IMG/VR virus record: IMGVR_UViG_3300029327_000053
Coordinates: 1 to 41,522 of that record
Direction: 5' to 3' (one strand)
Origin: a virus
Length of the DNA stretch: 41,522 nucleotides
The first letter of the stretch is position 1. Each line of letters begins with the position of its first letter. The position numbers and the translations under genes were made by a program. The notes under the pieces were generated by a model. It saw only the letters and a program-made list of their open reading frames with translations. It ran no database searches and was not told the DNA's origin. Below, piece by piece: positions 1 to 41,522 of this stretch.

Positions 1-1326
1 TCAGCTCGCGAGGTTGAACGTCGTCTGGATGACGTTATCGGGCCAATCGGGCCAGACCTCAAACCACGCCTTTCCCTCTTCCTCTTGGCGCGCTTCGTAG
101 TAGTGACGGCGGATCATCGGGATCGAATTGCCCATTTCCAGGCTGACTTCGCCCAGGTTCTTGACGACGGCCGTTCGATAGGTGCCGTAGGAATGCCGCA
201 ACGCATTCACCTTCCATTTGACGCCGGAGGCTTTCGCCATCCACGCAGTGATCCGGTCCGGACGCCGGTGGATGCATACAGGACCCGTCGCCGCGTGAAA
301 TGGCCGCAGCCAGGCAAACAGCGCGTCGCAAATGGGCACGTGGCGCTTTTCCGCCGTTTTGGCCACCTCCGGCCGCACGGTGATATATCGTTTGGTCCAG
401 TTGAAATCTTCCCAGCGCAGGCAATCCTTGTTTGTTCCCGGGGGCGGACAAATTTCCTCTGTACGGATCCCCGCGAAGCCGCCGATCGCAATCCACGGCA
501 ACCACTCGATTCGCGCAGGGCGCGGATCTCCACCGGGGAGCCGGGGTCCCCGCTCCCGGCAAAGTGCATCGAGCAGTTTTTTGAAATCGTCTGGGGTATA
601 GACGGAAACCGAACCGCCGCGACGATCGCTGATCCGAGGCACTTTTTCAGCCTCGGTACGTCGACTCTCGGCCAAGTAGCCTCGATCCTTTGCGAAACGG
701 AAGAGGGTCACAATTTCGGCCCGGATGTTGTTTCGGCGCCGAGCCCCCACGTCCAGGCTGTTCAGCCAGGCCTCGATCTCCCCGGCCCGGATGTTGCCAA
801 TATTCCCCGGATTGCCGCTGGCGAACTCGGCCAGGTCATCATCGAGCCCCTTGATATATTTTGGGTTGTACTGCGCCGCACGCTTGGAAATCATCAGCTC
901 ATCGAGGACCTTGCCCGTAGTCTTTTCGGATTGCGCGATAGCTTGCATACCCAAGCTGATCAGTTTTGCAATGCCGTGTCTGCCCACCTGCTGCCGCGCT
1001 GCCGACCATTCCATGATGGCATCCATCACCCCGACCCCATATTTCTCAACTTCAAGCGCGGCGTGGGCATAGATCGCGCGATCGGCGGCTGTAAAAACGA
1101 AACCTTCGGCACCCGAGTTATTGAGCGTGGTAGCGGCCGCCTCTGCTCCTCCTTTGGCTGCATCCCGGGTTTTGTAAGTCTCGATTTTGCGTTTTCCCCC
1201 GATCCGATAAGCAATTTGAAAGCGGCCGTCTCGGATCTTATAGATTGGTACGAAAATGGCCCCCACGCGAACGCCATCGGGCTTTTCGCGTTTCGCTTTT
1301 TTGGGCTTTTTCACGGTGGGCGGCAT
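1..1326 (-). CDS. int: Tyrosine recombinase (phage integrase)
   Basis: A 441-residue site-specific recombinase that should integrate and excise the phage DNA. The first 80 residues are basic and resemble an arm-binding/AP2-like domain. A core-binding SAM-like domain covers about 85-225, and the catalytic domain about 240-425. Visible catalytic positions are R288 (GIRTEE), K323 (VAKT), R377 in the box NALRHSY and tyrosine Y409 in RRHYYE. The usual box II histidine is N374, and the H/W position before the tyrosine is N400 (MGNS), so both histidine positions are substituted. The gene is leftward at the edge of the element, opposite to the lytic genes, as expected for an integrase. The attachment site cannot be seen because the stop codon is at the window boundary. 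Confidence 0.93.
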   Translation of the reverse strand: MPPTVKKPKKAKREKPDGVRVGAIFVPIYKIRDGRFQIAYRIGGKRKIETYKTRDAAKGGAEAAATTLNNSGAEGFVFTAADRAIYAHAALEVEKYGVGVMDAIMEWSAARQQVGRHGIAKLISLGMQAIAQSEKTTGKVLDELMISKRAAQYNPKYIKGLDDDLAEFASGNPGNIGNIRAGEIEAWLNSLDVGARRRNNIRAEIVTLFRFAKDRGYLAESRRTEAEKVPRISDRRGGSVSVYTPDDFKKLLDALCRERGPRLPGGDPRPARIEWLPWIAIGGFAGIRTEEICPPPGTNKDCLRWEDFNWTKRYITVRPEVAKTAEKRHVPICDALFAWLRPFHAATGPVCIHRRPDRITAWMAKASGVKWKVNALRHSYGTYRTAVVKNLGEVSLEMGNSIPMIRRHYYEARQEEEGKAWFEVWPDWPDNVIQTTFNLAS

Positions 1327-1332
1327 TATAAA

Positions 1333-1626
1333 TCAGTACCCTAGCAGAATCTTCATGGAATCCCACATACCCCTGATCCCGCCAAAATTCCAAAGCATCA
1401 GAGCCATGCCGCCGATGACGATCCAAATATAGATCCCGTTCTTTACCAGCTTTTCGTGTTCCGAAAAAACCTCACTAATGCGCCGCCATTCATTGCGCTG
1501 AGAATCGAACATGTAATCGGTCAGCATTACCCCGCCATCCTCACGCCGGAGTAGCATTTGTAATTCCTCGGTGCTGAATTCGCCGATCTCTTTCCCATCC
1601 CTAGCTATCTTCAATTTCTCGCTCAT
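1333..1626 (-). CDS. Small membrane protein with GYF_2-like domain
   Basis: A 97-residue protein. Residues 5-52 follow the GYF_2 (DUF4339) pattern: a short strand, G-x-x-x-G-E-F-S, a helix TEELQMLL, then a strand and an xxEWRRI motif. This fold binds proline-rich peptides in other systems. One hydrophobic segment at about 65-83 (IYIWIVIGGMALMLW) predicts an inner-membrane anchor with the domain in the cytoplasm. It lies 6 bases downstream of nothing but the integrase start, with the exported protein 37 bases upstream, on the same strand. Together they look like a cargo (moron) pair expressed in the lysogen. No partner is known. Confidence 0.7.
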   Translation of the reverse strand: MSEKLKIARDGKEIGEFSTEELQMLLRREDGGVMLTDYMFDSQRNEWRRISEVFSEHEKLVKNGIYIWIVIGGMALMLWNFGGIRGMWDSMKILLGY

Positions 1627-1663
1627 TTTTTCCTAACAGATCAATCTGTGAGAATTTCGCAAG

Positions 1664-2395
1664 TTACTGGTTCTGAATGAACTTATAGGCGCGTAGGCGT
1701 CTTTTACCCACGTTTTCCACGCCATCGGGAATGGCAATGATTTTGATCTGATCACCCTCGGCCACATCCTGGAGATAATTTTTAAGGATAAATTCCCCAT
1801 AAGCCGCTCTAGGATCAGAGCTGCTTCCTCCATAACCACCTCCACCCCCGCCGATCCTACCCAGGCTAGACGCACTAGATGGAACAGAGATCGGTTTAGG
1901 ACAATACACAATTGCATACTGGTCTTTTACCGCCACAATTTGACCGGTAAGCCGCTTTGATTCTTCGGCCATTTTTTTTGCCTCCTGCGCCTCTTTCTCT
2001 TTTTGCTTTCGAAGATTTTCTTCATCAGCCAAGCGCTGTATTTCACGCTCCTGAGAAGCTTTTAGCTGCGCCGCCTTGGCCTCAAGTTCAGCTGTAGTGC
2101 GCATGCTGATGAGCGTTTCACGCTCTTGCGAAGCCTTTATCTGCGCCACCCGAAATGCCTCTGCCTTGGAGGGATCGTAACCGAATTTCTGGCGCTGCCC
2201 CTCGGGCATGTCAGTAAAATTAACTTTTACCACTCCGAATGCCGTCATCACCACGAGCCCATCTGGCTCAACTCGGGAAACGCTGACGTTCTCGTATTTC
2301 TTGCCATCGTTGGTGGTAATGGAAACCTTCCGGTCTTCGCCGAAGGCGAAGGCAGCGGCGGCAACGACCGTAATACCAATGAGGACGAGTTTCAT
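1664..2395 (-). CDS. Exported coiled-coil protein, verrucomicrobial type
   Basis: A 243-residue protein with a clear Sec signal peptide (basic start MK, hydrophobic core about 3-17, likely cleavage after AFAFG). Residues 22-75 form a small beta-rich domain (DGKKYENVSVSRVEPDG ... YDPSKAEAF). From memory I associate this domain with Verrucomicrobia secreted proteins; that is established knowledge recalled, not searched. Residues 80-150 are a charged Ala/Glu/Lys/Gln coiled coil. A glycine-serine linker near 185-200 leads to a C-terminal beta domain. It is likely periplasmic or surface-associated. It lies between the integrase and the regulator on the lysogenic strand, so it may change the host envelope. 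The function is unknown. Confidence 0.72.
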   Translation of the reverse strand: MKLVLIGITVVAAAAFAFGEDRKVSITTNDGKKYENVSVSRVEPDGLVVMTAFGVVKVNFTDMPEGQRQKFGYDPSKAEAFRVAQIKASQERETLISMRTTAELEAKAAQLKASQEREIQRLADEENLRKQKEKEAQEAKKMAEESKRLTGQIVAVKDQYAIVYCPKPISVPSSASSLGRIGGGGGGYGGSSSDPRAAYGEFILKNYLQDVAEGDQIKIIAIPDGVENVGKRRLRAYKFIQNQ

Positions 2396-2403
2396 AATAA
2401 AAC

Positions 2404-2811
2404 CTAGTCTTGTTCTGAAATCCGTTTCCGGCGCGATTTTGTGTAGGTGATGTCGCGTCGGGGCACCGGAAGTTCGTCGCTTTGAAGTTCCTCGTTTAGA
2501 ATCACGCGATCGGGAATTTGCGGAGCCAAACCACGAGCAGTTGAGGAGGAAGACCGGCCTCCGTGTTCTGGGGGAATGTAACGCCCCTTCACATTGGAGG
2601 CTGCATCGCCCCCTTTTTTCTCCAGCTCAGAAGTTGGAATAATTGAAAGAGGCATTCGGATTTCCCCGTGTTCTTCAATATAGCGGATCAAAGCCTCGAC
2701 ACAGGCCTCGGCCAACGTCGTCTCGCTCAAACCAACCCTTTCCGCCGCCTGCTGAAGGCGGTTTTTCATATCAACCGAAGAGCGGAAGGCAATACGTGTG
2801 TCCTTAGCCAT
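2404..2811 (-). CDS. Ribbon-helix-helix regulator (putative repressor)
   Basis: A 135-residue protein. Residues 4-50 fit a ribbon-helix-helix fold: strand RIAFRSS, helix VDMKNRLQQAAERVG, turn LSETT, helix LAEACVEALIRYIEEHG. RHH proteins bind operators as paired dimers through the strand. The remainder is polar and low in structure, with a basic end (SRRKRISEQD). The gene is transcribed towards the integrase and diverges from another RHH gene across an operator-like region. It is therefore the best candidate for the lysogeny repressor, but no classical CI-type repressor is present for comparison. Confidence 0.72.
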   Translation of the reverse strand: MAKDTRIAFRSSVDMKNRLQQAAERVGLSETTLAEACVEALIRYIEEHGEIRMPLSIIPTSELEKKGGDAASNVKGRYIPPEHGGRSSSSTARGLAPQIPDRVILNEELQSDELPVPRRDITYTKSRRKRISEQD

Positions 2812-2829
2812 GGCCGGACGGTATCGCCG

Positions 2830-2914
2830 TTGTTACCCGTTGGGCAAACAAAATCTTAGAACGAAAAAGAAAATCTCTTGCAATGTTTCCCGATGTGAGC
2901 ACAATGGGAAACAT
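2830..2914. promoter_or_regulatory. Divergent control region with two operator-like sites
   Basis: A perfect 9-bp inverted repeat, ATGTTTCCC (2883-2891) and GGGAAACAT (2906-2914), encloses a further GTG/CAC pair, making a 32-bp symmetrical site. A related weaker site is TTGTTACCC (2830-2838) with GGGCAAACA (2842-2850). The hexamer TTGCAA (2878-2883) is itself palindromic and could be the -35 box in both directions. Rightward, CACAAT at 2900-2905 is a possible -10. This is what is expected for an autoregulated RHH-controlled divergent promoter. The promoter elements are weak matches; the repeat is certain. Confidence 0.6.
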
Positions 2915-3125
2915 GAAAGGTGCATCTATTCAGATCATCCCCAAGCGCGAAACCGTCCAGAAAATCGATGCGATCAAGGAGCAACTGCGCACTTCTCGTG
3001 CCGGTATCTGCAATCTCGCGATCGACTTCGTCCTTCCAATGCTCGAATCCGGAAAAGCCCGGGTTGTTAACGGGAACATTGAGATTGTTAACACCCCTGC
3101 CCCTGAGGGTCACATGGCAGCGTAA
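2913..3125 (+). CDS. Small RHH-type DNA-binding protein (Cro-like role)
   Basis: A 70-residue protein beginning MKGASIQIIP. Its layout is strand SIQIIP, helix KRETVQKIDAIKEQL, turn RTSRA, helix GICNLAIDFVLPMLE, which is again a ribbon-helix-helix. The reading frame stays open upstream, with in-frame ATGs at 2883 and 2904. I chose 2913 because it leaves the domain at the N-terminus and fits a start just after the predicted promoter. None of the three has a good ribosome site. The operator repeat overlaps the first codons, so binding would block expression of this gene. It heads the rightward early genes. Confidence 0.62.
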   Translation: MKGASIQIIPKRETVQKIDAIKEQLRTSRAGICNLAIDFVLPMLESGKARVVNGNIEIVNTPAPEGHMAA

Positions 3126-3150
3126 CCGCACGAATCACACGGAGGGTGTT

Positions 3151-3930
3151 ATGACAAAAGAAGAGATCGTTTCCGCGATCGTGCGGCTGGCACGCGCTGC
3201 AAATCAGAACATGTGCTTCTCCCTGGATGTCTTCCGGGCGGCGCGCCATGTGCGCGGCGCGGAGCCGATCCTGAAAGAGGCACAGGAGGAAATCAAAACC
3301 CAGTCTGCCATGCGCTCGGCCTATATGACCTGCGCCAGGGCCGTTAAAGAGGCGATGACCCTCTCCTCTGCGGAGGATTGCCTGCGCTTTTACTGCGCTG
3401 GGGCATGCACGGACTGGGCGGGCTCACCCGGCACGCCCGATGATTTCAGGTATTTCGAGACGAAATTAACGGCCTACCGCGAAGCTCTCCGGCTGGTGGT
3501 CCAGGAAATCCTGCGCAGGCCGCGCGAATGCCCGAGCAAGCTGGCCCCGGCTTCGTTGCCGTTCGGCCAGGTGCGCCTGGCGCTGCCACTTACCATCACG
3601 ACGGAGGAACATGCCGGGCTGCATGTCGTGGCCACGCGGGAGCGCATCTCCATTACCGGGCTCCTCGAGGCATTCATCGCGGATGTCACTGGCAGCGCCC
3701 GATCGGGCGGATCGGACGAGCGCGACTACGCCGCCGCCTGGGTGCAGCGCCGCCTATTTACCTGGGATAAACACTGCATTGGATTCGGTGAGATCCCGGA
3801 AAAAGTGCCGACGATGGAAGTCGATCGGCGCTGCGCCTGGATGAACCGCTGGAACAAAGCGGCCTGGATGCACCGCGAATCTCTGCAACGGCATTGGCAA
3901 TCCCAACACAGCAAGAAGGAGGAAGCATAA
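3151..3930 (+). CDS. Hypothetical early protein
   Basis: A 259-residue protein that I do not recognise. The frame is open back to 2920, but the start at ATG 3151 has the ribosome site GGAGG at 3141, and the upstream part overlaps the preceding gene. It is mostly helical and rich in Arg, Ala and Glu. There are several cysteines in 65-95 (MTCARAV, CLRFYCAGACTDW), which could bind metal but do not match a named motif. The C-terminus is tryptophan-rich and basic (AWMNRWNKAAWMHRES). It is the first long gene of the early operon, and the next gene follows after 2 bases. Confidence 0.7.
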   Translation: MTKEEIVSAIVRLARAANQNMCFSLDVFRAARHVRGAEPILKEAQEEIKTQSAMRSAYMTCARAVKEAMTLSSAEDCLRFYCAGACTDWAGSPGTPDDFRYFETKLTAYREALRLVVQEILRRPRECPSKLAPASLPFGQVRLALPLTITTEEHAGLHVVATRERISITGLLEAFIADVTGSARSGGSDERDYAAAWVQRRLFTWDKHCIGFGEIPEKVPTMEVDRRCAWMNRWNKAAWMHRESLQRHWQSQHSKKEEA

Positions 3931-3932
3931 CC

Positions 3933-4205
3933 ATGGAAAATCAAATCAACATTAAGGCGGTCAACCGTTTCGTCCAGCTCGCGGGCCGGGGGGCATTCCC
4001 GGGGGCGGCTGGCGGCGAGAAGATCTGCAACCGGCTCGCCAAGGCGCTGGAAAAGATCGGCGATGATCTGGCGCTGCTCGACCAGGGCGATATTGAAGGC
4101 GCGTGTGACTTGATGCGCCTCATGTCCGGGCCTTGGCCCACCGACGAGGTAAAGAAGATGGCCTACGACATGGTCCACCAGGCCGCAACCGGGAGGAAAG
4201 CATAA
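3933..4205 (+). CDS. Hypothetical early protein, paralogue 1
   Basis: A 90-residue helical protein of unknown function. The start is ATG 3933, preceded by AAGGAGG at about 3915. It shares an organised pattern with the next gene: FVQLAGRGAFPGAAGGE, then a basic helix, GDDLALLD, GACDLMRL and a closing AATGR. The two are therefore tandem duplicates that have diverged. The stop TAA overlaps the next start (TAATG), implying coupled translation. The glycine-rich loop GAAGGE/AASGGE is the best-conserved part and could be a binding loop, but no known nucleotide-binding signature fits. Confidence 0.72.
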   Translation: MENQINIKAVNRFVQLAGRGAFPGAAGGEKICNRLAKALEKIGDDLALLDQGDIEGACDLMRLMSGPWPTDEVKKMAYDMVHQAATGRKA

Positions 4206-4462
4206 TGCAAATCGCGAAGATCCAGCATTTTGTAGAACTGGCGGCACGTGGAACCCTACCGGCGGCGTCCGGCGGGGAAATGAAGGCCAATAAGATAGCC
4301 AAAGAGATCCGGCGTATCTCGAAAGATTTCGCGGGCCTCGATGCGGAAGCGACCGCCGGCGCTTGCGAGCTGCTGCGCCTGGCTGCGGCTCCTTCGGGGG
4401 AAGCAATGCGAGAGGCCGTGGCCTATGAACTCCGCTTCGCGGCAACCGGGAGAGGCTTATGA
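4205..4462 (+). CDS. Hypothetical early protein, paralogue 2
   Basis: An 85-residue protein beginning MQIAKIQHFVELAARG. It is the paralogue of the gene just upstream; the shared pattern includes F-V-x-L-A-x-R-G, x-P-A-A-S-G-G-E, I-A-K, G-A-C-E-L-L-R-L and A-A-T-G-R at the end. The start ATG overlaps the upstream stop (TAATG), and its own stop overlaps the next start (ATGA). Keeping two divergent copies suggests a heterodimer or different targets. The function is unknown. Confidence 0.72.
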   Translation: MQIAKIQHFVELAARGTLPAASGGEMKANKIAKEIRRISKDFAGLDAEATAGACELLRLAAAPSGEAMREAVAYELRFAATGRGL

Positions 4463-4719
4463 CCGAGCTCGTCGTATTCGACTACCACGCCGCGAAGCTG
4501 CGCAAGCAGCTCGAAGAGAATGCCAACCCCCGGGAGATAGGCAATGCGGCGGATGATCTCCGGCTTATGGAGTTCGCTGGCTACTGCAGGAACAAAGGAG
4601 ATCATATTACGGCAGCGAAGTGCTGGCATTCCATCGCGCTCCACGCCCAGGCCATGGAGCGGCGTCACCAGCGGGAGCAAAAACGAAAGGCGGCGATCGC
4701 CGCCGCTCAACGGCCATGA
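4459..4719 (+). CDS. Hypothetical early protein
   Basis: An 86-residue protein with a start overlapping the previous stop (ATGA). It begins with a short beta-like segment (MTELVVFDYHAA) and continues as amphipathic helices. The middle (EFAGYCRNKGDHITAAKCWHSIALHAQAMERR) resembles a single helix-turn-helix repeat of the TPR kind, as a visual impression only. The tail is strongly basic (QKRKAAIAAAQRP). The function is unknown. Confidence 0.68.
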   Translation: MTELVVFDYHAAKLRKQLEENANPREIGNAADDLRLMEFAGYCRNKGDHITAAKCWHSIALHAQAMERRHQREQKRKAAIAAAQRP

Positions 4720-5060
4720 AACAGCTCCCCTCCATCGCCATCAATGAAGCCACGGTGCTCCAGCTCATCCGCGAGCATATCGCGCAGGAGATCTCCGGGC
4801 CCACGTTGCGGCGGCTCCGGCGCCAGGCGCTCGCGTCGATCGAGACGGTGAGCCCGGAGGAGGGCGGGGAATGCCTGGGGCTTACGGCCCGGAGCTTCCA
4901 GACCTGGTGCAAGCGCGTCGGCATCGCCAAGCTCAATCTCGGGTATAAGAGCAAACGCTACAGCGTGCGCGCGATCGCCGAAAAAATGCAGCAGCGCGCC
5001 CTCAAACCGAAACCCGGGAGCCGCGTGGCCCGCTACCTGGAGGCGAAGAGCGCCGCGTGA
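4716..5060 (+). CDS. Helix-turn-helix protein, possibly excisionase-like
   Basis: A 114-residue protein starting MKQLPSIAIN at an ATGA junction. Residues about 50-100 read like a MerR/excisionase-type DNA-binding domain: a helix with GGECLGLTARSFQTWCKRVGI, then a strand with LGYKSKRYSVRAIAEKM, which matches the usual pattern of a turn followed by a G-x-x-x-R-Y strand and a last helix. It could be the excisionase working with the integrase or an early regulator. The tail is basic (KPKPGSRVARYLEAK). The domain call is by pattern only. Confidence 0.6.
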   Translation: MKQLPSIAINEATVLQLIREHIAQEISGPTLRRLRRQALASIETVSPEEGGECLGLTARSFQTWCKRVGIAKLNLGYKSKRYSVRAIAEKMQQRALKPKPGSRVARYLEAKSAA

Positions 5061-5311
5061 GAACCCCGGAAAAACAGGCGGCCTTCGAAGACCTGACCGA
5101 GCGCATTGTCGCGACTTTTCAAAAAGCCGACGCGCGCTTTGCCATCTACATCGGCCTCGGCGCGATGGCACCCCGCAAGGCCCTGGTCACCCTGGCCAGG
5201 GTCCGGGAAAGCTGGGAGGCCCTCATCCCCGGCATCGGCGAGCGGCTCATCGCCACGAAGACCGAGCAAGCAGCCCTGAACCAAAAAAAACGAGAGGAAA
5301 CAGCAGCATGA
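5057..5311 (+). CDS. Hypothetical early protein
   Basis: An 84-residue protein, likely starting at GTG 5057, which overlaps the previous stop (GTGA). It is all-helical with an acidic first half (TPEKQAAFEDLTERIVATF) and a basic, alanine-rich tail. There is no signal peptide or membrane segment. The function is not recognisable. Its place in an unbroken chain of coupled genes makes it a real gene. Confidence 0.62.
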   Translation: MRTPEKQAAFEDLTERIVATFQKADARFAIYIGLGAMAPRKALVTLARVRESWEALIPGIGERLIATKTEQAALNQKKREETAA

Positions 5312-5490
5312 AACCGATCGAGTTAGCCGTCTACTCCATTTGCGCCGTCGTAGCGGCAGAGTTTTTAGCCACTGGGAAAAAACTCTACCAAGACGGGCAG
5401 CCGTTCGTGGCCTTCCTTTCGTGCCTCGTAACGCTTTGGTTTGTAGTCCAGGCGGTGCGCATTTACCGCAACTCGGAGGGCGAACGATGA
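5308..5490 (+). CDS. Small membrane protein, two transmembrane helices
   Basis: A 60-residue protein. Hydrophobic segments are at about 4-22 (IELAVYSICAVVAAEFLA) and 33-51 (FVAFLSCLVTLWFVVQAV), joined by a short polar loop (TGKKLYQDGQ) and ending with a basic and acidic tail. It starts at an ATGA junction and is coupled the same way to the DUF5131 gene. Early small membrane proteins of phages often affect superinfection or the host envelope; that role is inference only. Confidence 0.65.
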   Translation: MKPIELAVYSICAVVAAEFLATGKKLYQDGQPFVAFLSCLVTLWFVVQAVRIYRNSEGER

Positions 5491-6569
5491 GCAAGACCAA
5501 GATCGAATGGACGAATGAGACGGATAACATCATCGTCGCCAAAGATGGCGGGTGGTGGTGCCGGAAATGCTCCCCGGGGTGTGAGCATTGCTACGCCGAG
5601 GCGCTCAACCGGAATGCCTTTTTCCACGGCAATGGACGCGACTATGTTGGCCACCCGCCGAAGTTGCGCCTTCGCGAAGATATTTTCGCAACGTGGTCAA
5701 ACCAGCGCAAGCCGCGGCGGCATTTCATCTCCTCGATGACGGATGTCTTCGGCGGATGGGTCCCCAGGTCGTGGATCTTCCGGTTCCTGGATGCGATGGC
5801 CTCCACGCCACGGCAGACTTTCCAGGTTCTCACGAAGCGGGCCGATCAAATGGCCGAACACGTTGCGGCGTGGCTGGACGCTCGCGGGGCGGATCGGATC
5901 CCGCTCAATATCTGGCTCGGGTTCACGGCGGAAAACCAGGAGTGTTTCGACCGGCGCTGGAACTGCATCGAGCCGCTGGTCCATCGGCTGGGCGTGGTGT
6001 TCGTTTCGGCCGAGCCGCTGCTCGGCGCCATCACGCTCCCAGAGAATTTCCTCGCGCTCAAGTGGCGCGCCCAGGTGATCGCCGGCGGCGAGAGCGGCGA
6101 CCAGGCGCGGCCCATGCACCCCGATTGGGCGCGGGGTCTGCGGGATCAATGCCACGAGGCGGAAGTGTGCTTCTTTTTCAAGCAATGGGGGGAGTGGATT
6201 GCTGGCGATCACGTCGATGGGTTGCCGGAACACGAACCCAAGCGCATCTGCAAACTCGCACTTGATGGTACCCAGGCCAACGACGTCACAATGCCTTACG
6301 AAAAGCGTAACGGGATGAAAACCGTTGTGCTCATAGGAAAGAAAATCACGGGCCGCATCCTCGATGACTGCACCTGGCAGCAGATGCCATACGCGCACAG
6401 CATTTGCCGCGTGTGCGGCTGCTCGGAATTCCAGGCATGCCCGAGCGGGCGCTACTGGATCGACGAGGAGCACACCCTTTGCAGCGAATGCGCCCCGGGG
6501 ACACGCCTCGGCCCCGCGCCCGCCATCTCCGGCCTGACTGATGCTCTTAGAAAGGCAGGTGTCCTGTGA
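5487..6569 (+). CDS. DUF5131 (phage Gp37/Gp68) family protein with CxxxCxxC motif
   Basis: A 360-residue protein. The N-terminus TKIEWTN, the cysteine motif C28-x3-C32-x2-C35 (preceded by C25), the segment VFVSAEPLLG near 172 and GGESGDQARPMHP near 200, ending in FFFKQWGEW near 229-237, are all hallmarks of DUF5131. This phage-borne family resembles radical SAM enzymes in its iron-sulfur cysteine motif; its substrate is unknown to me. A C-terminal extension carries a second cysteine cluster (C307, C310, C312, C318, C332, C335), probably zinc-binding, which may be a fused domain. It begins at ATGA with the membrane protein gene upstream. Confidence 0.85.
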   Translation: MSKTKIEWTNETDNIIVAKDGGWWCRKCSPGCEHCYAEALNRNAFFHGNGRDYVGHPPKLRLREDIFATWSNQRKPRRHFISSMTDVFGGWVPRSWIFRFLDAMASTPRQTFQVLTKRADQMAEHVAAWLDARGADRIPLNIWLGFTAENQECFDRRWNCIEPLVHRLGVVFVSAEPLLGAITLPENFLALKWRAQVIAGGESGDQARPMHPDWARGLRDQCHEAEVCFFFKQWGEWIAGDHVDGLPEHEPKRICKLALDGTQANDVTMPYEKRNGMKTVVLIGKKITGRILDDCTWQQMPYAHSICRVCGCSEFQACPSGRYWIDEEHTLCSECAPGTRLGPAPAISGLTDALRKAGVL

Positions 6570-6763
6570 AACGCGGGAAAATTCGCATCATTCCCAGGCG
6601 CAAATTATGCCGGGTACCCATCTATCGGCGGCAATTTCGCAACGCGCTGGCATTTCGCATCAAGATCAATACGCGCAGGTTTGAAAATGCGATCCGCCGG
6701 GCCGATGCGATCTTCAAAAAGTTTATGGACCCAAGTTTAGGGAGGCCATGGCCTCATCAGTAG
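6566..6763 (+). CDS. Small basic hypothetical protein
   Basis: A 65-residue protein starting at GTG 6566, overlapping the previous stop (GTGA). It is highly basic (many Arg and Lys in the first 50 residues, such as RIIPRRKLCRVPIYRRQFR), which suggests binding to nucleic acid. No known domain is visible. Its end contains a perfect 14-bp palindrome, GAGGCCATGGCCTC (6742-6755), and its stop codon begins the GGA-rich leader of the CsrA gene. Confidence 0.55.
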   Translation: MKRGKIRIIPRRKLCRVPIYRRQFRNALAFRIKINTRRFENAIRRADAIFKKFMDPSLGRPWPHQ

Positions 6764-6793
6764 GAACCAAGGAAACCAAAAGGAGAACACCAC
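6760..6793 (+). promoter_or_regulatory. GGA-rich leader of csrA, likely CsrA autoregulation site
   Basis: Three GGA triplets at 6763, 6771 and 6782 precede the CsrA start codon at 6794. The last lies in the ribosome site AAAGGAG. CsrA proteins bind A/GGA motifs in RNA and repress their own messages by covering the ribosome site. The pattern therefore suggests that the phage CsrA controls itself. The motif density is seen; the regulation is inference. Confidence 0.5.
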
Positions 6794-6988
6794 ATGCTAG
6801 TATTATCACGTAAGGTCAGCGAAACGATCATGATCGGCGAAAACATCGAGATCATGGTTACGCGGATCGAACACGGCGCCGTCCGGATACGGATCGCGGC
6901 CCCGCGCGAGATCCCGATCTTCCGCGGCGAACTCTACCGCGAGATCCACCGCAACGATCTCAAACCTCAACCCGTGGAGGGAGCTTAA
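6794..6988 (+). CDS. csrA: CsrA family translational regulator
   Basis: A 64-residue protein matching CsrA over its full length (usual length about 60-70). It starts [15 protein letters not shown] and carries [15 protein letters not shown] followed by FRGELYREI. Residues L4, R6 and R44, which contact RNA in E. coli CsrA, are all present. CsrA dimers bind GGA motifs in mRNA leaders and change translation or stability. Here it lies in the early operon, so it may redirect host carbon and motility control or time phage gene expression. A good ribosome site (AAAGGAG) precedes the ATG. The next gene follows after 5 bases. Confidence 0.92.
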
Positions 6989-6993
6989 GAGCC

Positions 6994-7656
6994 ATGGGCA
7001 AGCAACTCGAAGAGGCGCGCTTTCTGGCCATCCTACAGCGCGTATTGCCAGCGGAGGTCCCGGATCCGCACGTGGCAAATTCGGTCTACGAAAAAACGCT
7101 CGCGGAGATCCGGCTGTTTAAGAGCCTCGATTCGTTTGAAAAGTTCTGCGAGAAGGGTTCGCTACCCGATGCCGAACCGGCCACGATCGCCGAGTTTAAA
7201 GAGCAGCTCGTGGGCAACTTCGGCGAGGGGAAGGTGGAAGTGACGCCGACGACAGACGGCCAGGCGGTGCAGGTGGAGATCGCGCTGCCCGACCACGTGG
7301 TCAACCATTCGGTAAAGGTGATCCCGCCGGATCAAGACGACGGCGCCGCCGAGGCCCCCTATGTCCCGTTCCCCGTGGCGATGCCCGGAGATCCCGACCT
7401 GGTCTGGTGCCTGGCGCGCCGCGAAAACCTGGGCCCCGATGAGGCCGTCCGAGCGCTGTTCAATATCCAGGCGGAATTCTGGGCCACGAAGAAGGGCCAG
7501 ATATTGCAGCGCGACGGCGTCGACCAGAGCTTCAGCGAGTTCATCTCCAACGTTCCGGCGGCCGCCCTGGCCGAGAGCGGAATTAAGCGGTACCACAAGG
7601 ACCCGGAGACGCTGAAAGTGCTCGTCCTGGGCGAACCGGAGGGTGAAATCGAATGA
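6994..7656 (+). CDS. Hypothetical early protein
   Basis: A 220-residue protein, not recognised. The N-terminal 65 residues are helical (EEARFLAILQRVLPAEVPDPHV), residues 70-110 form an acidic strand-rich segment (GKVEVTPTTDGQAVQVEIALPDHVV), and the C-terminal half is helical and ends acidic (LGEPEGEIE). It has no signal or membrane segment. It starts 5 bases after csrA, with GAGGGAG at about 6977, and its stop overlaps the next start (ATGA). Confidence 0.72.
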   Translation: MGKQLEEARFLAILQRVLPAEVPDPHVANSVYEKTLAEIRLFKSLDSFEKFCEKGSLPDAEPATIAEFKEQLVGNFGEGKVEVTPTTDGQAVQVEIALPDHVVNHSVKVIPPDQDDGAAEAPYVPFPVAMPGDPDLVWCLARRENLGPDEAVRALFNIQAEFWATKKGQILQRDGVDQSFSEFISNVPAAALAESGIKRYHKDPETLKVLVLGEPEGEIE

Positions 7657-7928
7657 GCCTACAGCTTCTCAAGTGCGCGGCGATCTCTGCCAAGCTCAAG
7701 GAAACCCAGGAAAGCATGCACGCCTTTTTCGGCACGCGCTGGCCACGGAAAAAGGAAGAGGCGCTGCGCGTCATCGTGGCGGTGATGAAGCAGGAACATT
7801 GCCAGGTCCTGGCGGCCGCACAAAAAGCCGCGAACTGGGCCATGAATGAGAATAAGGCGCTCTTCGCCGCGATCGTCCTCGCGGCGGCAGTGGATGTTAT
7901 CGAAAGCGGAGAGGAGCTGGCAGCATGA
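7653..7928 (+). CDS. Hypothetical early protein
   Basis: A 91-residue helical protein with two cysteine/histidine spots (LLKCAAIS, KQEHCQVL) and an alanine-valine-rich segment near the end (ALFAAIVLAAAVDVIE). That segment is moderately hydrophobic but short for a membrane helix. It is coupled at both ends through ATGA overlaps. The function is unknown. Confidence 0.65.
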   Translation: MSLQLLKCAAISAKLKETQESMHAFFGTRWPRKKEEALRVIVAVMKQEHCQVLAAAQKAANWAMNENKALFAAIVLAAAVDVIESGEELAA

Positions 7929-8158
7929 CAAAGATCGAAATAACCATCGAAACACAGCCTACCGAAAACGGAACGACAGTAGCTGTGAATTTCACATCGC
8001 GCAGTCACGGGAACGTTTCCTCCATCGAAGCCGCCCATGCCAAGTATGTCATCGCCAGCTTTCTCGCCGCACACCGGCAGCTTCCCCAAAAGATGAACGG
8101 GGATGGCGTGAAATGCGACTACGGCGAAGTCATCACCACCCCTCCTCCAAAGCCTTGA
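7925..8158 (+). CDS. Hypothetical early protein
   Basis: A 77-residue protein with an N-terminal beta hairpin (KIEITIETQPTENGTTVAVNFTSR), a helix (EAAHAKYVIASFLAAHRQL) and a proline end. It is the last gene of the early coupled chain. The sequence TGTGAATTTCACA (7984-7996) within it is a perfect odd palindrome; the same TGAATTTCACAT recurs at 8156-8167, just past the stop. The function is unknown. Confidence 0.62.
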   Translation: MTKIEITIETQPTENGTTVAVNFTSRSHGNVSSIEAAHAKYVIASFLAAHRQLPQKMNGDGVKCDYGEVITTPPPKP

Positions 8159-8204
8159 ATTTCACATAGCCAGGGAACGCGAAGTCTTTGGCGTTTAGCG
8201 TAGC

Positions 8205-8233
8205 AGCCCGCGCGGAAGGGGCTCTTTTAAAAA
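8205..8233 (+). terminator. Possible intrinsic terminator after the early operon
   Basis: AGCCC (8205-8209) and GGGCT (8219-8223) can form a short 5-bp GC stem followed by CTTTTAAAAA. It lies in the 95-base gap that separates the early operon from the next gene. The stem is short, so it would be weak. The AT-rich stretch after it could also hold a promoter for the next gene. Confidence 0.4.
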
Positions 8234-8253
8234 CCTAAAATCATAAATCAAAC

Positions 8254-8583
8254 ATGAGTATTCGAGCCAAAATGAAATGCGTTGAAGTGGAAGCGCAAGA
8301 GACCTTCCACAATATCACCCTCCTAGCGGTGACGGACAATTCGCCGGAAAACAAAACGTTCTCGCTGGCAACGCCCGCAGCTTCAGCTTCCCTGAGCATC
8401 ACGAACCCCGACGCGTTTGGTGCGTTTTTGCCCGGGAAGGAATATTACGTGGACTTTTCGGAAGCGCCGGCCGCCGGAACCGAGGAAGCTCCCGCACCCG
8501 ATGCCGTGGGGGTCGCCCCCGACACGACCGCCCAGCAGCCCCCGGCAACCGACCCGGCCGCGCCGGATCCCGCAGCGGCTTAA
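8254..8583 (+). CDS. Conserved phage protein of unknown function
   Basis: A 109-residue protein. Residues 1-72 look like a phage protein type that I have seen beside replication or structural genes: MSIRAKMKCVEVE, a strand with TLLAVTD, F-S-L-A-T-P, then NPDAFGAFLPGKEYYVDF. The remaining third is a low-complexity Pro/Ala/Thr tail (APAPDAVGVAP, TAQQPPATDP), probably disordered. There is no ribosome site beyond an A-rich leader. The function is unknown. Confidence 0.7.
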   Translation: MSIRAKMKCVEVEAQETFHNITLLAVTDNSPENKTFSLATPAASASLSITNPDAFGAFLPGKEYYVDFSEAPAAGTEEAPAPDAVGVAPDTTAQQPPATDPAAPDPAAA

Positions 8584-8667
8584 ACAACCCTTGAGCGTGG
8601 CCCGCGTCCCAGCCGGAGAGCGAACCGGTTGGAGATAATGGGCTCGGGCCCGCTCAGTTCCCCGATT

Positions 8668-9114
8668 ATGAAACTTCCCTACGAATCTGCCCGCAGCGGA
8701 GATTTAGCCCTCGCTGAAACACAGCGTATTCTATCAAAGTTTGGGTGCTCCACTTTTGGAATGATGACTGATGTTGAGCGTGGAGCCTCCATTGTCCAAT
8801 TTCGGTGGCACGAAAAGCAAGTCAGTCTTGAGGCGTCATGGAAGGGATATGCCGCCGCCTACATGAAAGCGCATCCGTGGTCGCCTCGTATGCGCAAATC
8901 CAGGGCGCAATACGAAGCTCTCGCGCTGGAGCAGGCTAAAATATCGGTATGCTCAATTCTCCGGGATTGGGTCAAAGGGCAGGTCACCGCCGTTGAATGT
9001 GGGTTGATGGGCTTCGACGCCGCGTTTCTGCCGCACATGGTTCTCCCCAACGGGTACCGGATCGTCGAGTACGTTCAAGAGCAATTTCCGCAGCTCTCTG
9101 TGCAAAACCCATGA
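8668..9114 (+). CDS. Conserved phage protein of unknown function
   Basis: A 148-residue protein starting MKLPYESARSG. Recognisable pattern elements from a widespread phage family are K-L-P-Y-E near the start, KFGCSTFG, VQFRWHEKQVSLEASWKGYAAAYMK and ICSILRDWVKGQVTAVECGLMGFDAAFLPHMVLPNG. The role of the family is not known to me. Earlier in-frame starts exist (TTG 8629, ATG 8638 with GGAG only 3 bases upstream). I preferred 8668 because relatives begin near the KLPYE motif. Its stop overlaps the next start (ATGA). Confidence 0.72.
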   Translation: MKLPYESARSGDLALAETQRILSKFGCSTFGMMTDVERGASIVQFRWHEKQVSLEASWKGYAAAYMKAHPWSPRMRKSRAQYEALALEQAKISVCSILRDWVKGQVTAVECGLMGFDAAFLPHMVLPNGYRIVEYVQEQFPQLSVQNP

Positions 9115-9533
9115 AAGCCATTTCCATCTGCCAACCGTTTGCCTCGGCGATCGCGCTCGGATTGAAACACATCGAGACGCGGACGCGGCGGATCCATTAC
9201 CGCGGGCCGCTGGCGATCCACGCGGGCCAGCGCTGCACGCCCGACCTTCGCGCGAAATTCGCCTACGAGTTCCTGTTCCATTTCCGCTCCGCCGGCGTTC
9301 CCTATTTCGAGCAGCTCCCCCTCGGCGCGATCGTGGCCGTTTGCGATGTGATCGACTGCCAGCCGACCGAAAGCCTGGCCGATACCCTTTCCGTGGACGA
9401 GCGCTCTTTCGGCGACTATACGCCCGGGCGCTTCGGCTGGATCCTCGGGAACGTGCGGAAGCTGGACATGCCGATCTTTTGCCGCGGGTACCAGGGCTTT
9501 TTCAACGTGGAGGATTCACTTTTAGCCGCATGA
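9111..9533 (+). CDS. ASCH-domain protein
   Basis: A 140-residue protein. The start MKAISICQPFASAIALGLKHIETRT followed by YRGPLAIHAG is the signature of the ASCH superfamily. This is a small beta-barrel related to PUA domains and thought to bind RNA. The central LGAIVAVCDVIDC and the closing FCRGYQGFFNV complete the barrel. ASCH proteins in phages may act on RNA or nucleotides; the substrate is not known. The gene is coupled at both ends by ATGA overlaps. Confidence 0.85.
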   Translation: MKAISICQPFASAIALGLKHIETRTRRIHYRGPLAIHAGQRCTPDLRAKFAYEFLFHFRSAGVPYFEQLPLGAIVAVCDVIDCQPTESLADTLSVDERSFGDYTPGRFGWILGNVRKLDMPIFCRGYQGFFNVEDSLLAA

Positions 9534-10150
9534 CGCAGACCGTTCTCCCATTTCCTGAGTGGCGCGTGCCCGGGTGGGTGCTCTGGTGCTTCCGGATCGC
9601 CAACGCCTCGGGTTCGCAATGGACGCGCCTGCTCTTTTACGAGTTCAAGAACAATTTTCTCGACCGCCACGGCGTGCCCGATGGGTGGGATCTCCAGGTG
9701 CTTGATAAGCAGTGCTGGACGTGCGGGGGCACGGGAAAGTTCGCGGGCTGGGATGATTGCTGGGATTGTGGCGCTACGGGGATCTACCGCCGCGTGCGCG
9801 TAGTGCTATGGCGATACCGGCTCGGCGGCGATGTCTACCATTGCCCGGATTTTACAGGCCCTGACGGCTGGCTCGACCTGACCGAACAGATGAACTTCCC
9901 CCGGGAGACGATTGAGCACCTCATTGAGCACCGGCGGCCCAATTGGTGGATCGGCGTCGCCGCAGGCCTGGCGCTGTTTATTCGATATGATCGACCGAAG
10001 GCGCTGGAGCTGGTGCGCCACGTGAACCGCGAAGGTTATCAACATATTATTCCCACATGGTGGGTACGCCGCGTTTGGTGGCCGCTGCGCTCCAAATGGG
10101 CGCAGCTCGTCGACTGGGTAAAATTCCATGGGGAGGACGTACCATTTTAA
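9530..10150 (+). CDS. Hypothetical protein with DnaJ-like zinc motif
   Basis: A 206-residue protein starting MTQTVLPFPEWR at an ATGA junction. Residues about 62-84 contain two CxxC units (CWTCGGTGKF ... CWDCGATG), which resemble half of a DnaJ-type zinc finger, so one zinc ion is likely bound. The rest is rich in Trp, Arg and Tyr (RRPNWWIGVAAGLALFIRYD; WWVRRVWWPLRSKW), and the segment near 145-160 is moderately hydrophobic. No enzymatic motif is seen. The role is unknown. Confidence 0.7.
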   Translation: MTQTVLPFPEWRVPGWVLWCFRIANASGSQWTRLLFYEFKNNFLDRHGVPDGWDLQVLDKQCWTCGGTGKFAGWDDCWDCGATGIYRRVRVVLWRYRLGGDVYHCPDFTGPDGWLDLTEQMNFPRETIEHLIEHRRPNWWIGVAAGLALFIRYDRPKALELVRHVNREGYQHIIPTWWVRRVWWPLRSKWAQLVDWVKFHGEDVPF

Positions 10151-10167
10151 ATTTGAAGGAGAACAAG

Positions 10168-10503
10168 ATGTCTACTGCCATTCAAGATGATCTTTTCCTG
10201 CCCAGGGTGGCGATGCTCCCGACCGAGCATGGAGAAAAGCCGGAGAAATGCCGCGAGGAGGAAGCCAAACCCGGATCAGGCCCGACGTTGATCGGACTTC
10301 ATGATCGCATCAAGTCGGTCTCCGCGAATGGGAAAAAATACGTGGATGTCGATATACTTGAGATGTCGGAATGCCACCGTTATGTGAAAATCTACGCCCG
10401 CCTATCGTTTGCCCATTGGTCTGACTGCATGCGCACGCTTTGGGTTAAGGCTTCGGATTGCGTGATGAAATCGCCGCGCCGTAAAAAGAAGGGCAGGGCA
10501 TAA
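10168..10503 (+). CDS. Hypothetical protein
   Basis: A 111-residue protein with a good ribosome site, AAGGAG at about 10156, and ATG at 10168. The N-terminal 45 residues are polar and probably disordered. Residues 50-111 form strands and a helix (KKYVDVDILEMSECHRYVKIYARLSF), and the end is basic (KSPRRKKKGRA). The stop overlaps the next start (TAATG). The function is unknown. Confidence 0.65.
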   Translation: MSTAIQDDLFLPRVAMLPTEHGEKPEKCREEEAKPGSGPTLIGLHDRIKSVSANGKKYVDVDILEMSECHRYVKIYARLSFAHWSDCMRTLWVKASDCVMKSPRRKKKGRA

Positions 10504-10766
10504 TGGAACAGCCAAACGAGAATCCCTCAGTATTCGGCATCCGAGTCATTCCTGTGGAATCGGTCCAAACGGCTTTTATCGCCACCTCCACGCCTTGGGG
10601 TGTCGAGATTGTTTCCCTGGATGGCCGCCACGACTTCATTTCACATGAACAAATCGCCAGGATCACGGATAGAATTAGGAACCGGATGCTGGCCGAGATC
10701 GAGGAACGGCTTTTGTTTCCTGGAATGAAAAACTGCACTCCTGAAACGAAGGAATCCGATCAATGA
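10503..10766 (+). CDS. Hypothetical protein
   Basis: An 87-residue protein. It shows a small beta sheet (FGIRVIPVESVQTAFIATSTPWGVEIVSLDG) followed by a helix (HEQIARITDRIRNRMLAEIEERL). It is coupled upstream through TAATG and downstream through ATGA. No known family is recognised. Confidence 0.65.
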   Translation: MEQPNENPSVFGIRVIPVESVQTAFIATSTPWGVEIVSLDGRHDFISHEQIARITDRIRNRMLAEIEERLLFPGMKNCTPETKESDQ

Positions 10767-11035
10767 GCGTTAAAAAGTACCAACGCCGAATGGAGAAGTT
10801 TTTCGCCAAACGAAAGGCCCAGGTAGAGAAGGTGCTACAGATGCAGGAACGCACCCCAGGAAGCTCGATCAAAGTTAATATCTATTTTGTTTACTTTTCC
10901 CATGGGCAGCGCTGGCCCAAGTTTCGCGGCGGCCGAATGATGAGGGGCGTCAAGGGTTTCTGCTCCTGCCGGATCGAATACGTGCCGCCATTTGAGTCTT
11001 TCTTAAGCCTGTTATGGAAAGGAGCCATCCGTTGA
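10763..11035 (+). CDS. Small basic hypothetical protein
   Basis: A 90-residue, strongly basic protein. The N-terminal 30 residues form a basic helix (KKYQRRMEKFFAKRKAQVEKVL), and the C-terminal half is strand-like with a CSC motif (GFCSCRIEYVPP). It could bind nucleic acid. Its stop overlaps a TTG that starts the next gene (TTGA), and the ribosome site for that gene lies in its last codons. Confidence 0.62.
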   Translation: MSVKKYQRRMEKFFAKRKAQVEKVLQMQERTPGSSIKVNIYFVYFSHGQRWPKFRGGRMMRGVKGFCSCRIEYVPPFESFLSLLWKGAIR

Positions 11036-12084
11036 TCGGTGAGCCTACATCGCCCGTTCGTGAAACGGATTTCCTGCGCCTCGAGCAGATCTCGCAGCAG
11101 CGGATCGCGGAGTGGGACCTGACGTCCCGCCAGCGAATGCTTGCAGGCTGGATTGTGCGCCTTTCGTTTGGTCGCGGCCGGGAATCATGCCTGGTGCCCA
11201 CACTGGGGCATTGGCGGCGGCTGACGGGCCTGGACGAGGCCGACGTATGCCGGGCCGTCCAGGGTCTCCAGGAGGCGGGGATTTTGCAGGTGAGCGGGCC
11301 CAGGCGTGGCCCGCGGCGTTATACTTTTTTGCCAAATGCGCTGCTTGTGGAGCCGGATCGGGTGGTTGATCCGGAGGATGCGGCGCGGTGTTTGGCGGAA
11401 CTCGAGGAACTCAATGCGCTAGGGCCCGGATTCGAGCCGGGAGGTCAAAGGCGCTTGGAGATCGTCACCACGGATGAGCGGGTGGACGAAAAGATGGCCG
11501 AGGCGAGCCGCGAGCTGGCCGTGGAACGGCAAGATGTCGTCGAGGCGCAGTTTGGCGAGGCCTGGACGCGGAGGATGATGGAGCGCCAGGCCAAGCTTTA
11601 CGGAGAAAAGCGCGGCGAAATTGGCGAATCGCCAATCAACCGTGAAACTCTGGCTGCAAAAGGGCCGGAAACCGTGAAATTCGCGGCCCGAAAGGCCGGT
11701 TTTGGTGAAATTCCGGAGGTGCGGCGCCGGGAGATTGGCGAATCGCCAATGAGGCAGCCTGCGGTTACTCCCGCGAGCGCGCCCGCGTGCGACGTCTACG
11801 TAAACGATTCAACGAATAACGTTAAAGACGTCGGCTGTCGGCCGGTTTCAGACGAGGACGTGCGCTTCGCGCTAGAAACGGTGAGGGCGGCGATCCCATC
11901 AAGCGACTTCACTCCCTGGAGCCGCAAGTGGGAAAGCCGGTGCCAGTTGGCACCCAACATCATCCTCGAGGCCGTGGGTGATGTGAAAATGATGAACCAA
12001 CGCCAGCACGTGAAGTGCTGGGGCGCGGCGATCTTCCGGCGTGCGCAGCGCCTGGCGAGGGAACGCGGGATAACTATAAGCTAA
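11032..12084 (+). CDS. Winged-helix phage replication-type protein
   Basis: A 350-residue protein. I start it at TTG 11032, which overlaps the previous stop and lies 7 bases after AAAGGAG; ATG 11014 is the alternative. Residues 25-95 look like a winged helix-turn-helix (SRQRMLAGWIVRLSFGRG ... TLGHWRRLTGLDEADVCRAVQGLQ, then EAGILQV and RRYTF). The middle is a charged, probably extended segment containing two copies of the palindrome-encoded peptide IGESP. The C-terminal 80 residues are a helical domain (DEDVRFALETVRAAI ... HVKCWGAAIFRRAQRL). The layout resembles phage replication initiators or replisome organisers, but no DnaA or primase motif is seen. Confidence 0.6.
   Translation: MIGEPTSPVRETDFLRLEQISQQRIAEWDLTSRQRMLAGWIVRLSFGRGRESCLVPTLGHWRRLTGLDEADVCRAVQGLQEAGILQVSGPRRGPRRYTFLPNALLVEPDRVVDPEDAARCLAELEELNALGPGFEPGGQRRLEIVTTDERVDEKMAEASRELAVERQDVVEAQFGEAWTRRMMERQAKLYGEKRGEIGESPINRETLAAKGPETVKFAARKAGFGEIPEVRRREIGESPMRQPAVTPASAPACDVYVNDSTNNVKDVGCRPVSDEDVRFALETVRAAIPSSDFTPWSRKWESRCQLAPNIILEAVGDVKMMNQRQHVKCWGAAIFRRAQRLARERGITIS
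11620..11636. repeat. Intragenic palindromic repeat, copy 1
   Basis: ATTGGCGAATCGCCAAT is a perfect 17-bp palindrome around a central A. In frame it encodes IGESP. The same unit recurs 97 bp downstream and, nearly complete, at 20203-20218 in the protease gene. Confidence 0.75.
11734..11750. repeat. Intragenic palindromic repeat, copy 2
   Basis: Identical to the copy at 11620-11636, in the same gene and the same reading frame, again encoding IGESP. The flanking sequences (GGCGAA before copy 1, GGGAG before copy 2) do not match, so only the palindrome is repeated. Confidence 0.75.
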
Positions 12085-12103
12085 CTGATAATCGATAAAA
12101 TAT

Positions 12104-12415
12104 ATGAATGAATTTATGTTGAAAACTACGGCAGTGATATTGGCATCGATAGTGGTGATCCCAATGATGGCTCTCTCCATCATACTCGATTCACTGATCC
12201 TTGTTAAATTGTGGGAATGGTTTCTCGTGTCATATTTTCATCTTTCCATGATTTCAATTCCTCAGGCGATTGGGTTGTCTGGAATTGCGAAATTCCTGAC
12301 TTTTAGGAGAACTTACAAGCCTGATCGTGAGCTCAAATGGCATGAAAACTGGCAGGGAATAATCAACGACCTTTTTATTTTTGCGGTCTGCTATATCGCG
12401 CATTTGTTTCTATGA
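12104..12415 (+). CDS. Phage membrane protein, three hydrophobic segments
   Basis: A 103-residue protein. Hydrophobic segments are at about 6-35, 45-62 and 88-103. The motif LILVKLWEWFLVSYFHLSMISIPQAIGLS matches a phage membrane protein type that I recall, with an LKLWGWF-like core and an IPQAIGL loop, but no function is assigned to that type. The base composition from here to 13434 is visibly AT-richer than on either side. The leader (GATAATCGATAAAATAT) lacks a ribosome site. Confidence 0.7.
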   Translation: MNEFMLKTTAVILASIVVIPMMALSIILDSLILVKLWEWFLVSYFHLSMISIPQAIGLSGIAKFLTFRRTYKPDRELKWHENWQGIINDLFIFAVCYIAHLFL

Positions 12416-12729
12416 GCAACTGTAGCAACAATACAATTCCACCCATCACTGATCCCTTGGGTAAACATTGGATTCAACCGAGCTTGGATAAGATCCTCAT
12501 CGACGATACCTATGCTTTGATGGCAAGAGCCACGTTTGATTCTCTTGCAGAATACTCAGCGACGATTCCAAGCGGCGTCTACCCTGGCAAGATGTGGAAA
12601 CGTCATGACGGTTTGTTTGATCCACAATGCAAGCCCGAGGATCGGATGTGGTTTCTGATGTGGTTTGGGGAATGCGAAGACCCTGGCATGTGTTCAAATA
12701 ATTTCCGTGCGATTCTGATTCTTGAGTAA
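12412..12729 (+). CDS. Conserved phage protein of unknown function
   Basis: A 105-residue soluble protein coupled to the membrane protein by ATGA. The segment SGVYPGKMWKRHDG followed by WFLMWFGECEDPGMCSNNFRAILI fits a phage family that I recall (a GVYPGKxWKR motif and WYGE later). Its role is unknown. It sits in the AT-richer block. Confidence 0.68.
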   Translation: MSNCSNNTIPPITDPLGKHWIQPSLDKILIDDTYALMARATFDSLAEYSATIPSGVYPGKMWKRHDGLFDPQCKPEDRMWFLMWFGECEDPGMCSNNFRAILILE

Positions 12730-12730
12730 T

Positions 12731-13078
12731 ATGACCAACAACTTTTTAACGGCAGAGACGTTGCAGAAACTTAGCCAGAAGTTGGCCATCGGTGATTTCA
12801 TTCATGGATTGAGGCTAGTTGAGTCAGTAGAGATGGTGGTGCAATTCCGTTTTCAACGCTCAAAAAAACGGCGGATTCGCAAAAAGTGGGCGAAACGGAA
12901 ACGAAACTTCAAGCCGCGCCAGGAATGCTTTCTATTGGTTTCCAAAGGAATTGTCATCGTACATCCGGTAATTGCCGCTAAAATCCGTGGCATCATCGAT
13001 CAGGCTGGATGCAGGCGTGAAACCTTCATCGCGCGGGACGGTAGCACCGGAGCGGTTGGCGCGGCATTTTCATTTTAA
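12731..13078 (+). CDS. Hypothetical basic protein
   Basis: A 115-residue protein starting MTNNFLTAETLQ; a TTG at 12722 is a possible earlier start. The centre is very basic (RSKKRRIRKKWAKRKRNFKPR), which may bind nucleic acid. The C-terminus has strand and glycine turns (IARDGSTGAVGAAFSF). It is not recognised. It is part of the AT-richer block. Confidence 0.62.
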   Translation: MTNNFLTAETLQKLSQKLAIGDFIHGLRLVESVEMVVQFRFQRSKKRRIRKKWAKRKRNFKPRQECFLLVSKGIVIVHPVIAAKIRGIIDQAGCRRETFIARDGSTGAVGAAFSF

Positions 13079-13080
13079 CT

Positions 13081-13434
13081 ATGAAGCTATCTGTAATCAC
13101 ATTTACGCCGAAAGCTATTATCACAATTTCAAGTGAGGAAATCGAACTCCTGATTGAATGCTCTCGGCTCCATTATGATGCGGTTTGCCGCTCAGCATCG
13201 AATGACCAAAACTTTCTGCGCTCGCTCCAGAACGCGGAGGAAAATGCACACGGCCACGGGCATACTCTCACTTTCCGCGAGCTCGATACGCTCGCAAAGA
13301 TCAGTGAAATCGGCAACTACCTGGGCGGCGAGAAAGGGCAAAAATGTTTTGGAATTCAGCTCCAACTTCACCGAGTCATGAATGAAATGCGGGCTGCGAC
13401 GCCATCCCCAGTTGCGGCTGATTGGGAAGGGTAA
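13081..13434 (+). CDS. Hypothetical protein
   Basis: A 117-residue protein starting 2 bases after the previous stop. It shows a short beta start (KLSVITFTPKAIITIS) then helices (SEEIELLIECSRLHY; TFRELDTLAKISEIGNYL). It is the last gene of the AT-richer block. A hairpin followed by T residues comes 7 bases later. The function is unknown. Confidence 0.62.
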   Translation: MKLSVITFTPKAIITISSEEIELLIECSRLHYDAVCRSASNDQNFLRSLQNAEENAHGHGHTLTFRELDTLAKISEIGNYLGGEKGQKCFGIQLQLHRVMNEMRAATPSPVAADWEG

Positions 13435-13440
13435 GAAAGC

Positions 13441-13469
13441 ATCAACGCATCCGAATATGTTGATTTTTT
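13441..13469 (+). terminator. Possible intrinsic terminator
   Basis: ATCAAC (13441-13446) pairs with GTTGAT (13459-13464), and a run of T continues to 13469. The stem has 6 bp and only moderate GC, so it is a weak candidate. It closes the AT-richer gene block. Confidence 0.4.
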
Positions 13470-13496
13470 AGCAGATGGGCGTAAAAACCACGGAAT

Positions 13497-14225
13497 ATGG
13501 CAAATCCCTCCGAACGCGATGCAGCCCGCGATTCTGTCTACTGCGAAGCCTATCGGCGGTGGTTTGACTCTTTGCCAGCCGATCAGCGGAGGCGATTGGC
13601 AAAGCTCGGCCTGGACAAGCCCGATGCCAGTTACCATGCGGGAAACGACGTCGGGATGCTGGAAGATGCGGCAATGCGCAATGAGGCCAGCGAATGGGGA
13701 AACCCGGCGGCCGCCATCGAGGGAGCGATCGAACCGGAGGAGGAGCACGAGATCGATGATGCGTTTTCAAAAGCGCTGGCCTGGGCAACCCAGGGGAAAA
13801 CGCTGGTGCAGATTGGTCAACGGCTTGGCATCATTCTCCACATCTGGAAACCGGCGCTGCTGCGGGGGTTGCAAATCGAAATCCAGCGGGAGCGCGCGGC
13901 GGACTTTTCGCGGGAGCTGGGCGAGGATCTCGCGGACGATACCGGCGCGGCTGGATTATTCCTTGAATGGCTCTCCCGCGGGACGTCGTTATCGCAATGG
14001 GGCCAGCGGGTGCTGGCGGCGATCTACGTGCTACGTCCCCAGCTCGTCGGCGCGCCAACGCTCGCGGCGATCGGCGCGCACAATAACAAGACGCGCCAGG
14101 CCGTCGATAAGCTGGTTCAGGATTTCCGCGATACTTTCGGGGGTGTAAAAAGCCGGGCGATGCGTCCGGACGAAAATAGAAAACGATGCAAACGCGCACA
14201 ATTACAGCGAACCTCAAGACACTGA
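13497..14225 (+). CDS. Hypothetical protein with C-terminal helix-turn-helix
   Basis: A 242-residue, mostly helical protein. It is acidic in the middle (EGAIEPEEEHEIDDAFSKAL). Residues about 95-110 (TLVQIGQRLGIILHIWKP) look like a helix-turn-helix, and so do residues 185-215 (APTLAAIGAHNNKTRQAVDKLVQDF). The second is followed by a basic MRPDENRKRCKRAQ tail. It lies just before the packaging genes and may regulate late expression. The last 40 bases overlap the next gene. Confidence 0.6.
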   Translation: MANPSERDAARDSVYCEAYRRWFDSLPADQRRRLAKLGLDKPDASYHAGNDVGMLEDAAMRNEASEWGNPAAAIEGAIEPEEEHEIDDAFSKALAWATQGKTLVQIGQRLGIILHIWKPALLRGLQIEIQRERAADFSRELGEDLADDTGAAGLFLEWLSRGTSLSQWGQRVLAAIYVLRPQLVGAPTLAAIGAHNNKTRQAVDKLVQDFRDTFGGVKSRAMRPDENRKRCKRAQLQRTSRH

Positions 14226-14851
14226 CGGCAGAGGCCAAGCGGCTCTGGACGGAAGGGGAATCCATCAACCGGCTGGTCCTTTCCTGTCTGGACAAGTCGC
14301 TCGATCGCGCCTGGCGCTTGGGCAAGGTCCTCAACCAGATCAAGGGGATGGTGGGGACAGGGAACTGGCTACTATGGCTGGAGGCGAACTGGCCCGAGCT
14401 ACACGAACGCACGGCGCAGCGGTTCATGGTCCTCGACCGCGAGAACCCGGAGGCCCAGACTATCGAGGACCTGAGCCCTGATTCGGTGCGCAAGTTCCGC
14501 CTTGGCTACGTTCCAGCCAAAGAGCGGCCCGAGCTGGAGGGGGATCAGAGCTTCGCCCGCCAGCCACACTACCTCACGCTGGTCAACGATTGGCGACGCC
14601 TGCACCGCCGCATGGAAACGGGCCTGTGTGACCTCGATCCGACCGAGGCGCGGCGTGACCTCAAGCCTGTATTTGACTGGCTCTGCGGCCTCTACGGTAT
14701 CCCCGTGCCCAAGACAGACCCGGAGGGGGTACCCGGGGGTGGGGTGGTCAAAAATAGCCACCCCCCGGGTAGGGAGTCTCCTACCACCCCCCCGGAGGGG
14801 TGCGGTTCTAACGACCTACGCCGTTGTCGCACGCGTCATCCCGGAAAATGA
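14186..14851 (+). CDS. DUF3102-like protein
   Basis: A 221-residue protein. Residues 38-83 (DRAWRLGKVLNQIKGMVGTGNWLLWLEANWPELHERTAQRFM) match the DUF3102 pattern: an LGK-like helix, a GxWxxWL segment and ERTAQR in a helix-turn-helix. DUF3102 proteins occur in phages and plasmids and are thought to bind DNA. From about residue 175 the protein is low-complexity (GVPGGGVVKN, HPPGRESPTTPPEG). That part is encoded by a G-run and C-run region with strong inverted repeats (14731-14806). The start overlaps the preceding gene by 40 bases. Confidence 0.68.
   Translation: MQTRTITANLKTLTAEAKRLWTEGESINRLVLSCLDKSLDRAWRLGKVLNQIKGMVGTGNWLLWLEANWPELHERTAQRFMVLDRENPEAQTIEDLSPDSVRKFRLGYVPAKERPELEGDQSFARQPHYLTLVNDWRRLHRRMETGLCDLDPTEARRDLKPVFDWLCGLYGIPVPKTDPEGVPGGGVVKNSHPPGRESPTTPPEGCGSNDLRRCRTRHPGK
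14731..14806. repeat. GC-rich inverted repeats inside the DUF3102-like gene
   Basis: ACCCGGGGGTGG (14731-14742) faces CCACCCCCCGGGT (14758-14770). GTAGGGAG/CTCCTAC at 14769-14784 and CACCCC ... GGGGTG just after form two further stems. The plus strand also has runs of 5, 5 and 4 G separated by short spacers, which could form a G-quadruplex. The repeats are certain; a function is not. Confidence 0.55.
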
Positions 14852-14859
14852 ATTGATAC

Positions 14860-14915
14860 CTGATACCTTGACACCCTGGGCAGGGGTGTGAGCGGGAAAA
14901 AACCCAAGGTATCAG
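14860..14915 (+). promoter_or_regulatory. Inverted repeat enclosing the terminase small subunit start
   Basis: CTGATACCTTG (14860-14870) and CAAGGTATCAG (14905-14915) are perfect 11-bp inverted repeats with a 34-base loop. The loop holds most of the TTGACA box (14868-14873) and the GTG start at 14888. A second TGATACC lies directly upstream (14854-14860). As RNA this could hide the start codon, and as DNA it could be an operator. Confidence 0.5.
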
Positions 14916-15730
14916 CAAATGCAACCGCGCGAAAGAAGGTCGCCTCAAAAAAGTTGCCCATGCCGCGCAAGCCTGTTGCCGTCAAGGCGGCGGCCGCTAA
15001 ACTTGCGCGTCCGGATCCGGCCGCCGCGCGCCGGTACCAGAAAACCCAGCGCGAATACGTCGCGCTTTACGGCGTTTCTCTTCCCACCATCAAGCGCTGG
15101 TGGAAAGCGGGCCGCCCGCTCGACGATCCCGACGCCATGGGCGAATACCTCTCGCCGCGCGGCCGCAAGCCGGACAACGCTCCCGACTTCGAATCCCCCT
15201 CAATCACGCCGCCGCCTCCCCCCGATGAGAATGGGTTTCCCGTGGATGAGGAAATCCCCATTAAACTCGGCGAGGATTTCTTCAAAGGCGCGGGCGTTCT
15301 GGCCGCCATCGAGCGTCTGAAAAAGGCCGAGCGCGAGCGTGCTGCCGCCTACTTCAAGGCCATCTTGAACCGCCAGGCTCCACAGATCCTCGCCAACCGC
15401 TTCAAGGAATGGACGGGCCTCATTGAGGTTTTGCGCAAAGTCGAAAAAGACGCGCCGGAGATCCGCAAGCTCAACGAGCTCACCATCGACCGCGCCGAAA
15501 TGGAGACAGCCGTCGGGCAGATCTTCCAGTCGTTCCGCACCGCCGCGAACAACCTACCCGGGCGCGCCGCCGGCAAACTGATCGGCCTCACGGAACGCGA
15601 CGAGATCCTCGACGTGCTCGAGCGCGAGGTCGAGGTACTCTTACGCACCCTCACCGATATTACCCTGGAGTCCGTCGACAAGGCGGAAGCCGCCGCGGCT
15701 CCCGGTGATGACACCCCGTCGGAAGCCTGA
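14888..15730 (+). CDS. Probable terminase small subunit
   Basis: A 280-residue protein starting at GTG 14888. The N-terminal 50 residues are basic and Ala/Lys-rich. Residues 52-85 are a helix-turn-helix (KTQREYVALYGVSLPTIKRWWKAG), as in small terminase subunits that recognise packaging DNA. A proline-rich linker (SITPPPPPDENG) leads to a long helical C-terminal half that should oligomerise and bind the large subunit. The stop overlaps the start of the large subunit (TGATG), which is the usual pairing. The call rests on position and the helix-turn-helix. TTGACA lies 14 nt upstream of the start. Confidence 0.72.
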   Translation: MSGKKPKVSANATARKKVASKKLPMPRKPVAVKAAAAKLARPDPAAARRYQKTQREYVALYGVSLPTIKRWWKAGRPLDDPDAMGEYLSPRGRKPDNAPDFESPSITPPPPPDENGFPVDEEIPIKLGEDFFKGAGVLAAIERLKKAERERAAAYFKAILNRQAPQILANRFKEWTGLIEVLRKVEKDAPEIRKLNELTIDRAEMETAVGQIFQSFRTAANNLPGRAAGKLIGLTERDEILDVLEREVEVLLRTLTDITLESVDKAEAAAAPGDDTPSEA

Positions 15731-17718
15731 TGTTAAATGCCCTAAAAGCCTTCCGAGTCATCGCCGTTTGCGCCACGCTCGCCTTCAAGATCCCGCCGAA
15801 AATGCGGATCGCGGATTGGCTCTGCAAATACGTCTCCATCCCGCAGATCACCGGCGCGCTGATGCCGGGCCCGCTCGACACAAAATTGAACCCTCCCTTT
15901 GAGGGCCTCTTTGACCTCCTGGCGCAGCGGCACGTCCACTACTTCACCCTGGCCAAATCAGCCCGCGTCGGCGGCACGCTCTTTGCCATCAGCTACGTGC
16001 TGCACCAGATCGGCACCGGCGCGCACCCCATATTTTGGCTAGACCCTTCTCGTTCCTCAGCGCGCGCCCTCGCCCGCCGTGAGCTCCAGCCGTTCCTTCT
16101 GGAGTGCCCGCCCGTGGCTGAGCAGGCGATCGTCGATCGCGAGCATTGGACCGCCGCCATGATGTTCTTCCGTGGCGGCTCGTTTTTGAAAGTCGCCGGC
16201 GCCGGATCCCCGAATGAATCCGCCGGGTTCCAGGCCGAGATCATCGTCATCAACGAAGGCGACAAGGTCCACCACACCACCAAAGGGGAAGCGCCGGCGC
16301 ACGAGCTGGCCATCGTTCGTTCCAAGCAATTCCGCCACACGCGGAAGATCATCGAAAATTCCACGCCCACCGATGAATTCGGCCCCACCTGGCGCCGGTT
16401 CCTCAAAGGCAGCCAGCATTATTGCTACATTCCCTGCCCCCATTGCGGCCTGAAACAGCGCCTCACCTTCTTCCCGGAGGAAAAAGAGGTCCCCTTCGAC
16501 GAGGAACTCAACCCGCTTCCCCCCGGCCAGGTTCGCATCGAGAAAACCGGCAAGATGTTTTTCGATCATTGCCGCGTCATCGAGCGGCGCGAAGTCGAGC
16601 CTGGAAAATTCGAAGACGTCCCCACCGGATGGGATTACGATCGCGTCCTGGCCGAGACCTATTACGAATGCGCCCACGGCTGCCGCATCGAGTACCACGA
16701 GCTCAACAAAATGCTCCGGCGCTACAAGTGGGTGCAACACAACCGCAAAGCCCCGCGCGATCACGTTTCGCCCCACTATTGGGCCGCCTACTCCCCGTTC
16801 GAGCACTGGGGCGAAATCGCGAAAAAATACCTACTGGCAATCGGCGACTTCGGGGCGATGCACGATTTCTACAACAACGATCTCGGCCTGCCATTCAAAG
16901 CCGTGGCCACGGAGGTCGATGAAAGCGACATCCAGCGCCTGGTTAAAGCATCCCCGCACTACCTGCTGCGCACGATTCCGCTCGAGCCGGAAATGATGAC
17001 CATGACGACCGACGTCCAGCAGCAGGGCAGCGCAAATCCATTCTGGTGGCTCGTCTTCGCATGGGGAGTCGATTGGAGCAAGCCTGACTGGCCCACGTGG
17101 GGCGCGCTGGTCGATTACGGCCCAGCAGTGTCCTGGGAACAAATCGAGGAGATCGCCGGGATCCGCGCCGACCCCAAGGGCCACTGGAACGAATACGCCT
17201 GGAAAAACCCCATCACCGGGGAGCTGAAAAAGATCCGCGTGGAAGCGGGCCTCGTCGACTCTGGCGACCAGGCTCAGAGCGAGGCCAACGTCTACGAGTT
17301 CTGCCTCTCCAACAGCGATATTTTCAGCCCATCAAAGGGCGGCTCCCGCGCCCATCTGCGCGGCCAGCTCATCCGGCTCACGCCGGTCTACGATAACAAG
17401 CTCCAGCTCATCTGGTATTGGTCCGACGTCTTTTGCCAGACCGTTTACCGCCGGATCATCAAGGACCGCAAGTTGTGCCGATACCTCCCGGTCGATCTCA
17501 ACCAGGATTTTTTCGATCAGCTCACCGATGAGCATACCGTCATGGAGAACGGCCGTCTCATCTGGAAAGCCCGCCGGAAAAACAACCACTTGGGCGACTG
17601 CTGGAAGCTCCAGGAAGTGTTATCGGGAACCGTCGAGGAAGTCCTCGATGAAATCCGGCTCCGGCGCAAGCTGGCCGAGGAAGCAGCGGCGGAAGTGGCG
17701 GCCGCCGATAAAAAATAA
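15730..17718 (+). CDS. Phage terminase large subunit, GpA family
   Basis: A 662-residue DNA-packaging motor of the lambda GpA type. It has an N-terminal ATPase with a variant Walker A near 76-83 (KSARVGGT), Walker B IIVINEGD near 171-178 and the coupling motif NSTPTDEFGP near 211. A Cys cluster, C237/C240 (CPHCG) and C315/C319 (CAHGC), is typical of the family. The C-terminal nuclease has acidic residues D429 (TTDV) and D511/D514 (VDSGDQ). The length is normal for GpA. It cuts concatemers and pumps DNA into the prohead through the portal encoded downstream. Confidence 0.92.
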   Translation: MLNALKAFRVIAVCATLAFKIPPKMRIADWLCKYVSIPQITGALMPGPLDTKLNPPFEGLFDLLAQRHVHYFTLAKSARVGGTLFAISYVLHQIGTGAHPIFWLDPSRSSARALARRELQPFLLECPPVAEQAIVDREHWTAAMMFFRGGSFLKVAGAGSPNESAGFQAEIIVINEGDKVHHTTKGEAPAHELAIVRSKQFRHTRKIIENSTPTDEFGPTWRRFLKGSQHYCYIPCPHCGLKQRLTFFPEEKEVPFDEELNPLPPGQVRIEKTGKMFFDHCRVIERREVEPGKFEDVPTGWDYDRVLAETYYECAHGCRIEYHELNKMLRRYKWVQHNRKAPRDHVSPHYWAAYSPFEHWGEIAKKYLLAIGDFGAMHDFYNNDLGLPFKAVATEVDESDIQRLVKASPHYLLRTIPLEPEMMTMTTDVQQQGSANPFWWLVFAWGVDWSKPDWPTWGALVDYGPAVSWEQIEEIAGIRADPKGHWNEYAWKNPITGELKKIRVEAGLVDSGDQAQSEANVYEFCLSNSDIFSPSKGGSRAHLRGQLIRLTPVYDNKLQLIWYWSDVFCQTVYRRIIKDRKLCRYLPVDLNQDFFDQLTDEHTVMENGRLIWKARRKNNHLGDCWKLQEVLSGTVEEVLDEIRLRRKLAEEAAAEVAAADKK

Positions 17719-17837
17719 CGTGCGGTCCCGGGCATCTGACATCCGGATGTTACAGCCTCCCTTCTTCCCGTGCGACATAGCACCGGGGGGATCCGCTTAC
17801 CCCGGGCGTGGATGTCAATTGACTGGTTGAAAGAGGC
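17719..17837. other. Intergenic region with palindromes
   Basis: The 119 bases between the terminase and the next gene hold a perfect 12-bp palindrome, ACATCCGGATGT (17739-17750), and an inverted repeat, CCGGGG/CCCCGG (17783-17788, 17800-17805). TTGACT at 17819 lies 13 nt before the next start. No T-run follows, so it is not an obvious terminator. Confidence 0.45.
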
Positions 17838-18065
17838 ATGAGCGATCCAAAAAACAAATCATACATCGTCGTCTCCGAAGAGGAACTTTCCCAGGTTTTC
17901 GCCGAATGGGAACGGAGGTTCCGTGAAAAACCCGATGAATTTCAGTCAGAGATGAACCGTCTTGCAAACGATTATAAAACCACAGGCGAGTTTCAGGCCG
18001 CCTATCTCGTCAAATTGATTGCAGAGGTTCTCCCCGCAAATTCGAGCGTCGAAGTACCAGAGTAA
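17838..18065 (+). CDS. Small hypothetical protein
   Basis: A 75-residue acidic helical protein (SEEELSQVFAEWERRF; EFQSEMNRLANDYKTTGEFQAAYLVKLI). AAGAGG lies just upstream, and a TTGACT box is 13 nt before the ATG. It sits between terminase and portal genes, where phages often keep small connector or homing genes. No such identity can be shown. Confidence 0.6.
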   Translation: MSDPKNKSYIVVSEEELSQVFAEWERRFREKPDEFQSEMNRLANDYKTTGEFQAAYLVKLIAEVLPANSSVEVPE

Positions 18066-18119
18066 ATGGGCGAGTTTTTACGAAATACGAAAATCTAGTC
18101 CATTTTTCGAACACCTCAT

Positions 18120-18194
18120 TTGACACGCCCCCATCATTGTCTAACACCGCGACGAGGCCCGCACCCGAAAGGGTTCCCGGGCCTCGCTCGTTTT
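18120..18194 (+). promoter_or_regulatory. TTGACA box followed by a strong hairpin and T-run
   Basis: A perfect -35 hexamer, TTGACA (18120-18125), is followed 16 bases later by a poor -10 (TAACAC). A two-part hairpin comes next: CGAGGCCCG (18153-18161) pairs with CGGGCCTCG (18178-18186), with an inner ACCC-GAAA-GGGT stem and tetraloop, then CTCGTTTT. It may terminate transcription from the terminase genes or attenuate transcription of the portal genes. The hairpin is clear; the promoter is doubtful. Confidence 0.55.
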
Positions 18195-18225
18195 CGGGAG
18201 GATCGTTGACAGGCGCGGGCGGGGG

Positions 18226-18504
18226 ATGAATGACGCCTTTGTCCAATCGCTCGCCGACATTGCCGAGGAGCGCGGCTCCGAAGCCTTCCTGGTCGAGCTG
18301 CGGGATTCCTGCATGGCCAAAATCGCCGAAGGGGGCGGCGAGGTCACGTTCATGAAGCAAGCCGGGCAGAACGGCAAGACTGCCCAGGCGGAATGCATCC
18401 TAGATGCCTCCGAACTCCTCGTTGCCGTCACGGCCGCCCTCCGGCTCTTCCGGGACCAGACGGTCACCGTCACTTACGTCGACTTTAGCGGGATGATATT
18501 ATGA
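18226..18504 (+). CDS. Small head protein, possible gpW-like connector
   Basis: A 92-residue protein. It has an N-terminal acidic helix (FVQSLADIAEERGSEAFLVELRDSCMAKI), a central polar strand (GGEVTFMKQAGQNGKTAQAECI) and a C-terminal helix and strand (LLVAVTAALRLFRDQTVTVTYVDF). The position directly before the portal and the helix-hairpin-helix look match the head-joining protein gpW of lambda, but no sequence motif proves it. A CGTTGACA box lies 14 nt before the start. The stop overlaps the portal start (ATGA). Confidence 0.58.
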   Translation: MNDAFVQSLADIAEERGSEAFLVELRDSCMAKIAEGGGEVTFMKQAGQNGKTAQAECILDASELLVAVTAALRLFRDQTVTVTYVDFSGMIL

Positions 18505-20063
18505 GCATCGGCGGCATTGTTCGCAGCACTATTGCCGGAGCCGCAATGCGCTTCAGCGCCTGGCTCCAGCCCTATTCGGAAATCACGCGGCCCTCTGCCG
18601 ATCGCGAGAACATTTTCTATTACCTCCCCTCCGATTCCCGGTTCTACCTCGACACCTGGACGCGTCGGGAGATCCTCCGCAAGGTCGATTGGCTCTACCA
18701 GACCTTCGGCCTCGTCAAAGAGGCCATTCGGGGCACCGCGCGCCACACGGTAGGCAAGGGCATCTGTCTTTCCGTCAATTCCGATGACGAGGACTTCAAC
18801 GCGGCCGCCGAGGCCGATTTCGATCTCTGGGCCCTCGCGCCGGCGCGTTGCGACCGCTCCGGGCGCCGGAATTTCTACGAGATCCAGACGCACGCCGTGC
18901 GCCAGCGGCTCAAGCAGGGCGAATTCTTCGCCGCGTTCGTCCCCAATCCCCGATGGGATAATGAGCCGTGCCTGCGGCTTTACGACGCGATGGAGATCGA
19001 ATCCGCACCCGACGAGATCAACGAATATAACATCGACGGCGTCAAGCTCGACCACGATCACAACCCCATTGCCTTCACCGTACGATCCGGCGAAGAAAGC
19101 CATTCCGACATTCCCGCCGCAAACATGGTCCACTGGTTCGATGGGGACCAGACCAACCAGGTCCGAGGCGTCTCCGATTTTGCCCAGGCCGTCGTACCAC
19201 TCGTGGATGCTCGCGAGCTCATCAAGCTCGTCACCAAGACGGCCAAGCAAAACAGCGCCATCGGCCTGCACATTAAGAAACTGGTGAAAGCCGGGGGCCG
19301 CGGCGCGCTGGACAAGATCCGCAGCCACATCCAGGCGGGCGGCCCTCCCAACGGCCAGCCAGGCCAGGCGGCCCAGCCCAATCCCGACCATCCCAAATAC
19401 GAACGCCTCACCGGCGGCGGTGCGATCATCTATACCGATGAGGACGGCGACGTCAAATTCCTGACGCCCAACTCCCCCTCGCCCTTGGTCGAGCCCTTCA
19501 TCAACAAAGTGCTCATCCGCGACGCCGCCTGCTCCTGGGGAGTTCCCCAGGAATTCTTCTGGGAGGTAGGCCACATCAATAGCTCCAGCTCCCGCTTCAT
19601 CCTGATGCGCGCCGATGCCCTTTTTTCCACGCTGGGAGACGGCCTGGTCGGCCGTCTCTGCCAGCCCGCTGCCGTTCGCTACCTCCAGCACCGCATCGAG
19701 ATCGGCGCGCTCGCCGAGCCGAGGGACCCGAAGTGGATGAACAAACTTTCATGGCAGCTCCCCATGCGCGTCACCATCGACAATGGCCGCGACGGCGCGT
19801 TGGAGATCAACCAGCTTGCCAATGGCATCGAGAACCTTGCCACCATCAACGACCGGCGCGGCCGCAACTGGCGGCAAATCACGGAACAGTGGTTCCGCGA
19901 AATGGCATACGCCTCCAAGCAGGCCAAAAAGCATGGCGTCGATTGGGCGCTCGCCCTCTGGCGGCCCAATACCCCGGGCGCAAAAGGCGGCGAGGCAAAC
20001 CCCAACGACCTCGAGGAAAAGCTGGAGGACGCCCAGCCCGGCTCCTCCCAAGGTGACAAATAG
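18501..20063 (+). CDS. Phage portal protein, lambda family
   Basis: A 520-residue protein that should form the dodecameric ring for DNA entry and exit. It has the order and motifs of the lambda-type portal: an N-terminal segment with SDSRFYLDTWTRREILRK, a central FDLWALAPARCDRSGRRNFYEIQ, HAVRQRLKQGEFFAAFV, the stretch PAANMVHWFDGDQTNQVRGVSDFA, and near the end GVPQEFFWEVGHINSSSSRF. Length and position fit. It starts at an ATGA junction and is followed by the capsid protease, as in lambda B-C. Confidence 0.92.
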   Translation: MSIGGIVRSTIAGAAMRFSAWLQPYSEITRPSADRENIFYYLPSDSRFYLDTWTRREILRKVDWLYQTFGLVKEAIRGTARHTVGKGICLSVNSDDEDFNAAAEADFDLWALAPARCDRSGRRNFYEIQTHAVRQRLKQGEFFAAFVPNPRWDNEPCLRLYDAMEIESAPDEINEYNIDGVKLDHDHNPIAFTVRSGEESHSDIPAANMVHWFDGDQTNQVRGVSDFAQAVVPLVDARELIKLVTKTAKQNSAIGLHIKKLVKAGGRGALDKIRSHIQAGGPPNGQPGQAAQPNPDHPKYERLTGGGAIIYTDEDGDVKFLTPNSPSPLVEPFINKVLIRDAACSWGVPQEFFWEVGHINSSSSRFILMRADALFSTLGDGLVGRLCQPAAVRYLQHRIEIGALAEPRDPKWMNKLSWQLPMRVTIDNGRDGALEINQLANGIENLATINDRRGRNWRQITEQWFREMAYASKQAKKHGVDWALALWRPNTPGAKGGEANPNDLEEKLEDAQPGSSQGDK

Positions 20064-20075
20064 GAGACCAGCATC

Positions 20076-21008
20076 ATGCGATACGATCGACTCTTCACGA
20101 AGCTCTTCCGCTCCCCCCTTTTGCTGGAGCCCAACACCCGCGCCGGGTTCGAGGCCGCCCTCTGGGCCATGATGAGCGGCCAGATCCCGGAGCCGCCCAT
20201 CCTTGGCGAATCGCCAATGGATCCCACCACTTCGCCCGGGCTGCCCGTGAGGGCTCGCAATCTTCCGATGCGCTTTGACGCCCGCAAGCAAGCCCCCGCC
20301 ACCGCTCAGAAGCGGGCAGCCTGGCTGCTCGACCCCGGTTTCGGCCGCGACGGAAAGACGGCCATCCTCCACGTCGACGGCGTCATCGACAAACACCTCA
20401 GCACATTTGAGGCCTCGTGCTTCGACGCCACGGACCTGAACGACTTCGACCGCGCCCTTGGCCAGGCGGCCGCCGATCCGTCGGTCGATAACGTCCTCAT
20501 CTATTTCAACTCGCCCGGTGGCACCGTCACCGGCGTACCTGAGAGCGGCTCGAAAATTGCCGCCCTGGCCCAGCAGAAAAACGTCTTTGGCTTTACCGAT
20601 GGGCTCTGCTGCAGCGCCGCCTATTGGATGGCCAGCCAATGCGACCAGATGTTCTGTACCGCCAGCGCCCAGGTCGGGAGCATCGGCGTCTACCTCGCCG
20701 TCCTCGATGCCTCGCGTCAGCTCGAAGCCATGGGGCAAAAAGTCGAGACCATCAAAGACGGCCGTCTCAAGGCCGCCGGCGCTTATTGGAAACCACTAAG
20801 CGACGACGAGCGGGCCCATTTCCAGGCCCAGGTGAACCAGATCGGCGAGATGTTCCGCGGCGCCGTCAATGCGAAGCGGCCGTCGGTATCGAATGATACC
20901 ATGCAAGGGCAGTCGTTCATGGGCAAACAGGCGCAGGAATGCGGCCTGGTCGACGCGGTGCTCCCGGGCATTGAGGCGGCGATCGAGGAATTCGAGCAGA
21001 CCGTTTAA
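20076..21008 (+). CDS. S49 family capsid maturation peptidase
   Basis: A 310-residue serine peptidase of the SppA/lambda gpC type. The core starts near 94 (KTAILHVDGVID), with FNSPGGTVTG near 144-153. The nucleophile is S180 in GLCCSAAYWMAS and the base K232 in DGRLKAAG. The 52-residue distance equals that between Ser147 and Lys199 of Bacillus SppA. It should cleave scaffold and portal during prohead maturation. The N-terminal 90 residues are not conserved and include IL-GESPM, encoded by a palindromic repeat copy. The ribosome site is GGAGA, 12 bases before ATG. Confidence 0.92.
   Translation: MRYDRLFTKLFRSPLLLEPNTRAGFEAALWAMMSGQIPEPPILGESPMDPTTSPGLPVRARNLPMRFDARKQAPATAQKRAAWLLDPGFGRDGKTAILHVDGVIDKHLSTFEASCFDATDLNDFDRALGQAAADPSVDNVLIYFNSPGGTVTGVPESGSKIAALAQQKNVFGFTDGLCCSAAYWMASQCDQMFCTASAQVGSIGVYLAVLDASRQLEAMGQKVETIKDGRLKAAGAYWKPLSDDERAHFQAQVNQIGEMFRGAVNAKRPSVSNDTMQGQSFMGKQAQECGLVDAVLPGIEAAIEEFEQTV
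20203..20218. repeat. Intragenic palindromic repeat, copy 3
   Basis: TTGGCGAATCGCCAAT repeats 16 of the 17 bases of the two copies in the replication-type gene, and encodes the same ESP peptide in the same frame. It lies in the non-conserved N-terminal part of the S49 peptidase. Confidence 0.7.
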
Positions 21009-21218
21009 ATAGGCTCTTGCCGGCGCGTCGCTTTCCATGTCGGCGCGCCGACCCTTGGCGGCATTGCGGAGCCACGCAATTCTCCACGCGTTCAGTCATG
21101 GAACTGAACCCGGGAACCTGCCGTTGCGGTCGCCGCACCATTTCGAAGACGGGCCCTGTCCGCGAGGGAATAAGCGACGCCGTTTATATACCTTCGTTGA
21201 CACCCGTTGGCAAACAAT
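21009..21218. other. Non-coding region before the scaffold gene
   Basis: About 210 bases without a convincing gene. It contains a perfect 14-bp palindrome, GTCGGCGCGCCGAC (21039-21052), a 7-bp perfect hairpin (GTTCAGT, loop of 6, ACTGAAC) near 21088-21107, a TATATA run at 21185 and TTGACA at 21197-21202. It could be a structured leader or promoter region for the capsid genes. Confidence 0.45.
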
Positions 21219-21680
21219 ATGCCGACGCTCAAAGAATCGCTCGACGAAGCCCTCGAAAAACTCTCCGAAACGGAGTCGAAACTCGTAACCGCGGAACAAT
21301 CCGCCGTTGATCTCAAAACCAAGGCCGAAAAAGCCGAGAAGGATTTCAAGACCGAGCAGGAGGCTCATACCAAGACCAAGACCGAGCTTGAGGACACCAA
21401 AGGCAAGCTCAGCAAAGTCGAGACCGAGCTGGGCGATCTCAAAGCCTCCAACAAAACCGCCGATCAGCGCGTGCGTGAGGAGCTCGCCGCCTCCGGCATC
21501 ACGATCCCCGCCGCGAAGAATACCCCCGAGGCCCTCAACAAAAACGCCGCGGCCGACGCCGCTCTCTGGGAACGCTACCAGAACGCTTCCCCGACCGAGA
21601 AAGCGCAGATGCGCGCTGAACACGGCAAGAAGCTCGATGCCGCCGCCACTGCGTGGGACGCCGAGCACTCCGGCAAATAA
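21219..21680 (+). CDS. Probable capsid scaffolding protein
   Basis: A 153-residue protein with a long coiled coil over about 5-85 (Glu/Lys/Thr heptads such as KLSETESKLVTAEQ and ELEDTKGKLSKVETEL), then a shorter helical end. Coiled-coil proteins between protease and capsid genes are normally scaffolds, and this one would be a substrate of the S49 peptidase. I start it at ATG 21219. TTG 21207 in frame is an alternative. Neither has a ribosome site; TTGACA is 16 nt before the ATG. Confidence 0.68.
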   Translation: MPTLKESLDEALEKLSETESKLVTAEQSAVDLKTKAEKAEKDFKTEQEAHTKTKTELEDTKGKLSKVETELGDLKASNKTADQRVREELAASGITIPAAKNTPEALNKNAAADAALWERYQNASPTEKAQMRAEHGKKLDAAATAWDAEHSGK

Positions 21681-21739
21681 CCGTTTCTCACCCAGTAATA
21701 CCACCCTTTTTCAACCCAGCAACCCACCGCTAAACCACC

Positions 21740-22663
21740 ATGGCTATCACAGCTTCCGCCAGTCTGAAACTCGATAAGGTTCTCAACCTTATGCTCGTCG
21801 CGTTCAAGCGCCGTCTGGCGCCAATCACGCAATTTTCCACCAAGTTTGAGGCGCGCGAAGTACCCCGCGATCACAATCTGCAGGTACCATTCATTCCCCT
21901 TGAACAGATGGATTCCATCGACTTCGACTACTCCAAGGGCTACCAATCTGGTGATTTCAATGTGGAAACCAGACCGGTACCCGTGAATAAGCGGAAATAC
22001 CAGGTTCTGCAATTCACGATGAAGGATTTGCTGGGACTGTCCGTCGAAGTTCTCGATACATCTCTCGCCGCCAAGGCCGATAAGCTTGGTGCCGACGTCA
22101 CCGCCGACATTTTGAGCGTCATCAAAGCCGCGAAATTTGGCGACGCCATCGCATCCTATGCCGACGGCGTTTTCGATGCTGATAGCGCCGCCGATCTCTC
22201 TGTCAATTGCGGCGCGGCAAACTGGCCGACCGTCAACCGCCAACTGATTGTCGATGAGGTTTGGAGCCGCCAACTCCTCAAAGACCCTGCTCTGCGCAAT
22301 GCCCAGGCATCTGGCAGCACCGCTACCCTACGCGATGGAATCATCGGCCGCGTTAGCAATTTCGACGTCACTCCCGTACCCAACCTTCCGGACAACGGCG
22401 AATCCCTCAAAGGATTTGCGGCGTTTAAATACGGCATCCTCGTCGCCAACGCTCCCATGGAAGCGACCGAGGAGGTCAAGGAACGCCTTAGCGATTACCG
22501 GCTCGTCACCGACCCGCAAACTGGCCTCACCCTGGTCTATCGTGCCTGGGGCGATCCCGACATGGATTCGGCGAAGAAAACGATCGAATTCGGATACGGC
22601 TATGCCCCCGGCGACGCGAACCAGATCAAACGCCTCACCCTTTCGGCTCCTGCTCAGGGCTAA
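21740..22663 (+). CDS. Major capsid protein
   Basis: A 307-residue protein following the scaffold, of normal length for a HK97-fold capsid subunit. Typical traits are an N-terminal helix (LKLDKVLNLMLVAFKRRLAPI), a strand region with YQVLQFTMKDLLG, and a central helix with DVTADILSVIKAAKFGDAIASYADGV. The C-terminal block FAAFKYGILVANAPM ... YRLVTDPQTGLTLVYRAWGDPD resembles capsid proteins of other siphophages. The identity rests on position and these family-like patterns. No ribosome site is present before the ATG. Confidence 0.8.
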   Translation: MAITASASLKLDKVLNLMLVAFKRRLAPITQFSTKFEAREVPRDHNLQVPFIPLEQMDSIDFDYSKGYQSGDFNVETRPVPVNKRKYQVLQFTMKDLLGLSVEVLDTSLAAKADKLGADVTADILSVIKAAKFGDAIASYADGVFDADSAADLSVNCGAANWPTVNRQLIVDEVWSRQLLKDPALRNAQASGSTATLRDGIIGRVSNFDVTPVPNLPDNGESLKGFAAFKYGILVANAPMEATEEVKERLSDYRLVTDPQTGLTLVYRAWGDPDMDSAKKTIEFGYGYAPGDANQIKRLTLSAPAQG

Positions 22664-22689
22664 ACGTCTGACCTGAATCCAATCGCACT

Positions 22690-22932
22690 ATGACTTCCGC
22701 CATCACCCTCGCCCGCCCGCACGGCTCCCAGAAATGGGAAACCATCAAGGGACCTGAGGCCCCGCTCCCCGCGCAGATCGTTGCGTTCCGTGAGTTCCAG
22801 GGCCTCCGGACGCATCCCCGGTTTGCCGAGGTGCAGCTCTGGGTCAGCAACGAGGGCATCGCCAAAAAGCGGATCCTCCAGCCCGAGGCCGAACCGGAAA
22901 AGGAAAAGTCCGGCGGCAAGAAAAAGTCTTAA
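22690..22932 (+). CDS. Small protein after the capsid gene
   Basis: An 80-residue protein with a beta-rich first part (AITLARPHGSQKWETIKG) and a charged lysine-rich tail (EPEKEKSGGKKKS). The middle segment EVQLWVSNEGIAKK suggests a small head-completion or decoration protein, but this is by position only. TCTGAC lies about 16 nt before the ATG, which is a poor match to the TTGACA box. The initiator tRNA begins one base after its stop. Confidence 0.62.
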   Translation: MTSAITLARPHGSQKWETIKGPEAPLPAQIVAFREFQGLRTHPRFAEVQLWVSNEGIAKKRILQPEAEPEKEKSGGKKKS

Positions 22933-22933
22933 T

Positions 22934-23008
22934 CGCGGAGTGGCGCAGCGGTAGCGCGTCGGGCCCATAACCCGAAGGTCGCCGGTTCAAATCCGGCCTC
23001 CGCAACCA
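22934..23008 (+). tRNA. Initiator tRNA-Met (fMet type), anticodon CAT
   Basis: A complete 75-nt cloverleaf including encoded CCA. The acceptor strand CGCGGAG pairs with CUCCGCA, leaving a C1-A72 mismatch. The anticodon stem has three consecutive G-C pairs (UCGGG/CCCGA). Both are the defining marks of bacterial initiator tRNA. The T arm is GCCGG-UUCAAAU-CCGGC. The anticodon loop is CCCAUAA, so position 33 is C rather than the near-universal U. It is in the capsid-tail module on the coding strand and has its own terminator, so it should be transcribed late. Confidence 0.93.
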
Positions 23009-23012
23009 ATTT

Positions 23013-23049
23013 GAGCCCGGGCAAGGATCGCCTGGGCTCTTCCATTTTT
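23013..23049 (+). terminator. Intrinsic terminator after the tRNA
   Basis: GAGCCCGGGC (23013-23022) pairs with GCCTGGGCTC (23030-23039), a 10-bp stem with one G-U pair and a 7-base loop. TTCCATTTTT follows. It may end the tRNA transcript and reduce read-through from capsid into tail genes. Confidence 0.75.
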
Positions 23050-23062
23050 CACCACAAACGAC

Positions 23063-23437
23063 ATGCCAAAAATCAACATCCCCACACTCATCGCCGAGGG
23101 CGCATCCATCAAGGCCCGGGTGAAAGCAGACGCGGCCCGTCTCAAAGAAATCGAGGCCGAACTCATCCGCCAGGGCGCGGGCAAACATGAAGGCGACAAC
23201 GGTGCCTCGTGCACCGTGATTATCGGCGCGGCGGCAATCAAACTCCCCAAAGACGCAGTGGACAAGGTTCGCGAGCTGCTCGGCGAGGAGCATTTCAAGA
23301 CCCTCTTCGACCGCACCGTCGGCTATGCGCCCGTGAAAGGTTTCCGCGACGTGGCCGCCGCTGTCCTCACCGAGGCCAAGGCCCGCAAGATCATCGCGCT
23401 TTGCGAAACGCCGGCGTCTCCCTACGTCAAATGGTAA
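23063..23437 (+). CDS. Hypothetical head-tail region protein
   Basis: A 124-residue protein. An N-terminal helix is rich in Ala, Lys and Glu (EGASIKARVKADAARLKEIEAELI), then comes a strand (NGASCTVIIGAAAIKLP) and helices (DKVRELLGEEHFKTLF; AAVLTEAKARKIIAL). The helical start resembles phage proteins with a DUF-type charged helix but I cannot name it. It starts 13 bases after the terminator T-run with no ribosome site. Confidence 0.65.
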   Translation: MPKINIPTLIAEGASIKARVKADAARLKEIEAELIRQGAGKHEGDNGASCTVIIGAAAIKLPKDAVDKVRELLGEEHFKTLFDRTVGYAPVKGFRDVAAAVLTEAKARKIIALCETPASPYVKW

Positions 23438-23443
23438 ACCGCC

Positions 23444-23767
23444 ATGGCCGCCGGTATTAATCTTCTCAGCCGTGGGATTGGTATGATCCAGAAAGCCTTC
23501 GGCACCGAGCAGGTGACCATCGAGGGCTTCCCGTCGCCGATCACCGTCGACTGGAATGACCTCGGCCGCACGGAACAGATCATCATGCAGGGCAAGCGCG
23601 TCAGCTTCTCGGCCACGCTCGACGCCACGGCCAATCAATTCCCGCATTCGCCGGTGCAGGGCCAGCGCGTCACGCGCCTCAAAACGGGCGCCGTCTTCCG
23701 CATTACCGGCCCGATCCACGCCGACGGCCTCACCTACCGCTTCATCCTCGACTCCGTCAACAAATGA
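23444..23767 (+). CDS. Hypothetical head-tail connector protein
   Basis: A 107-residue beta-rich protein (VTIEGFPSPITVDWNDLG; KRVSFSATLDATAN; GAVFRITGPIHADGLTYRFILDSV). Its size, strand content and position between capsid and tail genes are as expected for a head-closure or stopper protein. There is no sequence motif to confirm this. Its stop overlaps the next start (ATGA). Confidence 0.62.
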   Translation: MAAGINLLSRGIGMIQKAFGTEQVTIEGFPSPITVDWNDLGRTEQIIMQGKRVSFSATLDATANQFPHSPVQGQRVTRLKTGAVFRITGPIHADGLTYRFILDSVNK

Positions 23768-23970
23768 TCGCCACCGAACCATTGAAGCCGCTGTATATGT
23801 TCGGCAACGTGAAAAACGACAGTCAGCGCATCCGTTTCGACCGCTCCGTGTATGAGCCGATCATTCGGGACGGCGATTTTGCAAAAGCCAGGCACCGCAG
23901 GACGGGCAAGTATTACGCGATCGTCACGGCCAACGATCAATGGTACATCGGAATTGAGGTACTGCCATGA
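23764..23970 (+). CDS. Small hypothetical protein
   Basis: A 68-residue basic protein beginning with a hydrophobic-polar strand pattern (PLKPLYMFGNVKNDSQRIRFDRSVYEP) and ending in strands (KYYAIVTANDQWYIGIEVL). It is coupled by ATGA at both ends. It is likely a head-tail joining accessory by position; the function is unknown. Confidence 0.62.
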   Translation: MIATEPLKPLYMFGNVKNDSQRIRFDRSVYEPIIRDGDFAKARHRRTGKYYAIVTANDQWYIGIEVLP

Positions 23971-24395
23971 ATGACCCCCTCCTCGCCCGCGCCATCGCAA
24001 AAATGCTCGCCGCATCCCCCGAGTTGGCGGGTGTGAACGTCTACGGCCACCTGGAAAAAATCGTGGATGGGGAGCCCGAGGGCTCCGAGGAAATCGAGTT
24101 CCCGGCCGTCCTCATCGATGCGAAAAGCACGCCGCTCACCGGCTCGGCCAGCGTAGCCATGGCCACCGTCAATGTGATCGTCGATAGCCAGGCCGACGAT
24201 GACGGCGCCGCCGTCCACAACCCGCGCCAGGCGTTCGTCGTTGAGAGAATGGCCGATCGCAACGCCCTCGCCGACGCGTTGGCCTCCGAGGGCCTCCAGC
24301 TCCTCGGTCCCCCGGCGCCGACGTCGTCTGACCCCGATATCGAGGCCCGGGCGTTGCGCGGCGTTTTCGCATACAAGATCGGTTACGCATCGTAA
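23967..24395 (+). CDS. Probable tail terminator or completion protein
   Basis: A 142-residue protein with an N-terminal helix (LLARAIAKMLAASPEL), strands (EEIEFPAVLIDAKS; VAMATVNVIVDSQ), a long helix (QAFVVERMADRNALADALAS) and a last strand (ALRGVFAYKIGY). This alpha/beta order with a strand of the form xAxxxVxVxVDSQ is the pattern of lambda gpU-like tail terminators. The position before the tail tube fits. The family assignment is inference. Confidence 0.6.
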   Translation: MNDPLLARAIAKMLAASPELAGVNVYGHLEKIVDGEPEGSEEIEFPAVLIDAKSTPLTGSASVAMATVNVIVDSQADDDGAAVHNPRQAFVVERMADRNALADALASEGLQLLGPPAPTSSDPDIEARALRGVFAYKIGYAS

Positions 24396-24416
24396 GCGTC
24401 TGAAAATCAGGCTAAC

Positions 24417-24438
24417 AATCCGAAAATATTTTCGGATT
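24417..24438. repeat. Perfect 22-bp AT-core palindrome
   Basis: AATCCGAAAAT is followed at once by its reverse complement ATTTTCGGATT. It lies in the 90-base gap before the tail-tube gene. As RNA it makes an 11-bp hairpin without a proper loop, so a protein-binding site is at least as likely. No T-run follows. Confidence 0.6.
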
Positions 24439-24485
24439 TGGGTGGGCCTCCTCTCTGAGAATCGTTGACATGCGGCCCGGGAGAT

Positions 24486-24830
24486 ATGGCCGACTCCGCC
24501 ACTTCCGTCACCTTTGGTATTTCCCGCGTCACGGGCACGTTTATCCAGTCCGTCGAGACCACGGCGAAAATCGAGACGAAGGTCCTCAAAAACAGCAAGG
24601 GCCAGTCTGCCTTGATCAACACCTATGACCCGACCACATCAGGAAGCGTCAAGGGCCATGGCGCGCTCGCACTGGCCCCGGGGATTGGCGATCCCGGCGT
24701 GTCCGGTCTCGGCACCGGTGGCGTTTCCGTTATCGAAGAAGTGAAAAACACCGAGGGCAACGAAGAGTTCGCCGGGTGGGATTACAACTTCAAGTACTTC
24801 CCGAACGGCACCGCACTGGTCGCCAGCTAA
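24486..24830 (+). CDS. Probable tail tube protein
   Basis: A 114-residue beta-rich protein. The run FIQSVETTAKIETKVLKNSKG, then NTYDPTTSGSVKGHGAL and VIEEVKNTEGNEEFAGWDYNF, matches the layout of phage tube subunits, whose two sheets carry a conserved D-G/N-x-x turn and a 'YDPxxxxSVxG' segment. It is shorter than many tube proteins (often 130-250). ATG 24486 is preceded by GGGAG close by, and CGTTGACA ends 15 nt upstream. Confidence 0.55.
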   Translation: MADSATSVTFGISRVTGTFIQSVETTAKIETKVLKNSKGQSALINTYDPTTSGSVKGHGALALAPGIGDPGVSGLGTGGVSVIEEVKNTEGNEEFAGWDYNFKYFPNGTALVAS

Positions 24831-24879
24831 TTTCGGCCGATTCCCGGCCTGATCCTAAAATCCACACCCAAAATCACTC

Positions 24880-25320
24880 ATGAAAAAAGGCGACCGAATC
24901 GTCTCCATCATCGACGTCAACGCGAACCCGCTCTCCTCGCCGAACTCCGACATGGTTTCGGCGTTGCTGACGCTCGGGATCCCGTTAAACCCCGAATTCG
25001 GCATCCGCGATTACCGCGAGGTCATCGATGGCAAACCCACGCGCACCGTCGTCTGGACGCTGGAGGCCACCTCGCGGGAGGGAACCTACGACACCGCAAC
25101 GCTCATCGAGAACTGGAAAGACCCCAAATGGTGCGCGGAGAATTCCGACCATCCCTTGGTCTATATCAAGCGGGCGTTTGAAAACCATCACCGCATGGTA
25201 GAGCACATCAAGACCTCCGTCCCGATCGCCATGGTGCGCAAGGGCAAGCACATCGCGCTCATCCCCTATGACGCGCGTCCGGAGGAAAAGAAACGTCTCC
25301 TCGATCTCCTCGAAAAATGA
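24880..25320 (+). CDS. Hypothetical tail protein
   Basis: A 146-residue protein. It begins with a strand/turn region (DRIVSIIDVNANPLSSPNSDMVSALL), then RDYREVIDGKPTRTVVWTLEA, and ends with helices (SDHPLVYIKRAFENHHRMVEHIK; EKKRLLDLLE). It is not recognised. It lies between the tube gene and the assembly chaperone. Its stop overlaps the chaperone start (ATGA). Confidence 0.65.
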   Translation: MKKGDRIVSIIDVNANPLSSPNSDMVSALLTLGIPLNPEFGIRDYREVIDGKPTRTVVWTLEATSREGTYDTATLIENWKDPKWCAENSDHPLVYIKRAFENHHRMVEHIKTSVPIAMVRKGKHIALIPYDARPEEKKRLLDLLEK

Positions 25321-25790
25321 GCGACCCAACTCCCATCGATCAGGCCGAGCACGACCGCTTGGCAAGCCTCGCCTTCCTCACCCCGGATGCGTCGGAAGTG
25401 GGGAAACTCACGCTGCGGCCCTTTTCGGCTGCCACCATGGCCATGATGCGCCAGACGCGCAACGAATGGCTCAAGCGCGTTCCGCTTGACGAGATGGAGA
25501 ACGCCGACTTTGCCACCCTCGCCTGGCTCTATATCCAGGGCGCGCCGGAAAACGAAGTGCGCCGCACCATCTGGAACGAAACGCTCTTCCGTGAATCGGT
25601 CCTGAAATGGGCCTCCGAACCGAACGAAAAAGGCGAACCGCGTATCTCCAGCGAAGATCTCGCGGAAACCAAAGTGCAGATCGCCTTCGCGCTGGACTTG
25701 ATCCACGCCGCCCAGGTCGAGGTAAAGGAAAAGCCGGACGATCCGAGTGCGCCCCCGTCGAGCGCCCCCGAGCCGCCCCCAAACTCCTAG
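25317..25790 (+). CDS. Tail assembly chaperone, short (gpG-like) form
   Basis: A 157-residue protein. It is helical and acidic (LRPFSAATMAMMRQTRNEWLKRVPLDEMENADFATLAWLYIQ), with a proline-serine tail (DDPSAPPSSAPEPPP). Position, just upstream of the minor tail and tape-measure genes, and the overlapping out-of-frame continuation, identify it as the zero-frame product of a gpG/gpGT-type chaperone pair. Such proteins coat the tape measure while the tail polymerises. The stop lies 3 bases past the CCCAAAC slippery site. Confidence 0.8.
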   Translation: MSDPTPIDQAEHDRLASLAFLTPDASEVGKLTLRPFSAATMAMMRQTRNEWLKRVPLDEMENADFATLAWLYIQGAPENEVRRTIWNETLFRESVLKWASEPNEKGEPRISSEDLAETKVQIAFALDLIHAAQVEVKEKPDDPSAPPSSAPEPPPNS

Positions 25791-26020
25791 AGCCAGCGGC
25801 GGAAGCGGTTCGCATCCGCGCGCTGGCCAAGACCACCCACTGGACCGAGCGGTATATCTTTTGGGAACTCCCTTATTGGCGGTACCTGCACTATCTCCAC
25901 GCCGAGCTGCGCGCCAATGACAACTGGACGGTGCCCGTCGGTTGTGGAGAGCCCAAGTTTGCCCCGCCTGCGGATCAGCTCGCCGCCATCGAGGCGGCGG
26001 ATTGGACAACGGAGGAATAG
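25317..26020 (+). CDS. Tail assembly chaperone, -1 frameshifted (gpGT-like) form
   Basis: Reading 25317-25784 in the first frame and slipping back one base at CCCAAAC (25778-25784) gives 156 residues plus a 78-residue extension that ends at 26020. The extension (LLEPAAEAVRIRALAK ... THWTERYIFWELPYWRYLHYLHAEL) is rich in Trp and Tyr, as a T domain that binds tail tube protein often is. The codons around the site are C CCA AAC. In lambda only a few percent of ribosomes shift; the ratio here is unknown. Ribosome frameshifting is an inference from the slippery site, stem and gene position. Confidence 0.78.
25778..25827 (+). promoter_or_regulatory. Programmed -1 frameshift signal
   Basis: The slippery heptamer CCCAAAC (25778-25784) is in the right codon phase. 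It is followed after 7 bases by a 12-bp stem with one bulge: 25792-25803 pairs with 25815-25827, built on GCCAGCG/CGCTGGC and GCGGA/TCCGC. Loop 25804-25814. Spacer length, stem and position all fit the X-XXY-YYZ type of site. Confidence 0.8.
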
Positions 26021-26022
26021 CC

Positions 26023-26814
26023 ATGGATGTCACGCTCAAGATCGACACCACGGATTTCAAACACTCGCTCCAGCGCTTCGCCCTCTATTCGAAAAAGGAC
26101 GGCGCCACGGTCCTTTGCGATGCCACACGCAGTTTCCTGCGCCGCGCGATCGCGCTGACGCCACCCAGCAATGGCAAATCGGATTCCGAATCGCGCAAGC
26201 GTGGCGAAATGGCCATCGACCGGGATCTCCAAAGCGTTTTCGTGGCCAAGCCGCGCAGCGAGTTGGAGACTCTGATCGACATCTTCGGCAAGGAGCATGT
26301 GCGCCGGGCTCTCACGAAAAAGGACGGCACCGTCTGGCTCGTCGATTACGACATCATCGAGCTGAATGAATCGGCCATGGAGCCCTTCCACAAAGCCAAG
26401 CGGCTCGCGGAGGGCCACGGCCGGGTTTCCCAGGCCGGGCGGCGCTCGCAGGATATCGGCCGCTGGAAGGCAGACAACTACATGTGGGTGCCCAAAGAGA
26501 ACCTCGAATCCTACAAGCGCAAGCTCTACAAGCGCGTCGGCGCGCTGGCCGCCGGGTGGAACCCCGCCGCGCTCAGCCCAAAAATCGGCCTGCGCGTTCC
26601 CGCGTGGATCCGCCGCCATGGCGACAAATACGGCGCGATCTGGATCCGCCTGGATACCGGGAACATGAGCATCGTTGTCGTCAACAACTACCACGGCAGC
26701 GTGCGAGGGCTCCAGTCGCAGATCAACCAGGCGTTGGCCTGGACGGGCCGGGATCTGGATCGCCGGGTGGATTATTACCTCGCGAAATCAGCGCGCAGCG
26801 CAGGCTTTCATTAA
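26023..26814 (+). CDS. Hypothetical minor tail protein
   Basis: A 263-residue basic protein. The N-terminal helix-strand region (DVTLKIDTTDFKHSLQRFAL) and the long stretch RKRGEMAIDRDLQSVFVAK resemble minor tail proteins of the HK97 gp10 kind, which join tail parts. The C-terminal part (YLAKSARSAGFH) carries many Arg, Trp and Tyr. The ribosome site is GGAGG, 8 bases before ATG 26023. It lies directly before the tape measure, apart from a possible minus-strand gene. The family match is tentative. Confidence 0.6.
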   Translation: MDVTLKIDTTDFKHSLQRFALYSKKDGATVLCDATRSFLRRAIALTPPSNGKSDSESRKRGEMAIDRDLQSVFVAKPRSELETLIDIFGKEHVRRALTKKDGTVWLVDYDIIELNESAMEPFHKAKRLAEGHGRVSQAGRRSQDIGRWKADNYMWVPKENLESYKRKLYKRVGALAAGWNPAALSPKIGLRVPAWIRRHGDKYGAIWIRLDTGNMSIVVVNNYHGSVRGLQSQINQALAWTGRDLDRRVDYYLAKSARSAGFH

Positions 26815-26955
26815 CCCGCCGATGAGCGTGATCGCAACCACCGCCAGAAAAGCGCCGGGGCCCTTGATGAAGAGCGCGGCAAGAAACGGAAGCGCCAGCC
26901 AGCCGAGCACGGCCAGCGCGCATCCGATGAGAAAACCTCTGATTGCGACTGACAT
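26788..26955 (-). CDS. Small antisense membrane protein
   Basis: A 55-residue minus-strand protein (MSVAIRGFLIGCALAV ... GGLMKACAAR). It has two hydrophobic helices, about 8-30 (rich in Leu, Ala, Trp) and 36-50 (FLAVVAITLIGGL). It fills the only sizeable gap between the minor tail and tape-measure genes and overlaps the former by 27 bases. Codons have GC-rich third positions like the neighbours. No ribosome site is visible on its strand. A plus-strand reading of the same gap (46 residues from 26822) is less protein-like. Confidence 0.48.
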   Translation of the reverse strand: MSVAIRGFLIGCALAVLGWLALPFLAALFIKGPGAFLAVVAITLIGGLMKACAAR

Positions 26956-26967
26956 CACGTAAGAACT

Positions 26968-29244
26968 ATGGGCCAAATCCGCGCCGATCTCAACCTGAAT
27001 TGCGATAAGTTCCTCGCCGCCATCCGAACGGTCGACAACGCCGTCGAGCACCTGGAGCACAATATCGTCGGCTTCGTGGCCGGGTTCAAAGGCCTGCAAA
27101 TCGCAGGGGAAGCGATCGAGTCACAGTTCGAGCACCTAAAACAGAGCTTGGAACTGGGGGCCACCCTGAGGGAAGTGAGCCTCAACACAAACCAGACGGT
27201 TTCGGACGTGATGCTCCTGCGCCAGGTCTTTGAAAATTCCGGCATGGGGGCAGAATTTGCCGAGCAGGCCATTTTCAACCTTAATAAATCGCTCGCCGGC
27301 GTGAACGAGGCCGGGGAGCCGACCAAGGGCGTTTTTGAAAAACTGGGCCTTTCCATCCAGGCCCTGCGGAGCCTCTCCACCGTCGACCAGTTGAAAATGC
27401 TGGGCGAGGCGTTCCGTAACATCGAGAACCCCGCCGATCGCGCCCGGGCGGCCGCCGACCTCTTCGGCAAGTCCGGGAAGCGCATGATGCAGATCTTCGG
27501 CGAGCCGGAGGCCTTCGCGATCGCCGCGACCCAAATCGGCGGCTTGGGCGAAACCATGGAGGCTAACGCCAAGGTGTTCAAAGAGATCGAGGATGAGATG
27601 GGCGCGCTCAATCTCAAGGCCCAGCAGCTTTGGGCCGGGATCGCGCAGGGTTCCGCCGGTGAACTCAAGGAAACCTTGGAATCGCTCCGGAGCGCAGATC
27701 TATCCGAGCTTGGCGAAAGCATCGGCGGCGTCATCACCAACGCGCTTCATCTCGCGAAAGTGCTTTGGGAAATTCGGCCCATCCTGATCGGCATCGGCGC
27801 CGCCATGGCGGCCAATACCATTGCAAGCTCTCGGTGGGGCGAAATCGTCCGGAATGCCACCCGGGAGGCCATTGGCGGCTTCGGGGGCCTCAATGCCGCA
27901 GTCAATACCTTCTCGGCCTGCCTGGTGCGATCGGAAGGGGCCATGGCCAAGCTCGCGTTTACGGGCCGGGTAGCCTTTGCGTCGCTTGCGGCCGGCGCGA
28001 AAGCTTTGTATACGGCCCTCGGCCCCATCGGCTGGGGCATCATGCTCGGTACCGCCGCAATGCAGGCCATCCATGGCCGCGCCGATAGGATTAACAACGC
28101 CTCGAGTGCGGTAAAATCAATCGGAGAGGAAAAAACCAGCCAGGCGCGGCAGAATTTTGCGGAGATGAACCACGTCTCTTCGGAAGGGGAGCGGGCCACC
28201 ATGGCCGAAAAGCTGGCCAAGCAGCTCGAAGAAGTCCACGAAAAGATCCGCCAGGTCAATGAGGATTTCTCAGACGAAAAGGGATTCGACGACGCGGGCC
28301 GGGCGCGTATTACCGAGGAATATGAAGCGCAGGCCCATGCGATAGAGCTGCAAGAGCGTTCCCTTGGGCATATTCCACAAGCGTTGCTCGATGCCCGCGC
28401 CGCCGCTAAGCATGAGGCCGAGGCTCTCGAGGAGGCGCGTAAAAAAGCCGAGCAGCTCACGGAGGAAGTCGCCAAGGGCCGCCAGCAGATGGAGTCCGAC
28501 ATAGCCAAGGCCTCATTCGACGAACTCACCCCGCAACAGCAAAAAGATAAAACGCTCTCCGACGTCGGAGCCAGCAGCGCCGAGGACATTGAGCAGGAGT
28601 TGGAGCAGCTCGACAAAGTCATTGAGCTCAACAACGAGCAAGGTAAGCAGAGCGACCGCGAACTTGAGCGGCAAATGAAGCTCATCGAGGCCCGGCGCGC
28701 TTTGATCGGCATCGAGAAGGCGATTAAAAAAGAACGCGAGGACCAGGAGCAAAAGGACCAGGCCGCCAAGGAGAAAAAGCAAAAGCAGGATGCCCGCTAC
28801 AACGATTTCGAGCGCGATTGGAAGCTTGAGGTTGCCAAAACCCAGGCCGAGATTCGCGGCGATGACGCCGGTGTTAAGCGCATCGAGCATCAGCAGCGTG
28901 TGAACCGCTATGAAAAAGAGGCCATCGACGTAGGCGAGGATCCAGCGCTGGCGCATAAAATGGCCGAGGCCAGGGCGACGGCCGACGATACCCTCGCTGC
29001 AAAAAAGGAAGCCGATAAGGAAAAGAGCGCTCCTCAATATGCCGTCGGCCATTTACGTTCGATCGGCGGCGGTGGCGTGGGCTTTGGCGCGAGCGATCCA
29101 CTCCTGCGGGAATCCCAGCGCCAAAGCCAAGCGCTGCGCGATCAGCTCACTGCCATTAACAGGACCAATTCGCTGCTTGAGTCGCTTAAAACGGCCCCCC
29201 CGTCCCAGCGAAACCCCGTCTTCGGCTCAGGGTATGGTTATTGA
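26968..29244 (+). CDS. Tail tape measure protein
   Basis: A 758-residue protein that sets tail length and delivers DNA through the membrane. The N-terminal 250 residues are helical and carry a TMP-core-like segment (LREVSLNTNQTVSDVMLLRQVFENSGM; EAFRNIENPADRARAAADLFG). Two hydrophobic stretches lie at about 251-285 and 328-368, the latter with GPIGWGIMLGTAA. Residues 375-700 form a very long charged coiled coil (Glu/Lys/Ala/Gln). At roughly 0.15 nm per residue a tail of about 110 nm would follow. The stop TGA is inside a TTGACA box for the next gene. Confidence 0.92.
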   Translation: MGQIRADLNLNCDKFLAAIRTVDNAVEHLEHNIVGFVAGFKGLQIAGEAIESQFEHLKQSLELGATLREVSLNTNQTVSDVMLLRQVFENSGMGAEFAEQAIFNLNKSLAGVNEAGEPTKGVFEKLGLSIQALRSLSTVDQLKMLGEAFRNIENPADRARAAADLFGKSGKRMMQIFGEPEAFAIAATQIGGLGETMEANAKVFKEIEDEMGALNLKAQQLWAGIAQGSAGELKETLESLRSADLSELGESIGGVITNALHLAKVLWEIRPILIGIGAAMAANTIASSRWGEIVRNATREAIGGFGGLNAAVNTFSACLVRSEGAMAKLAFTGRVAFASLAAGAKALYTALGPIGWGIMLGTAAMQAIHGRADRINNASSAVKSIGEEKTSQARQNFAEMNHVSSEGERATMAEKLAKQLEEVHEKIRQVNEDFSDEKGFDDAGRARITEEYEAQAHAIELQERSLGHIPQALLDARAAAKHEAEALEEARKKAEQLTEEVAKGRQQMESDIAKASFDELTPQQQKDKTLSDVGASSAEDIEQELEQLDKVIELNNEQGKQSDRELERQMKLIEARRALIGIEKAIKKEREDQEQKDQAAKEKKQKQDARYNDFERDWKLEVAKTQAEIRGDDAGVKRIEHQQRVNRYEKEAIDVGEDPALAHKMAEARATADDTLAAKKEADKEKSAPQYAVGHLRSIGGGGVGFGASDPLLRESQRQSQALRDQLTAINRTNSLLESLKTAPPSQRNPVFGSGYGY

Positions 29245-29261
29245 CAAGGCCGGGGAGGGAT

Positions 29262-29993
29262 ATGCCCAATATCCTTCCTTTCATTTCCATTGGGGCCAAC
29301 GGGGGCTGGGATCGAAATGGGATCACCCGGATAAACGTTCCCGTTTACGTCGCCAATCTCGCCGATGTTATCAACCTGAACACAGGCGCGATTGCCAAAC
29401 AACTCGGCATTTCATTCCCCTGCATCGGCGCGCCATTCCAGCAGACTGAGGATGGCAATTACATGGTGACCTGCCAATTCGAAGGCCCGGGATCATCGAT
29501 CGGCTCAGATGACAATATTACCTTCGAGCTCGATACGACGATGTCGGAGGACCCCATCGAGTCTCACCCAAACTTCGCGGCGATTGCCGACAAATATGGC
29601 TGGAACGCCACGGAAAAGGCGTTTCAAATCAACATGCCAGGCACCCAGAAAACCACGGTTGCCCTGAAAAACGGCACTTCGCTTGATAAGGCTACCAACC
29701 CTCTTTACGGCGTTCAGAGCTTCCTCGCCTTCGGTTGTGTTTTTCGAAAGACCTACGCGTCGAAAACCATTCCATCGAATATTTTTGAGAGTGTTGGCTC
29801 CATTGTTAGCGCACCGCCTTCAATAGGGCAGTTTGCGCTTCCCACGGCTCCCACAAAACGGAACTGGCTCAAGATGTCACCCAAGTTGCGGCGCCGCGGA
29901 TCGGTGGTCGAGGTCACCGAAGAATGGATGTTGTCGGGGCCCGGCGGCTGGAATGCCGACGTCTATGCGAAAGGCCAGCTCGAGGGAACCTAA
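29262..29993 (+). CDS. Hypothetical distal tail protein
   Basis: A 243-residue, beta-rich protein (ITRINVPVYVANLADVINLNTG; GPGSSIGSDDNITFELDTTM; RRRGSVVEVTEEWMLSGPGGW). It directly follows the tape measure, where distal tail (Dit) or hub proteins are encoded, but no motif confirms it. I chose ATG 29262, with GGGGAGGGA just upstream; TTG 29241 is an in-frame alternative. TTGACA ends 15 nt before the ATG. Confidence 0.65.
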   Translation: MPNILPFISIGANGGWDRNGITRINVPVYVANLADVINLNTGAIAKQLGISFPCIGAPFQQTEDGNYMVTCQFEGPGSSIGSDDNITFELDTTMSEDPIESHPNFAAIADKYGWNATEKAFQINMPGTQKTTVALKNGTSLDKATNPLYGVQSFLAFGCVFRKTYASKTIPSNIFESVGSIVSAPPSIGQFALPTAPTKRNWLKMSPKLRRRGSVVEVTEEWMLSGPGGWNADVYAKGQLEGT

Positions 29994-30566
29994 ATGGACG
30001 ATCTCCCTTCACTCCTGGTCAAGGAAGGCGACGAGCTCACGCCCAAACTTTGGGACGGCCTGGCCCGCGCGGTGCGCAGCGCGCGCATCCTCTTCGGCGA
30101 CGGCATCCGTGGGCGACGGCTCCCGGACGGAACCCTCCTTTCCTGCTCGTACTGGTCCCCGTGGCCGCATCCCTTCAAGGTGGCGATCGCCGGGGCTGAC
30201 GCTACGGTAAGCAAAGGCACCATGGGGGGAACAGAGGTGACCTTGGGCGGCGTTCCCATCAGCGGAACCTCTTCTAAACCCCAGCCAATCCTGGATCTCT
30301 CCTCGCCAAAATACAACGAAGACGGCATGGGCTGGATAGCCATCGAGGTAATGATCGATTCGTCCACCTACAAGCAGACTTCAGCCGAGCTGGTACAAGT
30401 ATCATCGCTTAGCGGCGTCGGGCAATATGCCGCCCGGCATCCCATCGGGCTTCTCGTGAGACAAGACTCCGGCGGTTTCTCCTTTTTCCAGATCGCCTAT
30501 TTCAACCTTCAGCACGTCGCGTATCGGGGCACCGGAGTCACGCGGCATTTCTTCTGGCCCGCATGA
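29994..30566 (+). CDS. Hypothetical tail protein
   Basis: A 190-residue protein starting directly after the previous stop. It is beta-rich with glycine turns (GIRGRRLPDGTLLSCSYWSPW; GGTEVTLGGVPISGT) and a C-terminal aromatic strand (GFSFFQIAYFNLQHVAYRG). It is probably a tail-tip or baseplate part by position only. Its stop overlaps the next start (ATGA). Confidence 0.65.
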   Translation: MDDLPSLLVKEGDELTPKLWDGLARAVRSARILFGDGIRGRRLPDGTLLSCSYWSPWPHPFKVAIAGADATVSKGTMGGTEVTLGGVPISGTSSKPQPILDLSSPKYNEDGMGWIAIEVMIDSSTYKQTSAELVQVSSLSGVGQYAARHPIGLLVRQDSGGFSFFQIAYFNLQHVAYRGTGVTRHFFWPA

Positions 30567-31543
30567 ACCTCTTTCGGCCTCCAGCGGATTTGTGGAATGA
30601 CTGGGTACGCAAAGTGATGAAGGCCCGCGCGCTCCCGGGGTTTGGCGTGCAGACCTTCGTCACGCCCGAGGGTACTATCGTGCGCGCAAACCCAGGCGCA
30701 ACGTTTCTGCACCCGTGGAAAATCACCACCAGTTGGGATACCACCACCGCTGCATGGCAAATGGTCGTACGCCCGGGCTTCGTAGATGGCCTTCCGCCAA
30801 AGATCAATGGGACGTTCATCACGGACGCTGACATGCCTGTCCTCACGGCCTATTGGCGCAACCCGCTGGAAGGGTCCATTGGGGTTTCCGACGATGGAGC
30901 GTTCTACACCGCAACGAGCGAGGGATACCCAAAGTTCTTCGAGACCTTGGGCGTGCGCACGGCGGCCCAGGACAGCCGAAGTGCCACCTATGACCCCAGC
31001 GCCTCCTGGCGCACCCGGGAACTGCGAGCCTGCGACATCATACTATCCACCCCGCGCGTCGGGACGATCGTCGATCTTACCATTTCCTCGTCCGATTCCG
31101 GGAGCACCATCACCGGCGGCACGGCCACGTGGGGCGATACCAGCAACATCGGCAAGGAGTTCAAACTCTACTCGAGCGAAAAATGGACTCAGCAAGCCGA
31201 GCCAACGGCCCTGGAATGGATGCTCGGAACCTACGTCGAGCCTACCGTCGATGAAATCAAGCTCGCCACGGTCTACGCAGTCTCGCCGCCTGATCCCGAG
31301 GATGGAGCGGAACCGGACTCTACCTGGGTTCTCTACACTAAATATTTTGCGTTTTGGAATTTCGTCTACTCGACCCAGCGACCGCGCAACCGAGTTAATT
31401 ACAACAACATCACATTGAAGACCGGAATCCCGCTCGCCGATGAGATCGGCAACGGGATGTTGTCCGTCGACAACGATACCGCCCAGGAAATACAGAACTT
31501 CTACAACGCCACCAGCTTCAAGGGAAAATTTTACAACGCATAA
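30563..31543 (+). CDS. Hypothetical tail-tip protein
   Basis: A 326-residue protein coupled by ATGA. It has many Trp and aromatic residues and Thr/Ser-rich strands (FLHPWKITTSWDTTTAAWQMVVR; VGTIVDLTISSSDSGSTITGG). Segments such as FYTATSEGYPKFFETLGV and YFAFWNFVYSTQRP suggest a beta-sandwich with an exposed aromatic surface. No family is recognised; it is placed among the tail proteins because of its neighbours. The stop overlaps the start of a 58-residue gene (TAATG). Confidence 0.65.
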   Translation: MNLFRPPADLWNDWVRKVMKARALPGFGVQTFVTPEGTIVRANPGATFLHPWKITTSWDTTTAAWQMVVRPGFVDGLPPKINGTFITDADMPVLTAYWRNPLEGSIGVSDDGAFYTATSEGYPKFFETLGVRTAAQDSRSATYDPSASWRTRELRACDIILSTPRVGTIVDLTISSSDSGSTITGGTATWGDTSNIGKEFKLYSSEKWTQQAEPTALEWMLGTYVEPTVDEIKLATVYAVSPPDPEDGAEPDSTWVLYTKYFAFWNFVYSTQRPRNRVNYNNITLKTGIPLADEIGNGMLSVDNDTAQEIQNFYNATSFKGKFYNA

Positions 31544-31719
31544 TGAGTCTCGATACGCTCCAAAACCGCTGGGAAAAAGAGGCGACCGCCAACGCCGCTT
31601 ATGCCGCCGAGGCAATCTTGAACCCGTCATTTCCTTTCACCGTCGTCGCATTCGATCCCGCGGCCTTCGGCCTCAACCTGGATCCTGAAATTGACAGCAC
31701 GGACGGGGCATCGACATGA
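31543..31719 (+). CDS. Small tail-region protein, 58 residues
   Basis: A short protein (MSLDTLQNRWEKEATANAAYA ending EIDSTDGAST) bridging two larger genes, with overlaps at both ends (TAATG and ATGA). It has an acidic helix at the start and a hydrophobic proline-rich centre (NPSFPFTVVAFDPAAFGLNL). It is easily missed because of its length. The end-to-end coupling strongly supports it as a gene. The function is unknown. Confidence 0.65.
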   Translation: MSLDTLQNRWEKEATANAAYAAEAILNPSFPFTVVAFDPAAFGLNLDPEIDSTDGAST

Positions 31720-34088
31720 CACCCAAAATCCCGCTCTATGCCGACGTCCAAAAACGCCAGCTCGCCAGCGCCGATGGAAGCTCGCTAAGCCTGCCTTTGC
31801 TTACCCTTGGCGACACGGTCCTTTTCTCGCTGCACGCCCTCGACCGCAGTTCGTCCAACACCGTCACCGTCGCGGATTTGAACGTTCGGACGCTGCGCGC
31901 CTCAATCGGAACGGTGATGACCGCCCCCGACTCCGGCACGTTCACGCTCGGGTTTGTCAATGGCTCCGAATCCGGCCAGCTCTGCCCCACCTCTACCGTC
32001 GCCGCGCTCAAGACCGCCATCGCCGCGCTTGCGGAATGCGCCCCGGGGGGCAAATACCAGATCCTCGACGCCAAACCGGGTTCGGAAAATGGCTGCTGGA
32101 TTTTGCAATTCAATTTCGCGGGCGAAGTGCCGATCGCCGCCATCACCAACAAGCTTTCGCCGGTCGCCTTCGTTCGCGTGCGGGCCTTCCAGGACAACGA
32201 TACCTGGTTCCACGAGCTGCGGCTCATCAACGCGCCCCTGGTCTTCACCGGGACCCATGAGCGCGTGCTACCCGAGGCCCCGAGCATCCGCCGGATCCGC
32301 GCCGGCGTAGGCGCGCCACCCGAGGACTCCGACGGCGGCCAGAATGAAATCCAGGCCATCAAAGTTCCCGAGGAATTTTCCGGTACCTATTACGTTCAAT
32401 TCGGGTTCAAACGCTCGACACTCCTGGGTACCCAGGCGACCACCGACGACATCGCGACGGCGCTCAATGGCATGTACAGTGACGGCGCCACCCGGTTCTC
32501 GGTCACCAACCCTGAGGACAACAACGCCTATGTCGAATTCATCGGCAAGCTGGCCAAAGCGCCCCAGGAGCTGATGACGATCTCCGTGCAATCGTTCTCC
32601 CAGGGCGAGATCCAGTTCACGCTGGATCTCAACAATGCGCGCCTGGCCGATACCCTGCGCAATCAAGCCCAGGTCGCGTTAAAATTCGAGGTCGAGGCCG
32701 AGGTGGTCGACAACGCCGACGAAATTTCGGACGCAACCATAACGGGCCGCATCATCACGCTATTCTCAGCGGACGTCACCATCGCCCGGGAGCAGATCTG
32801 GGAGGAGTTGAACACCGTTCCCGACATCAACTGGGAGAACCCGCCTCAGCCGAAAGACTACATCCCCTTTACCCGCGATCAGATTTTCCAGGGTCTCATG
32901 AATTACATCGCGGTCCTGGGCGACGGGGTCAACCGCTCGTTTGTTTTAAACCACAATCTCGGTTCCGACGCGCTCGCCGTTTCGCTGCGCCAGAATGCCT
33001 CCGGTGGCCGCCTGCTCAACCTCGACGAATATACTGTTACCTTCCCCACCGCCAATCAGGCGGAAATCACGCTGCCAGCTACGGCCGATATCCCCGCGCA
33101 AAACTCGCTCGCGGTCCTCTTAATAAGCCCGTTCACCGTCAACGCTTTCAAGGCCCACACGCAAACCATCGCGTCAATCGAGGGTCTGGAGGATCGTCTC
33201 CAGGCGCTGGAAAACCGCGTGACGACCCTTGAGTCCTATATTCCTACAGCCACGATCGCATCTTCCTCTTCCGAGACTTCGCTGAACATTGGCATCCCGG
33301 CAAAATCCGAGGTGCTCTTCTACAACCCCACGAAGCTCGACCTCACCGCGCTCCCCATCCGGCCGCCGCTGCTTTTGCCCGCGATCAGCGCTGCCGCCGC
33401 TACGGCGCTTCCGACCTCGCTCACCGACGCCACCGGGATGGATACCGTATGGCTATCCGAAGCGCGCCGGCTTATTCCCGGATTCGGTCGCATCCCGGCC
33501 TCCTACGTCGAGGCGAACGGCTATATCGGCAACGATGGGCGCATCCTCTACCCCGTCAACAAAGACGCGGCAAATGACAATACGTACTATCCCGCCGCAT
33601 TTGAGCGCACCCTCTTCGAATTCCAGATCGACGAATACCAACTCCTTCCGGGCAAAACCCTCACCGTCCAATTCGGCCTGGCGCTGCAACTCCTCAGGGC
33701 GAGCTGCGAAGCCCAGTGGGTCCTGGTGATCGAGCACGGGGTTCCCGTGGACCAGGCGACCCCTGCAACCCAGGGAGCTAACCTCCAGTCGATTGCCTGG
33801 GCGAATAAACCGCTCCTCACCCAGCGGCTCTTCGTCACGCCGCTGCAGATGATCCACTCCTTCGGGTGCAACGTTTACCGGTCGGCCAGCGGGCTCACGG
33901 CAAACAAGATCAGCTACGGTGCATCGAGCGTAGCCGATTCCGTCCCCGCCTCGCCTAACTTCATCTTGCGGGCTCGGCTCATCCAGTTCGACACGCGTAA
34001 CAACGTCCACAACGCCATGGGCTGGCTATATTACGCGGTAGGAGACACCACAAAGACGACCGGCGACGCCACGGCAACCATCGCGTAA
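31716..34088 (+). CDS. Large tail/baseplate protein with coiled coil
   Basis: A 790-residue protein starting at an ATGA junction. The first 330 residues are beta-rich modules (DSGTFTLGFVNGSESGQLCP; EFSGTYYVQFGFKRSTLLGTQATTDDIATALNGMYSDG, repeated in style). Residues 385-470 include INWENPPQPKDYIPFTRDQIFQGLMNYI. A coiled coil (IASIEGLEDRLQALENRVTTLESYI) near 485-510 should trimerise the protein, and about 280 residues of beta-rich C-terminus follow (up to GDATATIA). Size and design fit a central fibre or baseplate protein. Confidence 0.7.
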   Translation: MTPKIPLYADVQKRQLASADGSSLSLPLLTLGDTVLFSLHALDRSSSNTVTVADLNVRTLRASIGTVMTAPDSGTFTLGFVNGSESGQLCPTSTVAALKTAIAALAECAPGGKYQILDAKPGSENGCWILQFNFAGEVPIAAITNKLSPVAFVRVRAFQDNDTWFHELRLINAPLVFTGTHERVLPEAPSIRRIRAGVGAPPEDSDGGQNEIQAIKVPEEFSGTYYVQFGFKRSTLLGTQATTDDIATALNGMYSDGATRFSVTNPEDNNAYVEFIGKLAKAPQELMTISVQSFSQGEIQFTLDLNNARLADTLRNQAQVALKFEVEAEVVDNADEISDATITGRIITLFSADVTIAREQIWEELNTVPDINWENPPQPKDYIPFTRDQIFQGLMNYIAVLGDGVNRSFVLNHNLGSDALAVSLRQNASGGRLLNLDEYTVTFPTANQAEITLPATADIPAQNSLAVLLISPFTVNAFKAHTQTIASIEGLEDRLQALENRVTTLESYIPTATIASSSSETSLNIGIPAKSEVLFYNPTKLDLTALPIRPPLLLPAISAAAATALPTSLTDATGMDTVWLSEARRLIPGFGRIPASYVEANGYIGNDGRILYPVNKDAANDNTYYPAAFERTLFEFQIDEYQLLPGKTLTVQFGLALQLLRASCEAQWVLVIEHGVPVDQATPATQGANLQSIAWANKPLLTQRLFVTPLQMIHSFGCNVYRSASGLTANKISYGASSVADSVPASPNFILRARLIQFDTRNNVHNAMGWLYYAVGDTTKTTGDATATIA

Positions 34089-34091
34089 CCT

Positions 34092-35948
34092 ATGAATATT
34101 AACGTCACCAAAGGGGTTTCTTACAACAACGTGATTCCTCCGGAGGATTCCGTTCATCAGTGCGTCTCCTATACAGGCGAGCTTCCGCCCGGAATGAGTC
34201 TTTCGTTTTCATTGTGGAATGCCGTGCTCTCGGGCACACCGACCACGGAAGGAGGAGGTGTTTATAGTTTTCTCATCCACGAGGCGACCACCGATACTAG
34301 CAAAGCGGAGGGCACTATTCCCGTTACCGTCACCGTCAACGACCCGTCCAAGCTACAGCCTCCGGTGATTTCATGCTTAGGAGCAGCGTCAAACTCCAAC
34401 GGGGGAACCTATTCGGCTCCCGCCGGAGCAATTAATCTGTCGTTTACTGTTACCAATCAGGATGCGTACGGTTCATGGGGCTATTCGCTTCCATCTGGGA
34501 TTAATCCTGGAACCAATAACGGTCCCTCCGCACCATTCCCGGTAGGGGGTACCCTGACAGCGGGCATATACAATCTGGTTGTAACCTATTACAACCATGC
34601 CTTCTCAAACGGGACCGTCCAATCGGCTGCGTATAATCTTACCCTGACGGTTACGCCTGCCTTACCGGTTATCACGCTGTCCTCCAACGCCACAACCTCC
34701 GGCTATGTTGGAAAATCAATTTCGGCGCAATGCTCGGTGCAGACCAACGCGGGCACCGTTACCTGGAGCGCCATCAATCTTCCCCCCGGGCTGAGCATCA
34801 ACTCCGCTAGCGGGTTGATTACCGGGACGCCGGCGACGGCCGGGCTCTACGCCACAAAGGTCACGGCTACCAATGCCACGGGCTCGGGCACGATGGAGGT
34901 TGATTTCGTCATCACCGCCGCCACCGGCGCACCTGTCATTTCATGCGTGGGAGCCACCGCAACGGAAAATGGGGGCACGCTCACCACGACTGCCGGAACC
35001 ATAAACCTCCAGTTTTTAGCTACCAACGGGGGCGCGAGTTGGTCCGGATCATTTCCGACCGGCCTTTCGATAAACGCCAATTATGGGGCCGTGAGCGGCA
35101 GCCTCGCCGTGGGCAGCTATACAATCCTCGCCACCTGCACCAACACTACCTACTCGGGCGGCACGACGCAGAACGCGCAGTATCTGCTCTCCCTGACGGT
35201 TTCCCCCGCCGTTCCCGTTATTTCGCTGGCAGATTCATCGAGTCTAAACGTCACCGCGGGCACGGCCGTTTCCGCCCAGTTTTCGATCCAATCCACCGCG
35301 GGAACCGTCACATGGAGCGCCACAAGCCTTCCCGTGGGCTGCACCATCAACCCCACAACGGGGCGCGTCAGCGGAACGCCAACCGTTTCCGGAACCTTCA
35401 ACACTGTCATCACCGCCACCAATTCCGCTGGATCATCCACGTTCAACGCCTCGTTTGTAGTCGCCTCCACGAGCACCTCCGTTTCGGCTCCCTACCAATT
35501 CCTGCTGGACGATCCGACACTTACCAGCGTGCTCGTCGAAACGCAGACCGGCGCCGTCACCTTCGGGCGCTCCCGTCCCTATAAGGCTGGAGACAAGGCT
35601 CTCCTGGCCGTGGTGTTTTTGCAGGCAGGCGTCACGATCGCGCCTCCCGAAAAGGTCGGAATCTCCGTTTTGGCAAATAACCAATTCGGCACCGATCCAA
35701 TCCTCACCCCGGACGCACCGCAATTCAAAGCCGCCGCCAACGATCAACCGGCCTACCTGCTGATCGGCATCAATCTTGATTCAGATGCCCTAATGGCCGA
35801 GCTGCAAAGCCTCATCGATGCCGGCGGTTCCGCCGTCACGCTTACCGTCATGTCCGACCTGCGCTGGAAAAACTCCGACGGCGTGCAGATCACCACCGAC
35901 ACCTTCACCTTCGCGGTCCAGCCGGCCGTGACAGCCCAGCAGCCTTGA
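34092..35948 (+). CDS. Tail protein with repeated Ig-like (He_PIG) modules
   Basis: A 618-residue protein. Two kinds of module alternate. A1 (about 91-190) and A2 (281-372) share ISC-x-GA, NGG and A-x-x-INL-x-F, with TN. B1 (191-280) and B2 (373-460) share a PVI-S/T-L start, AGTVTWSA, LP-x-G and SGTP/TGTP. The B unit has the LPPGL-SINSASG-ITGTP signature of putative Ig (He_PIG) domains. Such Ig-like folds on tails weakly bind cell-surface sugars. An N-terminal part and a 158-residue C-terminal domain (SVSAPYQFLLDDPTLTS) flank them. The stop is inside a TTGACA box. Confidence 0.75.
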   Translation: MNINVTKGVSYNNVIPPEDSVHQCVSYTGELPPGMSLSFSLWNAVLSGTPTTEGGGVYSFLIHEATTDTSKAEGTIPVTVTVNDPSKLQPPVISCLGAASNSNGGTYSAPAGAINLSFTVTNQDAYGSWGYSLPSGINPGTNNGPSAPFPVGGTLTAGIYNLVVTYYNHAFSNGTVQSAAYNLTLTVTPALPVITLSSNATTSGYVGKSISAQCSVQTNAGTVTWSAINLPPGLSINSASGLITGTPATAGLYATKVTATNATGSGTMEVDFVITAATGAPVISCVGATATENGGTLTTTAGTINLQFLATNGGASWSGSFPTGLSINANYGAVSGSLAVGSYTILATCTNTTYSGGTTQNAQYLLSLTVSPAVPVISLADSSSLNVTAGTAVSAQFSIQSTAGTVTWSATSLPVGCTINPTTGRVSGTPTVSGTFNTVITATNSAGSSTFNASFVVASTSTSVSAPYQFLLDDPTLTSVLVETQTGAVTFGRSRPYKAGDKALLAVVFLQAGVTIAPPEKVGISVLANNQFGTDPILTPDAPQFKAAANDQPAYLLIGINLDSDALMAELQSLIDAGGSAVTLTVMSDLRWKNSDGVQITTDTFTFAVQPAVTAQQP

Positions 35949-35964
35949 CAGTCGCCCCTGAATT

Positions 35965-36819
35965 ATGCGGATCCTCGTAAATCTCGACACGCACGAAGTC
36001 ACGACGACGCCCTCCACCTTAAAATTCAAGGGGGCGTCATTCGAGCCCGTGCAGATTGGATTTTCCAATACGGGCGGCTCTCCACTGCTCATTTCAACCC
36101 TGGAAATCGAGTTTGCCATCACCAGCTCCGGAACAGCCCTGGCGTATACCAACACCTTTTCGCCCGGTTCCAGCAATTACTACGCGGGGTTTTTGGATTG
36201 CTCCGGAAACTCGCTCGTCACCCTCCTGGCTGCGACCAACGGCAGTCCGAGCAAACTCAGCGCCGAGGTCGCCTGGATTATCGAGGGCAGGCAATTCCGC
36301 AGCCAGACGTTTTCCGTCACCGTCGAAAAAGCGGAGATCCCCGACGGCGTAGCCTCCTCGGCCGATCCGTCCCTCTACCCGCCAGCCGCGGATCTTTACC
36401 GCAAGAGCGTCGACGTCGCTAGCCAGGCCGAGGCCAATGCCGGTACGGATGGACTCAAGCTTATCACGCCAGCGACGCTCGCCGGGGCGATCAAGGCGGC
36501 CATCCTGGGTCTCGTCAACGGCGCTCCAGCGCAGCTCGACACCCTCAAGGAAATCGCCGACCAGCTCACCAGCGACGAAAGTATCGCCGCCGCGCTTACG
36601 GCTTCCCTGTCAGCTAAGGCCCCACTGGACAGCGCAGCGCTCACCGGAACGCCGACGGCACCGACAGCGGCTCTAGGCACCAATTCAACCCAGCTCGCCA
36701 CCACCGCCTTTGTTTCGGCGGCCGTAACCGCCGTGGCTCAAACCGGTTTGACCGCTGACTACGCCGACGGTGACAGAACCCTCCATTTCGAAAACGGCAT
36801 CCTCAAATCCTACGAATGA
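35965..36819 (+). CDS. Tail fibre protein
   Basis: A 284-residue protein. The N-terminal 130 residues are beta-rich. Residues 145-280 have fibre-like repeats: ALTGTPTAPTAALGTNSTQLATTAF is a classical phage tail fibre motif, and SLSAKAPLDSAALTG precedes it. A helical segment with repeated Ala and Ser (LKEIADQLTSDESIAAALTAS) lies before it. The protein would trimerise and help bind the host. It starts 14 nt after a TTGACA box without a ribosome site, and its stop overlaps the next start (ATGA). Confidence 0.8.
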   Translation: MRILVNLDTHEVTTTPSTLKFKGASFEPVQIGFSNTGGSPLLISTLEIEFAITSSGTALAYTNTFSPGSSNYYAGFLDCSGNSLVTLLAATNGSPSKLSAEVAWIIEGRQFRSQTFSVTVEKAEIPDGVASSADPSLYPPAADLYRKSVDVASQAEANAGTDGLKLITPATLAGAIKAAILGLVNGAPAQLDTLKEIADQLTSDESIAAALTASLSAKAPLDSAALTGTPTAPTAALGTNSTQLATTAFVSAAVTAVAQTGLTADYADGDRTLHFENGILKSYE

Positions 36820-38021
36820 AACCGCATCTCTTAGCCATCCTCCTCCTTCTGCCAGTATTGGTTTTTGGGGCACCCCTCACGATCAATACCAATTCGATCA
36901 CGAGCGCCACGAGCGCAGTCTCCTGGTTGTCGTTTACCCGCAACGGCAATATGATCACCCTTTCGGCAATCGACGTTCCCTATTCCCAAAGTGCGGGCAC
37001 CGCCGCCATGCTCTCAGGGACCATCACGTCGGCCCAGGTCACTGGCCTTGCACCAGTGGCCTACACGGGCGCATACAGCGCGCTCACCGGGCTGCCTACG
37101 ATCCCGACCAATACCAATCAGCTAACCAACGGCTCCGGGTATATTTCCTCTTCTGGTACAGCATCGACGATTTCCGGGACTATTCCACTCCAGAAGGTTT
37201 CTGGAGCACTGGCGGCCAACGGTGGCACGGCAACAGGCTTGACTCTTACCGGCGTCACTAACGCCAGCGGGACAATATCGGGCAACTATATCCGCAGCGG
37301 CACAACCACGGCCGGCGTCTATCAAGGGCCCGTGATCAACTCCCCTACGGGCATCACTGCGTCTGACGTAGGAGCCTACAGCTCCGGATCGTCGGATTTG
37401 CGGTACGGTTATCCACAGTTATCCACAACCAACTCTATCATTGGCGGCTACAAAAACGTGGTGCAATACTGGTTCCGGGGGGCGCAAGCACTTACCTGTG
37501 GTACGACTTATATTATCAACCCCGGATCATGGTCTATGGTCAACAATCCTACCGGGTTTTTCCGTTTCGGCGCTATTTCGTCCACATATGCGACGTTCAG
37601 TGCAATGGGATACGTTGGTTATTATGCTAACTCGCTAGGGTTAGACACTGGCAATGTTGTGTTTTGTTCCAGTAATAATTACTACAACCTGAGCGGCAGC
37701 CTCACCGTGAATGCTGGTGACGTAATTACAGGCAACGTTACAGGTGGCAGGGTCGTCATAGCTGCCGCTGGCACTGGGTTAGGCGCAATATCCACCATGT
37801 CCACGGGATCAACGGGCGCTATATTGTCATCTGCGGACACCAACGTACTACTTAATGGCACCTCCACGGGTCTATCGGTTTCGTCATCCCGGTTTGGGCA
37901 GGTATCTACGTCCAAAGTTCTGATTTGGATGGATACGACCAATGGCTATTGGCGACTGTTGGTGACAGGTACAACCAACCTAGTGAGGTCGCAATGGGAG
38001 TTTGTAACAGACGGCCTTTAA
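36816..38021 (+). CDS. Tail fibre with N-terminal signal-like peptide
   Basis: A 401-residue protein. The N-terminus (MKPHLLAILLLLPVLVFG, then APL) is a clear Sec signal in look: basic start, hydrophobic core and small residues. The body has fibre repeats (YSALTGLPTIPTNTNQLTNGSGY) and many Gly/Ser/Thr turns. The C-terminal half (from about residue 200, 37415 on) is AT-richer and full of Tyr and Asn, like a receptor-binding tip that changes by exchange. The signal peptide is unusual for a protein assembled in the cytoplasm. It could be a moron or a hydrophobic trimerisation segment instead. Confidence 0.72.
   Translation: MKPHLLAILLLLPVLVFGAPLTINTNSITSATSAVSWLSFTRNGNMITLSAIDVPYSQSAGTAAMLSGTITSAQVTGLAPVAYTGAYSALTGLPTIPTNTNQLTNGSGYISSSGTASTISGTIPLQKVSGALAANGGTATGLTLTGVTNASGTISGNYIRSGTTTAGVYQGPVINSPTGITASDVGAYSSGSSDLRYGYPQLSTTNSIIGGYKNVVQYWFRGAQALTCGTTYIINPGSWSMVNNPTGFFRFGAISSTYATFSAMGYVGYYANSLGLDTGNVVFCSSNNYYNLSGSLTVNAGDVITGNVTGGRVVIAAAGTGLGAISTMSTGSTGAILSSADTNVLLNGTSTGLSVSSSRFGQVSTSKVLIWMDTTNGYWRLLVTGTTNLVRSQWEFVTDGL
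37409..37427 (+). other. Two tandem perfect DnaA boxes
   Basis: TTATCCACA occurs at 37409-37417 and 37419-37427, 10 bp apart and in the same orientation. This is the full R1-type DnaA-box consensus. They lie inside the tail fibre gene (encoding YPQLST). They may be a DnaA-titration site or part of a replication origin, or a chance in this AT-richer part. Confidence 0.45.
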
Positions 38022-38032
38022 CCAATAAAATT

Positions 38033-38293
38033 ATGAAATATTTACAGATTGACGCCTACGGGGTTGCAACGGAGGTCACTAGCGACACGCCTGGTGCATA
38101 CCCATTTGAGGATGCGGATGCCGACGCGCGAGTCGCCGCGAATTATAAAATCGAACGCCGGAACGCATACCCCCCTCTCGGAGATCAGCTTGATGCGTTG
38201 TGGCACGCAATGGACGGCGGCGCGCTGGCTAAGGTCGAACCTTTTTATTCGGAAATTTTGGCTGTTAAGAACAGGTATCCGAAGCCGGAATAA
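38033..38293 (+). CDS. Hypothetical phage protein (fibre-region type)
   Basis: An 86-residue protein from ATG 38033. The C-terminal half (RNAYPPLGDQLDALWHAMDGG ... FYSEILAVKNRYPKP) matches a short phage protein type found beside tail fibre genes: YPxxGDQLDxLWK with a terminal VKxxYPKP. The role is not established; assembly of fibres is a guess. A leader of CCAATAAAATT without a ribosome site precedes it. Confidence 0.7.
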   Translation: MKYLQIDAYGVATEVTSDTPGAYPFEDADADARVAANYKIERRNAYPPLGDQLDALWHAMDGGALAKVEPFYSEILAVKNRYPKPE

Positions 38294-38312
38294 TTGACAG
38301 CCCGCCGGAACC

Positions 38313-38525
38313 GTGAAGCTGATTTTGGACCTTTGTGACCGGCACCCTTTTGGAATGGGGATGATTGGAATTGGCGGTGGCCTCTCGGCCAGCGCCATTT
38401 CCTTTTTGCAGCAATTGGATCTCGTGATTCGCGTGGCCGGTGGCTTCGTCGCGCTGCTGGTGGGCATCACCGTGCTGATTTTGCAAATCCCAAAAGCGGT
38501 TGCTCAGGTCCGGAAGTGGCTTTGA
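38313..38525 (+). CDS. Small membrane protein, holin-like
   Basis: A 70-residue protein starting at GTG 38313, 13 nt after a TTGACA box. A glycine-rich segment (FGMGMIGIGGGLSASAISFL) is followed by a strong membrane helix (LVIRVAGGFVALLVGITVLILQI) and a basic tail (AQVRKW). Size, helix and position before a lipoprotein and endolysin fit a holin, but holins share no sequence motif. Confidence 0.55.
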   Translation: MKLILDLCDRHPFGMGMIGIGGGLSASAISFLQQLDLVIRVAGGFVALLVGITVLILQIPKAVAQVRKWL

Positions 38526-38567
38526 CACAGCGTCGGCGGTGTAAGCCACATAAGCCAATCAACCGCC

Positions 38568-39101
38568 ATGAATATCAAACGCCTTTTCCCCATCGCCGCC
38601 ATTGCCGCGCTCATCGCCTCGTTCGGCGCATGCGCTAATATTAAATCCGCCGCCACCAAAGCCGCCACGGCCGTGGAAACCTGGTGGAAAAGCGAGGCCA
38701 CGCAAAAGGGTCTCCAAATCGGTCTTAAGGCCGCGGAATCCGCCCTGGTGGCCGCCGCCGAAACGGCGGGGCCGGATTACCTTGATGACGGCAACGTCCA
38801 TTGGACCGCCGTCGCCAAAGCGGCCGCCGCCAACGCCGCCCGAAGCATCGAGCTGACCAGCACCGCCTCCGATACCACCAAAGCGGCCGTCACGGTCGCC
38901 AACGCCGTAGCGCAAGCCACCGGCGATTCTGCCGCGGCCGAAACCGTCAAGACCGCCGTAATCTCTGGCCTCACGGCCGCATCGAATTCCGGAGCCGACG
39001 CCTCGGGCGCGCTGGAAGGCATCGCCCAGGCCATCGAGGGCAAGACCGCCACAGCGGCCACCTCTTCCACCACCACGGCGCTCTCGACGTCGGGAAAGTA
39101 A
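38568..39101 (+). CDS. Ala-rich lipoprotein, spanin-like position
   Basis: A 177-residue protein with a lipoprotein signal: basic start MNIKR, hydrophobic core LFPIAAIAALIAS and the box FGAC, so Cys22 would be the lipidated residue. The mature part is Ala/Thr-rich and helical (AVTVANAVAQATGDSAAAETVKTAVI). It is probably anchored to the outer membrane. It lies in the lysis cassette, like an outer spanin. It ends S-G-K-stop with the slippery site GGGAAAG directly before the stop, and may be extended by frameshifting (39092-39217). Confidence 0.7.
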   Translation: MNIKRLFPIAAIAALIASFGACANIKSAATKAATAVETWWKSEATQKGLQIGLKAAESALVAAAETAGPDYLDDGNVHWTAVAKAAAANAARSIELTSTASDTTKAAVTVANAVAQATGDSAAAETVKTAVISGLTAASNSGADASGALEGIAQAIEGKTATAATSSTTTALSTSGK

Positions 39102-39217
39102 CCTGGCTCGGGATCCTCGGCGATTTCAGCATCTCGGTGGATTCTAACCCCGAGCGGCTTGATCCGGAGGGAAAACCCGAGCGCACATTCTGGATCAAAT
39201 TTTCAACCGAGTTCTGA
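39092..39217 (+). CDS. Possible -1 frameshift extension of the lipoprotein
   Basis: GGGAAAG (39092-39098) is in phase (G GGA AAG) directly before TAA. Shifting back one base continues for 39 residues (VTWLGILGDFSISVDS ... FWIKFSTEF) to the stop at 39217. That frame has no ATG or TTG; its only start codon is GTG 39137, which would give 26 residues. GCTCGGG (39106-39112) can pair with CCCGAGC (39149-39155), 7 bases after the heptamer. The sequence is protein-like with balanced strands. It could also be an unstarted small gene, so this is inference. Confidence 0.45.
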   Translation, partial: GKVTWLGILGDFSISVDSNPERLDPEGKPERTFWIKFSTEF

Positions 39218-39220
39218 ACC

Positions 39221-39544
39221 ATGAAACAGTTTTTCATCACCAAGATCCTGAAATACTTCCGAGGCAGGATCGCAGCCAAGGTAAACCGGCTCATCATCCT
39301 GCTGGTCTTCCTGGCCCTGGCTCATATTCCGTGGTTCGCCCACATCTGCCTTCTCTTCCAGATCCCGCCCGACGCGTTGGCGGGGGCAGCATGGGCGGCG
39401 CTCCTCGAGGGCCTGCACTGGCTCCGTGATTCGTACCCGCAGACCGGCGACTACATCAACCCGGTCATCGAGGGCATCGAGGAAACCGGCAAACCCGAGA
39501 TCAGTAATACCGCCGTCGAGGCCCAGCCCGTCAATAAGCCATGA
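39221..39544 (+). CDS. Membrane protein of the lysis cassette
   Basis: A 107-residue protein. It starts basic (MKQFFITKILKYFRGRIAAKVNR), then has a strong hydrophobic helix (LIILLVFLALAHIPWFAHICLLF, about 24-46) and a weaker one (DALAGAAWAALLEGLHWL). The C-terminal third is polar and acidic (YINPVIEGIEETGKPEIS). It could be a holin or antiholin. Its stop overlaps the next start (ATGA). Confidence 0.62.
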   Translation: MKQFFITKILKYFRGRIAAKVNRLIILLVFLALAHIPWFAHICLLFQIPPDALAGAAWAALLEGLHWLRDSYPQTGDYINPVIEGIEETGKPEISNTAVEAQPVNKP

Positions 39545-40029
39545 GCTGGTGGACCGCAATCCGCAACCTCTTCCAGAAAACCGTGAGCAAGCCCGGATGG
39601 AATTTTGAAGTCCTCATCGACGGAGATGACTTGGTCGTCAACAATACCGCGGCCACGTGGTTTGGCGGCGACAACGATTCCCAGGACAACGGCCTCACGG
39701 CCTCGGGCGTTCACACCGCTGGGAACCCGCAATGTATGGGCTGCGCGCTACCCGTAATCGTCCGGGACGCGGAGGGGAAGCTCATGGTCTCGACCTATGA
39801 TTCCCCGCTGGCCGTCGAGCCCCACATCCCGTGGAAAACCCAGGTGAAAGTGACGCGCGCCGGCGTCTCCATCACCGTCCCCCTGATCGACAACGGCCCC
39901 ACGAAAAGCTCCGGACACGGCATCGACCTCACCCAGGCCGCCTTCCGCGCCCTGGGGGTTCCTCTCCGCTCCGGAGTCGCCCTGGTGAGTTATCGCGTCA
40001 TCGGCGGCGCGAAATACCTCAATGCCTAG
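39541..40029 (+). CDS. RlpA-like double-psi beta-barrel protein
   Basis: A 162-residue protein. The motifs NTAATWFGG with NGLTASGVHT (39-59), the strand QVKVTRAGVSITVPLIDNGP (101-120) and GHGIDLTQAAFRALG (125-139) are those of the RlpA/DPBB fold. D117 and D129 occupy the positions of conserved acidic residues. Bacterial RlpA cuts or binds naked glycan strands, so this is probably an accessory cell-wall enzyme or binder for lysis. A disulfide or metal could form at C65 and C68 (CMGC). It has no signal peptide and would need the holin. Confidence 0.75.
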   Translation: MSWWTAIRNLFQKTVSKPGWNFEVLIDGDDLVVNNTAATWFGGDNDSQDNGLTASGVHTAGNPQCMGCALPVIVRDAEGKLMVSTYDSPLAVEPHIPWKTQVKVTRAGVSITVPLIDNGPTKSSGHGIDLTQAAFRALGVPLRSGVALVSYRVIGGAKYLNA

Positions 40030-40038
40030 CCCAAAATT

Positions 40039-40695
40039 ATGTTCCCCCGCGACGCCCTCGAGTTGATTTTCCGCTTTGAACCACTCTGCCAGCCGGGCAA
40101 CTGGCTCGGGGGAATCCATGGGATTACGATCGGCTACGGCTACGACCTGGGCACCAAAACGGCCCACCAGTTCGTGAGAGACTGGAATGGGCTGCTGACC
40201 GCAACCCAGCTTGGCCGGCTATTGGCCGTTGTCGGCGTATGCGGCACGCGAGCCGCGGAGGCCGCACCGCTCCTCAAGGATATCGAGATCCAGGCCGAAT
40301 CCGCCCAGGTCGTCTGGGTCCTGACCGAGCTGACCCAGCTCGAGCGCGCCGTCGCGGCCGTTTTTCCCGGCGTGGAATATTTCCCGGACCTTGCCCGGGG
40401 CGCCCTGGTCTCCCTGGTGCAGAGCCGGGGCACGCGCCTGGACGGCGCCCGCCGCGAAGAGATGCGGGAGATCCGTGACGAGATCGAAAAATGCGCGAAG
40501 ACACATGGCATCGGTTACGGGACCAGGTGTCATATCGCGGCCCACCTGGTCCGGTGCATGAAAGGCCATTTTCCGCTACCAAGAGGCGTGCAAGCGCGCC
40601 TTCGCCGCGACGCCGAAGCCGAGCTGCTGGAGCGCGCCGCAAAAGTTTTTATGAACACCAACCCAGCGCCGGAGGAGCTTATGCCTCTCCAATAG
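40039..40695 (+). CDS. GH24 endolysin (T4-type lysozyme)
   Basis: A 218-residue protein. Residues 7-38 (LELIFRFEPLCQP, then GGIHGITIGYGYDLG) match GH24/pesticin-type lysozymes. E14, T30 and D36 are at the expected catalytic positions. The motif WLGGIHGITIGYGYDLG corresponds to the family's usual G-G-x-S-G-x-T-I-G-Y-G-Y-D-L-G. The rest is helical as in the family. It cleaves the N-acetylmuramic acid to N-acetylglucosamine bond. No signal peptide is seen, so release needs a holin. Confidence 0.85.
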   Translation: MFPRDALELIFRFEPLCQPGNWLGGIHGITIGYGYDLGTKTAHQFVRDWNGLLTATQLGRLLAVVGVCGTRAAEAAPLLKDIEIQAESAQVVWVLTELTQLERAVAAVFPGVEYFPDLARGALVSLVQSRGTRLDGARREEMREIRDEIEKCAKTHGIGYGTRCHIAAHLVRCMKGHFPLPRGVQARLRRDAEAELLERAAKVFMNTNPAPEELMPLQ

Positions 40696-40721
40696 AAGCC
40701 GAAATCCGAATCAAACCCGCG

Positions 40722-41522
40722 GTGAGCTGGCCGGGAGGAAAGTCCCGGTTGCTCAAACATATTATTCCCCTTATTCCCGAGCATCAATGCTACGTGGAGC
40801 CCTTTGGAGGGGGCCTCGCCGTATTCCTCGCCAAAAAGAGATCTCCCCTTGAAGTAATCAACGATCTCAACGGGGACTTGGTCAATTTTTACAGGTGCGT
40901 TCGGTTCCACTCCGAAACCTTGCTCACCGAAATAGAGTTTGTCCTAAATAGCAGGGAAGAATTCTACGATTTCAGGACACAGCTCGGCCTGACGGATATT
41001 CAACGCGCAGCGCGCTGGTTTTATCGCAACAAGACGTGCTTTGGAGGCTGCGATATGCGTTCCTTTGGCACCTCTGCGGTCTCGGGCGGCGGCGCGGCGC
41101 TGGGATCCCGAGCGGCTCGAATGGAGACCATACGAGCCCTCAATGTGCGCTTGGATCGCACGTGCATCGAGCACGTGGATTGGGAAAAGTGTGTGGATCT
41201 CTACGACCGAACAGGGACATTCTTCTTTTTCGATCCGCCGTACATTGAGTGCTGTGACACCAGTTATGCCGCATGGAAGCCCGAAGACGTGAAACGGCTT
41301 AAGGCACGGCTCGCTCAGCTCAAAGGCAAGTGGGTGGTAACGCTAAACGACTCGCCTACCGTCCGGGCGATTTTTGAAGGGTGTGACCTAACCCCGGTGG
41401 AGCGAGCCAAGGGAATCAACAATCGGAACCCTAAGAGCCGGAAATACCGGGAGCTGATTATTCGGCCCAAGGATCTTTCCGTTCCACCTCCGGGAGAATG
41501 CAATCCGCCCCCCGCTTTTTGA
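40722..41522 (+). CDS. dam: DNA adenine methylase, D12 (Dam) class
   Basis: A 266-residue N6-adenine methyltransferase. Motif I-like PFGGGLAVFL (27-36) binds S-adenosylmethionine after the N-terminal WPGGKSRL. Motif NDLNGDLVNFYR (47-58) and the catalytic DPPY (171-174, FFFFDPPYIE) follow. The order fits the alpha/D12 class of Dam-like enzymes, which usually methylate GATC, though the target here is unknown. I start at GTG 40722, giving MSWPGGK as in relatives; the frame is open further upstream over the lysozyme gene. No restriction enzyme is nearby, so it may protect phage DNA from host restriction. Confidence 0.88.
   Translation: MSWPGGKSRLLKHIIPLIPEHQCYVEPFGGGLAVFLAKKRSPLEVINDLNGDLVNFYRCVRFHSETLLTEIEFVLNSREEFYDFRTQLGLTDIQRAARWFYRNKTCFGGCDMRSFGTSAVSGGGAALGSRAARMETIRALNVRLDRTCIEHVDWEKCVDLYDRTGTFFFFDPPYIECCDTSYAAWKPEDVKRLKARLAQLKGKWVVTLNDSPTVRAIFEGCDLTPVERAKGINNRNPKSRKYRELIIRPKDLSVPPPGECNPPPAF

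Follow-up and report, generated by a model that had tools for sequence, protein, structure and literature searches.

Organization of the locus

The window, by which we mean the whole stretch of 41,522 nucleotides analysed here, sits inside contig C15 of a 4.1-Mb draft genome and is thus a prophage. Its att sites are a 29-bp exact repeat at C15:154934-154962 and 196984-197012, the latter copy lying within the 3'-terminal part of a gene for tRNA-Leu(GAG). The repeat copies lie outside the window (L033:19703-19731 and L034:985-1013) and give a prophage size of about 42 kb; a gene for a D12-class adenine-specific DNA methyltransferase is located at 40491-41522, near the right prophage end. The features that concern us are as follows.

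15730-17718, + strand: terminase large subunit (PHROG 15)
18501-20063, + strand: portal protein (PHROG 21)
20076-21008, + strand: head maturation protease (PHROG 53)
21740-22663, + strand: major head protein (PHROG 283/267; also in 22 other genomes of the host order)
22690-22932, + strand: 80-aa ORF behind the major head gene, with tblastn homologues in related prophages; 1 base separates its stop codon from the tRNA
22934-23008, + strand: initiator-type tRNA-Met(CAU) gene, CCA encoded at 23006-23008 (ARAGORN, Rfam, cloverleaf parse)
22944-22956, + strand: C11 (22944) and G24 (22956), a D-stem pair of elongator type, the tRNA being otherwise of initiator type (sequence, parse, frequencies in PMC5143459 Table 3)
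22961-22973, + strand: GGGCCCATAACCC, arm with three G-C pairs (29-31:39-41) (sequence; no clean chromosomal copy in 388 sampled genomes of the host phylum)
22965-22968, + strand: C33 (22965), then the CAU anticodon (22966-22968) (sequence, ARAGORN anticodon position)
23013-23049, + strand: hairpin with a T-rich tail, the intrinsic terminator that ends the capsid transcript (fold; position, not sequence, conserved in tRNA-less relatives)
23063-23437, + strand: 124-aa gene of no family, the first after the terminator
26968-29244, + strand: tail tape measure protein (PHROG 9483)

The tRNA gene therefore lies, as the first-pass annotation had placed it, inside a capsid-tail module, with terminase, portal, protease and head genes upstream and the tail module downstream. 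That annotation also credited the tRNA with its own terminator, whose hairpin (23013-23039) has 10 pairs, 8 of them G-C, with a fold of -21.4 kcal/mol, and is followed by TTCCATTTTT. This second claim fails, since three relatives without the tRNA (L311, L312 and L313), which carry behind the head gene either homologues of the 80-aa ORF or other genes in its place, fold a strong hairpin-T terminator in the gap that matches the tRNA and terminator of the window. The terminator thus belongs to the capsid operon, and the tRNA was inserted ahead of it, behind the last stop codon; the tRNA is not an autonomous unit with a terminator that is absent when the tRNA is. No promoter-like site was seen in the + strand sequence near the tRNA, and the 1-base gap behind the stop codon of the ORF leaves no room for one, so that the simplest account has the tRNA produced as the 3'-terminal part of the capsid mRNA.

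Such an arrangement is peculiar to this phage among the related prophages examined: none of 29 other loci of the host order has a tRNA within about 1.5 kb of the head gene, and a search of IMG/VR by portal or head protein found no related phages. The gap behind the head gene is occupied otherwise elsewhere. In a second, related prophage of the same host, a PIN-domain (VapC-like) gene in opposite orientation stands directly behind the head gene, where the window has its tRNA (G000:C27:31990-32349; L483:1489-1905); the host genome was found to have just one further PIN gene, at C1:51244-51630. A relative in another genome (G324) has in this gap an extra ORF with a signal-peptide-like start.

Identity elements of the phage tRNA

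Formylation of an initiator tRNA is determined by C1xA72, G2:C71 and C3:G70, aided by A11:U24, while the three G-C pairs of the anticodon stem are the determinant for the ribosomal P site. The sole tRNA that ARAGORN detects in the window is a + strand tRNA-Met(CAU) at 22934-23008, which Rfam RF00005 matches with 66.3 bits (E 2.2e-12). It is 72 nt long plus CCA, with an intact cloverleaf. The acceptor has C1xA72, G2:C71, C3:G70 and G4:C69, then A73 and the encoded CCA; the D-stem is GCGC:GCGC with a 7-nt D-loop; the anticodon stem G29-G30-G31:C39-C40-C41 forms three G-C pairs around the loop C32-C33-C34-A35-U36-A37-A38; and the T-loop reads TTCAAAT. The C1-A72 mismatch, the three G-C pairs, C33 and the encoded CCA, all listed by the first-pass annotation, are hence present, and the gene is a real tRNA gene with the build of a working initiator.

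Judged by the features of bacterial initiators, the tRNA has the 1:72 mismatch (C1xA72), the pairs G29-31:C39-41 (GGG/CCC, the accepted variant being AGG/CCU), and CAU, A37-A38 and A73; it departs from them at 11:24, which is C11:G24 in place of A11:U24, and at position 33, where C (22965) replaces U. Owing to the former departure, we class it as a hybrid, initiator-like and not a canonical member. Position 11:24 is an A:U pair in 4430 of 4438 bacterial initiators and a C:G pair in 3 of them, whereas elongator Met and Ile(CAU) tRNAs nearly always have C:G there (PMC5143459 Table 3); a 1:72 mismatch, mostly C1xA72, occurs in 98.6% of bacterial initiators (PMC5143459). C11:G24 and the 7-nt D-loop, neither of which was mentioned at first reading, separate this tRNA from ordinary bacterial initiators more than C33 does.

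The cytosine at position 33

The first reading had presented C33 as special, which holds in so far as the host initiator has U33, but not as a phage-specific trait, for C33 is chromosomal in whole bacterial clades. Among the matches listed from GTDB species genomes, chromosomal C33 initiators occur in Weissella, Leuconostoc, Fructilactobacillus, Erysipelotrichaceae, Phycisphaerae, Elusimicrobia, Victivallales, many Patescibacteria and some archaea, and 54 of 114 C33 initiators among these matches have C1xA72. An IMG/VR scan left open at position 33 returned mostly U33, with C33 in two among the matches listed, and C33 was accordingly discarded as a phage hallmark. Being chromosomal in several clades, C33 is not defining and by itself gives no evidence of escape; it is a rare, tolerated initiator variant. 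Neighbours of C33-type phage tRNAs include terminases and HNH genes. Another genome of the host phylum has three tandem copies of chromosomal type with C33 (G227:C46:1910-2116).

Comparison with the host initiator

The host genome contains a single detected initiator (G000:C22:12074-12150), which is the only other match to the window tRNA gene in this genome and is 84% identical to it. The two share C1xA72, G2:C71, C3:G70, CAU, A37-A38, A73 and an encoded CCA; however, the host initiator has U33, A29:U41, A11:U24 and a 9-nt D-loop, where the phage copy has C33, three G-C pairs, C11:G24 and a 7-nt D-loop. In the alignment their stem differences amount to four double compensatory changes (6:67, 11:24, 29:41 and 51:63) that leave every pair intact, a pattern consistent with selection for folding. 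This selection could have acted in an earlier carrier, the host copy not being the direct ancestor.

A29:U41 is the rule in the host phylum, in which nearly all chromosomal initiators among the matches listed read AGGC.CATAACCT. A scan of 388 genomes of the phylum for all three G-C pairs gave 2 matches, the window prophage and G494; the G494 match lies at a palindromic contig end and was rejected as an artefact, which leaves the window prophage as the one clean case in 388 genomes. Within 213 genomes of the host order, the closest initiator is at most 86% identical to the window tRNA. No local donor of the D-arm was found among 32 loci holding host tRNAs, the phage copy aside.

The first-pass annotation had allowed for an ancestral host copy, which an identical host tRNA with C33 would have indicated. 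The alignment with the host fMet tRNA did not find this; given the 84% identity, U33 and a three-GC arm foreign to the phylum, the gene is not an ancestral host copy, and most likely it was acquired horizontally, its sequence being foreign to both host and phylum. It had further been remarked that an anticodon arm equals that of the vertebrate initiator. As a sign of relationship this is not supported: by whole-gene identity to the human initiator the window tRNA ranks 12th of 370 bacterial and phage initiators. A eukaryotic origin, considered since the D-arm also resembles eukaryotic initiators, was rejected on such whole-gene ranks (12/370 for human, 22/370 for yeast). These ranks make convergence the simpler reading of the eukaryote-like arms, and the match to the vertebrate arm looks convergent.

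Initiator tRNAs in other phages

Phage initiator tRNAs are already known and not rare, so that calling one unusual overstated the case: 67 INPHARED records match the window gene, and the matches of our pattern scan in IMG/VR number at least those listed. tRNA-fMet genes of phiLM21-like Sinorhizobium prophages (PMC12429752) and of large Caulobacter and Aeromonas phages are likewise phage-borne and of initiator type; in the annotated examples phiLM21 and EBPR siphovirus 2, however, the gene lies outside the capsid operon, while the window copy lies within it. Among the U33 initiator matches listed from IMG/VR, 29 of 117 keep the 3' half without a well-matching 5' half (e.g. L162, L178, L179, L191, L208 and L220), as expected of att sites, and phages thus seem to use host initiator genes commonly for attachment.

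Most phage initiators have the canonical A11:U24. Nevertheless, C11:G24 occurs in 15 of 170 distinct IMG/VR initiator-type tRNAs (8.8%) vs 3 of 4438 published bacterial ones (Fisher p 1e-19), percentages that are approximate as the samples are pattern-selected from among the matches listed and the published reference set was annotated differently. None of the 107 distinct chromosomal initiators that we collected has this pair, and the C11:G24 D-arm pattern appears in 1 of 388 genomes of the host phylum, i.e. the window prophage. A direct scan for the C11:G24 D-arm together with an initiator anticodon arm gave at least 119 IMG/VR stretches, and 102 distinct hybrid tRNAs were parsed from the matches listed, 88 of them with U33 and 51 with a 9-nt D-loop. 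Position 1:72 is paired in 39 of the 170 initiator-type tRNAs (among the matches listed), far above the published bacterial table (PMC5143459); judging from these sequences, the acceptor identity of phage initiator-type tRNAs seems relaxed or altered.

The closest tRNA among the matches listed (IMG/VR L601) is 90.3% identical to that of the window. It has the identical GAGTGGCGCAGCGGTAGCGCG D-arm and likewise adjoins a major head gene, ending 24 nt upstream of it (PHROG 371, E 3e-113); but it has U33 and G1xA72 and precedes a head gene of another family, whereas the window copy has C33 and C1xA72 and follows its head gene. Two phages whose head proteins belong to different families hence both have a hybrid initiator next to the head gene. 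The neighbours of other hybrids are head, head-tail, exonuclease and HNH genes, and such a variety means that hybrid tRNAs are not limited to capsid operons.

A literature search of open-licence papers found no paper describing a hybrid C11:G24 phage initiator, and this identity recurring in phages is apparently undescribed. The nearest analogues are engineered, tRNA-iniG1/C11/G24 and tRNA-iniP, which share the elongator/Pro-type 11:24 pair with the window tRNA (PMC10450175); they were made in vitro for EF-P with a 9-nt D-loop and G1, while the phage copy occurs naturally and has C1xA72 and a 7-nt loop. In vivo activity has been reported for a C11:G24 initiator (PMC10450175), and three G-C pairs plus C1xA72 moved into elongators suffice for initiation (PMC7949028).

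Shine-Dalgarno motifs in phage and host

A further suggestion at first reading was that the phage tRNA may serve many phage genes without ribosome sites. Shine-Dalgarno (SD) motifs precede 5 of 36 phage genes (window 10057-40695; chance 17%), which bears out the scarcity itself; the host genes flanking the prophage, with 5 of 46 and 10 of 72, are equally SD-poor, all these counts being based on crude gene calls. A need specific to the phage was therefore rejected, there being no special phage need for start capacity, although start capacity may matter generally. The host 16S was not found in the draft genome.

Proposed role of the phage initiator

The usual account of phage tRNAs, codon supply to elongation, cannot explain an initiator tRNA. 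We consider it about an even chance (roughly 0.5) that the gene is a horizontally acquired initiator, a passenger riding on the 3'-terminal part of the capsid transcript, where it would add start capacity late in infection. The phage would have acquired the gene so that it came to sit between the last capsid stop codon and an existing terminator; the tRNA would be transcribed with the capsid genes, released by RNase P of the host together with 3' processing, aminoacylated by the host MetRS through CAU and A73, and formylated through C1xA72, G2:C71 and C3:G70, perhaps more weakly on account of C11:G24, before entering the ribosomal P site. There its full three-GC arm may compete well with the weaker A29:U41 version of the host, and the chief gain would be start capacity that is additional, or partly independent, at the time when virion proteins are made and capsid mRNA is abundant. 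From its identity elements we infer that it works as an initiator, its P-site arm being stronger than that of the host and its formylation possibly weaker; on the other hand, C11:G24 and C33 may lower its efficiency in initiation, the host has an initiator of its own and no need of the phage copy, and within the lineage only one phage carries such a gene.

Among other explanations, an att remnant or an ancestral or recently captured host copy hardly deserves credence: prophages do often integrate in tRNA genes, and many U33 matches in IMG/VR are half-genes resembling att sites, but the att core here is a 29-bp piece of tRNA-Leu(GAG), and the window tRNA is complete, interior and of an arm type foreign to the host phylum. 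Nor do the isotypes, Leu(GAG) at the att site and Met in the phage, agree as tRNA-dependent lysogeny, in which a phage tRNA takes over from the att tRNA that integration disrupts, would have it. A plausible but rather unlikely alternative is that VapC/PIN-type toxins of the host or of a rival prophage would cut the initiator anticodon arm and that the phage copy, through its changes at 33, 29:41 and 11:24, would evade the cut and make initiation possible again. In phage tRNAs the anticodon loop is often changed where nucleases cleave (PMC10264068), VapC enzymes cleave tRNA-fMet between anticodon stem and loop (PMC8522696), and the host has two PIN genes, one in the corresponding slot of the second prophage; against this, C33, being chromosomal in many clades, does not have to reflect escape, the closest phage tRNA among the matches listed has U33, and phages facing Shigella VapC generally avoid encoding tRNA-fMet (PMC10264068).

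It is similarly doubtful that the tRNA is cargo of little or no consequence, which came to rest behind the capsid genes where insertions are tolerated and leaves phage fitness unaffected. Its absence from all 29 other head-gene loci of the host order and the apparent tolerance of the gap, which accommodates the PIN gene in the sister prophage and the extra ORF of the G324 relative, agree with this idea, whereas the compensatory stem changes, the intact identity elements and the recurrence of the same hybrid type in unrelated phages do not. Much less probable is a tuned D-arm, by which C11:G24 phage initiators would imitate the tRNA-Pro D-arm read by EF-P and so speed the first peptide bond: in the presence of EF-P, the yield of full-length product from the poor starter N-acetyl-proline rose 14-fold with an engineered C11:G24 initiator (PMC10450175), and half of the phage hybrids (51/102, among the matches listed) have the 9-nt D-loop needed by the EF-P motif, but the 7-nt D-loop of the window copy leaves the known motif incomplete.

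Returning to the acquired initiator adding start capacity, the window tRNA is partly ordinary, as phage initiators are known and C33 is tolerated, and the hybrid identity is apparently the new part. A phage initiator foreign to its host, with the full P-site arm that the host lacks and breaking the 11:24 rule, offers a direct test of whether translation initiation is manipulated by phages. A broader proposal, which we put forward only tentatively and regard as rather improbable at present, is that phages recurrently evolve a distinct initiator class, combining initiator acceptor and anticodon arm with an elongator/Pro-type D-arm and often an altered 1:72 or 33, as their own starting channel for virion mRNAs, competing with or bypassing the host initiator and start control. 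The IMG/VR survey suggests that the hybrid type is widespread among phages.
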